Shown: in pieces, positions 1 to 42,096 of the stretch
Layout: each line of letters begins with the position of its first letter
How positions within the stretch are numbered: the stretch's first letter is position 1
Source: Schleiferiaceae bacterium
Lineage (GTDB): Bacteria > Bacteroidota > Bacteroidia > Flavobacteriales > Schleiferiaceae
NCBI GenBank assembly: GCA_028357285.1
Contig: JAOMWM010000009.1
Location: forward strand, 1-42,096
Direction of reading: 5' to 3'
Length of the DNA stretch: 42,096 nt
Position numbers and translations under genes: made by a program
Notes under the pieces: generated by a model
The model's database searches: none
What the model was told of the DNA's origin: nothing
What the model saw: only the letters and a program-made list of their open reading frames with translations

Positions 1-358
1 CCGCTTCGTCGGCGTGAAAATTCAAAATATTCTCTCCTATGAGAATGAATTTATCAATCCCAACTGGTAACATCTCATCGATCAAATCACGTTTCACGCG
101 CATAATATCATTATGCACAGCATCATTCCATTCGCCAAAAAATTCAATAACTACATAACCTATTGCGTAATCGACAAAAAGGATTTTTAGGTAAAGTGTT
201 TCACAACCTATACTGTCCCATTGCGGATGTATGACGTGATCAAAAATTTGATCCGTAAAATGTACCTCACTATTGAAGTAACCGTAAAGCGGACTTTGCG
301 GATCTTCATTCGCTTGATACAAATGGCGCCAATTGTAGTAGGGTTCTATAGTGTGCAC
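1..358 (-). CDS. Conserved Bacteroidota hypothetical protein, 3' end cut off by the window
   Basis: An open frame of 119 codons runs from a GTG at 358-356 off the left edge of the window. The predicted protein begins MHTIEPYYNWRHLYQANEDP and contains stretches resembling IHPQWDSIGCETLYLKILF and EFFGEWNDAVHNDIM. I recognise this from memory as a soluble protein of unknown function widespread in Flavobacteriia, in which the start MHTIEP is conserved, and that supports the GTG start. No signal peptide or membrane segment is visible. It is divergent from the epimerase gene at 433. The C-terminal part is missing, so completeness cannot be judged. I assign no function. Confidence 0.75.
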   Translation of the reverse strand, partial: MHTIEPYYNWRHLYQANEDPQSPLYGYFNSEVHFTDQIFDHVIHPQWDSIGCETLYLKILFVDYAIGYVVIEFFGEWNDAVHNDIMRVKRDLIDEMLPVGIDKFILIGENILNFHADEA

Positions 359-432
359 TGAAAAAAAATTAGTGAATGTATTCTTAACAAAATTGGCTCA
401 ACATTGTTAGCTTTCCAACAGAAAATTACCCC

Positions 433-1338
433 ATGTCTGTATTTACCATCACCGGCGCAACTGGATCTGTAGGCCGAGCAATCATACAAACGCTCCAAAG
501 TGAATCGCATGAGATACGCGTACTGAGTACGCGGAAATCAGTTGAGATCAAAGGCGTATCCTCATTTTACTGGAATCCAGCGACTAATGAAATAGATCAA
601 GACGCTTTGATGGGTGCGGATTACCTGATCCATCTTGCGGGCGCCACAGTAAGTAAGCGCTGGACACCTGCTTACAAAAAACTGATTATGGACAGCCGCG
701 TTGAAGGCACGCAGCTTTTACTCAGTGCTACGAGCCGTTTGAAAACGCCACTTAAAGCAGTCATTAGCGCCTCCGCCATTGGTTACTACGGTAGCGATTT
801 AGAACGTTTAATGTCGGAAGAAGATGTACCTGCTGACGACTATCTCGCAGCAGTGACGAAAACATGGGAGTCTTACACAAAGAAGTTCGAATCGCCGCAA
901 ACTAGAAGCATTCAGCTTAGAATAGGTATAGTTCTAGATCCCGGTGAAGGAGTGTTGGGCCGATTAGAACCGCTGGTAAAATTCGGACTTGCAGCGCCAC
1001 TAGGTTCCGGAAAGCAATGGAGCAGTTGGATTCATATTGAAGACCTCGCCCGTATGTTTGTTTATGCAGCTACACAATCCCTAGCAAGCGGACCTTACAA
1101 TGCCGTGGCAGCGGCCCCTGTCACGAACAAACAGCTCACCAAAGCCCTATGTCGCGTAAACAAGCGGCCTATGCTTCCCATTGGTGTCCCTCCATTCGTG
1201 TTGAAAGTAATGCTTGGTCAGATGGCAACACTCGCTTTAATGAGTCAAAAAGTCAGTGCTGATAAAATAGTAGCTACCGGCTTTTCATTTACCTACGCAT
1301 CGGTCGAAAAGGCATTAAAAGCCTTATACAGGCATTAA
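433..1338 (+). CDS. TIGR01777 family NAD(P)-dependent epimerase (YfcH/SulA-like)
   Basis: The 301-residue protein is a short-chain dehydrogenase/reductase of the extended epimerase type. The nucleotide-binding glycine motif GATGSVG is at residues 8-14, and the family segments YLIHLAGATVSKRWT, SASAIGYYGS and the C-terminal DUF1731-like stretch (about residues 250-298, with the PPFVLKVMLGQMA region) follow in the usual order. Length is normal for the family. The substrate is unknown for nearly all members; the E. coli relative YfcH is also undefined. The protein has no signal peptide and is presumably cytoplasmic. It is a single-gene unit: divergent from the partial gene at 358 and convergent with the YceI gene, from which it is separated by a terminator hairpin. 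A near-consensus -7 element (TAGCTTTC, 408-415) lies just upstream. Confidence 0.88.
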   Translation: MSVFTITGATGSVGRAIIQTLQSESHEIRVLSTRKSVEIKGVSSFYWNPATNEIDQDALMGADYLIHLAGATVSKRWTPAYKKLIMDSRVEGTQLLLSATSRLKTPLKAVISASAIGYYGSDLERLMSEEDVPADDYLAAVTKTWESYTKKFESPQTRSIQLRIGIVLDPGEGVLGRLEPLVKFGLAAPLGSGKQWSSWIHIEDLARMFVYAATQSLASGPYNAVAAAPVTNKQLTKALCRVNKRPMLPIGVPPFVLKVMLGQMATLALMSQKVSADKIVATGFSFTYASVEKALKALYRH

Positions 1339-1364
1339 AAAACCCCGAACTTTTCAGGACGGGG
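1337..1364 (-). terminator. Intrinsic terminator of the YceI gene
   Basis: Read on the minus strand, a CCCCG/CGGGG stem (1364-1360 with 1347-1343) is followed by six T (1342-1337). It ends transcription of the YceI gene and overlaps the last bases of the convergent epimerase gene. It has no T run on the plus strand, so it probably acts mainly in one direction. Confidence 0.75.
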
Positions 1365-1391
1365 CTTGCTTTGAACTATGTTAGGGATAGT

Positions 1392-2057
1392 TTAAGCATT
1401 CGTTGCCGACACATTGATTGCCAATTCTATACTGTGGTCGATCAAGTCTTCTTTTAAAGTTTCTGCGATTGTTGCATCCTCTTTGTCGTGGAATTTAACA
1501 TTCCATTTCGTGCGGTCAATTGAGAATGTCGGCGCAGTAAATTGTACCGTACCCTCTTCTACTATTACATTCGCTGGAAACTCAATACTATTGGTAATTC
1601 CACGGATGGTTAGGTTACCAACTACTACCGACGACGCCTCATCAGTTGCCTCTTCACGTACTTCAACGATTTCGAAAACTGCCGTTGGAAAGCTATCTAC
1701 AAAAAAGAAATCTTGTGACTTAAGGTGGCCTTCTAAATAACCACGTTTGCCTTCATCCTCAATATCCTCGTTTGAGATACTGTTCATGTCTATGTTAAAA
1801 GTACCACCTACGAGCTTATCCTCAGAAACTGCGAAAGTACCCGATTGTACACCAATAGTACCCACATGTTCGGAAGCTACAAAAGATTTGAATCCGCGCC
1901 ATTTAAGGTAAGAGCCTTCAACTAATTCGTAATCAGTAGCTTCAGTAATTACTTCTACCTCTTGCGCTTCTCCTGTGACTGCTTCGTCTGCTTTTGTACC
2001 GTTTGAACAGCTTACAGCAATGATTGACGCTGCAACTAAAATTGCGATTTTTTTCAT
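1392..2057 (-). CDS. YceI family lipoprotein
   Basis: The 221-residue protein has a lipoprotein signal peptide with cleavage before Cys17 (the box ends IAVSC), followed by a short acidic linker. Residues about 40-217 form a YceI-type domain (YLKWRGFKSFVASEHVGTI, FNIDMNSI, GHLKSQDFFFVDSFPTA, FEI, VGNLTIRG), a lipocalin-like barrel that in other proteins holds an isoprenoid or other amphiphile. The double-acid pattern proposed for surface lipoproteins does not directly follow the Cys, so the side of the outer membrane cannot be inferred. It is transcribed alone, with its own terminator at 1337-1364. Two small palindromes lie upstream at 2085-2094 and 2108-2119. The ligand is unknown. Confidence 0.88.
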   Translation of the reverse strand: MKKIAILVAASIIAVSCSNGTKADEAVTGEAQEVEVITEATDYELVEGSYLKWRGFKSFVASEHVGTIGVQSGTFAVSEDKLVGGTFNIDMNSISNEDIEDEGKRGYLEGHLKSQDFFFVDSFPTAVFEIVEVREEATDEASSVVVGNLTIRGITNSIEFPANVIVEEGTVQFTAPTFSIDRTKWNVKFHDKEDATIAETLKEDLIDHSIELAINVSATNA

Positions 2058-2084
2058 TTAATTTATTATAATTTAGGTTGTCTA

Positions 2085-2119
2085 GAGTTAACTCAGAATC
2101 CACTTTATTGTTTAAACAA
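2085..2119. promoter_or_regulatory. Pair of short palindromes upstream of the YceI gene
   Basis: GAGTTAACTC (2085-2094) and TTGTTTAAACAA (2108-2119) are perfect inverted repeats 13 bases apart, in the 98-base gap between the MFS gene stop and the YceI start. They could be operator sites. No clear TAnnTTTG element was found in the gap. In AT-rich DNA such palindromes also arise by chance. Confidence 0.2.
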
Positions 2120-2155
2120 CTATCTGATTAATTTTCAACAGCTCTTATTAGATGA

Positions 2156-3328
2156 TTATTGAGAAAAGTGTTTTTTGCGCAGGCGGATAGCCAAAACACT
2201 GACAATCAGAGTAATACTGCCAGCCAACAGGTATGGATAGGAGTAATGAAACCCGTAGGCCGCTCCGCCAATAGCAGGTCCTAACACACGAGCTAATGAA
2301 CCCACACTTTGATTAGTGCCTAAAATTTTTCCTTGGGCATCCTTAGGCGCAAAACTGCTCAATAAAGAACTCACAGTAGGAGTCAAAAGCGCATTACCCA
2401 ATGAAAGTAAGGTTAAACAAAACAATTCAAGGCCAAATAAATCAGTAGGCACAAAAGGCATTCCGAAAAGCCCTAAGGACACTAAAATAGTCCCGAACAC
2501 CAAAAGATTGCGTTCCCCAAACCAGGTATTGAATCTCCCTATCAGGCCGCCCTGAATGATCACAGCCAATAAACCGATGTAGGCGAATGTATAGCCTATG
2601 TGCATTTCAGATAAGCCAAAGTGCTCTGCCCATAAGAGTGTTGAGGTGATTTGCATCATGCTAAATCCTAAGATGTAGACAAAATTTATCGTGAATAGCG
2701 CACTCACTTCAGGAGTCGATTTAAAGCGGATAATGTCTTTGAATGGGTTGGGGAATAATTGGCTTTGTGTGGATTTCTCTTTCAAGGTTTCTCCTAGGAA
2801 GAACCAAGCAAGAATAAAATTCAAGCCGCTCAAACTGGCCGCAAAATACCCTACTCCCGCAACGCCAAAATATTCATTTAATATCCCGCCTAAAGAAGGC
2901 CCGAAAATGAATCCAAGACCAAAGGCAGCGCCAATAATTCCGAATGCTTTCGTCCTGTTTTCTTGTGGAACAACATCACTTATATACGCTTGTGCAACGC
3001 TCAAGTTCGCGGCTCCAAATCCTTTCATGAGACGCGTAACAAACAGAAGCCAGAGTACAGTAGCATTCGCAAAGAGAATGTAAGCTACCATCATAATTAA
3101 AATACTCGTGAGCATAACAGGGCGTCGTCCGTAACGGTCGCTCAATCCGCCCCAGAAACTAGCGAACAAAAACTGCATTATACTAAAAGAGGCGCCTAAC
3201 AATCCTACCATCGCATCCGTTGCACCCAAATCTTTAGCGTAAATCGGCAAAATCGGAATGATCAGCCCAAACCCCATCAAATCAAGGAATATGGTCAAAA
3301 AGAGAACTGCTAAAGCCTTATTTTTCAT
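2156..3328 (-). CDS. MFS efflux transporter, TetA-like
   Basis: The 390-residue protein has about 12 hydrophobic segments in the inner membrane. The start (FLTIFLDLMGFGLIIPILPIY) and the loop motif A at residues 60-73 (GGLSDRYGRRPVML) match the TetA/DHA1 12-TM branch of drug:proton antiporters. The motif between helices 4 and 5 is represented by AFGIIGAAFGLGFIFGPSLGG. Many chromosomal members of this branch have no known drug, so tetracycline resistance should not be assumed. It is the last gene of the minus-strand unit from 8692, and its start overlaps the end of rnz by 11 bases, which suggests co-expression. No terminator hairpin is obvious between its stop and the YceI start. Confidence 0.88.
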   Translation of the reverse strand: MKNKALAVLFLTIFLDLMGFGLIIPILPIYAKDLGATDAMVGLLGASFSIMQFLFASFWGGLSDRYGRRPVMLTSILIMMVAYILFANATVLWLLFVTRLMKGFGAANLSVAQAYISDVVPQENRTKAFGIIGAAFGLGFIFGPSLGGILNEYFGVAGVGYFAASLSGLNFILAWFFLGETLKEKSTQSQLFPNPFKDIIRFKSTPEVSALFTINFVYILGFSMMQITSTLLWAEHFGLSEMHIGYTFAYIGLLAVIIQGGLIGRFNTWFGERNLLVFGTILVSLGLFGMPFVPTDLFGLELFCLTLLSLGNALLTPTVSSLLSSFAPKDAQGKILGTNQSVGSLARVLGPAIGGAAYGFHYSYPYLLAGSITLIVSVLAIRLRKKHFSQ

Positions 3329-4280
3329 CCTTGTCGGGTACTACAGATTTAACTTTTATACCACTTTGCAGCAGGCTGTATTGACATAATTCGCGCGCCG
3401 CAAAGACTTCTGCGAATATGGCCTTAGCTTCTTCTTCAAACTGTCGCTTGTCCGTGTAACGTGCGCTATAATGCCCGATAAGTAAATGCTTCGCACCTGC
3501 CTCAACAGCAACCTGAGCAGCCTGAGCAGCGGTACTGTGCATCGTTTGCTTAGCTCGTTCATTCTTATCTTCACAGAAGGTACTCTCATGATAGAGTAAA
3601 TCTACCCCTTTCACGTACTCAGCAGTATCAGGGGTATACATAGTATCCGAAGCAAATGCATACGACAATGGTGGTAGCGGATCAAAGGTGAGCAGGTCAT
3701 TCGAGACTTCTTTTCCTTCATCACTAGTCCAATTTTTACCTTCTTTAATCCAATGGTAGTCGCAGACGGGGACTCCATGTGCATCTGCCGCCGCTTTATT
3801 TAAAGATCGTTTTAACGTCTTTTCCTTAAACAAGAAACCCGTAGTTGCTATCCTGTGCTTTAATGGAAAACTAGAGATGGTATAAGAATCGGTTTCAAGC
3901 AATACTTGCGGCACTTTATGCTGTGTCACTACGAAATGCATTGGATATGATGTAAAGGTTCCCGCAGCCCTAAATTGAGTAAGTACGATATCTTTTAGTT
4001 TAGGCGGCCCATAAATGGTGAGGGGCGAAGTACGTCCCAATAAATGAAAGGTACTTAACAACCCGACCAATCCAAAAAAATGATCTCCATGAAGGTGGGA
4101 AATAAAAATATGATTGATTCTAGAAAACTTCGTTTTTGATCTTCGTAGCTGTTTCTGTGTGCCTTCTCCACAATCAATTAAGAAGTAATGCTCGCGCATT
4201 TTAAGCAACTGCGCAGTGGTATATTGATTTGACGTGGGCGTTGCACTTGCTGCCCCTAAAATGATCAAATCAAGGCCCAT
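3318..4280 (-). CDS. rnz: Ribonuclease Z
   Basis: The 320-residue protein is a tRNA 3'-processing endonuclease of the metallo-beta-lactamase fold. It removes the 3' trailer of tRNA precursors lacking an encoded CCA. The zinc motif SHLHGDH gives His62, His64, Asp66 and His67. Further ligands appear in the AFASDTMY segment (Asp) and in LLIGHYSARY (His), and the HEST segment is also typical. Length matches the short bacterial RNase Z form. It lies two bases after pyrB and overlaps the MFS gene by 11 bases. The tRNA-processing function has no evident link to pyrimidine synthesis, so the linkage is probably operon packing. Confidence 0.95.
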   Translation of the reverse strand: MGLDLIILGAASATPTSNQYTTAQLLKMREHYFLIDCGEGTQKQLRRSKTKFSRINHIFISHLHGDHFFGLVGLLSTFHLLGRTSPLTIYGPPKLKDIVLTQFRAAGTFTSYPMHFVVTQHKVPQVLLETDSYTISSFPLKHRIATTGFLFKEKTLKRSLNKAAADAHGVPVCDYHWIKEGKNWTSDEGKEVSNDLLTFDPLPPLSYAFASDTMYTPDTAEYVKGVDLLYHESTFCEDKNERAKQTMHSTAAQAAQVAVEAGAKHLLIGHYSARYTDKRQFEEEAKAIFAEVFAARELCQYSLLQSGIKVKSVVPDKDEK

Positions 4281-4282
4281 AT

Positions 4283-5221
4283 TTAGGCCTTACTTAATTT
4301 ACGCTTCTCCGCAAGTAGATATAATACGGCCATGCGAACCGCTACACCGTTTTGAACCTGATCCAAAATAATAGAATGCTCACTATCCGCAACTTCCGAT
4401 GTAATCTCAACTCCTCTGTTTACTGGTCCAGGGTGCATCACGACTATCGGTTTTTCAAGAGCATCTAAATGTTCCATTGTAAGACCGTATTGGGCACGGT
4501 ACTCTGCAATGGAGGGGAAGTATTTTAGGTCTTGACGCTCATGCTGAACACGCAACATATTCGCAACATCGCACCATTCAATAGCTGTCTGAAGATTGTG
4601 TTCAACCCTTATACCTAGGGTATGCATGTATTTCGGTACCAGTGTTGTGGGCCCACAAACCATTACCTCAGCACCCATCTTCTTTAACAAAAGGACGTTC
4701 GAAAGTGCCACTCGACTATGTACGATATCGCCGATGATGGCAACCTTAGTACCGTTTAATGTTCCGACTGCCTCACGAATTGAAAAAGCATCAAGCAGTG
4801 CTTGTGTTGGGTGTTCATGTGCGCCATCTCCTGCATTGACAATGGATGCATCAACGTGCTGGGCTAAAAACTCGCCCGCACCTGGATTAGGATGTCGCAT
4901 CACGACCATATCTACTTTCATAGATAGTATATTATTCACTGTATCGACTAAAGTCTCGCCTTTCTTCACCGAAGAAGAGGCCGCAGAAAAATTAACAACA
5001 TCAGCGCTCAATCGCTTTTCAGCCAATTCGAAACTCAACCGTGTTCGCGTCGAGTTCTCAAAGAATAAATTCGCGACCGTTATATCTCGAAGGGTCGGGA
5101 CCTTTTTAATAGGTCGGTTAATGACCTCTTTAAACTCTGTTGCTGTATCGAGAATGAGCTGGATATCCTCTGCATTGAGGTGCTTTATACCCAGTAAGTG
5201 ATTCACAGATAATTCGCTCAT
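4283..5221 (-). CDS. pyrB: Aspartate carbamoyltransferase catalytic subunit
   Basis: The 312-residue protein carries out the committed step of pyrimidine synthesis: carbamoyl phosphate plus aspartate to N-carbamoyl aspartate. The carbamoyl-phosphate loop STRT is at residues 57-60. The SSSVKKGE loop (from Ser82) supplies the Ser and Lys that come from the adjacent subunit of the trimer. Arg109-His110 (VMRHP) and HPTQ at 137-140 are also conserved, and MHPGPVNRG near the end completes the aspartate site. No pyrI regulatory-chain gene is visible nearby. Its start shares one base with the pyrR stop (TAATG at 5221), which suggests translational coupling. pyrR-pyrB pairing is also the order in Bacillus. 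Confidence 0.96.
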   Translation of the reverse strand: MSELSVNHLLGIKHLNAEDIQLILDTATEFKEVINRPIKKVPTLRDITVANLFFENSTRTRLSFELAEKRLSADVVNFSAASSSVKKGETLVDTVNNILSMKVDMVVMRHPNPGAGEFLAQHVDASIVNAGDGAHEHPTQALLDAFSIREAVGTLNGTKVAIIGDIVHSRVALSNVLLLKKMGAEVMVCGPTTLVPKYMHTLGIRVEHNLQTAIEWCDVANMLRVQHERQDLKYFPSIAEYRAQYGLTMEHLDALEKPIVVMHPGPVNRGVEITSEVADSEHSIILDQVQNGVAVRMAVLYLLAEKRKLSKA

Positions 5222-5763
5222 TATTCGGGATCCGTTAGTAGTACTGCATCTCTTCCATCTACTTCTTCCCAGAGAACTTCAACACGCTGTGAGGCGATCG
5301 AATCGACTTGACGGCCTTTGTAATCTGGTTGTATTGGGAGGTCACGCGAAAATCTTCGATCTATCAACGTGAGTAATTCCATTTTCGCCGGTCTACCGAA
5401 GCTCAGGATGGCATCCATCGCCGCCCGAATACTCCGCCCCGTGTAAAGGACATCGTCTACAAAAACGACATTTTGATCTTCTACCAAATGATCTATACGC
5501 GTTTTATTCGGCTGTAAATGACCTGGACGTCGTCTGAAATCATCTCTGTAGAAGGTAATGTCTAAGACACCGGTTCGCACACCTTGCACTCCGTAAGTAC
5601 TTTCTAGTAGCTTTACAATGCGATCGAGAACCTGTACACCGCGCGGTTGCATTCCTATGAGAATGGAATTAGAGAAATCACCATGATTTTCAATCAACTT
5701 ACAACACAAGCGGTTTAACGCTATGTTTAGTGCTCTGGCGTCGATGATTTCCCTTTTGCTCAT
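5221..5763 (-). CDS. pyrR: PyrR, pyrimidine regulator / uracil phosphoribosyltransferase
   Basis: The 180-residue protein has a type I phosphoribosyltransferase fold. The PRPP-binding loop FVDDVLYTGRSIR is at residues 101-113, and the PyrR-specific segments GMQPRGVQV and TFYRDDFRRRP are present. In Bacillus, PyrR binds pyr mRNA leaders to promote attenuation when UMP is high, and also has weak uracil phosphoribosyltransferase activity. Here there is no room for a leader: the mpl stop is 16 bases upstream, and pyrB follows directly. RNA-based regulation of pyrB is therefore not visible. A TAAATTTG promoter element at 5768-5775 ends five bases before the ATG, so a leaderless pyrR transcript is possible. 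Confidence 0.93.
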   Translation of the reverse strand: MSKREIIDARALNIALNRLCCKLIENHGDFSNSILIGMQPRGVQVLDRIVKLLESTYGVQGVRTGVLDITFYRDDFRRRPGHLQPNKTRIDHLVEDQNVVFVDDVLYTGRSIRAAMDAILSFGRPAKMELLTLIDRRFSRDLPIQPDYKGRQVDSIASQRVEVLWEEVDGRDAVLLTDPE

Positions 5764-5767
5764 GCTG

Positions 5768-5775
5768 CAAATTTA
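5768..5775 (-). promoter_or_regulatory. Candidate -7 promoter element for pyrR-pyrB
   Basis: The minus strand reads TAAATTTG, an exact match to the Bacteroidota -7 element TAnnTTTG, in the 16-base gap between mpl and pyrR. No TTG is found at the expected 19-23 base spacing; the nearest is 28 bases away. Transcription would start at or next to the pyrR ATG. Confidence 0.4.
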
Positions 5776-5779
5776 CTCA

Positions 5780-7120
5780 TTAATACTTAGCTAGAGTAGC
5801 CTCCAAATCAATACCACCAAAATTCCCACTGCTCATGAGCGCCATGGCATTAATATTGTGCGGATTTTCAAGAGCCGATCGAAGCGATTCGGAAGAATCA
5901 AATACGCGTACTCCAGCACCAAAAGCCGCTTCAACATCTGCTTTACTGAGTGCAGGCAGTTTTTTGTGCGCAACTGCGTCGGGACTAAAATAGACCCAAG
6001 CCTCGTCCGCATCGTACATAGTCCCTTTGTACTGAGGTAAAAATTCAGGATTCAAACTACTAAAGGTGTGTAATTCTAACACTGCACGTACCGTTCCGAA
6101 CTGCTCTTTAAGAGCTTTGACACAGGCCTCAACTTTACTGGGTGCATGAGCGAAATCGCGGAACACTTTAACCTGACTTCCGGTTTTAAAGACCTCCATT
6201 CGATTTTGTGCCCCAGTGAAACTTAAGATTGCATCGTAGAACTCGTCTTCTTGCACGCCCATTTCTAAACAAATCCAGCGCGCAGCCTCCAGATTACTGA
6301 GATTATGTTCCCCGAATATCTGTAGGGGCATCATGCCTTCCTCCGTGTCAATAAAGGTCTGACCGTCCGCTATCTCAAAACGGGGTAGGTTGTAGCTAAA
6401 TGTTTTAACCGGAGCGCTAGTTTCCTCTACGAGTTTTACCAATTCCGGATCGCGCTCGTTATAAATTAATGCGCCACCAGGCTCTATGGTATCGAGATAG
6501 GTACGGAACTGGTCCACGTAAGACTCAAAGGTGGGAAACACATTAATGTGGTCCCATGCAATACCGGTGATGACGGTAATATTTGGACGATATAAATGAA
6601 ATTTAGGACGACGATCAATAGGCGAGCTCAAATACTCATCACCTTCCATGACCATAAATTCACTGCCACTTTCTAATTCTACCATACAATCAAAACCTTC
6701 CAGTTGAGCACCCACCATATAGTTAGTCGGCTGTCTCACATGATTCATCACGTGAAGCACCATGGCTGTGGTCGTAGTTTTACCGTGTGATCCGGCAATG
6801 ACCACACGTGTCATGGATTTACTTATTTCGTAAAGGAATTCCGGATATGAGAAAATGGGCAAATCTAATTCCTGCGCTTTGGCCAATTCTGGATTATCCT
6901 CACGCGCGTGCATCCCCAGAATAATGGCATCGAGTCCATCATGGACCTTTTCTGAATACCAACCTTCAACCTCAGGTAGTAATCCTTTTTGCGCAAGTCG
7001 ACCGCGAGATGGCTCAAAAATTTGATCGTCTGAACCAGTGATGGTATGTCCGCCATTGTGAAGGGCAATGGCCAAATTATGCATGGCGCTGCCTCCAATG
7101 GCTATGAAATGAATAATCAT
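5780..7120 (-). CDS. mpl: Mpl-type Mur ligase (UDP-MurNAc:tripeptide ligase), peptidoglycan recycling
   Basis: The 446-residue protein is a cytoplasmic ATP-dependent Mur ligase. The N-terminal Rossmann-like domain starts MIIHFIAIGGSAMHNLA, typical of Mpl rather than MurC. The ATP loop GSHGKTT is at residues 110-116, followed by the TGIAWDHINVFPT and GEHNLSNLEAA segments and the C-terminal domain with DFAHAPSKV. Mpl joins recovered L-Ala-gamma-D-Glu-meso-DAP tripeptide to UDP-MurNAc. It follows the secreted hypothetical gene by three bases and precedes pyrR by 16. UMP/UDP metabolism supplies UDP-sugars for the wall, but a functional tie to pyrR-pyrB is only speculation. MurC itself is not in the window. 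Confidence 0.88.
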   Translation of the reverse strand: MIIHFIAIGGSAMHNLAIALHNGGHTITGSDDQIFEPSRGRLAQKGLLPEVEGWYSEKVHDGLDAIILGMHAREDNPELAKAQELDLPIFSYPEFLYEISKSMTRVVIAGSHGKTTTTAMVLHVMNHVRQPTNYMVGAQLEGFDCMVELESGSEFMVMEGDEYLSSPIDRRPKFHLYRPNITVITGIAWDHINVFPTFESYVDQFRTYLDTIEPGGALIYNERDPELVKLVEETSAPVKTFSYNLPRFEIADGQTFIDTEEGMMPLQIFGEHNLSNLEAARWICLEMGVQEDEFYDAILSFTGAQNRMEVFKTGSQVKVFRDFAHAPSKVEACVKALKEQFGTVRAVLELHTFSSLNPEFLPQYKGTMYDADEAWVYFSPDAVAHKKLPALSKADVEAAFGAGVRVFDSSESLRSALENPHNINAMALMSSGNFGGIDLEATLAKY

Positions 7121-7123
7121 GTT

Positions 7124-8692
7124 TTAATCTTCGAAGTATAAATTACCAAATCGGATTTTAGATCCGCGCAAAGATAGCAGTATCGCGCCGTCGTAGCCGT
7201 CATTCGCCAATCTCGATTGACGCGGTGCTACTCTAAATTTCTGACGCTTATTTCGATTTAGCACATTATAACGCATGGACGCATCATGCCCCAATGTTAC
7301 CATGACAAGGTTCCCTGCTTTCGCATTCGTTATACGCTTAAGATTCTTTTTTCCCCAGCGTTTCGCGTTCTTACGGTGATCATTGTATAAAAAATGTAAA
7401 CCTTCATCATTCAGCAACATCGTATAACCTAAAAAGTAACCGCCATCATTCATTGACGTCTGTTTCTTAGGAATGTGTGCATACCAATCCACATCACCAG
7501 ATTTGTCTATGCTTAGTACAATAATATCATTGTAGTAATAGTAATAGTTAGTCGTGGTCTGACCACGCTGACCCTGCGTCGTTCGTACGACTACCTCATA
7601 ATCTTCTGCCACCACATAGGCACCTCCATCTGGCCTAGAAACAAACTGGCGAAAGACAAAATTTCTTCGAATGCCTTTACCACGCTTCGCTCTGTATTTA
7701 TTGAACTGAGCTACAAAATCAGGAGCAAATTGGTTGAGGTTTGAAGACACAACTTCTCCTTTTTCCTGGTCAAAAGCTAAATACAATGCACCGTCCATGT
7801 CCCATATGTTTCTCCTCCCGTAAAACCCGGAAATGGCCATTTGTCCATCTACTAAATCACATTCAATACCTAAGCTTTGAACGCGTACATCCTGTAATCC
7901 TAAATCGAATTCAACCACTTCGCTAATCCCACTCTTGTCTGTGACCCTCATGAGTTTGTACTCTAGGTCTCGATTGTTCGACATCGTTATGTTGGGACTA
8001 TTATCGTAATAACTCAAAATAAATACTTCACCGGCATTTGACACTTCGAAGTCCATGATGCCAAAGTTCCTATCTCGATAGGATAATTCGACATCTGCAT
8101 TCCAAAGCTCCTCCAATTCGCTATCAAAAATTCGTATGTAAAAATTTTCAGTAGAATTGCGTTCGTATGGTGGATTTGTAAAAATTGCAATCTTAGAACG
8201 GTCTTTAGATAATTGAATATCGAAATCACCACGAGCCCTACGTCGACTGTCGAGCACCTCCATTACTTTGACTTCACTTAAGGTCGCGTTTGAATCAAGG
8301 GTGCGACATAGCAAATAACGCTGATCCGCCTGCCTGTCGTAACTCTCATAGAAGAGGTATTGTGTTTCTCCAATAATTACACTAGTCTTATAATCAACGC
8401 GTCGGCCCCTCCATTCCCAACGTGCATTTTTAATGAGCCAATTCTCGCCCAAATCATAACGGTCGTAATAGGCAAAATATTCATTTCGCGAAGACCCCAG
8501 CAAAGATGCGTTAGCAGTCTTGTAGGTGTAAAAACCTTTATCACCTACTTGGAGTAATCGATCAAATTTCGCGGAGCGAGTTGAATATTCCGGACTCCAC
8601 TCCAAAATTGGATATGAACCTTGCGCCTGAGCATTGGTTATTATAAAGAAAGAAACTATCAGCGTGAAGACGCCTTTTTTTAAACACAGCAT
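7124..8692 (-). CDS. Secreted hypothetical protein, 522 aa
   Basis: I do not recognise this family. The N-terminus (MLCLKKGVFTLIVSFFIITNAQAQ) is a clear Sec signal peptide with likely cleavage after AQA. The mature part has many short beta-strand-like stretches with repeated features such as FDSELEELWNADVEL, GEVFILSYYDN, FEVSNAG, GGAYVVAEDYEV and DIIVLSIDKSGDVDWY. This reads like a beta-propeller built from poorly conserved blades, a common pattern in Bacteroidota envelope proteins. No lipobox and no T9SS tail are seen, so it may be periplasmic. It is the first gene of the minus-strand unit leading into mpl, with three bases between them. An envelope role alongside peptidoglycan recycling is possible but unproven. 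Confidence 0.8.
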   Translation of the reverse strand: MLCLKKGVFTLIVSFFIITNAQAQGSYPILEWSPEYSTRSAKFDRLLQVGDKGFYTYKTANASLLGSSRNEYFAYYDRYDLGENWLIKNARWEWRGRRVDYKTSVIIGETQYLFYESYDRQADQRYLLCRTLDSNATLSEVKVMEVLDSRRRARGDFDIQLSKDRSKIAIFTNPPYERNSTENFYIRIFDSELEELWNADVELSYRDRNFGIMDFEVSNAGEVFILSYYDNSPNITMSNNRDLEYKLMRVTDKSGISEVVEFDLGLQDVRVQSLGIECDLVDGQMAISGFYGRRNIWDMDGALYLAFDQEKGEVVSSNLNQFAPDFVAQFNKYRAKRGKGIRRNFVFRQFVSRPDGGAYVVAEDYEVVVRTTQGQRGQTTTNYYYYYNDIIVLSIDKSGDVDWYAHIPKKQTSMNDGGYFLGYTMLLNDEGLHFLYNDHRKNAKRWGKKNLKRITNAKAGNLVMVTLGHDASMRYNVLNRNKRQKFRVAPRQSRLANDGYDGAILLSLRGSKIRFGNLYFED

Positions 8693-8768
8693 AAGCGTGG
8701 GGTGAACATTTTTTGTAATTTAACTCTGTTGAAGTCAAGATACAGCACCCCTACTAGATATCTACCAT

Positions 8769-9518
8769 ATGAAGAGATTTATTTACAGCCTTATCACAGT
8801 CCTAGCATGGTCCCTGAGCGCCGATGCACAGACCGTGATTGTACGTAAGCGGGACCTCAACACTGCCCAAGGAGCAGGTACTATAAGTAGCAGTATATCT
8901 TCCAGCTCACTTTCAACGAGCGGTAGTTTGTATTACAGCAGGTACAACCACGGTATTAAACTTAGTCCAACAGCCATGTTGGCCGGAGACATCCCTATTT
9001 CTTACGAACATAAAGTATCGGACTACATGAGCGTGGAAGCAGGTATTGGCGTAACCACATTCAATATAACAGAGGAAGCCATTCGAGGCTACAGTATGAG
9101 ACAAGACGGGCAAACGCAAAGCAAGCTTGGATACAGCGGAAATATTAACATGAAGTTTTTTCCGGAAGGCAATGCGTTCGAAGACGGCTATTACATTTCG
9201 TACACCATGGGCCATCGGAATTACGCGCAGGATTTCTACACAACCACCCCAACAGGTATAGATACTACGGTTAATGAAGGTTTCAATTGGACCGATTTTG
9301 GATTTACAGTAGGCTATCAAAGTCGACCTTCAGAACGAATGATTGTAGACTGGTTCATCGGCGGTGCTATCCGTCAAAAGCAGCGTAGCACCTCAGATTA
9401 TGTGGAAGCCTTCGATCCTGTATCAGGTATTTTTACGGGGGAATACCAACTCATTGACTCAAAAAATGCTACACCTGCCATACTTGGAGGAATGAAAATT
9501 AGCATTTTATTCAGGTAA
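8769..9518 (+). CDS. Secreted hypothetical, probable outer-membrane beta-barrel
   Basis: The 249-residue protein starts with a signal peptide (MKRFIYSLITVLAWSLSADAQ). After a Ser-rich linker (about residues 38-55), the sequence alternates polar and hydrophobic residues in strand-like runs, and it ends in ISILFR, a terminal strand with an aromatic-basic end. Such features suggest a small beta-barrel of roughly 8-10 strands. I cannot name a family. It is transcribed alone, divergent from the 522-residue secreted protein (76-base gap) and convergent with an MbnP-like lipoprotein gene. No exact promoter element was found in the gap. Confidence 0.75.
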   Translation: MKRFIYSLITVLAWSLSADAQTVIVRKRDLNTAQGAGTISSSISSSSLSTSGSLYYSRYNHGIKLSPTAMLAGDIPISYEHKVSDYMSVEAGIGVTTFNITEEAIRGYSMRQDGQTQSKLGYSGNINMKFFPEGNAFEDGYYISYTMGHRNYAQDFYTTTPTGIDTTVNEGFNWTDFGFTVGYQSRPSERMIVDWFIGGAIRQKQRSTSDYVEAFDPVSGIFTGEYQLIDSKNATPAILGGMKISILFR

Positions 9519-9557
9519 AATCGTTTGTAATGAGTTTTTCAATATTGCCGTTGAAAC

Positions 9558-10247
9558 TTACTGCACACTCAAACTGAAGGCAGCGGGCAGGTTATCTGAG
9601 AGCTTCACCGCAATATCATAATCATCGACCATAGAGTGTGTCATCGTCTCCGTATTTAAACTTACTCCTGAATAGAACGCGGCAAGATCAAAGGTCAGTA
9701 CTAAATGAGCCCCCGGTTTTATGGATGCGTCGATTTCTTTAGTCCGATACAATGCGTTTTTTCCTGTGTGCCAAGCTAAAAGCTGGTCATCGGCCCCCAA
9801 AATTCCTGATGCATTTACTCTTCCGTCAATTTTAAAGAAACGATACATGGTTGCCCATGACCAGTACATTGCATTCGAACTGGAAAGCGGATGATCAGAA
9901 GCGAATGATGTGGGATCTTGAATATTATTAATGGAGTCTACACCCATGCCAAAGCTGAATCTGTCAACTTTTTTGGTCAACGGTAGAACATAATGCATCG
10001 AAGCACTATCCTGTGCATTGACGAAAACAACAGGTTCTTTCACCTCATCTCCAAGCGTGATTTGACTTAAGTAAAAATGAATCAATTCAAATTTAATTGC
10101 CGTATCCCCTTTTGTCAGTGATTCACCTATTTGGAAAGGGACCCCATTATGTTCAAGATTGATTTCCAAAGTAACCTCTTGCTCTCCTCCTCCACATGAA
10201 GTAAAAAGCAGGGTTAATGGCAGCAGTAAAAAAAGGAGTAAACGCAT
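9558..10247 (-). CDS. MbnP-like lipoprotein (second of tandem pair)
   Basis: The 229-residue protein has a lipoprotein signal with Cys18 (LLFTSC), then GGGEQE. The domain shows the MbnP pattern: an early strand EINLEHNGVPFQIGE, FELIHFYLSQITLGDE, a central GMGVDSIN, then MYWSWATMYRFFKIDGRV. MbnP proteins are secreted or anchored copper-associated proteins, and in methanotrophs the partner diheme enzyme MbnH oxidises a Trp in them to kynurenine. Trp residues are present in MYWSW, but no MbnH-like cytochrome gene is in the window. The upstream neighbour is a paralogue 14 bases away. The family assignment comes from remembered motif pattern; copper binding here is inference. Confidence 0.72.
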   Translation of the reverse strand: MRLLLFLLLPLTLLFTSCGGGEQEVTLEINLEHNGVPFQIGESLTKGDTAIKFELIHFYLSQITLGDEVKEPVVFVNAQDSASMHYVLPLTKKVDRFSFGMGVDSINNIQDPTSFASDHPLSSSNAMYWSWATMYRFFKIDGRVNASGILGADDQLLAWHTGKNALYRTKEIDASIKPGAHLVLTFDLAAFYSGVSLNTETMTHSMVDDYDIAVKLSDNLPAAFSLSVQ

Positions 10248-10261
10248 GTAGCAAAGAGTAT

Positions 10262-11041
10262 TTATAGTTTAAATACGAACTCACTACTAACGTTGTCTCT
10301 TAAGATTTTAGCTAAATCGTAATCCGATGCATCCGCTGGGTCACTATTGATAATATTCATTGTGGACGGACTTAATCCAATGAGACTAAAGATTCCAGAA
10401 AAGAAATTATCGACGTCAATATCCATCACAATAAATACATCCTTGTTTGAGCCAACATTAAAATTGCGGTTTTCACTTTTCATCACAATCAAATCCGGAG
10501 TAGCAAAACGCCAATTAAAGTTTGCCTCCGGCGTCGTGAATACGCTGTCCGCTGGATTAAAAATTCGACCTTCGATTTGAAAAAAGCTATGACCAATATC
10601 ACTACCATTCCATACCAAGCCTGTGCTTAGAGGATTAGTAGGGTCTAGTTGCTCAGGAGCAGTAAAAGCGCGTGCGCTATCCAATCCTATGTTATACTCT
10701 AGGCTACCATTGTAGTTTCCTGAAGGCAGATAAGCGAGTTTCACTTCTGAATTTCCTATCAAATCGATCATAGTCAAGTCACTCTCTGTAAAAGTGGTAT
10801 CCTGTTCGTCATAGCTCACGAAGCGTGCACCGCTGAGTGTAACGTAGATATGATCAAATTTTACTAAATCGCCATTGACCTCATATACCGTTGAGGTGTC
10901 AATGATCGCGCCGTCATAATATTTATAGGCACGTATGTAGATATTTCTATTATCTAGCGCTGTAGGATCAACGACTGGAATAGGATCTTCACATGCTGTA
11001 AACAGCGTCGACAACAGTACTAAGGCAATTAATTTTTTCAT
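10262..11041 (-). CDS. MbnP-like lipoprotein (first of tandem pair)
   Basis: The 259-residue protein has a lipoprotein signal with Cys17 (TLFTAC) followed by Glu-Asp, an acidic start that in some Bacteroidota favours surface exposure. The body parallels its neighbour: FDHIYVTLSGARFVSYDEQD, LEYNIGLDSA, and LVWNGSDIGHSFFQIEGRI aligning with MYWSWATMYRFFKIDGRV of the downstream gene. The two are probably ancient duplicates that have diverged strongly. Its ATG overlaps the stop of the acyltransferase gene as ATGA (11038-11041), so translation is probably coupled. Metal binding has not been shown for this subgroup. Confidence 0.7.
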   Translation of the reverse strand: MKKLIALVLLSTLFTACEDPIPVVDPTALDNRNIYIRAYKYYDGAIIDTSTVYEVNGDLVKFDHIYVTLSGARFVSYDEQDTTFTESDLTMIDLIGNSEVKLAYLPSGNYNGSLEYNIGLDSARAFTAPEQLDPTNPLSTGLVWNGSDIGHSFFQIEGRIFNPADSVFTTPEANFNWRFATPDLIVMKSENRNFNVGSNKDVFIVMDIDVDNFFSGIFSLIGLSPSTMNIINSDPADASDYDLAKILRDNVSSEFVFKL

Positions 11042-11790
11042 TCGTCTTTAATTTTCAAAAATTCTGGCGCTTGTTCAATAGCAACCATGATTTCATCTAA
11101 CAGTTCATTATTGGATTTTGAAAAATCCAATTGTAAAGGTTCCTTAAAGGTAATGTTTAACAGGTTACCATTGCTCTTCACAAACATACCCGTTTTATCG
11201 AAGGCTCTTCGAAAGCCGTCTATCACAACAGGAACCACCACTGGCTTCAATTCTTTGATCAAATGGACCGTTCCTCGCCTTCCTTTAACAAAGGGTCTCG
11301 TTGTACCTTGTGGAAAGGTAATGGTCCAACCGGTTTCCATCGCCCGTTTAATATTCTCAATGTCCTTTGGATCTACTGCACGGTTCACATTCTTGCCTGC
11401 CTCACGCCACGTGCGCTTAATGCTTACACTCCCAGCATACTGCATAAGCTTAGGTAAAATTCCCTTTTTCATGGTTTCGGCTGCAGCGACGAAAAACACA
11501 TTGAGTTTGGGACGAAAAAGTGTGTGAAATGGGACACTGTTGTAACGGCCATTTTCTGCAGCGTTAAATACTTGATACATAGCGCTAACATCTGCAAAAT
11601 ACGTTTGATGGTTTGAAACAAACAAAACCCCTTGATCCGGAAGCGTACGCAATTTATCCGCACCTACAATCCGTGTGCTGTTAATTCGAAAGAATCGGTA
11701 CCAAGTAATTAAGCCAAACACAAAAATCACCGTCCGCTTAATGAGCAGATTGTAACCAAAGCTATCACGCTTGAATGGATTTAAGTGCAT
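11038..11790 (-). CDS. PlsC-like lysophospholipid acyltransferase (Flavobacteria type)
   Basis: The 250-residue protein matches the 1-acyl-glycerol-3-phosphate acyltransferase superfamily, which places a second acyl chain on phospholipid precursors at the inner membrane. A hydrophobic segment lies at about residues 18-34. The catalytic block reads SNHQTYFAD: His61 and Asp67 are separated by five residues, one more than in the usual HX4D motif. The second block is FPQGTT (Gln161), where most relatives have Glu. I recall the same variant in Flavobacteria homologues, so it is probably a lineage trait and not decay. The gene leads a three-gene unit with the MbnP-like pair, and a TATATTTG element at 11812-11819 sits 21 bases before its start. 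Confidence 0.82.
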   Translation of the reverse strand: MHLNPFKRDSFGYNLLIKRTVIFVFGLITWYRFFRINSTRIVGADKLRTLPDQGVLFVSNHQTYFADVSAMYQVFNAAENGRYNSVPFHTLFRPKLNVFFVAAAETMKKGILPKLMQYAGSVSIKRTWREAGKNVNRAVDPKDIENIKRAMETGWTITFPQGTTRPFVKGRRGTVHLIKELKPVVVPVVIDGFRRAFDKTGMFVKSNGNLLNITFKEPLQLDFSKSNNELLDEIMVAIEQAPEFLKIKDE

Positions 11791-11811
11791 GCAATTATTG
11801 TTTCAGGACGG

Positions 11812-11819
11812 CAAATATA
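11812..11819 (-). promoter_or_regulatory. Candidate -7 element for plsC-like/mbnP-like unit
   Basis: The minus strand reads TATATTTG, an exact TAnnTTTG, between the Nudix stop (11823) and the acyltransferase start (11790). No TTG lies at the usual spacing upstream. It would give a short leader of about 15 bases. Confidence 0.4.
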
Positions 11820-11822
11820 CTG

Positions 11823-12434
11823 CTAAGAAAACAGAGCGCTGAGCTCCCCAAGAATCATTGCTGTTGCACCCCAAATTACTTCGCCCTGCCAATGAAACGC
11901 AGGCACGCTTAAAGTGCCATATTTCGTCATTACCTCAGCATCGCGTAATATGGATCGATCACATATTCTAGTCAACGGAATAGACAGCGTATAAGACACT
12001 TCTTTTTCTTCCAAGACCAATTCTGGTAGCGCTGGACTATAGGTCACGTAAGGTTCTACATAAAAATTTGAGGGCGGGATATAGATCCAACTCAATGCCC
12101 CTATAGAAAGTAATTCCTCCTTACGCAGTCCAACCTCTTCAAAAGCTTCACGATACGCAGTATTCTCGAGAGTATGATCGCCTTCTTCAAACTTTCCACC
12201 AGGAAAACTAATCTGACCACTGTGAGTACCATCGTATTCCGGACGTTTCATAAGTAATACCTCAATCCCATCAACTCCTTCAAAAAGATGCACTAGCACA
12301 CCTGCCCTTTTCGGGTTTTTAGACGCTACGGTTTCCAACTTTAGTGAGTTTCTGTAAGAAGGCATCAGTAGTTGATGCCCTTTAATACCGGGGAGCGGTT
12401 GTTTAAAAACTGTTTTTAGGTCAGAAAGGGTCAT
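11823..12434 (-). CDS. Nudix hydrolase, NudL/CoA-diphosphatase type
   Basis: The 203-residue protein has the Nudix block at about residues 79-103: GGKFEEGD followed by TAYREAFEEVGL, with Arg95-Glu96 and Glu99-Glu100 providing the magnesium site. The preceding LLMKRPEYDGTHSGQISFPGG and the length match the YeaB/NudL branch, whose members cleave coenzyme A or acyl-CoA to phosphopantetheine and 3',5'-ADP. The first Glu of the textbook Nudix box is replaced by His87; this position is variable in the branch. It is divergent from oxyR (85-base gap) and precedes the plsC-like gene by 32 bases. The substrate is a family inference. Confidence 0.88.
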   Translation of the reverse strand: MTLSDLKTVFKQPLPGIKGHQLLMPSYRNSLKLETVASKNPKRAGVLVHLFEGVDGIEVLLMKRPEYDGTHSGQISFPGGKFEEGDHTLENTAYREAFEEVGLRKEELLSIGALSWIYIPPSNFYVEPYVTYSPALPELVLEEKEVSYTLSIPLTRICDRSILRDAEVMTKYGTLSVPAFHWQGEVIWGATAMILGELSALFS

Positions 12435-12458
12435 ATTCCTAAAGGTAGTTCAGGAATT

Positions 12459-12489
12459 TTGCGCAGGATAAAAAGAGACGGTATCTTTG
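12459..12489 (+). promoter_or_regulatory. Promoter of oxyR
   Basis: TTG (12459-12461, within TTTTG), a 20-base spacer and TATCTTTG (12482-12489) match both halves of the Bacteroidota promoter. The start codon is 31 bases after the -7 element. The region also contains the divergent Nudix start, so OxyR binding here could affect both genes. Confidence 0.65.
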
Positions 12490-12519
12490 TTTTCTATCAT
12501 AATTACCCTTTAATAGAAC

Positions 12520-13446
12520 ATGACTATAACCCAATTCAAATATATCGTTGCAGTTGATAACCATCGACATTTCGCAAAAGCCGCGGAAGCCTGTTTTGTC
12601 ACGCAACCTACTTTAAGCATGCAGATTCAAAAGCTTGAAGAGGAATTAGACATTCTCATTTTTGACCGTTCAAAGCACCCCGTTGTACCTACACCTTTAG
12701 GCGTGCGTCTCATTGAACAAGCACGAAAGATTCTACACGAAAGTGCCGTAATGGAAACAATGGCCAAACGTATTAAAGGGTCTTATGAAGGAATACTGAG
12801 CTTAGGTGTTATACCCACGGTAGCACCAAGCTTACTGCCGCGATTTATACCTGAATTCAAAGCAAAATTCCCTGACATCACTCTAAAAATTGAAGAGCTT
12901 AAAACAGAGGACATGATTGACGCTTTACGCAAGGATAAGATCGATGTGGGTATAGCGGCTACACCTTTAGATGAAAGAGGCATTGTTGAAGAACCACTGT
13001 ACTGGGAACCATTCATGGCGTTCGTGCCAGATTACCATCCCATGAAAAATGATGAGTTTTTATTAGCCTCAGAAATTAATGTGAAGGATCTATTGCTCTT
13101 GAACGAGGGGCATTGCTTTAGAAATAGTGTATTGAAACTTTGTCAAGCCAATGTGCAAGAAACACAAGGATTGCAAATGGAAAGTGGAAACTTTGACACC
13201 TTGGTAAAATTGGCCCATAGAGGTATGGGGATGACATTATTACCTTATTTGACCGCCATAGACTTAGACGTGAAATATAAGTCAAGCGTAAAACCAATCG
13301 CTACCCCTACTCCAGGCCGTGAAATCAGCTTACTTTATGCAAGAACGCAACTTAAAGTAGAATGGATTGAAGCAATGGGCGAATTAATTAAGGTACATCT
13401 TCCAAAAAAAGTGCTTTCTAAACCTGATCAGATCGTTAGCCCATAA
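12520..13446 (+). CDS. oxyR: OxyR, hydrogen peroxide-sensing LysR regulator
   Basis: The 308-residue protein has a LysR winged helix at residues 1-60 (ITQFKYIVAVDNHRHFAKAAEACFVTQPTLS) and an effector domain from about 90 onward. The peroxide-sensing pair is visible as Cys199 and Cys208 in EGHCFRNSVLKLC, with the same spacing and even the same numbering as E. coli OxyR. This separates it from generic LysR proteins. In Bacteroidota, OxyR activates catalase, Dps and peroxidase genes; none is in this window, so it acts elsewhere. It has a good TTG-N20-TATCTTTG promoter. Its 3' end overlaps the convergent DASS transporter gene by 11 bases. Confidence 0.93.
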   Translation: MTITQFKYIVAVDNHRHFAKAAEACFVTQPTLSMQIQKLEEELDILIFDRSKHPVVPTPLGVRLIEQARKILHESAVMETMAKRIKGSYEGILSLGVIPTVAPSLLPRFIPEFKAKFPDITLKIEELKTEDMIDALRKDKIDVGIAATPLDERGIVEEPLYWEPFMAFVPDYHPMKNDEFLLASEINVKDLLLLNEGHCFRNSVLKLCQANVQETQGLQMESGNFDTLVKLAHRGMGMTLLPYLTAIDLDVKYKSSVKPIATPTPGREISLLYARTQLKVEWIEAMGELIKVHLPKKVLSKPDQIVSP

Positions 13447-14839
13447 ACTGGAAGAACCAAGTCAAAACAAAAAGCAAAATCACAGAAAGTAGATTTAATG
13501 CAATCCCGCGATAAATCATATACGACATGCTCAAACTGCCCGTTGAGAATACAATGGCGTTTGGAGGTGTAGCCATAGGAAGCATAAACGCACAACTCGC
13601 ACCAAGGACCAGCGGAAGAGATAAAGCATAAAAATCTAACCCCAAGGCTGTGGCCAATGAAAATACTAAAGGAAGTAAGGCGCTCACGAGTGCCATATTA
13701 CTAAGTAATTCAGTCGCAAAAACCCCTAATAGCGCCATAACTAACAGCCATATCGCAAATGGAATTCCTTGTAAAGATTGTAATTGATCCCCTAACAGCA
13801 CAAACCACTCACTGGCCTGTAATGTACCTGCCAATGCCAATCCGCCTCCGAAAAGAAGTAAAATCCCCCACGGTAAGGCTTTCGTATCCCCCCAAACCAA
13901 AATACTTTTCTCTGAGCCATCCAACATCGCAAATAAGAGTACGGCAGCTCCTAATGCGATACCTGTATCCGACCATTGTATAACGGGAATCCATACACTT
14001 AAATAAGGTCGGAGTATCCAAAACATTGCTGTTAGAGCAAATACCATCGCCACACGGCGCTGTGCAGTTGACAATGTACCTAACCGACTCCATTCATCTT
14101 TCAACCAGTTACGCGTGCGCGCTTCTTCAGATGGTGAAAGCTCATTATGTCCTAAACCCCTGCGTAGAATCGAATAAGCTATTGTGCCTAACAGCGTACT
14201 CGCGGAAAGCCCGATCGGCAACCATTCAACGAAACCGATTTGACGGTTCAATTGCTCACTCATAAAGCCGGCGAAAATCATGTTTGGCGGCGTCCCGATT
14301 AAAGTAGCCATTCCGCCAATATTTGCTGCCCAAGCCACACTGAGAAGAATAGGACGAGCCAATTTATCACGCTGCTCCGGCTCCAGTATAGCTATTACAC
14401 TTGAGGCTATAGGCAACATCATAATGGCAGTTGCTGTATTTGATATCCACATGGACATGAATGCTGTGGCTAGCATAAAACCTGCGAGTAATTGATGGTC
14501 CTTTGTGCCCGTTTTACGTAAAATCCAAAGCGCTATTCTATAATGGAGTTCCGTCTTTTCCAACGCCAAGGCTAAGACAAAACCGCCGAAAAAGAGATAG
14601 ACTAAGGGATGTGCATAATACGCCGCTAAAGATTTCGCCTGAGCAATTTCCAACGCAGGGAATAAAACTAAAGGTAATAATGCCGTAACCCCTAAATGCA
14701 CCGTTTCTGTAATCCACCAGATTAGCATCCACAGTGCGATACCTAACAACCAATATTGCGGTTGAAAACCGCCCAAAGCAGCTGTAAGAATGGCGGAAAG
14801 AGGACCGGCAAGGCGAATTATAGGTGTAACTTTGTTCAT
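13436..14839 (-). CDS. DASS (SLC13) family anion:sodium symporter
   Basis: The 467-residue inner-membrane protein belongs to the divalent anion:Na+ symporter family, whose members import dicarboxylates, citrate, sulfate or phosphate. The two Na+/substrate signature repeats are visible: SNTATA (from Ser133) followed by GTPPN (182-186), and in the second half LLSNMALVSALLP and MATPPNAIVFSTG. About 11 hydrophobic helices are present. The specificity cannot be set from sequence. It starts only 15 bases from the divergent rdgB start, so each promoter must lie inside the other gene, and it converges on oxyR with an 11-base overlap. Confidence 0.9.
   Translation of the reverse strand: MNKVTPIIRLAGPLSAILTAALGGFQPQYWLLGIALWMLIWWITETVHLGVTALLPLVLFPALEIAQAKSLAAYYAHPLVYLFFGGFVLALALEKTELHYRIALWILRKTGTKDHQLLAGFMLATAFMSMWISNTATAIMMLPIASSVIAILEPEQRDKLARPILLSVAWAANIGGMATLIGTPPNMIFAGFMSEQLNRQIGFVEWLPIGLSASTLLGTIAYSILRRGLGHNELSPSEEARTRNWLKDEWSRLGTLSTAQRRVAMVFALTAMFWILRPYLSVWIPVIQWSDTGIALGAAVLLFAMLDGSEKSILVWGDTKALPWGILLLFGGGLALAGTLQASEWFVLLGDQLQSLQGIPFAIWLLVMALLGVFATELLSNMALVSALLPLVFSLATALGLDFYALSLPLVLGASCAFMLPMATPPNAIVFSTGSLSMSYMIYRGIALNLLSVILLFVLTWFFQFMG
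14827..14834 (+). promoter_or_regulatory. Candidate -7 element for rdgB inside the DASS gene
   Basis: TAACTTTG is an exact TAnnTTTG, located within the first codons of the oppositely oriented DASS gene and 20 bases before the rdgB ATG. No TTG was found at the matching upstream position. Confidence 0.4.
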
Positions 14840-14854
14840 CTAAACGAATAGCGC

Positions 14855-15430
14855 ATGAAATTAGTCTTTGCGACGCATAACCCGGGTAAGTTACAAGAGG
14901 TTCGTGAATTATTAGCACCCCATTACGAGGTAATTGGATTAACCGACCTTGGAGATCATGAAGAAATAGAGGAAACCGCACAGTCCTTAGAGGGCAATGC
15001 ATGGATCAAAGCTCGAACGGTTTGGCAGAAACACAGATTATCCTGTTTTTCGGACGATACTGGACTAGAAATTGAGGCCTTGAATGGAGCTCCAGGAGTT
15101 TTTAGCGCACGATTCGCAGGCCCTGAGAAAGACCCACAAGCAAATATGGACAAAGTCCTTCATGAACTTAGAGACCAGAAGAATCGCGATGCGCGGTTTA
15201 GAACCGCAGTGGCACTGGTACTTAACGGTAATGAATATCTTTTTGAAGGAACCGTAAATGGAGTAATTACTACTTCACAGTCTGGCGCTAAAGGCTTCGG
15301 TTACGATCCGATCTTTTCGCCAAACGGTTTTAGCAGCACCTTTGCAGAAATGGATGCACCGACGAAAAATGAGATCTCACACCGGGGTCTAGCCATTAAA
15401 AAATTGGTTGCATTTTTGAAAGCGAACTAG
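14855..15430 (+). CDS. rdgB: RdgB/HAM1 non-canonical purine NTP pyrophosphatase
   Basis: The 191-residue cytoplasmic protein removes dITP, ITP and XTP from the nucleotide pool by hydrolysis to monophosphate and pyrophosphate. The phosphate-binding start is FATHNPGK (residues 5-12), the metal site is SDDTGLEIEALNGAPG (about 66-81), and KGFGYDPIF plus the SHRGLA segment near the end complete the family pattern. It is a single-gene unit, divergent from the DASS symporter. Its stop TAG shares a CTAG palindrome with the stop of convergent rsmD at 15427-15430. Confidence 0.95.
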   Translation: MKLVFATHNPGKLQEVRELLAPHYEVIGLTDLGDHEEIEETAQSLEGNAWIKARTVWQKHRLSCFSDDTGLEIEALNGAPGVFSARFAGPEKDPQANMDKVLHELRDQKNRDARFRTAVALVLNGNEYLFEGTVNGVITTSQSGAKGFGYDPIFSPNGFSSTFAEMDAPTKNEISHRGLAIKKLVAFLKAN

Positions 15431-15981
15431 TCTTCCTCTGCTAAATCCTGCGGGCGAGAAAAGAAACTAAAATTGACATGACCGTAACGGCGATGGGCGA
15501 AAAATCCGGGTAAATGACTCAAATCTGTTTGATCACTGTGCTCAAGAATTGCCTCACCGCCCTTACGTAAAAGTCCAAGATCAATAATAGACTTCGCTAA
15601 ATCTTCATAGCGCTCCCAATCATATGGTGGATCTGCAAATATGAGGTCAAAACTAGTTGAGGCACGACGAACATACTTCAGTGCATCTGCCTGAACTACA
15701 TGTATACCTGCATCCAACGCTTCTGAAGTCGCTGTGATAAACCGAGCGCAATTTCTATTTTGATCGACTGCAATTAAATCTACCGTACCCCGCGAAGCAA
15801 ATTCATAGCTGATGTTACCTGTACCAGAGAAGAGATCTAAAACACGAGTTTCTTCAAAATCGAACCGATTGTTTAAGACATTAAATAAACTTTCTTTTGC
15901 AAAGTCAGTGGTCGGTCGTGTGGGTAAGTTTTTCGGAGCAGTAATTCTTTTACTGCGCCATTTTCCGCTGACAATCCTCAT
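15427..15981 (-). CDS. rsmD: 16S rRNA (guanine966-N2)-methyltransferase RsmD
   Basis: The 184-residue protein methylates N2 of G966 (E. coli numbering) in assembled small-subunit rRNA using SAM. The N-terminal MRIVSGKWRSKRI and RPTTDFAKESLFN are typical, the SAM motif I LDLFSGTGNIS is at 48-58, and the catalytic DPPY is at 117-120. Its ATG overlaps the DUF3822 gene stop as ATGA. Linkage of DUF3822 to rsmD is, as I recall it, common in Bacteroidota. The gene is the last of a three-gene minus-strand unit. Confidence 0.95.
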   Translation of the reverse strand: MRIVSGKWRSKRITAPKNLPTRPTTDFAKESLFNVLNNRFDFEETRVLDLFSGTGNISYEFASRGTVDLIAVDQNRNCARFITATSEALDAGIHVVQADALKYVRRASTSFDLIFADPPYDWERYEDLAKSIIDLGLLRKGGEAILEHSDQTDLSHLPGFFAHRRYGHVNFSFFSRPQDLAEED

Positions 15982-16778
15982 AAACGAAGGAGGTTAGCAA
16001 AGGCTACGGCATCAAAATCGGATAAAGCAGAACTGATTTTTGCCCATTGCTGGGTTTTGAATAACTGTAGGTTAGCAAAATACGGCTCTAAGACAGACTT
16101 ATAGGCACGCGCAGAGTAACCACTCAACTCAACTTCTGTTGCTGCTCGATCCCATCCTAGCTGCTCTGATACATTCCCTAAATGATACATTAATTCGGAC
16201 TCGTTACTGCAAGGAAAGCTATTGACTACCTGCCATTTATTTGCTGATCCAGCAAAAATCTGAACACTGTCTGCGTAAACATGAACCCAAAGCTTAGGGC
16301 TCGAAGTTGGTTTTATTCGTTCCAATTGAATGGCCCAATTGTGCCTGCAAACTAAAGTATCGCTTTGACTCAAGCGAAAATCGGATTCATTTAAATAAGA
16401 TAAAAACGTCATGGAGTTCACAGAACTTAAATCCATAAAATTCGCTTTCTGACCTAAAACTTTGGCAGTCCACTCCGGTACTTCACCTCCGCTCATAATT
16501 TCCGGAATCAGAACAGTATGTGGGGCTTCAATGGCATAGAGTACTTCGCCTGGTAATTCTTGAAATCCAGCAAGAACGTCTGCTATGGGACTTTCTCCCC
16601 AAGATGAACGAGGATGAAAGCCGAATAAATAGACCTGGCGTGTAGTTGTATGACGCACTAAAAAAGAAAGTCCATCCTGTTGGAACAGGATGGACAATGT
16701 GCTCTCACCTGCCTTCGCGTTTGCGAAAGCTGGATCTAGATTATTCTGACTTACAGTAAGTGTTTTCGTAGTTACCAC
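15978..16778 (-). CDS. DUF3822 family protein
   Basis: The 266-residue protein matches the DUF3822 family by context and motif pattern: LSILFQQDGLSFLVRHTTTRQ near the start, an ATPase/actin-fold-like rhythm, SFPCSNESELMYHLGNV in the middle, and AYKSVLEPYFANLQLF in the C-terminal part. The function is unknown. No signal peptide is present, so it is probably cytoplasmic. The start overlaps the upstream membrane-protein gene by 38 bases; no later ATG near the N-terminus keeps the conserved opening, so the overlap seems real. The ATGA junction with rsmD suggests coupled translation. Confidence 0.8.
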   Translation of the reverse strand: MVTTKTLTVSQNNLDPAFANAKAGESTLSILFQQDGLSFLVRHTTTRQVYLFGFHPRSSWGESPIADVLAGFQELPGEVLYAIEAPHTVLIPEIMSGGEVPEWTAKVLGQKANFMDLSSVNSMTFLSYLNESDFRLSQSDTLVCRHNWAIQLERIKPTSSPKLWVHVYADSVQIFAGSANKWQVVNSFPCSNESELMYHLGNVSEQLGWDRAATEVELSGYSARAYKSVLEPYFANLQLFKTQQWAKISSALSDFDAVAFANLLRL

Positions 16779-17373
16779 TGATGGTAGGTTCTGTTAATGA
16801 GCCAATGGTTAATGCTTCATTCGCGACTTTACTGAATGCTTGAGGATAACTATCCTTGACATCTGCAAAAACAGTCGCATAGGGAGCACTTACCTCAAAG
16901 GTAGCAACATCAACGGCATTTTTATTAATCTTGCCCGCGTTCATTGTAAATAAACTGTCTGTACCAGGTATTCTCAGCATCGTTTGAGCATCAAAACCAT
17001 CACCGAACAATTGCACTGCAACAGGCTCTTGACCTAGCACTCGTAGCATTACGGAATCCTTATTCATTTCCTTTTGGTACACTTTATCGTAGTACATGAA
17101 GCTAGTATCCTTGCGCTCGATAATGTTAATCACACCTGTATCTACAAACGCAACGAGTTCATTAATATCAGAACAGAACGCGCCGTTTTCGGTTTTGAAG
17201 GCCAATTGCGCCTCGCGAATGTTTTCAAGTTTCTCCGTAACATCACAAATTCTCACGCGCTCAATACGCTGGAATTTAATGGGTTGCATGATGCTGTTGT
17301 AAATACGGTACGTGAAGTACGTCGAGAGAAGGATGAGAACTACTTTAATTCCTAGTTGTACCTTTGAATTCAT
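16741..17373 (-). CDS. Conserved membrane-anchored hypothetical, pilin-like layout
   Basis: The 210-residue protein has one N-terminal membrane helix (about residues 7-26), then a helical part with LENIREAQLAFKTENGAFCSDINELVAFV, which resembles the layout of type II/IV pseudopilin-like proteins (periodic check of a peptide after the helix). The rest is probably periplasmic. No prepilin peptidase site is evident, so real pilin function is doubtful. Linkage to DUF3822 and rsmD suggests a Bacteroidota-specific cell-envelope or housekeeping cluster. A TAGTTTTG element lies at 17398-17405, upstream of its ATG. Confidence 0.72.
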   Translation of the reverse strand: MNSKVQLGIKVVLILLSTYFTYRIYNSIMQPIKFQRIERVRICDVTEKLENIREAQLAFKTENGAFCSDINELVAFVDTGVINIIERKDTSFMYYDKVYQKEMNKDSVMLRVLGQEPVAVQLFGDGFDAQTMLRIPGTDSLFTMNAGKINKNAVDVATFEVSAPYATVFADVKDSYPQAFSKVANEALTIGSLTEPTISGNYENTYCKSE

Positions 17374-17397
17374 GGGTCTTAATCAACAATTAATGCC

Positions 17398-17405
17398 CAA
17401 AACTA
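17398..17405 (-). promoter_or_regulatory. Candidate -7 element for the pilin-like/DUF3822/rsmD unit
   Basis: The minus strand reads TAGTTTTG, an exact TAnnTTTG, 24 bases before the start at 17373, in the 45-base divergent gap with the helicase gene. A TTG is 16 bases further upstream, somewhat short of the usual spacing. Confidence 0.4.
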
Positions 17406-17418
17406 CAATAATTTTCAA

Positions 17419-18849
17419 TTGCAATCACCTCAAAATACATATGTCGATCTGAAAGGCTTTTTTCCTTTCGATCCAACGAATGATCAGGACCAATTACTTC
17501 GGAAATTAGCGGTATACCTGAGCATTCGTCGCATTCAACCGGAGGTAATGATTATTAAAGGGTATGCGGGTACAGGAAAGACTACGCTACTGAAAAGTGT
17601 GGTAGCCGTCCATAAAAAGCATACACGAAAAGTAAAGTTGATGGCACCTACGGGTCGTGCAGCCAAAGTGTTAAGCGGCGCTACGGGCTTTGCAGCAAAC
17701 ACCATACATCGAAGCTTATACCGTCCTAAAGTGAGCTCAGGCGGCGCAGCGACTTTTGTTTTAGCGAATAATCCGAACAAGAACACCACCTTCATTGTGG
17801 ATGAAGCAGGTTTGATCAGCACCCAAAGAGACCGTTCTTTAGGCGACCATTCGCTTTTAGAGGACTTATTACAATACGTTTTCGAAGATGCTTCCAACCA
17901 TCTGATATTAGTTGGAGACCCCGCACAGTTGCCTCCAGTAGGACAACCGCAAAGTCCAGCACTTTCTTCAGAATTCTTCGCCAATCAGATGGGGATTCCA
18001 GCAACAGAACACACGTTGCGTCAAGTAACTAGACAAGCATTAGACAGCTATATCCTGAAAAATGCCACAATGCTTCGCCAATTGATTGAAGCCGATTCAA
18101 GCGAACCTCCTGTATTTCAGGCCGGCGGAGATTTAATGAGAGTTGAAGACGGGTATCAATTACAAGAGATTTTCGAGCAACTATATACAGGCGATAGCAG
18201 CGGAAATACAATGGTAGTGCGCAGTAATAAAAAAGCAAATAAATACAATCAAGGTATCCGAGGTCGTATTAAATTTCAAGAAGAGCGCATATCTGCCGGT
18301 GACCAATTCATGGTCGTAAAGAACAACTACTTTTGGCTGCCCGAATCAAGCCAAATGGGGTTTATTGCAAATGGTGAGATCGGTGAGATAAGAAGCATCA
18401 GAAACATACACGAACGGTACGGATTTACCTTTTGTGAGGCTACCGTCGCTTTTGTGGATTACCCCAAACAAGAAGCGATCGATGTCATCCTAAATCTCAG
18501 TGCGTTAGATAGCGAAAGTCCCGCATTAAGCGGAGCCCAAAGTAATAGTCTATATGAGCAGATGATGGCTAAATATTCCTACCGTGGTTCGAAAGGAAAA
18601 ATATACGAATCGGTCAAAAACGATCCTTACTTCAACGCACTTCAAATTAAATTTAGCTATGTCATCACTTGTCACAAAAGCCAAGGTGGACAGTGGGAAC
18701 ATGTAGTGGTGGAACACCCCTATTTACCAGACGGCCCCTCTCCTATCTATTACAAATGGTTGTACACTGCAATGACCCGTGCCACCACTAAAGTGTATCT
18801 AGTAGGGTTTCCCGAAGCATGGTTTGAAGGCGTATCTTTGAGACCTTGA
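17419..18849 (+). CDS. RecD2/Dda-like superfamily 1 DNA helicase
   Basis: The 476-residue protein has Walker A GYAGTGKTT at 48-56, motif Ia LMAPTGRAAKVLS (74-86), Walker B VDEAGLIS (127-134), then VGDPAQLPPVG, and near the end the UvrD_C_2-type CHKSQGGQWEHVVVE and YTAMTRATTKVYLVG. It is an ATP-driven 5'-3' helicase by family. No ATG precedes the conserved N-terminal segment FFPFDPTNDQ; the first usable start is TTG at 17419, with an in-frame ATT at 17389. The next ATG (17548) would remove family sequence before Walker A. It leads a plus-strand unit with an acyltransferase 10 bases downstream. Confidence 0.88.
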   Translation: MQSPQNTYVDLKGFFPFDPTNDQDQLLRKLAVYLSIRRIQPEVMIIKGYAGTGKTTLLKSVVAVHKKHTRKVKLMAPTGRAAKVLSGATGFAANTIHRSLYRPKVSSGGAATFVLANNPNKNTTFIVDEAGLISTQRDRSLGDHSLLEDLLQYVFEDASNHLILVGDPAQLPPVGQPQSPALSSEFFANQMGIPATEHTLRQVTRQALDSYILKNATMLRQLIEADSSEPPVFQAGGDLMRVEDGYQLQEIFEQLYTGDSSGNTMVVRSNKKANKYNQGIRGRIKFQEERISAGDQFMVVKNNYFWLPESSQMGFIANGEIGEIRSIRNIHERYGFTFCEATVAFVDYPKQEAIDVILNLSALDSESPALSGAQSNSLYEQMMAKYSYRGSKGKIYESVKNDPYFNALQIKFSYVITCHKSQGGQWEHVVVEHPYLPDGPSPIYYKWLYTAMTRATTKVYLVGFPEAWFEGVSLRP

Positions 18850-18859
18850 ACCTATTGAT

Positions 18860-19417
18860 ATGAAATACCTCATCGCCCGATTTGTTTTCTTTGTAACCGG
18901 CTGGAAACTTGTGGCATCTCAAGAAGATATAAAAGCCGCTCAAAATTCTGTAATGATTGCTGCGCCGCATACCTCGAACTACGACTTAGTATATGCAGTA
19001 GGCACTTTTTGGCTCATGCGTCTACCCCTGAAATTCTTCATTAAAGACTTTTATACCCGATGGTACTTCTTTGGATTTTTCACATGGATGGGAGCCATTG
19101 GCGTCAACAGGAGTAAACGAAATAACTTAGTCGATCATGCGGCAGAATTGCTGCGGTCAGATAAAGACGTGACTTTGATGGTGCCGGCAGAAGGCACACG
19201 TAAACGCGTGGACAAATGGAAAACGGGCTTCTATCAAATCGCAAAAAAGGCAGGCACACCCATTTCTTTGGGTTTTTTGGACTACGAAAAGAAACATTCT
19301 GGAATTTTAAAAGTGATTCCGTGTGGTGAGGAATTGGACACCTTTACTGAGATTGAGAAAGCCTATATGCACGTAGCTGGTAAATATCCGGAACTCTACA
19401 ATAAAAAGATATTCTAA
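18860..19417 (+). CDS. PlsC-like acyltransferase
   Basis: The 185-residue protein is a small member of the glycerolipid acyltransferase superfamily. The catalytic HX4D is APHTSNYD with His37 and Asp42, and the acyl-acceptor motif is PAEGTRKR with Glu111. Both are canonical, unlike the longer plsC-like protein at 11038. The N-terminal segment FVFFVTGWKLV is a membrane-associated helix. Related short enzymes may act on lysophospholipids or on lipids of the flexirubin/ornithine type; the acceptor cannot be told. The stop TAA and the next gene's ATG overlap as TAATG at 19417, so it is in an operon with the HSDR_N-like gene. Confidence 0.88.
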   Translation: MKYLIARFVFFVTGWKLVASQEDIKAAQNSVMIAAPHTSNYDLVYAVGTFWLMRLPLKFFIKDFYTRWYFFGFFTWMGAIGVNRSKRNNLVDHAAELLRSDKDVTLMVPAEGTRKRVDKWKTGFYQIAKKAGTPISLGFLDYEKKHSGILKVIPCGEELDTFTEIEKAYMHVAGKYPELYNKKIF

Positions 19418-19863
19418 TGTCTCATCCCGAATTACTTTTTCCTTTAGAAATAGCTTCAGCAATAAATCTGCGGGAGAAAGGCGACAGTATTGAAATTTGG
19501 GACCCAATACGGAAGAAATGGCTTGTCGCAGTGCCAGAAGAATGGGTACGTCAGCATTGTATCGAATATTTAAATACACTAGGCTATTCAAAAAGTAACA
19601 TGACTACAGAGGCCGGGATTCAAACAGGATTCAAACAAAAGAGAACCGACATTGTCGCAAATAAAGCAGGTAAACCCATCATCTTAGTTGAATGCAAAGC
19701 GCCTGCTGTAAAACTGAGTCAAACCACATTTAACCAGGCATTTAACTACAATCAAAGCGTTAAAGCGCCTTTCGTGTGGCTTACTAACGGAATGCAACAT
19801 CTGTACTGGGATTGTATAAATAATGTGCAGTGCATGTCATTGCCTCTAGCGGAGTCGATCTAG
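19417..19863 (+). CDS. Stand-alone HSDR_N (type I restriction R-subunit N-terminal) domain protein
   Basis: The 148-residue protein consists almost only of the HSDR_N domain, a PD-(D/E)XK nuclease-like fold. The core acid residues are Asp78 in KRTDIV and Glu92-x-Lys94 in LVECKAP, preceded by Glu65 in TEAGIQ. The start WLVAVPEEWVRQHCIEYL is typical of the Bacteroidota stand-alone form. No restriction methylase, specificity or helicase motor subunit is nearby, so this is not a restriction-modification system. Its TAATG coupling to a lipid acyltransferase and co-direction with a helicase are the only functional hints. Catalytic activity is inferred from the motif only. Confidence 0.85.
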   Translation: MSHPELLFPLEIASAINLREKGDSIEIWDPIRKKWLVAVPEEWVRQHCIEYLNTLGYSKSNMTTEAGIQTGFKQKRTDIVANKAGKPIILVECKAPAVKLSQTTFNQAFNYNQSVKAPFVWLTNGMQHLYWDCINNVQCMSLPLAESI

Positions 19864-20241
19864 ACTACGGATCTTTTTCTCGTCATTCCGGATACCCTTA
19901 GACGCTAAAAAAGCGAAAAGAATACAAACGAAAGGCGCTGCTGCACCCCAACTCGCTTGTGCGCCAGTATTAGTTAAAATTGCTTGAATAATGAAACCCA
20001 TAGCCGCTAAGGCACTAAGCATGCCTAATCGAACCACAACGAGTTGCATTTTACGATTGCGATACAACAAAACTGCGCCACTAAACAGTGACATACTTAT
20101 ACCAAAAGTGAGAAAAGTATACATACCTGCAGTCGCCCTGAACACTTCTGATTCTGTGGCATATAAGGGCAAAATAAAAGCACCTAGAGTACTGATTATA
20201 GCAGCACCAAAAAGGTAAAGGGTCTGAATGCGTTGGATCAT
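19846..20241 (-). CDS. DUF4293 family membrane protein
   Basis: The 131-residue protein begins MIQRIQTLYLF, the start characteristic of DUF4293, and has four hydrophobic segments. I chose the ATG at 20241 because upstream in-frame sequence in the divergent region is not conserved. The family is confined mostly to Bacteroidota and has no known function. It is commonly next to rho in this phylum, as here (142-base divergent gap). Its 3' end overlaps the HSDR_N-like gene by 18 bases. Confidence 0.85.
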   Translation of the reverse strand: MIQRIQTLYLFGAAIISTLGAFILPLYATESEVFRATAGMYTFLTFGISMSLFSGAVLLYRNRKMQLVVVRLGMLSALAAMGFIIQAILTNTGAQASWGAAAPFVCILFAFLASKGIRNDEKKIRSLDRLR

Positions 20242-20383
20242 AGGATAAAAATTTCTTGCGACAAAGTTGAAAAAAATACTGCGCCAATTTTCATTTAATC
20301 TCCAAATCTCACTATTATTGTTGTGTAGAGACAAAAATTGATCGAGCACCGGCTCAACTTCTACCTATTCTATCCCAAATAAC

Positions 20384-21919
20384 ATGTTGACTGAAAACGA
20401 TTTACAGGCACGTAAGCTGCCTGAACTAAAGGACTTAGGGGCATCTCTTGATATTCCAAAAGCCCGTTACATGAAAAAAGGCGAACTCGTTAGCGCCATT
20501 TTAAGTAAAACTGGACAATCCGCCGCTGCAGGCAAACCGACTGATAGCAAAATAAAATCGGACCGTACAGTAACTGACGGAACGAAAGAAGAGGTTGAAA
20601 AAGAGCCGCAAACGCAACACGAAAAGCGTGAACCAAAGGCTAAAAAAGAGCCACAGACGCAGAATAATGAAAACGTCGAGCGCCAAAACAAGGGAAACCG
20701 TCACGAAAAAGGAGGTCGCCCCGAAAAAGGTCCACGTAACAATAACAACAGGGATCAAAACCAACGTGATCAGCGCAATAAACGTAGACCTAAGGAATTT
20801 CATTTCGAAGGCATTATTGCCAACGAAGGTGTCCTAGAAATCATGCCTGATGGTTACGGCTTCCTGCGAAGTTCGGATTTTAACTATTTGAATTCCCCAG
20901 ATGACATCTACGTAAGTCAAAATCAAATTCGGGGAATGGGTCTAAAGACTGGCGACACCATCACTGGCGAAGTACGCCCTCCACGTGAAGGGGAGAAGTA
21001 CTTCCCTCTTGTTAAGGTCAACAGTATTAATGGGCGTACTCCTGAGTATGTTCGTGACCGTGTGGCATTTGAGCACCTAACCCCCCTATTCCCAGAAGCA
21101 AAATTTGATATAACTACGCGGAGAAGTACAGATTCGACGCGCATTATTGATCTGTTTTCTCCGATTGGAAAAGGACAGCGTGGTTTGATTGTAGCACAGC
21201 CAAAAACAGGTAAGACTACTTTGATGAAGGAGATTGCAAATGCTATTGCTGCCAACCATCCCGAGGCTTACATGATTGTCCTATTAATTGACGAACGTCC
21301 AGAAGAAGTTACAGACATGAGTCGTAGCGTGAATGCGGAAGTAGTTGCTTCAACTTTCGATGAACCTGCTGATCACCACGTGAAAGTGGCCAACATTGTT
21401 CTAGAAAAAGCGAAGCGCATGACCGAATGTGGACACGACGTCATCATAATGCTCGACAGTATTACTCGTTTAGCCCGTGCATATAATACGGTGAGTCCTG
21501 CCTCTGGTAAGATTTTATCTGGTGGTGTAGATGCTAATGCATTGCAACGCCCGAAAAGATTCTTTGGAGCCGCTCGTAATATCGAAGACGGTGGATCGTT
21601 GACCATTTTAGCCACAGCGCTTATCGATACGGGATCCAAAATGGATGAAGTCATCTTTGAAGAGTTTAAAGGGACCGGTAATATGGAAATGCAATTGGAT
21701 CGTAAGATTGCAAACCGTAGAATTTGGCCGGCGATTAACCTCACAGAAAGTGGTACGCGTAAAGAAGACCTACTGCTCGCACCTGATGTTCTTCAGCGAA
21801 TGTGGATCTTAAGAAAATACCTTGCAGATATGACGCCAATAGAAGCAATGGAATTCTTGAGCGACCGTGTTCGAAAGACCAAAGACAATGCGGAGTTCTT
21901 AATCTCCATGAACGGATAA
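20384..21919 (+). CDS. rho: Transcription termination factor Rho
   Basis: The 511-residue ring helicase ends transcription at unstructured C-rich RNA. The N-terminal Rho_N/SAP-like part is at about 1-45. Then comes a disordered insert at about 48-137, rich in Lys, Glu, Arg, Asn and Gln. The RNA-binding cold-shock-like domain follows (about 138-215, with [14 protein letters not shown]), then the ATPase with AQPKTGKTT (271-279), [11 protein letters not shown], the [13 protein letters not shown] loop and [11 protein letters not shown]. The insert accounts for the size compared with the 419-residue E. coli protein; similar inserts are known from Bacteroidota Rho. The gene stands alone and is followed by a strong hairpin terminator. 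Confidence 0.97.
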
Positions 21920-21924
21920 GCAAA

Positions 21925-21950
21925 GCGGCCCACGAGGGCCGCTTTTTTTT
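21925..21950 (+). terminator. Intrinsic terminator of rho
   Basis: A perfect 7-base-pair GC stem (21925-21931 with 21936-21942), loop ACGA, then eight T (21943-21950). The T run merges with the stop codon (21949-21951) of the convergent ABC exporter gene, so little space separates the two units. Confidence 0.9.
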
Positions 21951-23709
21951 ACTCCACTGAAGCAAACTGCTTCTCGTATAAATTATAATACGCTCCAGCT
22001 TTCTCGAGCAGTTGCTGGTGACTTCCCATCTCAACTACTCTTCCTTTATCAAGCACGATGATTCTGTCCGCATGTTGTATCGTCGAAAGACGGTGCGCGA
22101 TGATCACTGATGTTCTGTTTTGTGTAAGTGCAATCAAGGCACGTTGAATCAATTCTTCTGTATGAGAATCGATCGACGAGGTAGCTTCATCAAGAATTAA
22201 TACTGCTGGATTCGTTATATAAGCTCTTAGAAAAGCTAGTAATTGGCGCTGACCTGCAGAGAGCACACCACCGCGCTCCTGGACATTGTAGTCTAAACCG
22301 TCCGGCAAACCCTCTATAAATTCAGAAATACCAATTGCATCAGCAGCCTTCAAAATAGCGTCATCGTTAATACTATCATCGCCTAAAATGATGTTTGACC
22401 GAACCGTATCTGAGAACAAAAAGACATCCTGAAGTACTAGGGCCAACTGCTGACGTAAGTCATGCAAATCCAATTCTTTCAGCTCTTCCCCATCTATACT
22501 CACACGTCCTTTCGCATATGGGTAAAAGCCCATAAGAATCGAAATGATGGTGCTCTTACCCGCACCCGTTGCCCCCACCACGGCTACTGTCTCACCGGGA
22601 GCTACGGCAAAGCTCACCTCATGCAAAATGGGCTCGCCCGCATTGTAATGGAAGTCTACCGATTCGAATTCAATAGCACCTCGCAGTGGACGCAAGCGTT
22701 TTGTACCGTTTGCCTCGCGCTCATGATCACTCTCAAGAAGTTTGAGTACGCGCTCCGAAGCAACCATACCCATTTGTAAGGTGTTGAATCGGTCTGCAAG
22801 TTGACGAAGCGGACGGAATAACATACCGATAAAGATGATCATTGCGGTCAGCTCTCCTACCGTCACTGCACCGCCTTGTGCAGCATTCATACCTCCATAC
22901 CATACCGCTAAACCTATGGAAATGGCACTGAGCACTTCGATGATAGGAAAGAACAATGCGTAATAATAGATGCTTTCAATATTCGCATCGCGGTGGCGGG
23001 CATTGATCGCACGAAATTTCTCAGACTCTTGCTGTTCACGACCGAAAGCCTGAACCACATTCATTCCACCCAGGTGTTCCTGGACGAAGGTGTTGAGATT
23101 AGATACCTCAGTGCGAACGCGTTGAAAGGCGCCCTTTATACCTCTCTGAAACCAACGTGTAGCTACAAATAACACAGGTATAATGGATAAGCTAATTAGT
23201 ACCAGAATGGGATTGAAATAAAAGAACATCGCAACGAGCATAATCACAATGCGGAATAGATCTCCAAAGATGACCAGTATTCCCTGTGAAAAAATTTGAG
23301 CAATGGTCTCAATATCCGAAACAACACGAGTGACCAATTGGCCAATGGGTGTGCGGTCGTAAAATCCCAACTTGAAGGATTGCAATTTATCGTAAAGCTC
23401 AATCCGAATGTCTTTGATGATACTCTGACCCAACCAGTTTGCGGCATACATAAAACCGAATTGGCCCAAACTTTCTAGAATAAGTAAAGAAACCAACCCT
23501 AAACTCAAATTCAATAAATATGCGCCGTCTAAAGCTAAGATAGCATCATCGATAATCATTTTCGTGATGATGGGACGAGCGGTTCCCAATGCGCCGAGTA
23601 CCACCGTTAATACGACTGAACCCCAGAACAATCCACGATAAGGCCGGGCATATGCCATGACCTTAGTGAACAGTTTAAAATCAAACGCCTTCCCGCCTAC
23701 TTTAGACAT
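21949..23709 (-). CDS. ABC exporter, fused membrane and ATPase domains
   Basis: The 586-residue protein has a six-helix exporter membrane domain (about 1-310) and an ATPase domain (about 340-586). Walker A is GATGAGKST (379-387), the Q-loop lies in ALVLQDVFLF, the signature is LSAGQ (483-487), Walker B ends LILDEATS, and the switch His is His539 in AHRLS. The LSAGQ variant is common in this MsbA/YheI-like branch. It may act as a homodimer or pair with another half-transporter. The substrate could be lipid or drug. The gene follows truA by one base, so the two are co-transcribed. The FDRTPIGQLVTRVVSD coupling segment is canonical. Confidence 0.9.
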   Translation of the reverse strand: MSKVGGKAFDFKLFTKVMAYARPYRGLFWGSVVLTVVLGALGTARPIITKMIIDDAILALDGAYLLNLSLGLVSLLILESLGQFGFMYAANWLGQSIIKDIRIELYDKLQSFKLGFYDRTPIGQLVTRVVSDIETIAQIFSQGILVIFGDLFRIVIMLVAMFFYFNPILVLISLSIIPVLFVATRWFQRGIKGAFQRVRTEVSNLNTFVQEHLGGMNVVQAFGREQQESEKFRAINARHRDANIESIYYYALFFPIIEVLSAISIGLAVWYGGMNAAQGGAVTVGELTAMIIFIGMLFRPLRQLADRFNTLQMGMVASERVLKLLESDHEREANGTKRLRPLRGAIEFESVDFHYNAGEPILHEVSFAVAPGETVAVVGATGAGKSTIISILMGFYPYAKGRVSIDGEELKELDLHDLRQQLALVLQDVFLFSDTVRSNIILGDDSINDDAILKAADAIGISEFIEGLPDGLDYNVQERGGVLSAGQRQLLAFLRAYITNPAVLILDEATSSIDSHTEELIQRALIALTQNRTSVIIAHRLSTIQHADRIIVLDKGRVVEMGSHQQLLEKAGAYYNLYEKQFASVE

Positions 23710-23710
23710 G

Positions 23711-24460
23711 CTAGAGGTTGTTATAAGTTACTTCTGTTAGGTATAAGCCTTGTGCAGGGGCACTTGTTCCCATCGCCCCTCTATTTTTTTGTGCGAATCG
23801 GGCGTTAAATTCAGCAACTGACCATTTGCCGTTACCCACCTCGTAAAGAGATCCCACAATAGCGCGAACCATGTTACGGAGGAATCGGTCTGCGGTAATG
23901 TGGAATGCTACTACCTCTCCTTCCATTACCCACTCTGCCCGCGTGACGTTACAAATGGTGGTTTTGTTGTCGGACCCAGCTTTGCAAAAACTTGCGAAAT
24001 CCGTTTCCGAAAGCAGCAATTTTGCAGCTTCATTCATTTTGACAAGATCAGGCAAACGCTCTACCATCCATGCGTTATTACGCCAAAAAGGCGATCCTGA
24101 GGCGCAAAGAATGTATTCATAACTACGTGCCGTCGCATCAAAACGCGCATGCCAATTAGGTTGTACTTCTCGTGCCTCGAAAATGCGAATGGCAGGATCA
24201 ATAAACCTATTGAGACGGTGAACCAATTGGTCCATATGGTCTATACCATTACCCGATTCTGGCACCCAATCAAAATGCACGAACATTTCTTTGGCATGTA
24301 CCCCTGTATCCGTCCTACCTGCGCCCATGGTCTGTATAGGCTGGCGTAAGAGCGTACTTAGGGCGTCATCGAGATCGCCCTGAACCGTCCGGTCCTTCGG
24401 CTGGATCTGCCAACCACAAAAGGGTGCGCCATCATAGGCCAATCTCAAGAGTGTACGCAT
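23711..24460 (-). CDS. truA: tRNA pseudouridine(38-40) synthase TruA
   Basis: The 249-residue enzyme converts U38-U40 of tRNA anticodon stems to pseudouridine. The catalytic Asp51 lies in GAGRTDTGVHA, and the opening MRTLLRLAYDGAPFCGWQIQ, FLRNMVRAIVG and the C-terminal GLYLTEVTY segment are typical. I start at the ATG at 24460: the longer frame starts with TTG at 24505, overlaps the divergent gene and runs through the promoter element at 24482-24489. It leads a two-gene unit with the ABC exporter, one base apart. Confidence 0.95.
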   Translation of the reverse strand: MRTLLRLAYDGAPFCGWQIQPKDRTVQGDLDDALSTLLRQPIQTMGAGRTDTGVHAKEMFVHFDWVPESGNGIDHMDQLVHRLNRFIDPAIRIFEAREVQPNWHARFDATARSYEYILCASGSPFWRNNAWMVERLPDLVKMNEAAKLLLSETDFASFCKAGSDNKTTICNVTRAEWVMEGEVVAFHITADRFLRNMVRAIVGSLYEVGNGKWSVAEFNARFAQKNRGAMGTSAPAQGLYLTEVTYNNL

Positions 24461-24468
24461 TACATTTG
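24461..24468 (+). promoter_or_regulatory. Candidate -7 element for the metallophosphoesterase gene
   Basis: TACATTTG, an exact TAnnTTTG, begins directly after the truA start codon on the plus strand and ends 26 bases before the GTG start at 24495. No TTG is at the expected distance upstream. Confidence 0.4.
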
Positions 24469-24481
24469 AATAGAATTCACG

Positions 24482-24513
24482 CAAAGGTACGCTTGTGACA
24501 CTCAAAAGGACAA
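24482..24513 (-). promoter_or_regulatory. Promoter of truA
   Basis: On the minus strand, TTG (24513-24511, within TTTTTG), a 21-base spacer and TACCTTTG (24489-24482) match the Bacteroidota promoter. The -33 half lies inside the first codons of the divergent metallophosphoesterase gene. Confidence 0.6.
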
Positions 24514-25031
24514 AAATCCTATTACTCTCTGATACGCACAGTCATATGGACGATCGAATCCTTGACTTTGCCGCTGGGGTGGATATGATTTGGCACGCGG
24601 GAGACATCGGCAGTCATGAAGGAATGGATGCGCTTGAAGCATTGGACAAACCCTTAATTGCTGTGTACGGGAATATCGATGACCACACCATGCGAAGCCG
24701 ATATCCACTGCATCAGAAGTTCGTATTGAACGGTGTAAAGGTTTGGATTACGCACATTGGTGGCTATCCACCTCGCTATAACAACAGAACTCGCGAAGGG
24801 CTGAAGAAAGAAAAACCGGATGTATTTGTATGTGGGCACAGTCATATTCTGAAGGTAGTTCATGACAAGAATATCGATTGCTTGCACATGAACCCAGGCG
24901 CAGCCGGAATCCATGGTTTTCATAAGATGCGCACCATGCTCCGGTTCGAATTGGTCCAAGAAGGGAACGAAAAAGGAAAAGTCACGAACCTTGAGGTCAT
25001 AGAATTAGGAAAACGCGGTGAACTCCGTTAA
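24495..25031 (+). CDS. YfcE/MJ0936-type metallophosphoesterase
   Basis: The 178-residue calcineurin-like phosphodiesterase shows all metal motifs: LSDTHSH (Asp13, His15), HAGDIG (Asp37), YGNIDDH (Asn60), THIGG (His87) and CGHSH (114-117). Members cleave phosphodiester substrates such as bis-pNPP or cyclic nucleotides, and the natural substrate is usually unknown. The start is GTG at 24495; no ATG lies near, and an upstream ATG in frame is absent. Its TAA stop (25029-25031) is also the start of a TAATTTTG promoter element for purB. It is the first gene of a plus-strand run with purB and an OB-fold protein. Confidence 0.88.
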   Translation: MTLKRTKILLLSDTHSHMDDRILDFAAGVDMIWHAGDIGSHEGMDALEALDKPLIAVYGNIDDHTMRSRYPLHQKFVLNGVKVWITHIGGYPPRYNNRTREGLKKEKPDVFVCGHSHILKVVHDKNIDCLHMNPGAAGIHGFHKMRTMLRFELVQEGNEKGKVTNLEVIELGKRGELR

Positions 25032-25036
25032 TTTTG
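25029..25036 (+). promoter_or_regulatory. Candidate internal -7 element for purB
   Basis: TAATTTTG, an exact TAnnTTTG, begins with the stop codon of the metallophosphoesterase gene and ends 18 bases before the purB ATG. No good TTG is found about 20 bases upstream (only TTAG at 25005-25008). Confidence 0.35.
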
Positions 25037-25054
25037 TGCTTTAATAGCCTTGCA

Positions 25055-26404
25055 ATGTCTACAGCTCTACATGCCATCACACCCGTTGACGGTCGTTATG
25101 CTTCGAAAACCGAAGCACTTTCTCAGTACTTTTCGGAATTCGCGCTGATTAAATATCGGGTTCGCGTTGAAATCGAATACTTTATTGCACTGTGCGAAAG
25201 CGACTTGCCTCAACTCACTGGTGTTGATCATAAGCATTTTGACGCCCTGCGTGCAATCTACAAGGACTTTAGCACGGAAGACGCACAGAAAATAAAGGAT
25301 ATTGAAAAGGTCACGAACCACGATGTAAAAGCGGTTGAATACTTTATTAAAGAAGCTTTCGAAACACTGGGATTAAGCCAATTTCAAGAGTTTATCCACT
25401 TTGGACTTACTTCTCAAGACATCAACAACACGTCTGTTCCTTTATCTGTGAAAGAGGCACTTGAAGAGGTTATCTGCCCTTCAATTGAAGCACTTATTGA
25501 AGCTATTGAGGCGAGTGCAAAGGCTTGGGAAGCCATTCCACTTCTAGCGCGTACACACGGTCAGCCTGCATCTCCGACGACCTTAGGAAAGGAATTCAAG
25601 GTATTTACTTCACGTCTTCGTGGTCAACTCGCACAACTAAAAGCGGTGCCACATAGTGCAAAGTTCGGAGGCGCCACTGGTAATTTTAATGCACACACTG
25701 TCGCCTATCCAGGACGCGATTGGCATAAATGGGGTGATGCTTTTGTAAGCAGCCATCTAGGATTGCAACGCAGCTACCCTACTACTCAGATTGAACACTA
25801 CGATAACATTGCTGCTCAATTCGATGCCCTGAAACGCATCGACAATATTTTCATTGACCTTTGCCGTGACGTTTGGACCTACGTGAGTATGGATTACTTC
25901 AAACAAAAAATCAAAGCCGGTGAGGTGGGATCCTCAGCCATGCCGCACAAAGTAAATCCGATTGATTTTGAAAATGCAGAAGGGAACCTAGGGCTTGCTA
26001 ATGCACTGTTCGAGCACCTCGCTGGAAAACTACCGATATCGCGCTTGCAGCGTGATCTTACAGATTCTACTGTATTGCGTAATGTAGGCGTTCCATTTGG
26101 TCACCTTCTGATCGCCATAGCTTCTATGAATAAGGGATTGGGCAAACTCTTAGTGAATGAGGGTAAAATCGCTGCAGATCTGGAAGCTAATTGGGCCGTA
26201 GTTGCGGAAGCCATCCAAAACATCCTACGCAGAGAGGGCTATCCGAAGCCTTATGAAGCGCTGAAGGCTTTAACCCGTACAAATAGTGCTATAACTGCAT
26301 CGAGCATCGCTGATTTTATTGATACTTTAGACGTAAATGATGCTATCAAAACCGAGCTCAAACAAATTACCCCGAGCAATTACATCGGTCAGGTTCGAAG
26401 CTAA
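25055..26404 (+). CDS. purB: Adenylosuccinate lyase
   Basis: The 449-residue enzyme acts twice in purine synthesis, releasing fumarate from SAICAR and from adenylosuccinate. The fumarase-superfamily loop GSSAMPHKVNP is at 292-302, with the catalytic Ser in GSS, and conserved His168 in ARTHGQP and TSQD (119-122) complete the site. The long branch resembling the E. coli enzyme is indicated by length and by HAITPVDGRY at the start. I place the start at ATG 25055, giving MSTALHAITPVDGRY; a TTG 21 bases upstream would add an unconserved stretch. An OB-fold gene follows nine bases downstream. Confidence 0.96.
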   Translation: MSTALHAITPVDGRYASKTEALSQYFSEFALIKYRVRVEIEYFIALCESDLPQLTGVDHKHFDALRAIYKDFSTEDAQKIKDIEKVTNHDVKAVEYFIKEAFETLGLSQFQEFIHFGLTSQDINNTSVPLSVKEALEEVICPSIEALIEAIEASAKAWEAIPLLARTHGQPASPTTLGKEFKVFTSRLRGQLAQLKAVPHSAKFGGATGNFNAHTVAYPGRDWHKWGDAFVSSHLGLQRSYPTTQIEHYDNIAAQFDALKRIDNIFIDLCRDVWTYVSMDYFKQKIKAGEVGSSAMPHKVNPIDFENAEGNLGLANALFEHLAGKLPISRLQRDLTDSTVLRNVGVPFGHLLIAIASMNKGLGKLLVNEGKIAADLEANWAVVAEAIQNILRREGYPKPYEALKALTRTNSAITASSIADFIDTLDVNDAIKTELKQITPSNYIGQVRS

Positions 26405-26413
26405 TTCTACATC

Positions 26414-26818
26414 ATGAAGAAAGCGCTCATTACCCTATCTTTTTTTGTTATCGCAGCGGTTTCTCTCGGACTCTATCAATACTTTAGAACGCCTGAAAAA
26501 GCGAAGGAACAGGAACCTGTTTTCGAAGGCAGTGCTGATGGATTTGCAGGAATACTGATGGACTTTGAATGGGAAACCGGCACCGTCATTGAACTCTCAG
26601 ATACCATTCAAAGTGCGGAGCGCAAAAGCATCACCTTTCCTAACGGAATTATTGTAACAAAGGACACCTCTGATCATAGTCTATGGCCCACCGAAGGTTA
26701 CATAACCGTAAAAGGCGTGTACCAAGGCAAGGAAGTTGACGAATTCTTTGGGGAAACGCTAATTCGTGTGAGTGGCGCTTTTCTTCTCGAGCCCTCGAAG
26801 CCTAAAAATCTGAATTAG
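26414..26818 (+). CDS. Membrane-anchored protein with probable OB-fold (tRNA_anti-like) domain
   Basis: The 134-residue protein has one N-terminal hydrophobic segment (about residues 5-22), which is a signal anchor or uncleaved signal peptide. The following domain has a pattern of short beta strands (TGTVIELSDTI, SITFPNGIIVT, GYITVKGVYQGKEVD, LIRVSGAFLL), which resembles the tRNA_anti-like OB-fold domain seen in small Bacteroidota envelope proteins. The match is from general pattern, not a specific residue signature. It is the third gene after the metallophosphoesterase and purB. The last 60 bases overlap the convergent MFS gene, the largest overlap in the window. Confidence 0.65.
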   Translation: MKKALITLSFFVIAAVSLGLYQYFRTPEKAKEQEPVFEGSADGFAGILMDFEWETGTVIELSDTIQSAERKSITFPNGIIVTKDTSDHSLWPTEGYITVKGVYQGKEVDEFFGETLIRVSGAFLLEPSKPKNLN

Positions 26819-28048
26819 ACCTATTCCGAAGAATACAGTAAGTGCCAGTGCGGAATTTCTAAGATCGCCGGTCAAAGCCTCAAGAATGCCTATACTGAAC
26901 ATTCCAAAAGTTGTGGCCAATTTCTCCATAACGTCGTAAAAACTAAAGTACGTCGTGTGGTCTTCCGTTTCAGGAAGCATCTTGCTGTAGGTAGAACGTG
27001 AAAGACTTTGTACTGCACCCATAACAAACCCTAGTACACCGCCAACAACATAGAATTGGCCCGCGGTCTGGACAAAATAGGCGGCAAAACACAACAACAT
27101 CCAGATCGCAACCCCCACTTTGATTGCGAATACATTCGTCGTTCGTTCACTTAAACGTGCAAAAACTGCGGAACCGGCTATAGCAACGAATTGAATGATC
27201 AAAATGGTCATAATAAGCTGTGAAGATTCTAGATCTAAAACCTTTGATCCGAAGACAGCAGCAAGCAGTATGATGGTTTGCATGCCTACGCTGTACCAGA
27301 AAAAGCCTCCGAGAAAAATGCGCAGCGACTTAATTCCACGAAATTCTTTAAATACAAGCAATAGCTCACGCCAACTTTTCCAGAACAGTTTACCTTCAAA
27401 ATAATCTTTCACTTCATCTTTGGGCAATCTATTGATGGCGGGGAGTCCGAACCCCAACCACCAGATTCCGGTAACCAGGAATGAAAATCTAGAAGCAACG
27501 CCTTCATTAGCAAAACCAAAGGTTTGCGGCATCTGAACAAGGATAAGGCATAAAATAAGCAATAAGGCACTCCCAAAATAGCCTAGAGAAAAGCCTCGTG
27601 CTGACAATCGGTCTTGCATTTCAGCAGGGGCGATGACTGGTAAGAAACTGTTGTAAAACACAATGGATCCGGTAAAACCTACGCTCGCCAAAAAGGCAAG
27701 ATAAAGCCCTATATAGGGGTTAGCAGCAGTAAACAGCCCCATACAAGAGGTGCTCAAAGCCCCAATAATCATAAAGGTTCGCATAAACACTTTACGACGT
27801 CCTGTGCGATCTGCCATAGCAGCGAGATAGGGCGATAAAATGGAAATAGTTAAATACGATGCGGCGATGACATAACTGTAGACGACTGTATTTTCCCAAT
27901 AGCGTCCTAAAAACAACACTTCATTCGTCTCATTCTTAGTGACCGCCTCATAGTACAGCGGAAATAAAACGGTACTAATGACCAAAGAATAGACTGAATT
28001 TGCCCAATCGTACATGGCCCAGCCACGTTGTGTTTTTGTGAATTTCAT
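26759..28048 (-). CDS. UMF1 (Atg22-like) family MFS transporter
   Basis: The 429-residue protein has about 12 hydrophobic helices. The opening KTQRGWAMYDWANSVYSLVISTVLFPLYY is diagnostic of the UMF1/Vba-type family (PF11700), and MADRTGRRKVFMR is its loop motif between helices 2 and 3. The bacterial substrates are not established; yeast Atg22 exports amino acids from the vacuole. The gene is transcribed alone. Its 3' end overlaps the convergent OB-fold gene by 60 bases, and its start faces the secreted protein at 28115. Confidence 0.9.
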   Translation of the reverse strand: MKFTKTQRGWAMYDWANSVYSLVISTVLFPLYYEAVTKNETNEVLFLGRYWENTVVYSYVIAASYLTISILSPYLAAMADRTGRRKVFMRTFMIIGALSTSCMGLFTAANPYIGLYLAFLASVGFTGSIVFYNSFLPVIAPAEMQDRLSARGFSLGYFGSALLLILCLILVQMPQTFGFANEGVASRFSFLVTGIWWLGFGLPAINRLPKDEVKDYFEGKLFWKSWRELLLVFKEFRGIKSLRIFLGGFFWYSVGMQTIILLAAVFGSKVLDLESSQLIMTILIIQFVAIAGSAVFARLSERTTNVFAIKVGVAIWMLLCFAAYFVQTAGQFYVVGGVLGFVMGAVQSLSRSTYSKMLPETEDHTTYFSFYDVMEKLATTFGMFSIGILEALTGDLRNSALALTVFFGIGLIQIFRLRGLEKKSATHTN

Positions 28049-28079
28049 CGTTCGACTAATTTACAACGCGAAACGGCAT

Positions 28080-28087
28080 TATATTTG
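28080..28087 (+). promoter_or_regulatory. Candidate -7 element for the secreted protein at 28115
   Basis: TATATTTG, an exact TAnnTTTG, 27 bases before the ATG at 28115. No TTG at the expected upstream spacing. It lies in the divergent gap with the UMF1 gene. Confidence 0.45.
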
Positions 28088-28114
28088 AAGGAAATGGACC
28101 AAATTAATTTAGCC

Positions 28115-28960
28115 ATGAAAAAACTGCTTCTTATCCTCGCCTGCTCTGTTTCTTTTTTAGAAGTTGCAGCACAGGATATGATTATTTATAAGGATAAAAC
28201 GATCGATGAGGTAACTATCATTGAAGTGAATCCAGATTTCATTAAATACCGTGAATACGGGTCGCCAGTAAATTCTGCAACCTTCAGCATCGAAAAGGAT
28301 TACTTGAGTAAAATCATTTTTGAAAGTGGTCGCGTGATGGATTTGAGTAAAACCATGATGGATGATGAGCGTATTTACGCGAACCAACGTCGACATGGTA
28401 TTAAGATAGATATTGGCGCTATCAGTCAAAACTACATGTTCGTTGTATACGAGGAGGCCATTAATCCATCAAGCTCTTGGGAAGCAGGCGCCTTATTTGT
28501 GGGTGCGGGTTATGAAAATCAAAACGGTTGGAATGATCCAGAACGTGCCATGGGAGCAGGTCTTTATACCGGTTTTAAATTCAAAAGAAGTCCTAATTTC
28601 TACATGCAACGCATGCGCTATGGACATATTATGAGAGGTTCGTACATCAAACCTAATCTGATGATCACGACATTTAATTACGACCGCATTGATTACGATC
28701 ATCCACCTGATCCAGTTACGTTTATGTATCCAACTACCCGTGAGACGGCTTTCGCAGGAGCCGCGATGCTCGAATTCGGTAACCAACTAGTGTTATCTGA
28801 ACAGTTGATGGTAGAATATTCTGCAGGATTTGGCTACGGATTTACGACTAAACAAGCCTATTGGAACTACTCAAATTATGGTTTCAGTGGCGGGATTGGC
28901 ACTGATTTGGCACCGTACGTTTGGAACTTTGGTTTAAAAGTAGGGTACCTCATGAAATAA
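28115..28960 (+). CDS. Secreted hypothetical, probable outer-membrane beta-barrel
   Basis: The 281-residue protein begins with a signal peptide (MKKLLLILACSVSFLEVAAQ). A first block (DMIIYKDKTIDEVTIIEVNPDFIKYREYGSP) resembles a short repeat found in Bacteroidota proteins that sense or bind at the outer membrane; the rest is strand-like with many Tyr, Phe and Gly, ending VWNFGLKVGYLMK. I choose the ATG at 28115 because the earlier in-frame start at 28028 overlaps the divergent gene and lacks a signal sequence. No family name. A perfect 16-base inverted repeat terminator follows. Confidence 0.78.
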   Translation: MKKLLLILACSVSFLEVAAQDMIIYKDKTIDEVTIIEVNPDFIKYREYGSPVNSATFSIEKDYLSKIIFESGRVMDLSKTMMDDERIYANQRRHGIKIDIGAISQNYMFVVYEEAINPSSSWEAGALFVGAGYENQNGWNDPERAMGAGLYTGFKFKRSPNFYMQRMRYGHIMRGSYIKPNLMITTFNYDRIDYDHPPDPVTFMYPTTRETAFAGAAMLEFGNQLVLSEQLMVEYSAGFGYGFTTKQAYWNYSNYGFSGGIGTDLAPYVWNFGLKVGYLMK

Positions 28961-28984
28961 TACCGCCCCGCGGTAGATACCATA

Positions 28985-29020
28985 AAAAAGCCCGGCGCAT
29001 TGAAATGCGCCGGGCTTTTT
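28985..29020. terminator. Bidirectional intrinsic terminator
   Basis: A perfect 16-base inverted repeat (28985-29000 with 29005-29020) with loop TGAA. The GC-rich core is flanked by an A run on one side and a T run on the other, so it can end both the plus-strand secreted gene and the minus-strand aconitase gene. Confidence 0.92.
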
Positions 29021-29048
29021 GTTTGAACGCTAGTAACAGCGCTACGCT

Positions 29049-31319
29049 TTATGCGTTGTTTTGCGTCTTAATCAAATTCAATGCAGAACCTGCCTTGAAC
29101 CAATCAATCTGCTGTGCATTGTAAGTGTGGTTTAACTTGATGTTGTCTGTAGCACCATCGGCATGGACTACTTCAAGATTTAGCTGCTTACCTGGTGCAA
29201 ATTCAGCGAGATCTGTAAAGTTAAACGTGTCGTCAGAAAGAATACGATCGTAATCTGCTTCGTTATCGAAAGTCAGACCCAACATACCCTGCTTCTTTAA
29301 GTTGGTTTCGTGGATACGAGCAAATGACTTCACAATCACTGCACGTACGCCTAAGTGACGTGGCTCCATTGCTGCATGCTCACGAGAAGAACCCTCTCCA
29401 TAATTGTGATCACCAACAACAATAGTTGGAACACCAGCTGATTTGTATGCGCGAGCTACGTTAGGAACCTCATCAACAGATCCATCAAGCTGATTAGTAA
29501 CAGCATTTGTAGCCTCAGTATAGGCATTCACTGCGCCAATCAAACAGTTGTTAGAAATGTTATCTAAGTGTCCGCGGTAGCGCAACCATGGACCTGCCAT
29601 AGAAATATGGTCCGTTGTACACTTACCCAAAGCTTTGATGAGCAATTTCGCTCCATGAATGTTCTGACCGTCCCAAGGCGCGAATGGCGCCAGTAACTGT
29701 AAACGTTGAGATTCTGGACTCACTACAACATCAACACCTGAACCGTCTTCAGCCGGTGCTTGATACCCGTTATCTTCTACTGCGAAGCCTTTACTAGGTA
29801 ACTCTTGGCCTGTAGGCTCCGCCAATGTTACAGCATCGCCGTTTTCATTGACGAGCGAGTCGGTCACTGGATTGAAATCTAGCTTACCTGAAATTGCGAT
29901 TGCTGCAACCATCTCTGGAGACGTCACAAACGCATGCGTGTTTGGGTTTCCATCAGCACGCTTTGCAAAGTTTCTATTGAAAGAGTGAACGATAGAGTTT
30001 TTCTCTTGCTTTTCAGCTCCTTCACGCGCCCATTGTCCGATACATGGACCACAAGCGTTAGTAAAGATTCTCGTTCCCTCTAGCTTGTTGAAGGTATCCA
30101 TCAAACCGTCGCGTTCTGCAGTGAAGCGAACCTGTTCAGAGCCTGGGTTAATTCCCAAGATTGCCTTTGGCTTGATGCCCTTTCCGACGGCGTCAGCAAC
30201 AATGGATGCCGCACGAGTCAAATCCTCGTAGGAAGAGTTCGTACATGAACCAATCAAAGCCCATTCAATATCTGTCGGCCAGTCGTTAGCTGCCGCTTTT
30301 TCCTTCATTTCCGCAACAGGTGTTGCTAGATCCGGAGTAAATGGACCATTCAAATGTGGAGTCAGCTCATCTAGATTAATCTCAATAACTTGATCGAAGT
30401 ATTGTTCCGGATTTGCATAAACTTCTGCATCGCCAGTTAAGTGTTCGGCTACTTCATCTGCAGCATCAACAACATCTTGACGTCCCGTAGCTGCTAGGTA
30501 ACGGCGCATACTGTCATCGTAACCGAACGTAGAAGTGGTTGCTCCAATCTCCGCACCCATGTTACAAATGGTTCCTTTACCTGTAGCACTCATACTCTCC
30601 GCACCTTCACCGAAATATTCGACGATGGCACCCGTTCCTCCTTTAACAGTAAGGATACCGGCTACTTTTAAGATTACATCTTTAGGCGCAGTCCAGCCGT
30701 TTAAACGACCCGTGAGTTTTACACCGATAAGTTTCGGGAATTTCAGCTCCCAAGGCATGCCTGCCATGACATCTACGGCATCAGCACCACCAACACCGAT
30801 AGCTACCATACCTAAACCACCCGCATTTACCGTATGGCTGTCCGTACCGATCATCATACCTCCTGGGAAGGCATAGTTTTCTAAAACTACCTGGTGAATG
30901 ATACCTGCTCCTGGCTTCCAAAAACCGATACCGTATTTATTACAAACTGAAGACAAGAAGTTGAATACTTCATTGTTCTTGTTGATTCCTTCTTGTAAAT
31001 CTTTATCTGCACCTATACGTGCTTGGATAAGGTGATCTGCATGCGCTGTAGATGGCACTGCAACTTTATCCTTACCAGCTTGCATGAACTGTAACAAAGC
31101 CATCTGCGCAGTTGCATCTTGCATGGCCACACGGTCGGGCGCAAAATCAACGTAGCTAGCGCCTCTACCGAAGGCTTCACTTGCACTTCCTTCCCACAGG
31201 TGGGTGTATAAAATCTTTTCTGCTAAGGTCAATGGTTTACCTACCGCCTCACGAGCTGCTGCGACGCGCTCCGGGTAACGGTTATAAACTTCGCGTATCA
31301 TATCGATATCAAAGGTCAT
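29049..31319 (-). CDS. acn: Aconitate hydratase, mitochondrial-type
   Basis: The 756-residue TCA-cycle enzyme isomerises citrate and isocitrate through cis-aconitate. The [4Fe-4S] ligands are Cys359 (GSCTNSS), Cys423 and Cys426 (CGPCIGQW). Other family blocks are [28 protein letters not shown], and near the C-terminus [15 protein letters not shown]. Length and motif order match the mitochondrial aconitase subfamily usual in Bacteroidota rather than the longer E. coli AcnA or AcnB. It stands alone, between a bidirectional terminator and a 167-base gap. A one-mismatch -7 element (TAAATTCG, 31349-31356) is upstream. Confidence 0.96.
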
Positions 31320-31486
31320 AGAAGTCTAGTTTTTCTATTAATTCGACACGAATTTACCACATAAAATGCGATTTTCAGTGGTGGTCTTGTGTTAGAATCA
31401 ACCCGCCGAACCAGACATTGAAAGATTAAAGATTATCTGTATTGAAAATCTTTATTTTCTTAAAAAAAGTGTTCTGAATTTGAGAA
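31320..31486. other. Intergenic region, largest gene-free gap in the window
   Basis: AT-rich, 167 bases between the aconitase start and the T9SS protein stop. It holds a one-mismatch -7 element for aconitase (minus strand TAAATTCG, 31349-31356) and a weak AAAGATT/AATCTTT repeat around 31422-31455 without a clear T run. No ORF, RNA or strong hairpin seen. Confidence 0.5.
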
Positions 31487-32311
31487 TTAAGGAATCCAAA
31501 CCTTGAGATTGTGGTACCAGTTGTCACCTTCAATTCTAACGATATACATACCCGTGGACCAAAGCTCCGTACTGAAACGGTGCGCTTGAGCTGTTTTGGA
31601 TGATACTGCCATTAATTTACCCGTAGCATCAAACACACTTATTCCTTGTGGATTCTCCAAAGCTACGTTCAAATACCCTTCAGTTTGAGAGACTTTCATT
31701 GAACGCAAAACAGTTTCCATGACGTCTAACAGTTCAAAACCTGCTGTATGCGTGCTGTCCTTTGCTGGATTAAAACTCCAATCTTTTATAGTAAAGCTCT
31801 TAGCACTATCCTCAACATCAATCCGCGCCCATCCATAACAAGCGGTATCATTTTTGACAATACGAAGTCCTAAATACCCATCGGTCATTGGACCTGCCCA
31901 GTTTGAGTTTGGATAGGCCACACCGTCTACATGAAAGGCCATATATCCGGCGTCAGTTGAACTGTTGATTCCCGACCAACTCTGTGAAGCATCTATCGTA
32001 GTACCAGGAAGTACTTTTTCTACATAGCTAAAGCCATTTTGACCAGCGCCCATAGCAAGATTGCCCTCGATACTGTCTCCTGGGTGAAGTAGCACAGCGT
32101 TTACGTTTCCTAATTGGCCTCCGCCTAAAATATGTTCAATGGTAAAATCTACAATGGTATCCCCATCGAGGTCCAATTCAAAAATCCCGTCCACTATCGT
32201 GGTATCCGAAATATCTGTGTATTGATATTGTGCTTGTGCAGCTGTGCTACCAAGAAGAGCGGCAGCAGTAGCTATATATTGACTGAGACGTTTAGAATCC
32301 GATTTTTCCAT
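31487..32311 (-). CDS. T9SS type A sorting domain-containing secreted protein
   Basis: The 274-residue protein has an N-terminal signal peptide (SQYIATAAALLGSTAAQAQ). A middle region of about 170 residues contains FELDLDGDTIVDFTIEH, which looks like an Asp-rich calcium-type turn, and GYMAFHVDGVAYPN and GYLGLRIVKNDTACYGWARIDV. The C-terminal 70 or so residues (GISVFDATGKLMAV, GMYIVRIEGDNWYHNLKVWIP) are the type A T9SS sorting signal: after crossing the outer membrane it is cleaved and the protein is attached or released. The function of the middle region is unknown. Its -7 element at 32317-32324 ends five bases before the ATG. Confidence 0.88.
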   Translation of the reverse strand: MEKSDSKRLSQYIATAAALLGSTAAQAQYQYTDISDTTIVDGIFELDLDGDTIVDFTIEHILGGGQLGNVNAVLLHPGDSIEGNLAMGAGQNGFSYVEKVLPGTTIDASQSWSGINSSTDAGYMAFHVDGVAYPNSNWAGPMTDGYLGLRIVKNDTACYGWARIDVEDSAKSFTIKDWSFNPAKDSTHTAGFELLDVMETVLRSMKVSQTEGYLNVALENPQGISVFDATGKLMAVSSKTAQAHRFSTELWSTGMYIVRIEGDNWYHNLKVWIP

Positions 32312-32316
32312 GGATG

Positions 32317-32324
32317 CAAATATA
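32317..32324 (-). promoter_or_regulatory. Candidate -7 element for the T9SS protein
   Basis: The minus strand reads TATATTTG in the 16-base gap between the fusion gene stop and this gene. It ends five bases before the ATG. A TTG is 15 bases upstream, shorter than usual. Confidence 0.4.
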
Positions 32325-32327
32325 TAC

Positions 32328-34811
32328 CTAAAAGCGTCGCAACTGCGTCTTTACGACCCCTTTGAGGCTGGAAATATCCACGGTTTTCTTCAAAACTTTT
32401 GTTAAAACTGCCATGGACTGCCTCAATCGAGGCGATACAACACCTTGTTGTTCGGCTTCTATGAGATCTTCAAACCATAATTCGACAACCGTTGCATGAG
32501 CATCCATTGAAAATAGCAAAGACATTTCGTTGTATGCTTTTTCCCAGCGATCCATTTCATTCCATTGTAAGGGTGCTGATTCCGCACCCATCATATGGCG
32601 CTGACTTTTCAGTAACGCTTGACTTTCACGTCGCATAGCTATGATGACTTTTGGACCCTCCGGTAGCGGCGCCTTAACTAGTAACGGTGCTACAATTTTA
32701 ACCGATCGTCCGCGCTGACTTTTCAACCATTTTGCATCAAATGTCCAATTCTTAATTTTTTCGTGTTCAAAATAACCCGCTTGATTGAAATGGTCCGCCT
32801 GCCGAGTTTCATCCGTAACCGGCTCAATACCCAATGACTTCAGTAGCTGCATGGCAAGAGACGTACCGCTGCGAGGCGGGCCGGTCACGACAAACAATGC
32901 TGTTCCGTTTTCCGCTGGAAGTAATGCCTGCTGAACAGCTTTCGCCGTTCGAGCCGCATTGTTATCCCCAGTTTTAGAGAAAAGCCATGCCAAGGCACCA
33001 TGAACCCACGGCTGATGGAAAACTAATTCAGTGCTTTTAAGTCCAACACGTATGGCCTCATCCCAATTTTCAATGTGCAAATAATACCGAAGCCAAAGAT
33101 TTAATACATCGGGTCGGTCTTCTGCTAAAGGCTGTAGCAATTCGTATAAAGTGTTAAAGAGATTCGCTTTCACTAAGAATCTACCCCAAAGTATTGCGGT
33201 AGATGCATCCATGGTATGCGAAGAAAAATTGGGTGCTATCCATTCTTCATTATTCGACAAGGCAACTAAAGCTCGGTAATACGACCAAATCTCAGATTGC
33301 CGCTGCTCTTGAGCTACCCAGTTAAGTAGCTCGCCCAATGCATTAAATTGCTTCGACTCTGCAAGTAATGCTGCACCTAGCTGCAGATAACGTAAGGGCG
33401 AATTTTTATTCAATCCTAGCGTAGTTAATTCTCGCCAAGCATATTCAGGTCTACCTTCAGCGCGCAGACTTCGCGCGAGGTAATAACTGTTTTCTAAAAG
33501 GCGTTGATCTGTGACTTCTGCTGCATGAGCATCAAGATATCCCATGGCAATCAAATCCGAAAGCATGGATGATTCAAGCATTAAAGACTCTTGATCTTCC
33601 CCACTAATTCCTGTGATACTAGGCACACGCGACGCCTTGAGTTTAGATTTAATGCAAGGAGCTACCCTTCCTTTCATTTCAGGAATGGCTTTCAACTGGT
33701 GAACCGCAAGCAGTGTAGGCGCAATGTCTAAAAGCGTTAAACCGCTAGTCAATGCTTCAGTATTCACCATAGCACCCTTTGCTAAGAATACACCGAAATG
33801 GCGGTGTTCTAGGGCTGGTGCACCGGCGTGATCCGGCAATTGGCCCCAGCGCTCGTCCCCCGATTTAAAACCGTGGTCACTTATCAAAAAAGTTGTGGTC
33901 TTTTCGCTAGTGAACCTTAATAGAGCATCAAGGAAAAGGTCGTGTAATCTGTATGCAGCTGTAACAATGTGTTGGTACATAGCAAAAGCTTCATCAGTAA
34001 CCCCAGGGAGCTGAGGAGGATGATACTTCATCCCGAGGTGTTTGTAATGATCTAATGCGTCGTAATATATACTCGCGTGCGCCTGACTCCCATAGGCTAA
34101 GGCCAATGTCGCAAGTGTATGTACGTTGAGTGCATGTGTTGTGATTTTCAATACACTCCGTACCACTTCGTTTTCGCTGTTTACCTCAAGATTCGGGAAA
34201 AATAAAGCAATGGCCTGCGCCGGTATTTCCTCGGGTTGCAGTAATAAGGCCTTTGCTATGGGCCGGAGATAAGAAGGCCGAATACCAGCATCGATCCAAT
34301 TCCCATCTTCTGCAGGAGCGAGGTTAGAAATCCGAACCCCACCGCCTTTACTTTCTGGCGCAGGGTGCGATGGCCACCAACCTACGGTAGTGCATGAAAG
34401 GCCATTTTCTTCGAGTACATCCCAATAGGTTGGTACTTGTATCGAAGAACCTCGTACGGCTCTCACCGTCCCATTATCTATCTCTGTAAATCCATGAATA
34501 CCGTGCTTAGAAGGCCATTGTGCTGTAGCAATAGTGCTCCAAAGCATGGGCGAGATTGGTGGGTCAAGTGTGGCCAATTGGGCCCGTACACCACCTTCCA
34601 TCAGGGCAGTCAGATGAGGCATCTTGCCAGAGGTCAATAACGGTGTCATGACTTGCCAGTCCGCGGCATCCCATCCAACCAGCAAAGAATCAAGAGGACT
34701 GTTTTTTTCTGGCGGAGCGGGAAATTGGGTCAAATCAATTCCCTTGAATTGGGCGACTGCTTTATAGCCACCAGCCAAAAACCCCAATGTATATATATCC
34801 TTTTGCGCCAT
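32328..34811 (-). CDS. Phosphodiesterase-TPR-sulfotransferase fusion protein
   Basis: The 827-residue protein has three parts. Residues about 40-350 form an alkaline-phosphatase-superfamily phosphodiesterase domain: Asp48 in GWDAADW, probable nucleophile Ser87 in PPISP, Asp254 and His258, Asp312-His313 in SDHGF, and His336 form a complete two-metal set. Residues about 420-630 are helical and TPR-like. Residues about 638-827 are a sulfotransferase domain: GPPRSGTS (644-651) is the phosphosulfate-binding loop and Arg728-x7-Ser736 fits the 3'-phosphate site. No signal peptide is seen, which suits a cytoplasmic PAPS-using enzyme and is unusual for the phosphodiesterase family. The substrate is unknown. 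It may be lineage-specific. Adjacent genes give no clear pathway. Confidence 0.85.
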   Translation of the reverse strand: MAQKDIYTLGFLAGGYKAVAQFKGIDLTQFPAPPEKNSPLDSLLVGWDAADWQVMTPLLTSGKMPHLTALMEGGVRAQLATLDPPISPMLWSTIATAQWPSKHGIHGFTEIDNGTVRAVRGSSIQVPTYWDVLEENGLSCTTVGWWPSHPAPESKGGGVRISNLAPAEDGNWIDAGIRPSYLRPIAKALLLQPEEIPAQAIALFFPNLEVNSENEVVRSVLKITTHALNVHTLATLALAYGSQAHASIYYDALDHYKHLGMKYHPPQLPGVTDEAFAMYQHIVTAAYRLHDLFLDALLRFTSEKTTTFLISDHGFKSGDERWGQLPDHAGAPALEHRHFGVFLAKGAMVNTEALTSGLTLLDIAPTLLAVHQLKAIPEMKGRVAPCIKSKLKASRVPSITGISGEDQESLMLESSMLSDLIAMGYLDAHAAEVTDQRLLENSYYLARSLRAEGRPEYAWRELTTLGLNKNSPLRYLQLGAALLAESKQFNALGELLNWVAQEQRQSEIWSYYRALVALSNNEEWIAPNFSSHTMDASTAILWGRFLVKANLFNTLYELLQPLAEDRPDVLNLWLRYYLHIENWDEAIRVGLKSTELVFHQPWVHGALAWLFSKTGDNNAARTAKAVQQALLPAENGTALFVVTGPPRSGTSLAMQLLKSLGIEPVTDETRQADHFNQAGYFEHEKIKNWTFDAKWLKSQRGRSVKIVAPLLVKAPLPEGPKVIIAMRRESQALLKSQRHMMGAESAPLQWNEMDRWEKAYNEMSLLFSMDAHATVVELWFEDLIEAEQQGVVSPRLRQSMAVLTKVLKKTVDISSLKGVVKTQLRRF

Positions 34812-34836
34812 AGCGTAAAAGTAATTGCTAAATTTG
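34803..34836 (+). promoter_or_regulatory. Promoter of the MacB-like permease gene
   Basis: TTG (34803-34805, within TTTTG), a 23-base spacer and TAAATTTG (34829-34836), an exact TAnnTTTG, precede the ATG at 34853 by 16 bases. The -33 part overlaps the start of the divergent fusion gene. Confidence 0.5.
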
Positions 34837-34852
34837 GAGTTACCCCACTGCT

Positions 34853-36097
34853 ATGCCAATGAAGACAAAAGCTTTTTCTGAGACGCTATCCTTATCCTGG
34901 TCCGCCATCAAAGCGTCACCGCTGAGAACGGTACTGACTTCATTAATCATTTCTTTTGGCATCATGGCGCTAGTGGGAATTTTAAGTGCGACTGATGCAC
35001 TAAAGCAAAGTCTGGAAAGTAACTTTACTAGCCTCGGTGCGAATACGTTAACACTTAGAAACTCGCAGGGCGGTTTTTTTGCTGGTGGAGCGAACCGAAG
35101 ACAGAATCCAGCCATTTCCTACCGCCAGGCAAAAGCATTTAAAGACCGTATGGCATTTGCTGGAGCCAGAACAAGTCTCACCTATGTCGCAGGTGGCGCA
35201 GAACAACTCAGCTATGGTAACACCAGCACCAATCCGAACAACATGGTTACTGCGGCAGACGAAAACTATTTATACACGGGAGGATTTGAATTGGCTGAGG
35301 GACGAAACTTTACAGCCGATGATGTTCAACGCGGAAAAAACTATGTCATCTTAGGAGATGAGACAAAAACCAACCTTTTTGGCGAAGCTTCCGCCGTAGG
35401 TAAGACTGTGAAAATGCGCGGTAAACCCTATATGGTCGTAGGCGTTCTTGCCGAAAAAGGAAATTCAGGGATGTTCTCCGGAGACCGCGGCGCATGGGTT
35501 ACCATTACCTATGCACGGGCAAATTTCACTGCCGGACGTCCCAACTATACCTTGAGTGTAAATGCACCCAGCGCACATTTGCTCGATGCTGTTCAAGGAC
35601 AGTGCACCGCGCTCATGCGCAGCGTACGAAAACTTAAACCTAAAGAGGTAAATAATTTTTATATCATACGAAGTGACAGTATCGCAAAGAGTTTGATCGA
35701 CAACCTAGGGATGGTCACCACAGGTGCATTTATTATTGGAATCATTACACTGCTGGGAGCATCTATTGCGCTCATGAATATTATGCTGGTTAGTGTTACG
35801 GAGCGAACACGAGAAATTGGCACACGAAAAGCTTTAGGTGCCACGAAGAAGAGTATCTCTACTCAGTTTTTGGGAGAGGCCGTTGTCATCACACAATTAG
35901 GCGGATGGACCGGAATAGTGTTTGGTATAATAATCGGCAATGTCGTAGCAAATATGGTAGACGGCGAATTCTTTATCCCGTGGACCTGGATCACAGTAGC
36001 TTTCATACTATCGGTTGGCGTTGGACTCTTAGCGGGTTGGTATCCCGCAAGCAAAGCAGCTTCACTAAACCCCGTGGATGCCTTAAGACACGAATAA
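34853..36097 (+). CDS. ABC transporter permease, MacB/FtsX type
   Basis: The 414-residue protein has a first membrane helix (about residues 23-45), a large periplasmic MacB_PCD domain (about 46-285) and three C-terminal helices with the FtsX domain: LLGASIALMNIMLVSVTERTREIGTRKALGATKKSI, then two more ending GLLAGWYPASKAASLNPVDALRHE. Such permeases pair with a separate ATPase for lipoprotein or toxin handling and often with a membrane-fusion protein, but neither is in the window. The ATPase must be encoded elsewhere. An alternative ATG two codons later is possible. It stands alone, divergent from the fusion gene by 41 bases. Confidence 0.9.
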   Translation: MPMKTKAFSETLSLSWSAIKASPLRTVLTSLIISFGIMALVGILSATDALKQSLESNFTSLGANTLTLRNSQGGFFAGGANRRQNPAISYRQAKAFKDRMAFAGARTSLTYVAGGAEQLSYGNTSTNPNNMVTAADENYLYTGGFELAEGRNFTADDVQRGKNYVILGDETKTNLFGEASAVGKTVKMRGKPYMVVGVLAEKGNSGMFSGDRGAWVTITYARANFTAGRPNYTLSVNAPSAHLLDAVQGQCTALMRSVRKLKPKEVNNFYIIRSDSIAKSLIDNLGMVTTGAFIIGIITLLGASIALMNIMLVSVTERTREIGTRKALGATKKSISTQFLGEAVVITQLGGWTGIVFGIIIGNVVANMVDGEFFIPWTWITVAFILSVGVGLLAGWYPASKAASLNPVDALRHE

Positions 36098-36137
36098 TTT
36101 ATAGTCTGCGTTCGTACGTTCTAAAGTATACGTGAAT

Positions 36138-36296
36138 CTATTTTTCTTCTAACTTTTGAAAGCCAAGCGCAGCACCTAAGGCAACACCTAAGGGTAGCCA
36201 AAGTCCGATATTATCTGTAAGAAGGCCTATGATTAACCCTATTACTAAACCGATATTTAAAAACTTAACAAAAACTGAATGATCTTCTTTCCTCAT
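36138..36296 (-). CDS. Small membrane protein, 52 aa
   Basis: The short protein starts MRKEDHSVFVKFLNIGLVIGL and has two probable membrane helices (about 10-28 and 31-47) with a short Asp-Asn turn and a charged end (QKLEEK). Starting at 36296 avoids running back through the ribosomal-operon terminator at 36308-36340. Its tail resembles the two-helix AtpZ/YhaH-type small proteins of Flavobacteria, without a definite assignment. It lies downstream of rplI and may be read by leakage through the terminator. Confidence 0.6.
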   Translation of the reverse strand: MRKEDHSVFVKFLNIGLVIGLIIGLLTDNIGLWLPLGVALGAALGFQKLEEK

Positions 36297-36307
36297 ATGT
36301 AGAAGGT

Positions 36308-36340
36308 AAAAAAAAAGCCATCCCCTTAGGAATGGCTTTT
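36308..36340 (-). terminator. Terminator of the rpsF-rpsR-rplI operon
   Basis: On the minus strand an 8-base-pair stem (36336-36329 with 36324-36317, including one T-G pair) with loop TAAG is followed by nine T (36316-36308). It is 21 bases past the rplI stop. Confidence 0.88.
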
Positions 36341-36360
36341 CTATGCTTGTAGTGACCGAA

Positions 36361-36810
36361 TTAAGCTTCAGCAACGACATCAAATTCAAATGCTACAACA
36401 ACCTCACGGTGAAGGCGAACATTTGCAGTGTAGTGTCCTAACGCTTTAACAGAACCACCCACAATTTGGATGAATTTCTTGTCCAAAGACACACCATCTT
36501 TTCCGAGAGCGTCAGCAACGTGACCGTTGGTGATCGAACCAAATAATTTGTTGCCTTGACCTGTTTTTGCAGCCATTTTTAATTCAACCGCACCCAGTTT
36601 CTCAGCAGTAGCTTTTGCATCCGCAATTGCTTTTGCCTCTTTATGAGCACGTTGACGTAAGTTTTCTGCCAAAACCTTCTTTGCACTTTCTGTAGCCAAA
36701 ACTCCGATTCCTTGTGGAATTAAAAAGTTGCGACCGTAACCATCTTTAACAGTTACCACGTCGTCAGTAAAACCTAAGTTTTCTACGTCTTTCTTTAGAA
36801 TGATTTCCAT
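36361..36810 (-). CDS. rplI: 50S ribosomal protein L9 (bL9)
   Basis: The 149-residue protein binds 23S rRNA at the base of the L1 stalk region. It has the N-domain MEIILKKDVENLGFTDDVVTVKDGYGRNFLIP and the long connecting helix (about 45-75), followed by the C-domain with GKLFGSIT-like KLFGSITNGHVADAL. Length is typical. It is the last gene of the rpsF-rpsR-rplI operon, nine bases after rpsR, and followed by a terminator. Confidence 0.98.
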   Translation of the reverse strand: MEIILKKDVENLGFTDDVVTVKDGYGRNFLIPQGIGVLATESAKKVLAENLRQRAHKEAKAIADAKATAEKLGAVELKMAAKTGQGNKLFGSITNGHVADALGKDGVSLDKKFIQIVGGSVKALGHYTANVRLHREVVVAFEFDVVAEA

Positions 36811-36819
36811 GGTACTGAA

Positions 36820-37095
36820 TTATTTGAGGTTATCAGCTACGTAAGGCATCAATGCAATGTGACGTGCACGTTTGATGGCTGTAGACAATTTTCTTTGGTA
36901 TTTCAATGAAGTACCGGTCAAACGACGAGGTAAGATTTTACCTTGTGGGTTTACAAAACGTAACAAGTAATCTGGATCCTTGTAGTCGATGTATTTAATA
37001 CCGGATTTCTTAAAACGACAGTATTTCTTTTGATTGCCGCTTTCTACGTTGATGGGCTGTAAGTAACGCACATCACTTTTTCCTTTAAATGCCAT
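36820..37095 (-). CDS. rpsR: 30S ribosomal protein S18 (bS18)
   Basis: The 91-residue protein pairs with S6 on the small-subunit platform. The family core is [26 protein letters not shown], then [34 protein letters not shown]. In Flavobacteriia, S18, S6 and S21 help form a pocket that hides the anti-Shine-Dalgarno end of 16S rRNA (known from Flavobacterium johnsoniae). No Shine-Dalgarno is seen before this gene. It lies 12 bases after rpsF. Confidence 0.98.
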
Positions 37096-37107
37096 ATTCT
37101 TAAGTAT

Positions 37108-37440
37108 TTATGCGTTATTTTTTGCACGACGCTTTGATGCGTATTCAATGCCGTATTTGTCCATCCTAACGGTCAAGAAACGCATGATGCGCTCGTCACG
37201 TTTGAACTCAACTTCTAATGGAGCGATTGCTTCACCAGGAGCTGTAAATTCTACAAAGTGGTAAAAACCACTTTTCTTCTTTTGAATTGGGTATGCCATC
37301 TTCTTGAGGCCCCAGTTTTCTTTGTTGATAATGCTCGCGCCCTTCTCTTTCATGAGGCCTACGAACTTATCTACCGCTTCCTTTACCTGATCTTCAGATA
37401 AAACGGGATTCAAAATGAAAACGGTTTCGTATTGATTCAT
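37108..37440 (-). CDS. rpsF: 30S ribosomal protein S6 (bS6)
   Basis: The 110-residue protein starts [18 protein letters not shown], the standard S6 opening; a longer frame upstream (ATG-like at 37500) is rejected because it reads through the promoter. The segment [26 protein letters not shown] is the usual core. It is the first gene of the operon and has a full TTG-N20-TACATTTG promoter. The short AT-rich leader (about 25 bases) shows no S6:S18-binding structure. Confidence 0.98.
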
Positions 37441-37469
37441 AATTATAAAACTTAAAAAATTAAGGAGTG

Positions 37470-37500
37470 CAAATGTACGAGACTTTTCCCATTCGGACAA
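37470..37500 (-). promoter_or_regulatory. Promoter of rpsF-rpsR-rplI
   Basis: On the minus strand, TTG (37500-37498), a 20-base spacer and TACATTTG (37477-37470) match the Bacteroidota consensus at both positions. The -7 element ends 29 bases before the rpsF ATG. It is the best promoter match in the window. Confidence 0.75.
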
Positions 37501-37564
37501 GGTATGTTAGCAACGTGTTTACAGGTCTTTTTTTATTCCTGTAGAAATTGATCCAATCACCGCT

Positions 37565-37572
37565 TATATTTG
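37565..37572 (+). promoter_or_regulatory. Candidate -7 element for dnaX
   Basis: TATATTTG, an exact TAnnTTTG, ends four bases before the dnaX ATG at 37577, so a transcript would start at or beside the start codon. No TTG lies at the normal spacing; the closest (37548-37550) is 14 bases away. Confidence 0.4.
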
Positions 37573-37576
37573 TGCT

Positions 37577-39490
37577 ATGGAGCAATTCGTCGTATCAGCA
37601 AGAAAGTACCGCCCGCAGGCCTTTGAAGCCGTTGTCGGACAGTCACACATTACCGATACACTGCTCAAAAGCGTTGATAATGATCACTTAGCCCAAGCCC
37701 TATTATTTTGCGGACCACGAGGTGTTGGTAAAACTACCTGCGCTAGAATTCTAGCAAAAGTAATCAACGGTGGGGCCAATTTAAATGAGGAAGAATTAGC
37801 GCTCAATATTTTCGAGCTCGATGCCGCTTCGAATAATTCTGTCGATGATATCCGCAGACTTATTGATCAGGTGCGCTTTGCACCTCAAACCGGCAAATTC
37901 AAGGTATACATCATTGATGAGGTACACATGCTCTCACAGCAGGCCTTCAATGCCTTCTTGAAGACGCTAGAGGAACCGCCTGCGCACGCCATCTTTATTT
38001 TGGCGACCACGGAAAAGCACAAAATCATACCAACCATCTTATCCCGCTGTCAAATTTTTGACTTCAAGCGTATAACAGTGGATGATATTGCCGGTCATTT
38101 GGCGTTCGTTGCAGAAAAAGAAGGCGTAAATGCAGAACCTGAAGCCTTGCACATGATTGCAGAAAAGGCGGACGGCGCCTTACGTGATGCCCTTTCATTA
38201 TTCGATCGAATGGTTAGCTTTTCGGGTAATGAATTGACATACGACCAAGTTGTTAATGTACTCGACATTCTGGACTACAACTACTTCTTCCGTGCCATAA
38301 ACCTGGCTAATGAGGTGAACTATCCAGACTTACTCCTTCTCTATAATGAAGTTTTGGAAAAGGGATTCAATGGACATGAATTCGTTGTAGGAATGGCAAA
38401 GCACTTTAGAGACTTATTGGTTGCACGAGAACCGCGCACCGTGGAATTACTCGAAGTTGGTCCATCAATAAGAGAACAATACCTCAGCCAAAGCAAGGCG
38501 AGTTCTACGCGCTTCTTACTCCATGGATTGAAGGTCTTCAATGAGCTCGACGGACAGTACAAAATGGCGAGTCAACCGCGGATATTAGTGGAACTGGGGC
38601 TCTTAAAATTGGTCGAATTTATTTCGCAAGAAAAAAAAAAGTCGCAACCCAGCGTAACACCTAAATCCACAGAGGATTTTCTACCACCGGCCTTACCAAA
38701 ACGAACCGCACCAGCACCACAGACCGTTCCAGCAGCAACCCCAGTGCAAAACACTCCTCCAGCCGTTGTTGCTCCAACAGTGGAAAAGGATGCGACCTTG
38801 GCTTCGTCCGCTTCAGAGTCAGTAGCAGAAAAAGGTGCTACTCCCGATGATCTGCCTGAAGAGCCAGCGCTACCAGAAAACGCTGCCCATGAACCGCCTG
38901 TTGCGAGTCCAGAAGCTGCTTTTGACAACACAACTTCTGAAACATCAACGCCACCACCAGCGGCACCAATCGCATCAAAAAAACCGACTCCACAGCCAGC
39001 GAAACCTAATAGTGGTGGTCTATCCCTTATGGCAGCGTTGAACGATCTATCAAAAGAAAATAATTCACCTGCTTTTATACCCGAAGAAGCGGATGAGGAA
39101 GCTGCTCCGCAGGTACAGGAGGGTCCTCAGAGTGTATTCAACGAAAAGGAACTAATCGACGCAGTTGGCACTTATGTGAAGCAAAGGCACGTAAAAACAG
39201 CTATACGCACGCTACTTTCGGCGCAGGTCCCTAAAATTCTTGATAAGAATACATTGCAGATATCCCTCGATAATAATATCCAGCTTGGTTATTTCAATGA
39301 GGAGCAAAAGGAATTGATTCCTTATTTGAGAAAGAAATTGGACAATTTTGCCTTGCGATTCGAAACCATTCTGGTGGAAAGTGAGCAGGTGAAAAAGCTG
39401 TACCTGCCTGAAGAAAAGTACAAGCACATGGCTGAAAAAAATGCCAATCTCATTTACCTGCGACAGAAAATTAAAACCGATCTCGAATAA
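37577..39490 (+). CDS. dnaX: DNA polymerase III subunit gamma/tau
   Basis: The 637-residue clamp-loader ATPase has Walker A GPRGVGKT (46-53), Walker B IIDEVHM (112-118), the arginine-finger SRC (156-158) and domains I-III to about residue 350. The zinc-module cysteines found between Walker A and B in most bacteria are absent (residues 62-80), a loss I recall as common in Bacteroidota. From about 352 a Pro/Ala/Ser/Glu-rich linker leads to a tau-specific C-terminal domain (about 510-637) that binds the polymerase core or replicative helicase. A ten-A run at 38631-38640 lies exactly at the junction (Glu352-Lys355) and may direct production of a short gamma form of about 359-362 residues. Confidence 0.95.
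   Translation: MEQFVVSARKYRPQAFEAVVGQSHITDTLLKSVDNDHLAQALLFCGPRGVGKTTCARILAKVINGGANLNEEELALNIFELDAASNNSVDDIRRLIDQVRFAPQTGKFKVYIIDEVHMLSQQAFNAFLKTLEEPPAHAIFILATTEKHKIIPTILSRCQIFDFKRITVDDIAGHLAFVAEKEGVNAEPEALHMIAEKADGALRDALSLFDRMVSFSGNELTYDQVVNVLDILDYNYFFRAINLANEVNYPDLLLLYNEVLEKGFNGHEFVVGMAKHFRDLLVAREPRTVELLEVGPSIREQYLSQSKASSTRFLLHGLKVFNELDGQYKMASQPRILVELGLLKLVEFISQEKKKSQPSVTPKSTEDFLPPALPKRTAPAPQTVPAATPVQNTPPAVVAPTVEKDATLASSASESVAEKGATPDDLPEEPALPENAAHEPPVASPEAAFDNTTSETSTPPPAAPIASKKPTPQPAKPNSGGLSLMAALNDLSKENNSPAFIPEEADEEAAPQVQEGPQSVFNEKELIDAVGTYVKQRHVKTAIRTLLSAQVPKILDKNTLQISLDNNIQLGYFNEEQKELIPYLRKKLDNFALRFETILVESEQVKKLYLPEEKYKHMAEKNANLIYLRQKIKTDLE
38631..38641 (+). other. Candidate dnaX frameshift/slippage site (A10 run with A AAA AAG)
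   Basis: Ten A (38631-38640) then G, read GAA AAA AAA AAG in frame. Its end is A AAA AAG (38635-38641), in the same phase as the -1 site of E. coli dnaX. After a -1 shift or one extra A, a stop follows after seven codons; with one A lost, a stop comes even sooner. Thermus dnaX uses a nine-A run for transcriptional slippage. Confidence 0.65.
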
Positions 39491-40374
39491 TGCGGCGCAG
39501 TACTATTTTAATCCTACTCTTTTTGATCACCTTCAGTGCTCAAGCCCAATTCAACTGGTGGAATCAAACGCACAATTGGGACGGTGCCACACCATGGACG
39601 CACTACATGACGTATTCCCATGCCTTTTTAGGACCCAATGCGTTGCCTATACCGACCTTAGCCGGCACACATAGTAATTACGCAAGCTCTAGCGCGCAAA
39701 TCAGTCTTCGCGGAGATGACCAATTTGTGAATTGGCACAATGAGGTCCAATTGGTCTCGGGAAAAACACTATTCAACGTGGTACACCAAAGTGTGGAAGC
39801 GTTTAGAACGTCAACAGATGTGCGCGATCTGCGCGCTTCTCGAGGCGAAAGTGGACAGGGAATTCAAGCCGGCGACGTCATTGTAAATATCTCACATCGA
39901 CTCTATGAAAATAACGATGCTGGCACAAGGGAAGTGTATTTCACGACGCACCTGAAGACTGCCGCCGGTCCGCTAAACAATGCGCGCTTCACAGATGCAC
40001 CTGGGTACGCTTTCTTTTTCACCGGACGCTGGAATCCGAAGTATACCCGATTTTGGATTTCTTCTAACGCTGGCTTCCAGGTCTATCAAACGCACTGGGT
40101 AGACTATCCCCAAAACGATGGATTCCTAGGTAACGTTTCAATTACCCAAAGAATGGACCATGGCATCGGCCTCCACGCTGAATTAAAAACCTTTACTGGA
40201 TATTTTAGAGACGGTGATTGGCCCCGTATACTGAACCTAAGCATCGATAGAAACTTTGGTGGAAAAAGCAGGTCAGTTTTGCAATGGACGAAAGGACTCA
40301 ACGACTATCCTTTCTCCTACCTCAGTGTTACGCACATGATCTTTTTAGATCAACCAACGAAGTCGCCAAAATAG
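39490..40374 (+). CDS. Secreted hypothetical, probable outer-membrane protein
   Basis: The 294-residue protein has a signal peptide (MRRSTILILLFLITFSAQAQ), then FNWWNQTHNWDGATPWTHYMTYSHAFLGPNALPIPTL. The rest is strand-rich with many aromatic residues (GRWNPKYTRFWISSNAGFQVYQTHW, GYFRDGDWPRILNLSID, SVLQWTKGLNDYPFSYLSVTHMIFL). This looks like a barrel or jelly-roll outer-membrane protein. No family recognised. Its ATG overlaps the dnaX stop as TAATG, so it is translationally coupled to dnaX. The last 30 bases overlap the convergent glycosyltransferase gene. Confidence 0.78.
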   Translation: MRRSTILILLFLITFSAQAQFNWWNQTHNWDGATPWTHYMTYSHAFLGPNALPIPTLAGTHSNYASSSAQISLRGDDQFVNWHNEVQLVSGKTLFNVVHQSVEAFRTSTDVRDLRASRGESGQGIQAGDVIVNISHRLYENNDAGTREVYFTTHLKTAAGPLNNARFTDAPGYAFFFTGRWNPKYTRFWISSNAGFQVYQTHWVDYPQNDGFLGNVSITQRMDHGIGLHAELKTFTGYFRDGDWPRILNLSIDRNFGGKSRSVLQWTKGLNDYPFSYLSVTHMIFLDQPTKSPK

Positions 40375-41202
40375 ATTTGATGGAACACGTGCTGCCTTTG
40401 CCTTAAGCAGTGCTTCCGTCTTCCACTTTTTCTGCTCCGTTTTATCACCACGTTTCTTGTATGTCCTTGCAAGTTCGTAAGCCTTACGCACCTCATAAAG
40501 CGCCAGCTGCTGGTCATCAATATGGCCCAATTCTCTTGCCTTCGCCACTGCTCGCATCACCTTAGCGACATGTCCTTCGGCATCGGCGGTCATTCCGAAA
40601 TCCAATCTGTATTTAGTGGTACAATGTGGAATCTTCATCGGCATCACACCCTTGGAGAACAACGCTAAATAAGCTCCAACATCTTCTTGCATATCCCGCT
40701 CTTCCTCCCATCTAAACGCCACCTTAGAGCGCATCACCACCGTGCTAGGCACGATGGGATTGAAGGCCAAGAAATCTTCCACATTTTGGATCTTCGGACA
40801 AGCGCGCATACGCATCCCGGCGCCTTCCTTTCCTGGACTCCATTCGAAAATGGGCGTGTAGAACCACTGCACTTCTGGATTGCGCATCAAATAGTCCCGT
40901 CCATAGGCCAATTTATTCGAACCCCAAACATCATCCGCATCTAAAAATGCCCACGCATCGCCTTTTGCCGCCCGCATGCCTGCATTTCTTGCTGCACCCA
41001 ATCCGGCATTTGTCTGATCCACACAAACCAAAGGCAATCGGTCCATAAATGACTGAATCACCGCCGCCGTTTCATCCGTTGAGCCATCGTTCACCACTAC
41101 CACTTCAAAGGGTTGCACGTGCTGCTGCTCCACGGAACACAGGGCCTCACCCAGCGTCGCCGCTGCATTATATGCCGGTATGATCACAGATAGCTTCATC
41201 AA
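40345..41202 (-). CDS. Family 2 glycosyltransferase
   Basis: The 285-residue protein has a GT-A fold: MMKLSVIIPAYNAAATLGEALCSVEQQ, VVVVNDGSTDETAAVI, NAGLGAARNAGMRAAKGDAWAFLDADDVW, where DADD supplies the metal/nucleotide site. The C-terminal third is helical and Lys-rich. It transfers a sugar from a nucleotide-sugar to a surface glycan; donor and acceptor are unknown. The gene starts with ATG at 41202 in an overlap with the upstream glycosyltransferase stop, so it sits in a polysaccharide unit that continues beyond the window. Confidence 0.93.
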   Translation of the reverse strand: MMKLSVIIPAYNAAATLGEALCSVEQQHVQPFEVVVVNDGSTDETAAVIQSFMDRLPLVCVDQTNAGLGAARNAGMRAAKGDAWAFLDADDVWGSNKLAYGRDYLMRNPEVQWFYTPIFEWSPGKEGAGMRMRACPKIQNVEDFLAFNPIVPSTVVMRSKVAFRWEEERDMQEDVGAYLALFSKGVMPMKIPHCTTKYRLDFGMTADAEGHVAKVMRAVAKARELGHIDDQQLALYEVRKAYELARTYKKRGDKTEQKKWKTEALLKAKAARVPSNLFWRLRWLI

Positions 41203-42096
41203 TACGGGAAAAATGTTTTTGGAAATAATCGAGCAGCCAATTTCTTTACCGGCTCCTTCAAACCCACCGCCTTAACAACACTACCGGTGGATTTAATCAA
41301 TGCGCTCTTCACTAGATAAATTAGTAATCCGCTGCGGTACCTTCTGAAAACCCGAAACAAACGCCCGTTATTTCGCAACACCTCCCAGCTCCATTTCATA
41401 CTAAACACATTACCTGCCCACCACATGGCAACTTGTGATCGGGCAGACTGCAAGGTTTGCTGATCCGTCCAACCTTCACGTTCGAAGATGTCGTACATCG
41501 CTAAAATCTCATCAAAGGCCGTGTAACTAGCAATGGCTCTGGAACGCTGCGTACGTTCGTGAAAACGAAAATAATTTCTAGCCGTTGCAAAAAACTGTAA
41601 CTCACCGTGTTGCAACAACCGCGCATAAAACAACCAGTCTCCGTTCAAGCGCCAACTCGTCTCAGGGGCACCCACCTGATCAAAAACCGATTTTCGAAAC
41701 AAAACTCCACTCGCGTTAGGTACTGTATTTGAAAAAATTATACTTCGCGCAACCTCTACCTTGCCATCCACCGTAAAGTCCGATTTCCAGCGTGAAGCAT
41801 CGCCAAATATAAATCCATAATCCTCTTTAAAATCGCGTAAAAACGCACCTTCCTCGTCCACTAAATGACTGTGGCTGTAGGCCATCACCGCTTTTTCGTT
41901 GCGCTCAAGAGCATCTACGTGCAATGCCAACATATCCAATGCACACGCATCATCACTCTCAGCAATCCAAAAGTATTTCCCTTTTGCCCACGCGGAACCC
42001 CGAGCCCATTGTGCAAATGGGCTACCTGAATTCTTTTCGTTAAACAATATCTCCAAGCGATCATCCTTTGCAGCCCATTTTTCCAGTACACTTCGA
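41199..42096 (-). CDS. Family 2 glycosyltransferase, 5' end cut off by the window
   Basis: The frame is open to the right edge of the window, so the N-terminal Rossmann-like beginning is missing. The visible part starts in the usual segment before the DXD motif: VLEKWAAKDDRLEILFN, then SGSPFAQWARG, AKGKYFWIAESDD with Glu-Ser-Asp-Asp in the DXD position, and YSHSHLVDEEG and GVLFRKSVFDQVG. The TTG at 42056 is only an internal codon and not a start. At its 3' end it overlaps the next glycosyltransferase gene by four bases. Together they suggest a surface-polysaccharide or O-antigen locus to the right. Confidence 0.88.
   Translation of the reverse strand, partial: RSVLEKWAAKDDRLEILFNEKNSGSPFAQWARGSAWAKGKYFWIAESDDACALDMLALHVDALERNEKAVMAYSHSHLVDEEGAFLRDFKEDYGFIFGDASRWKSDFTVDGKVEVARSIIFSNTVPNASGVLFRKSVFDQVGAPETSWRLNGDWLFYARLLQHGELQFFATARNYFRFHERTQRSRAIASYTAFDEILAMYDIFEREGWTDQQTLQSARSQVAMWWAGNVFSMKWSWEVLRNNGRLFRVFRRYRSGLLIYLVKSALIKSTGSVVKAVGLKEPVKKLAARLFPKTFFPY

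Follow-up and report, generated by a model that had tools for sequence, protein, structure and literature searches.

Several ways of obtaining the gamma and tau subunits of DNA polymerase III from dnaX have been described. In Thermus thermophilus the gene undergoes transcriptional slippage on nine As (PMC5009743; PMC1088944), the second tRNA-Lys of this organism having been offered as a reason in the argument for slippage (PMC5009743). Such slippage is characterised by mRNAs that differ in their number of As and by gamma and tau in a ratio of about 1:1. In Escherichia coli, dnaX is recoded by −1 ribosomal frameshifting at A_AAA_AAG with a Shine-Dalgarno (SD)-like sequence and a hairpin as stimulators (PMC3711429; PMC5009743), and in Caulobacter crescentus the gamma form of DnaX arises by proteolysis (PMC5009743). 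The GeneTack survey reported 17 dnaX genes with two open reading frames (ORFs) in 12 genera, nine of them with ten As, for which slippage was proposed (PMC3711429); Bacteroidota may be among these nine ten-A species. According to two reviews, enterobacteria appear to be the only bacteria that make gamma by frameshift (PMC4456610), and most other bacteria are without such signals and possibly have no gamma (PMC3290774).

Here we describe a dnaX gene from a Schleiferiaceae bacterium (Bacteroidia; Flavobacteriales) that carries ten As behind its clamp-loader part, together with the corresponding genes of its relatives. The slippage mechanism is already known; neither the reach of the run nor the free frame of tau turned up in the parts of the dnaX recoding literature that were searched, where we met no statement of a run spanning this class or of a freely varying tau frame. 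In its main text, as far as consulted, the GeneTack survey describes the run neither for single-frame genes nor for a whole class (PMC3711429).

Sampling of dnaX Loci

Genomes were drawn at five taxonomic levels, with overlap between the draws, and dnaX was present in 22 of 25 for the genus, 82 of 88 for the family, 235 of 256 for the order, 322 of 326 for the class and 196 of 198 for the phylum. From these we took 151 loci of the family and order (the window's own included), 65 from other families of the class and 35 from other classes, to which the best 80 of 594 candidate named GTDB loci were added; the closest named relatives among these best 80 are the Schleiferiaceae metagenome genomes L154 and L165, with 83 and 86% identity. 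Of the 331 loci that entered the count, 319 were scorable, the gene of the window (L001) counted among them, a sample weighted towards the family of the window (77 of 319). The 12 loci dropped comprise five in which the contig ends too early, three short matches, one with Ns and three duplicates; an A9 or A10 is visible in four of the five contig-end loci (L060, L121, L243 and L254). L002 and L003 are different genes and were excluded from the count, and family matches in G025 and G052, being contig fragments, were left out. Runs were counted in an interval reaching from 60 nt upstream to 140 nt downstream of the point where the alignable clamp-loader part ends.

The dnaX Gene of the Window

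The window, namely the whole stretch of 42,096 nucleotides that was analysed (contig JAOMWM010000009.1 of assembly GCA_028357285.1), contains dnaX on the forward strand as an ORF of 637 codons from the ATG at 37577 (37577..39490), which encodes full-length tau (637 aa) in its annotated frame. Its product matches NCBIfam model PRK14971 (8.6e-198; 659 bits, under the curated cut-off of 685) and, above cut-off, dnaX_nterm (9.1e-111), and it is the single full-length dnaX match in its own assembly of 1.67 Mb, which is 74% complete. The dnaX_nterm match spans residues 6-345 and delimits the clamp-loader part with domains I-III that would be common to gamma and tau (37592..38611, forward strand). 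Further downstream on the same strand lie a Pro/Ala-rich tau linker, read from the translation with an approximate boundary to the tail (38642..39121), and the C-terminal domain found in tau only (39122..39487), which is delineated by tblastn with residues 516-637 and by a tau profile, both of which match relatives behind the run. The linker holds another A run, seven long (38977-38983), which is shorter than the usual slippage length.

The putative slippage site is read directly from the sequence: position 38630 is G, 38631..38640 on the forward strand are ten As (hereafter A10) and 38641 is G, within the codons GAA AAA AAA AAG for residues 352-355. A10 thus begins seven residues beyond the gamma domains, which end with dnaX_nterm at residue 345, and the reading frame places the last seven bases in the A_AAA_AAG phase of E. 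coli (38635..38641, forward strand), a possible ribosomal shift site. In all these respects the initial annotation, which had set the run and its heptamer phase directly after the last clamp-loader domain, is confirmed.

Both frames other than that of tau stop shortly behind the run, 17 and 24 nt after A10. Translation in silico with altered numbers of As indicates that 7, 10 or 13 As would keep tau (636-638 aa), that mRNA with 9 or 12 As would end at the TAA of 38655..38657 (359 aa with C-terminus KKSRNPA, and 360 aa, respectively), and that mRNA with 8 or 11 As would end at the TAA of 38662..38664 (361 aa, and 362 aa with C-terminus KKKVATQRNT, respectively), where a −1 ribosomal shift would also terminate; both stops are on the forward strand. 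The lengths initially predicted for the loss of one A (residue 359) and for one extra A (about 362 residues) are therefore reproduced. A search of the window against Rfam at gathering thresholds gave no matches, and a scan of the window for promoters and terminators yielded nothing further for the dnaX question.

Rarity and Conservation of the A Run

Selection against such runs at a length of nine has been reported for a large proportion of bacterial genomes (PMC1088944). In the 1.67-Mb assembly of the window's genome there are no more than four A/T runs with a length of at least ten, both strands counted; two of the other three come directly after inverted repeats that by eye resemble terminators, and the remaining one is located upstream of an ORF on the reverse strand. 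All three are overlapped by short ORFs that are probably due to chance. In dnaX, a run of at least nine As is present at this place in 277 of the 319 scorable loci, whereas the rest of these 277 genes, 489,186 nt in length, contains 15 such runs, a background of 0.006 per 200 nt. The position of A10 in dnaX is not due to chance. Run lengths, taken from assemblies of which many are metagenomic, are 32 A9, 212 A10, 26 A11, five A12 and two A13; ten further loci have A7 or A8 and 32 have no run, which leaves a gap below nine. Within the window's family (n = 77) there are 65 A10, seven A11, one A12, one A13, one A8 and two genes without a run, and families with at least one run-bearing gene number 61 of the 70 sampled in the class and 13 of the 27 sampled elsewhere. 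Among the named loci, from the best 80 of 594, 71 of 77 have the run.

The 20 scorable genes of the genus, that of the window included, have A10 in 19 cases and A11 in one, so that the absence of the run from close relatives, which had been named initially as evidence against recoding, is not what we find; codons beside the run vary in the genus, chiefly at third positions upstream. Across the whole set the run starts at a median of 25 nt past query residue 345 (5-95%: 16-72), and its place is thus roughly kept. Its first A falls in codon position 2, 3 and 1 in 190, 48 and 39 genes, respectively, and the run is followed by G in 135 genes, by T in 79, by C in 62 and by N in one (n = 277 for both counts). 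Codon phase and flanking bases, unlike the place of the run, are therefore not kept. Of the features that the initial annotation had proposed to look for in relatives, the run itself, the early stops (see below) and the variation of neighbouring codons are all borne out, whereas conservation of codon phase does not hold across the set.

Mapped on a tree, presence or absence of the run changes at least 22 times and its length at least 53 times. Since long A runs mutate, these length changes, together with the frame changes of tau reported below (at least 47), might suggest phase variation, with mutation of the DNA run toggling tau within a population. We regard this as the least probable of the explanations considered, because run length is tightly held (exactly 10 in 212 of 277 genes and in 19 of 20 in the genus) and 59 of the 72 taus in the −1 frame lie behind A10. 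Moreover, the tail of tau binds the replicative polymerase (PMC3290774), so that switching tau off should be lethal.

Stop Codons behind the Run

The run and both stops are kept up in most of the sampled relatives. Stops in both non-tau frames occur within 30 nt in 258 of the 277 genes, a figure that rises to 270 for a distance of 45 nt; control positions 48-420 nt downstream in the same tau frame give 20% and 37%, respectively, and a control in which the tau amino acids are fixed and synonymous codons are redrawn from the usage of each gene gives 29% within 30 nt (275 genes), both controls taking the genes as unrelated and ignoring their kinship. The enrichment extends to the third frame, which is inaccessible to a −1 ribosomal shift and where the share of early stops is 0.919 versus 0.385 for genes with tau in frame 0 and 0.958 versus 0.512 for those with tau in −1. 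We consider this third-frame enrichment the strongest evidence for a process that would produce both other frames.

By eye, many of the loci L086-L103 (family code f3) share a tau-frame motif near (Y/F)-I-I-P just 3' of the run. The codons of this motif supply a TAA in another frame, and protein motif and stop may be co-selected.

Tau in Three Frames

Tau is found in any of the three frames behind the run. The longest frame after it is 0 in 198 genes, −1 in 72 and +1 in seven (n = 277), and a tau profile built from 194 frame-0 tails concurs with 193 in frame 0, 70 in −1 and seven in +1, a support that is partly circular for the frame-0 genes of the training set and independent for the 79 others. 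Five genes have no profile match and two frame-0 genes prefer −1 (L057 and L213); the latter were kept among the 277 and excluded from the tree, genus and profile-supported frame counts. The −1 frame far exceeds +1, an excess that even-handed slippage would not give.

On a FastTree tree built from the shared part, parsimony requires 47 frame changes among 275 genes, a figure that tree error may inflate, versus 63-73 in 20 label shuffles; if only those A10 genes are taken that the profile supports (206), 35 changes are required. Among the 19 coded genera represented by at least two genes, eight have mixed tau frames. Of five named Flavobacterium loci, four (L180, L187, L190 and L199) have tau in −1 and one (L178) in +1, and Chryseobacterium lathyri (L194) has it in −1. 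In these six loci the 0-frame dnaX ORF ends within 16 nt of the run, so that an ORF-based gene call would yield gamma only. Three metagenome-assembled records, L177 (Flavobacteriia), L182 (Chryseobacterium gleum) and L232 (Chitinophaga pinensis), have near-alike dnaX sites with the same phase, A10 and tau in −1; the species names of L182 and L232 look doubtful.

Assembly error was considered as a source of these arrangements and rejected, since it would not account for an A10 shared by 19 of the 20 genes from the genus or for out-of-frame tau in the single-contig genomes G124, G168, G090 and G141. Such genes also disfavour the reading of the run as a neutral or protein-level feature, namely a Lys stretch before the linker that has nothing to do with recoding. 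The run does contain two to four complete AAA codons in a flexible region, as this reading would have it, yet 31% of the upstream Lys codons in the same genes are AAG (1784/5829) and only one of eight upstream Lys triples is all AAA. With tau out of frame behind the run in 79 genes and early stops enriched in both frames, we judge the explanation very improbable, in line with the initial view that the run is unlikely to be neutral.

Loci without the Run

The 42 of 319 loci that have no run of nine or more As include a Bacteroides (L196) and a Bacteroidaceae genome (L230), and run-bearing genes are missing from nine of the 70 sampled families in the class and from 14 of the 27 that belong to other classes. 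Among these 42, 33 give a frame-0 match to the tau profile (weakest E = 0.00066) and one (L311) is a long frame-0 gene with no such match. In two 0.3-Mb genomes of the order (L145 and L147) dnaX stops after about 341 residues, and none of the frames yielded a tau domain; three further loci (L200, L258 and L292) show no tau match and no 0-frame stop within the available stretch.

The remaining three run-less loci belong to the window's own family, L070 and L071 to one genus and L076 to another. They combine an in-phase A_AAA_AAG with an immediate 0-frame stop and tau in −1, and stems starting five or six bases on reach −20.3, −19.9 and −26.5 kcal/mol, respectively (z −2.6, −2.8 and −6.7). From their sequences they look like ribosomal sites of the E. 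coli type with the roles of gamma and tau swapped, and at these probable frameshift sites the hairpin arrangement would have replaced the run, or the run replaced it.

Considering these loci together with the frames of tau, we think it likely that dnaX is frame-indifferent in this class. Slippage on A10 would be so reliable that the written frame of tau could drift almost freely, and most of the class would retain gamma. Genes that lost the run would have abandoned gamma or, in at least two genera, would rely on a hairpin-stimulated −1 ribosomal shift instead, and the called frame in, for instance, Flavobacterium and Chryseobacterium would encode only gamma, with tau hidden in another frame.

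Slippage versus Ribosomal Frameshifting

For the gene of the window we hold it quite probable that A10 is a programmed site of RNA polymerase slippage, mixed mRNAs giving gamma and tau from one dnaX. RNA polymerase would gain or lose As on the run; mRNA with 10 (or 7 or 13) As would be read through to tau of about 637 aa, whereas mRNA with 8, 9, 11 or 12 As would reach one of the two near stops and give a gamma of 359-362 aa, which would keep the clamp-loader domains and omit the linker and the polymerase-binding tail. From this evidence we infer slippage in RNA at a useful frequency and use of gamma by the cell. The initial proposal that one gene makes both subunits by frameshift or slippage thereby gains support from the run and stops of relatives; it had left the choice between the two mechanisms undecided, and our comparison favours slippage by RNA polymerase over ribosomal frameshifting, though it cannot prove it.

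The competing explanation is that gamma comes from a uniform A10 mRNA by ribosomal −1 frameshifting or by sliding of ribosomes on poly-A, which we consider unlikely overall. The window has A_AAA_AAG in phase, and its 74%-complete assembly contains, by a pattern search that may miss odd tRNAs, one tRNA-Lys with anticodon UUU and none with CUU; a condition linked to E. coli frameshifting may thus hold here. ARAGORN, applied to five of 27 loci, confirmed the anticodon in all five, and a CUU gene, the second tRNA-Lys expected to favour slippage, was found by pattern in only one of 17 genomes, so that the tRNA-Lys comparison does not favour slippage. The excess of −1 among out-of-frame taus suits a ribosomal −1 shift and also fits insertion-biased slippage, and the three hairpin genes, which come from two genera of the family, resemble classic −1 sites. 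Yet a −1 shift needs just six or seven As, whereas the run has at least nine and mostly ten, and A_AAA_AAG is in phase at the end of the run in only 97 of the 277 loci. No stimulatory stem-loop was found downstream of the run in the window (MFE −6.9, z −0.9), nor does the set give a hairpin signal there (mean z −0.32 in 275 genes versus −0.19 in 274 control windows); by eye, no SD-like stimulator is present in the 19 bases 5' of the window's run. Bacteroidia ribosomes are reported not to recognise Shine-Dalgarno sequences (PMC9976891), and the upstream stimulator of E. coli should thus not work in them.

The version of this explanation that is hardest to exclude is two-way sliding. On iterated AAA codons ribosomes slide in more than one frame and terminate at out-of-frame stops (PMC4363877), which would account for the third-frame stop that a simple −1 shift leaves unexplained. 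RNA polymerase slippage is preferred here because runs are of nine or more, mostly ten, whatever their phase, because both stops are kept with no stem nearby, because +1 arrangements occur, and because of the SD-blind ribosomes just mentioned. Ribosomal shifting on the same run may contribute, and a mixed mechanism is possible.

If this interpretation is true, the retention of a slippage site by 61 of 70 sampled families within the class, and by 13 of 27 sampled elsewhere, would suggest that selection has favoured gamma, a subunit of unsettled role, over a long time. The many cultured species with the run are open to testing, Flavobacterium and Chryseobacterium among others, in which the 0-frame dnaX ORF ends soon after the run and does not include tau. 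That the frame of tau has changed repeatedly, and that run and hairpin sites occur in one family, would amount to a natural experiment on the replacement of transcriptional by ribosomal recoding or the reverse.

Comparison with Known dnaX Systems

Among the known systems, Caulobacter crescentus DnaX also has a gamma-like form, but by a mechanism that acts on the protein. E. coli dnaX shares with the window an in-phase A_AAA_AAG behind the clamp-loader domains, and the gamma of the window would likewise end in the −1 frame; the window differs in having ten As, a stop eight codons on rather than about one, no visible stem-loop or SD-like stimulator and a maintained stop in the third frame. In the two-ORF dnaX genes of the GeneTack survey, frame 0 encodes gamma and the tau part follows behind the run (PMC3711429), an arrangement that recurs in the 79 out-of-frame genes found here and differs from the single open frame of the window.

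The closest counterpart is Thermus thermophilus dnaX. It belongs to another phylum and has nine As rather than the ten of the window, and slippage was measured there and is deduced here. Both genes carry at least nine consecutive As on the sense strand, encode tau in the annotated frame and have near stops in both other frames, and gamma by truncation, as in T. thermophilus, is also what we propose for the window. The Thermus-type features, namely an A run of at least nine after the clamp-loader domains, both near stops and conservation beyond chance, are all present in the window's gene.
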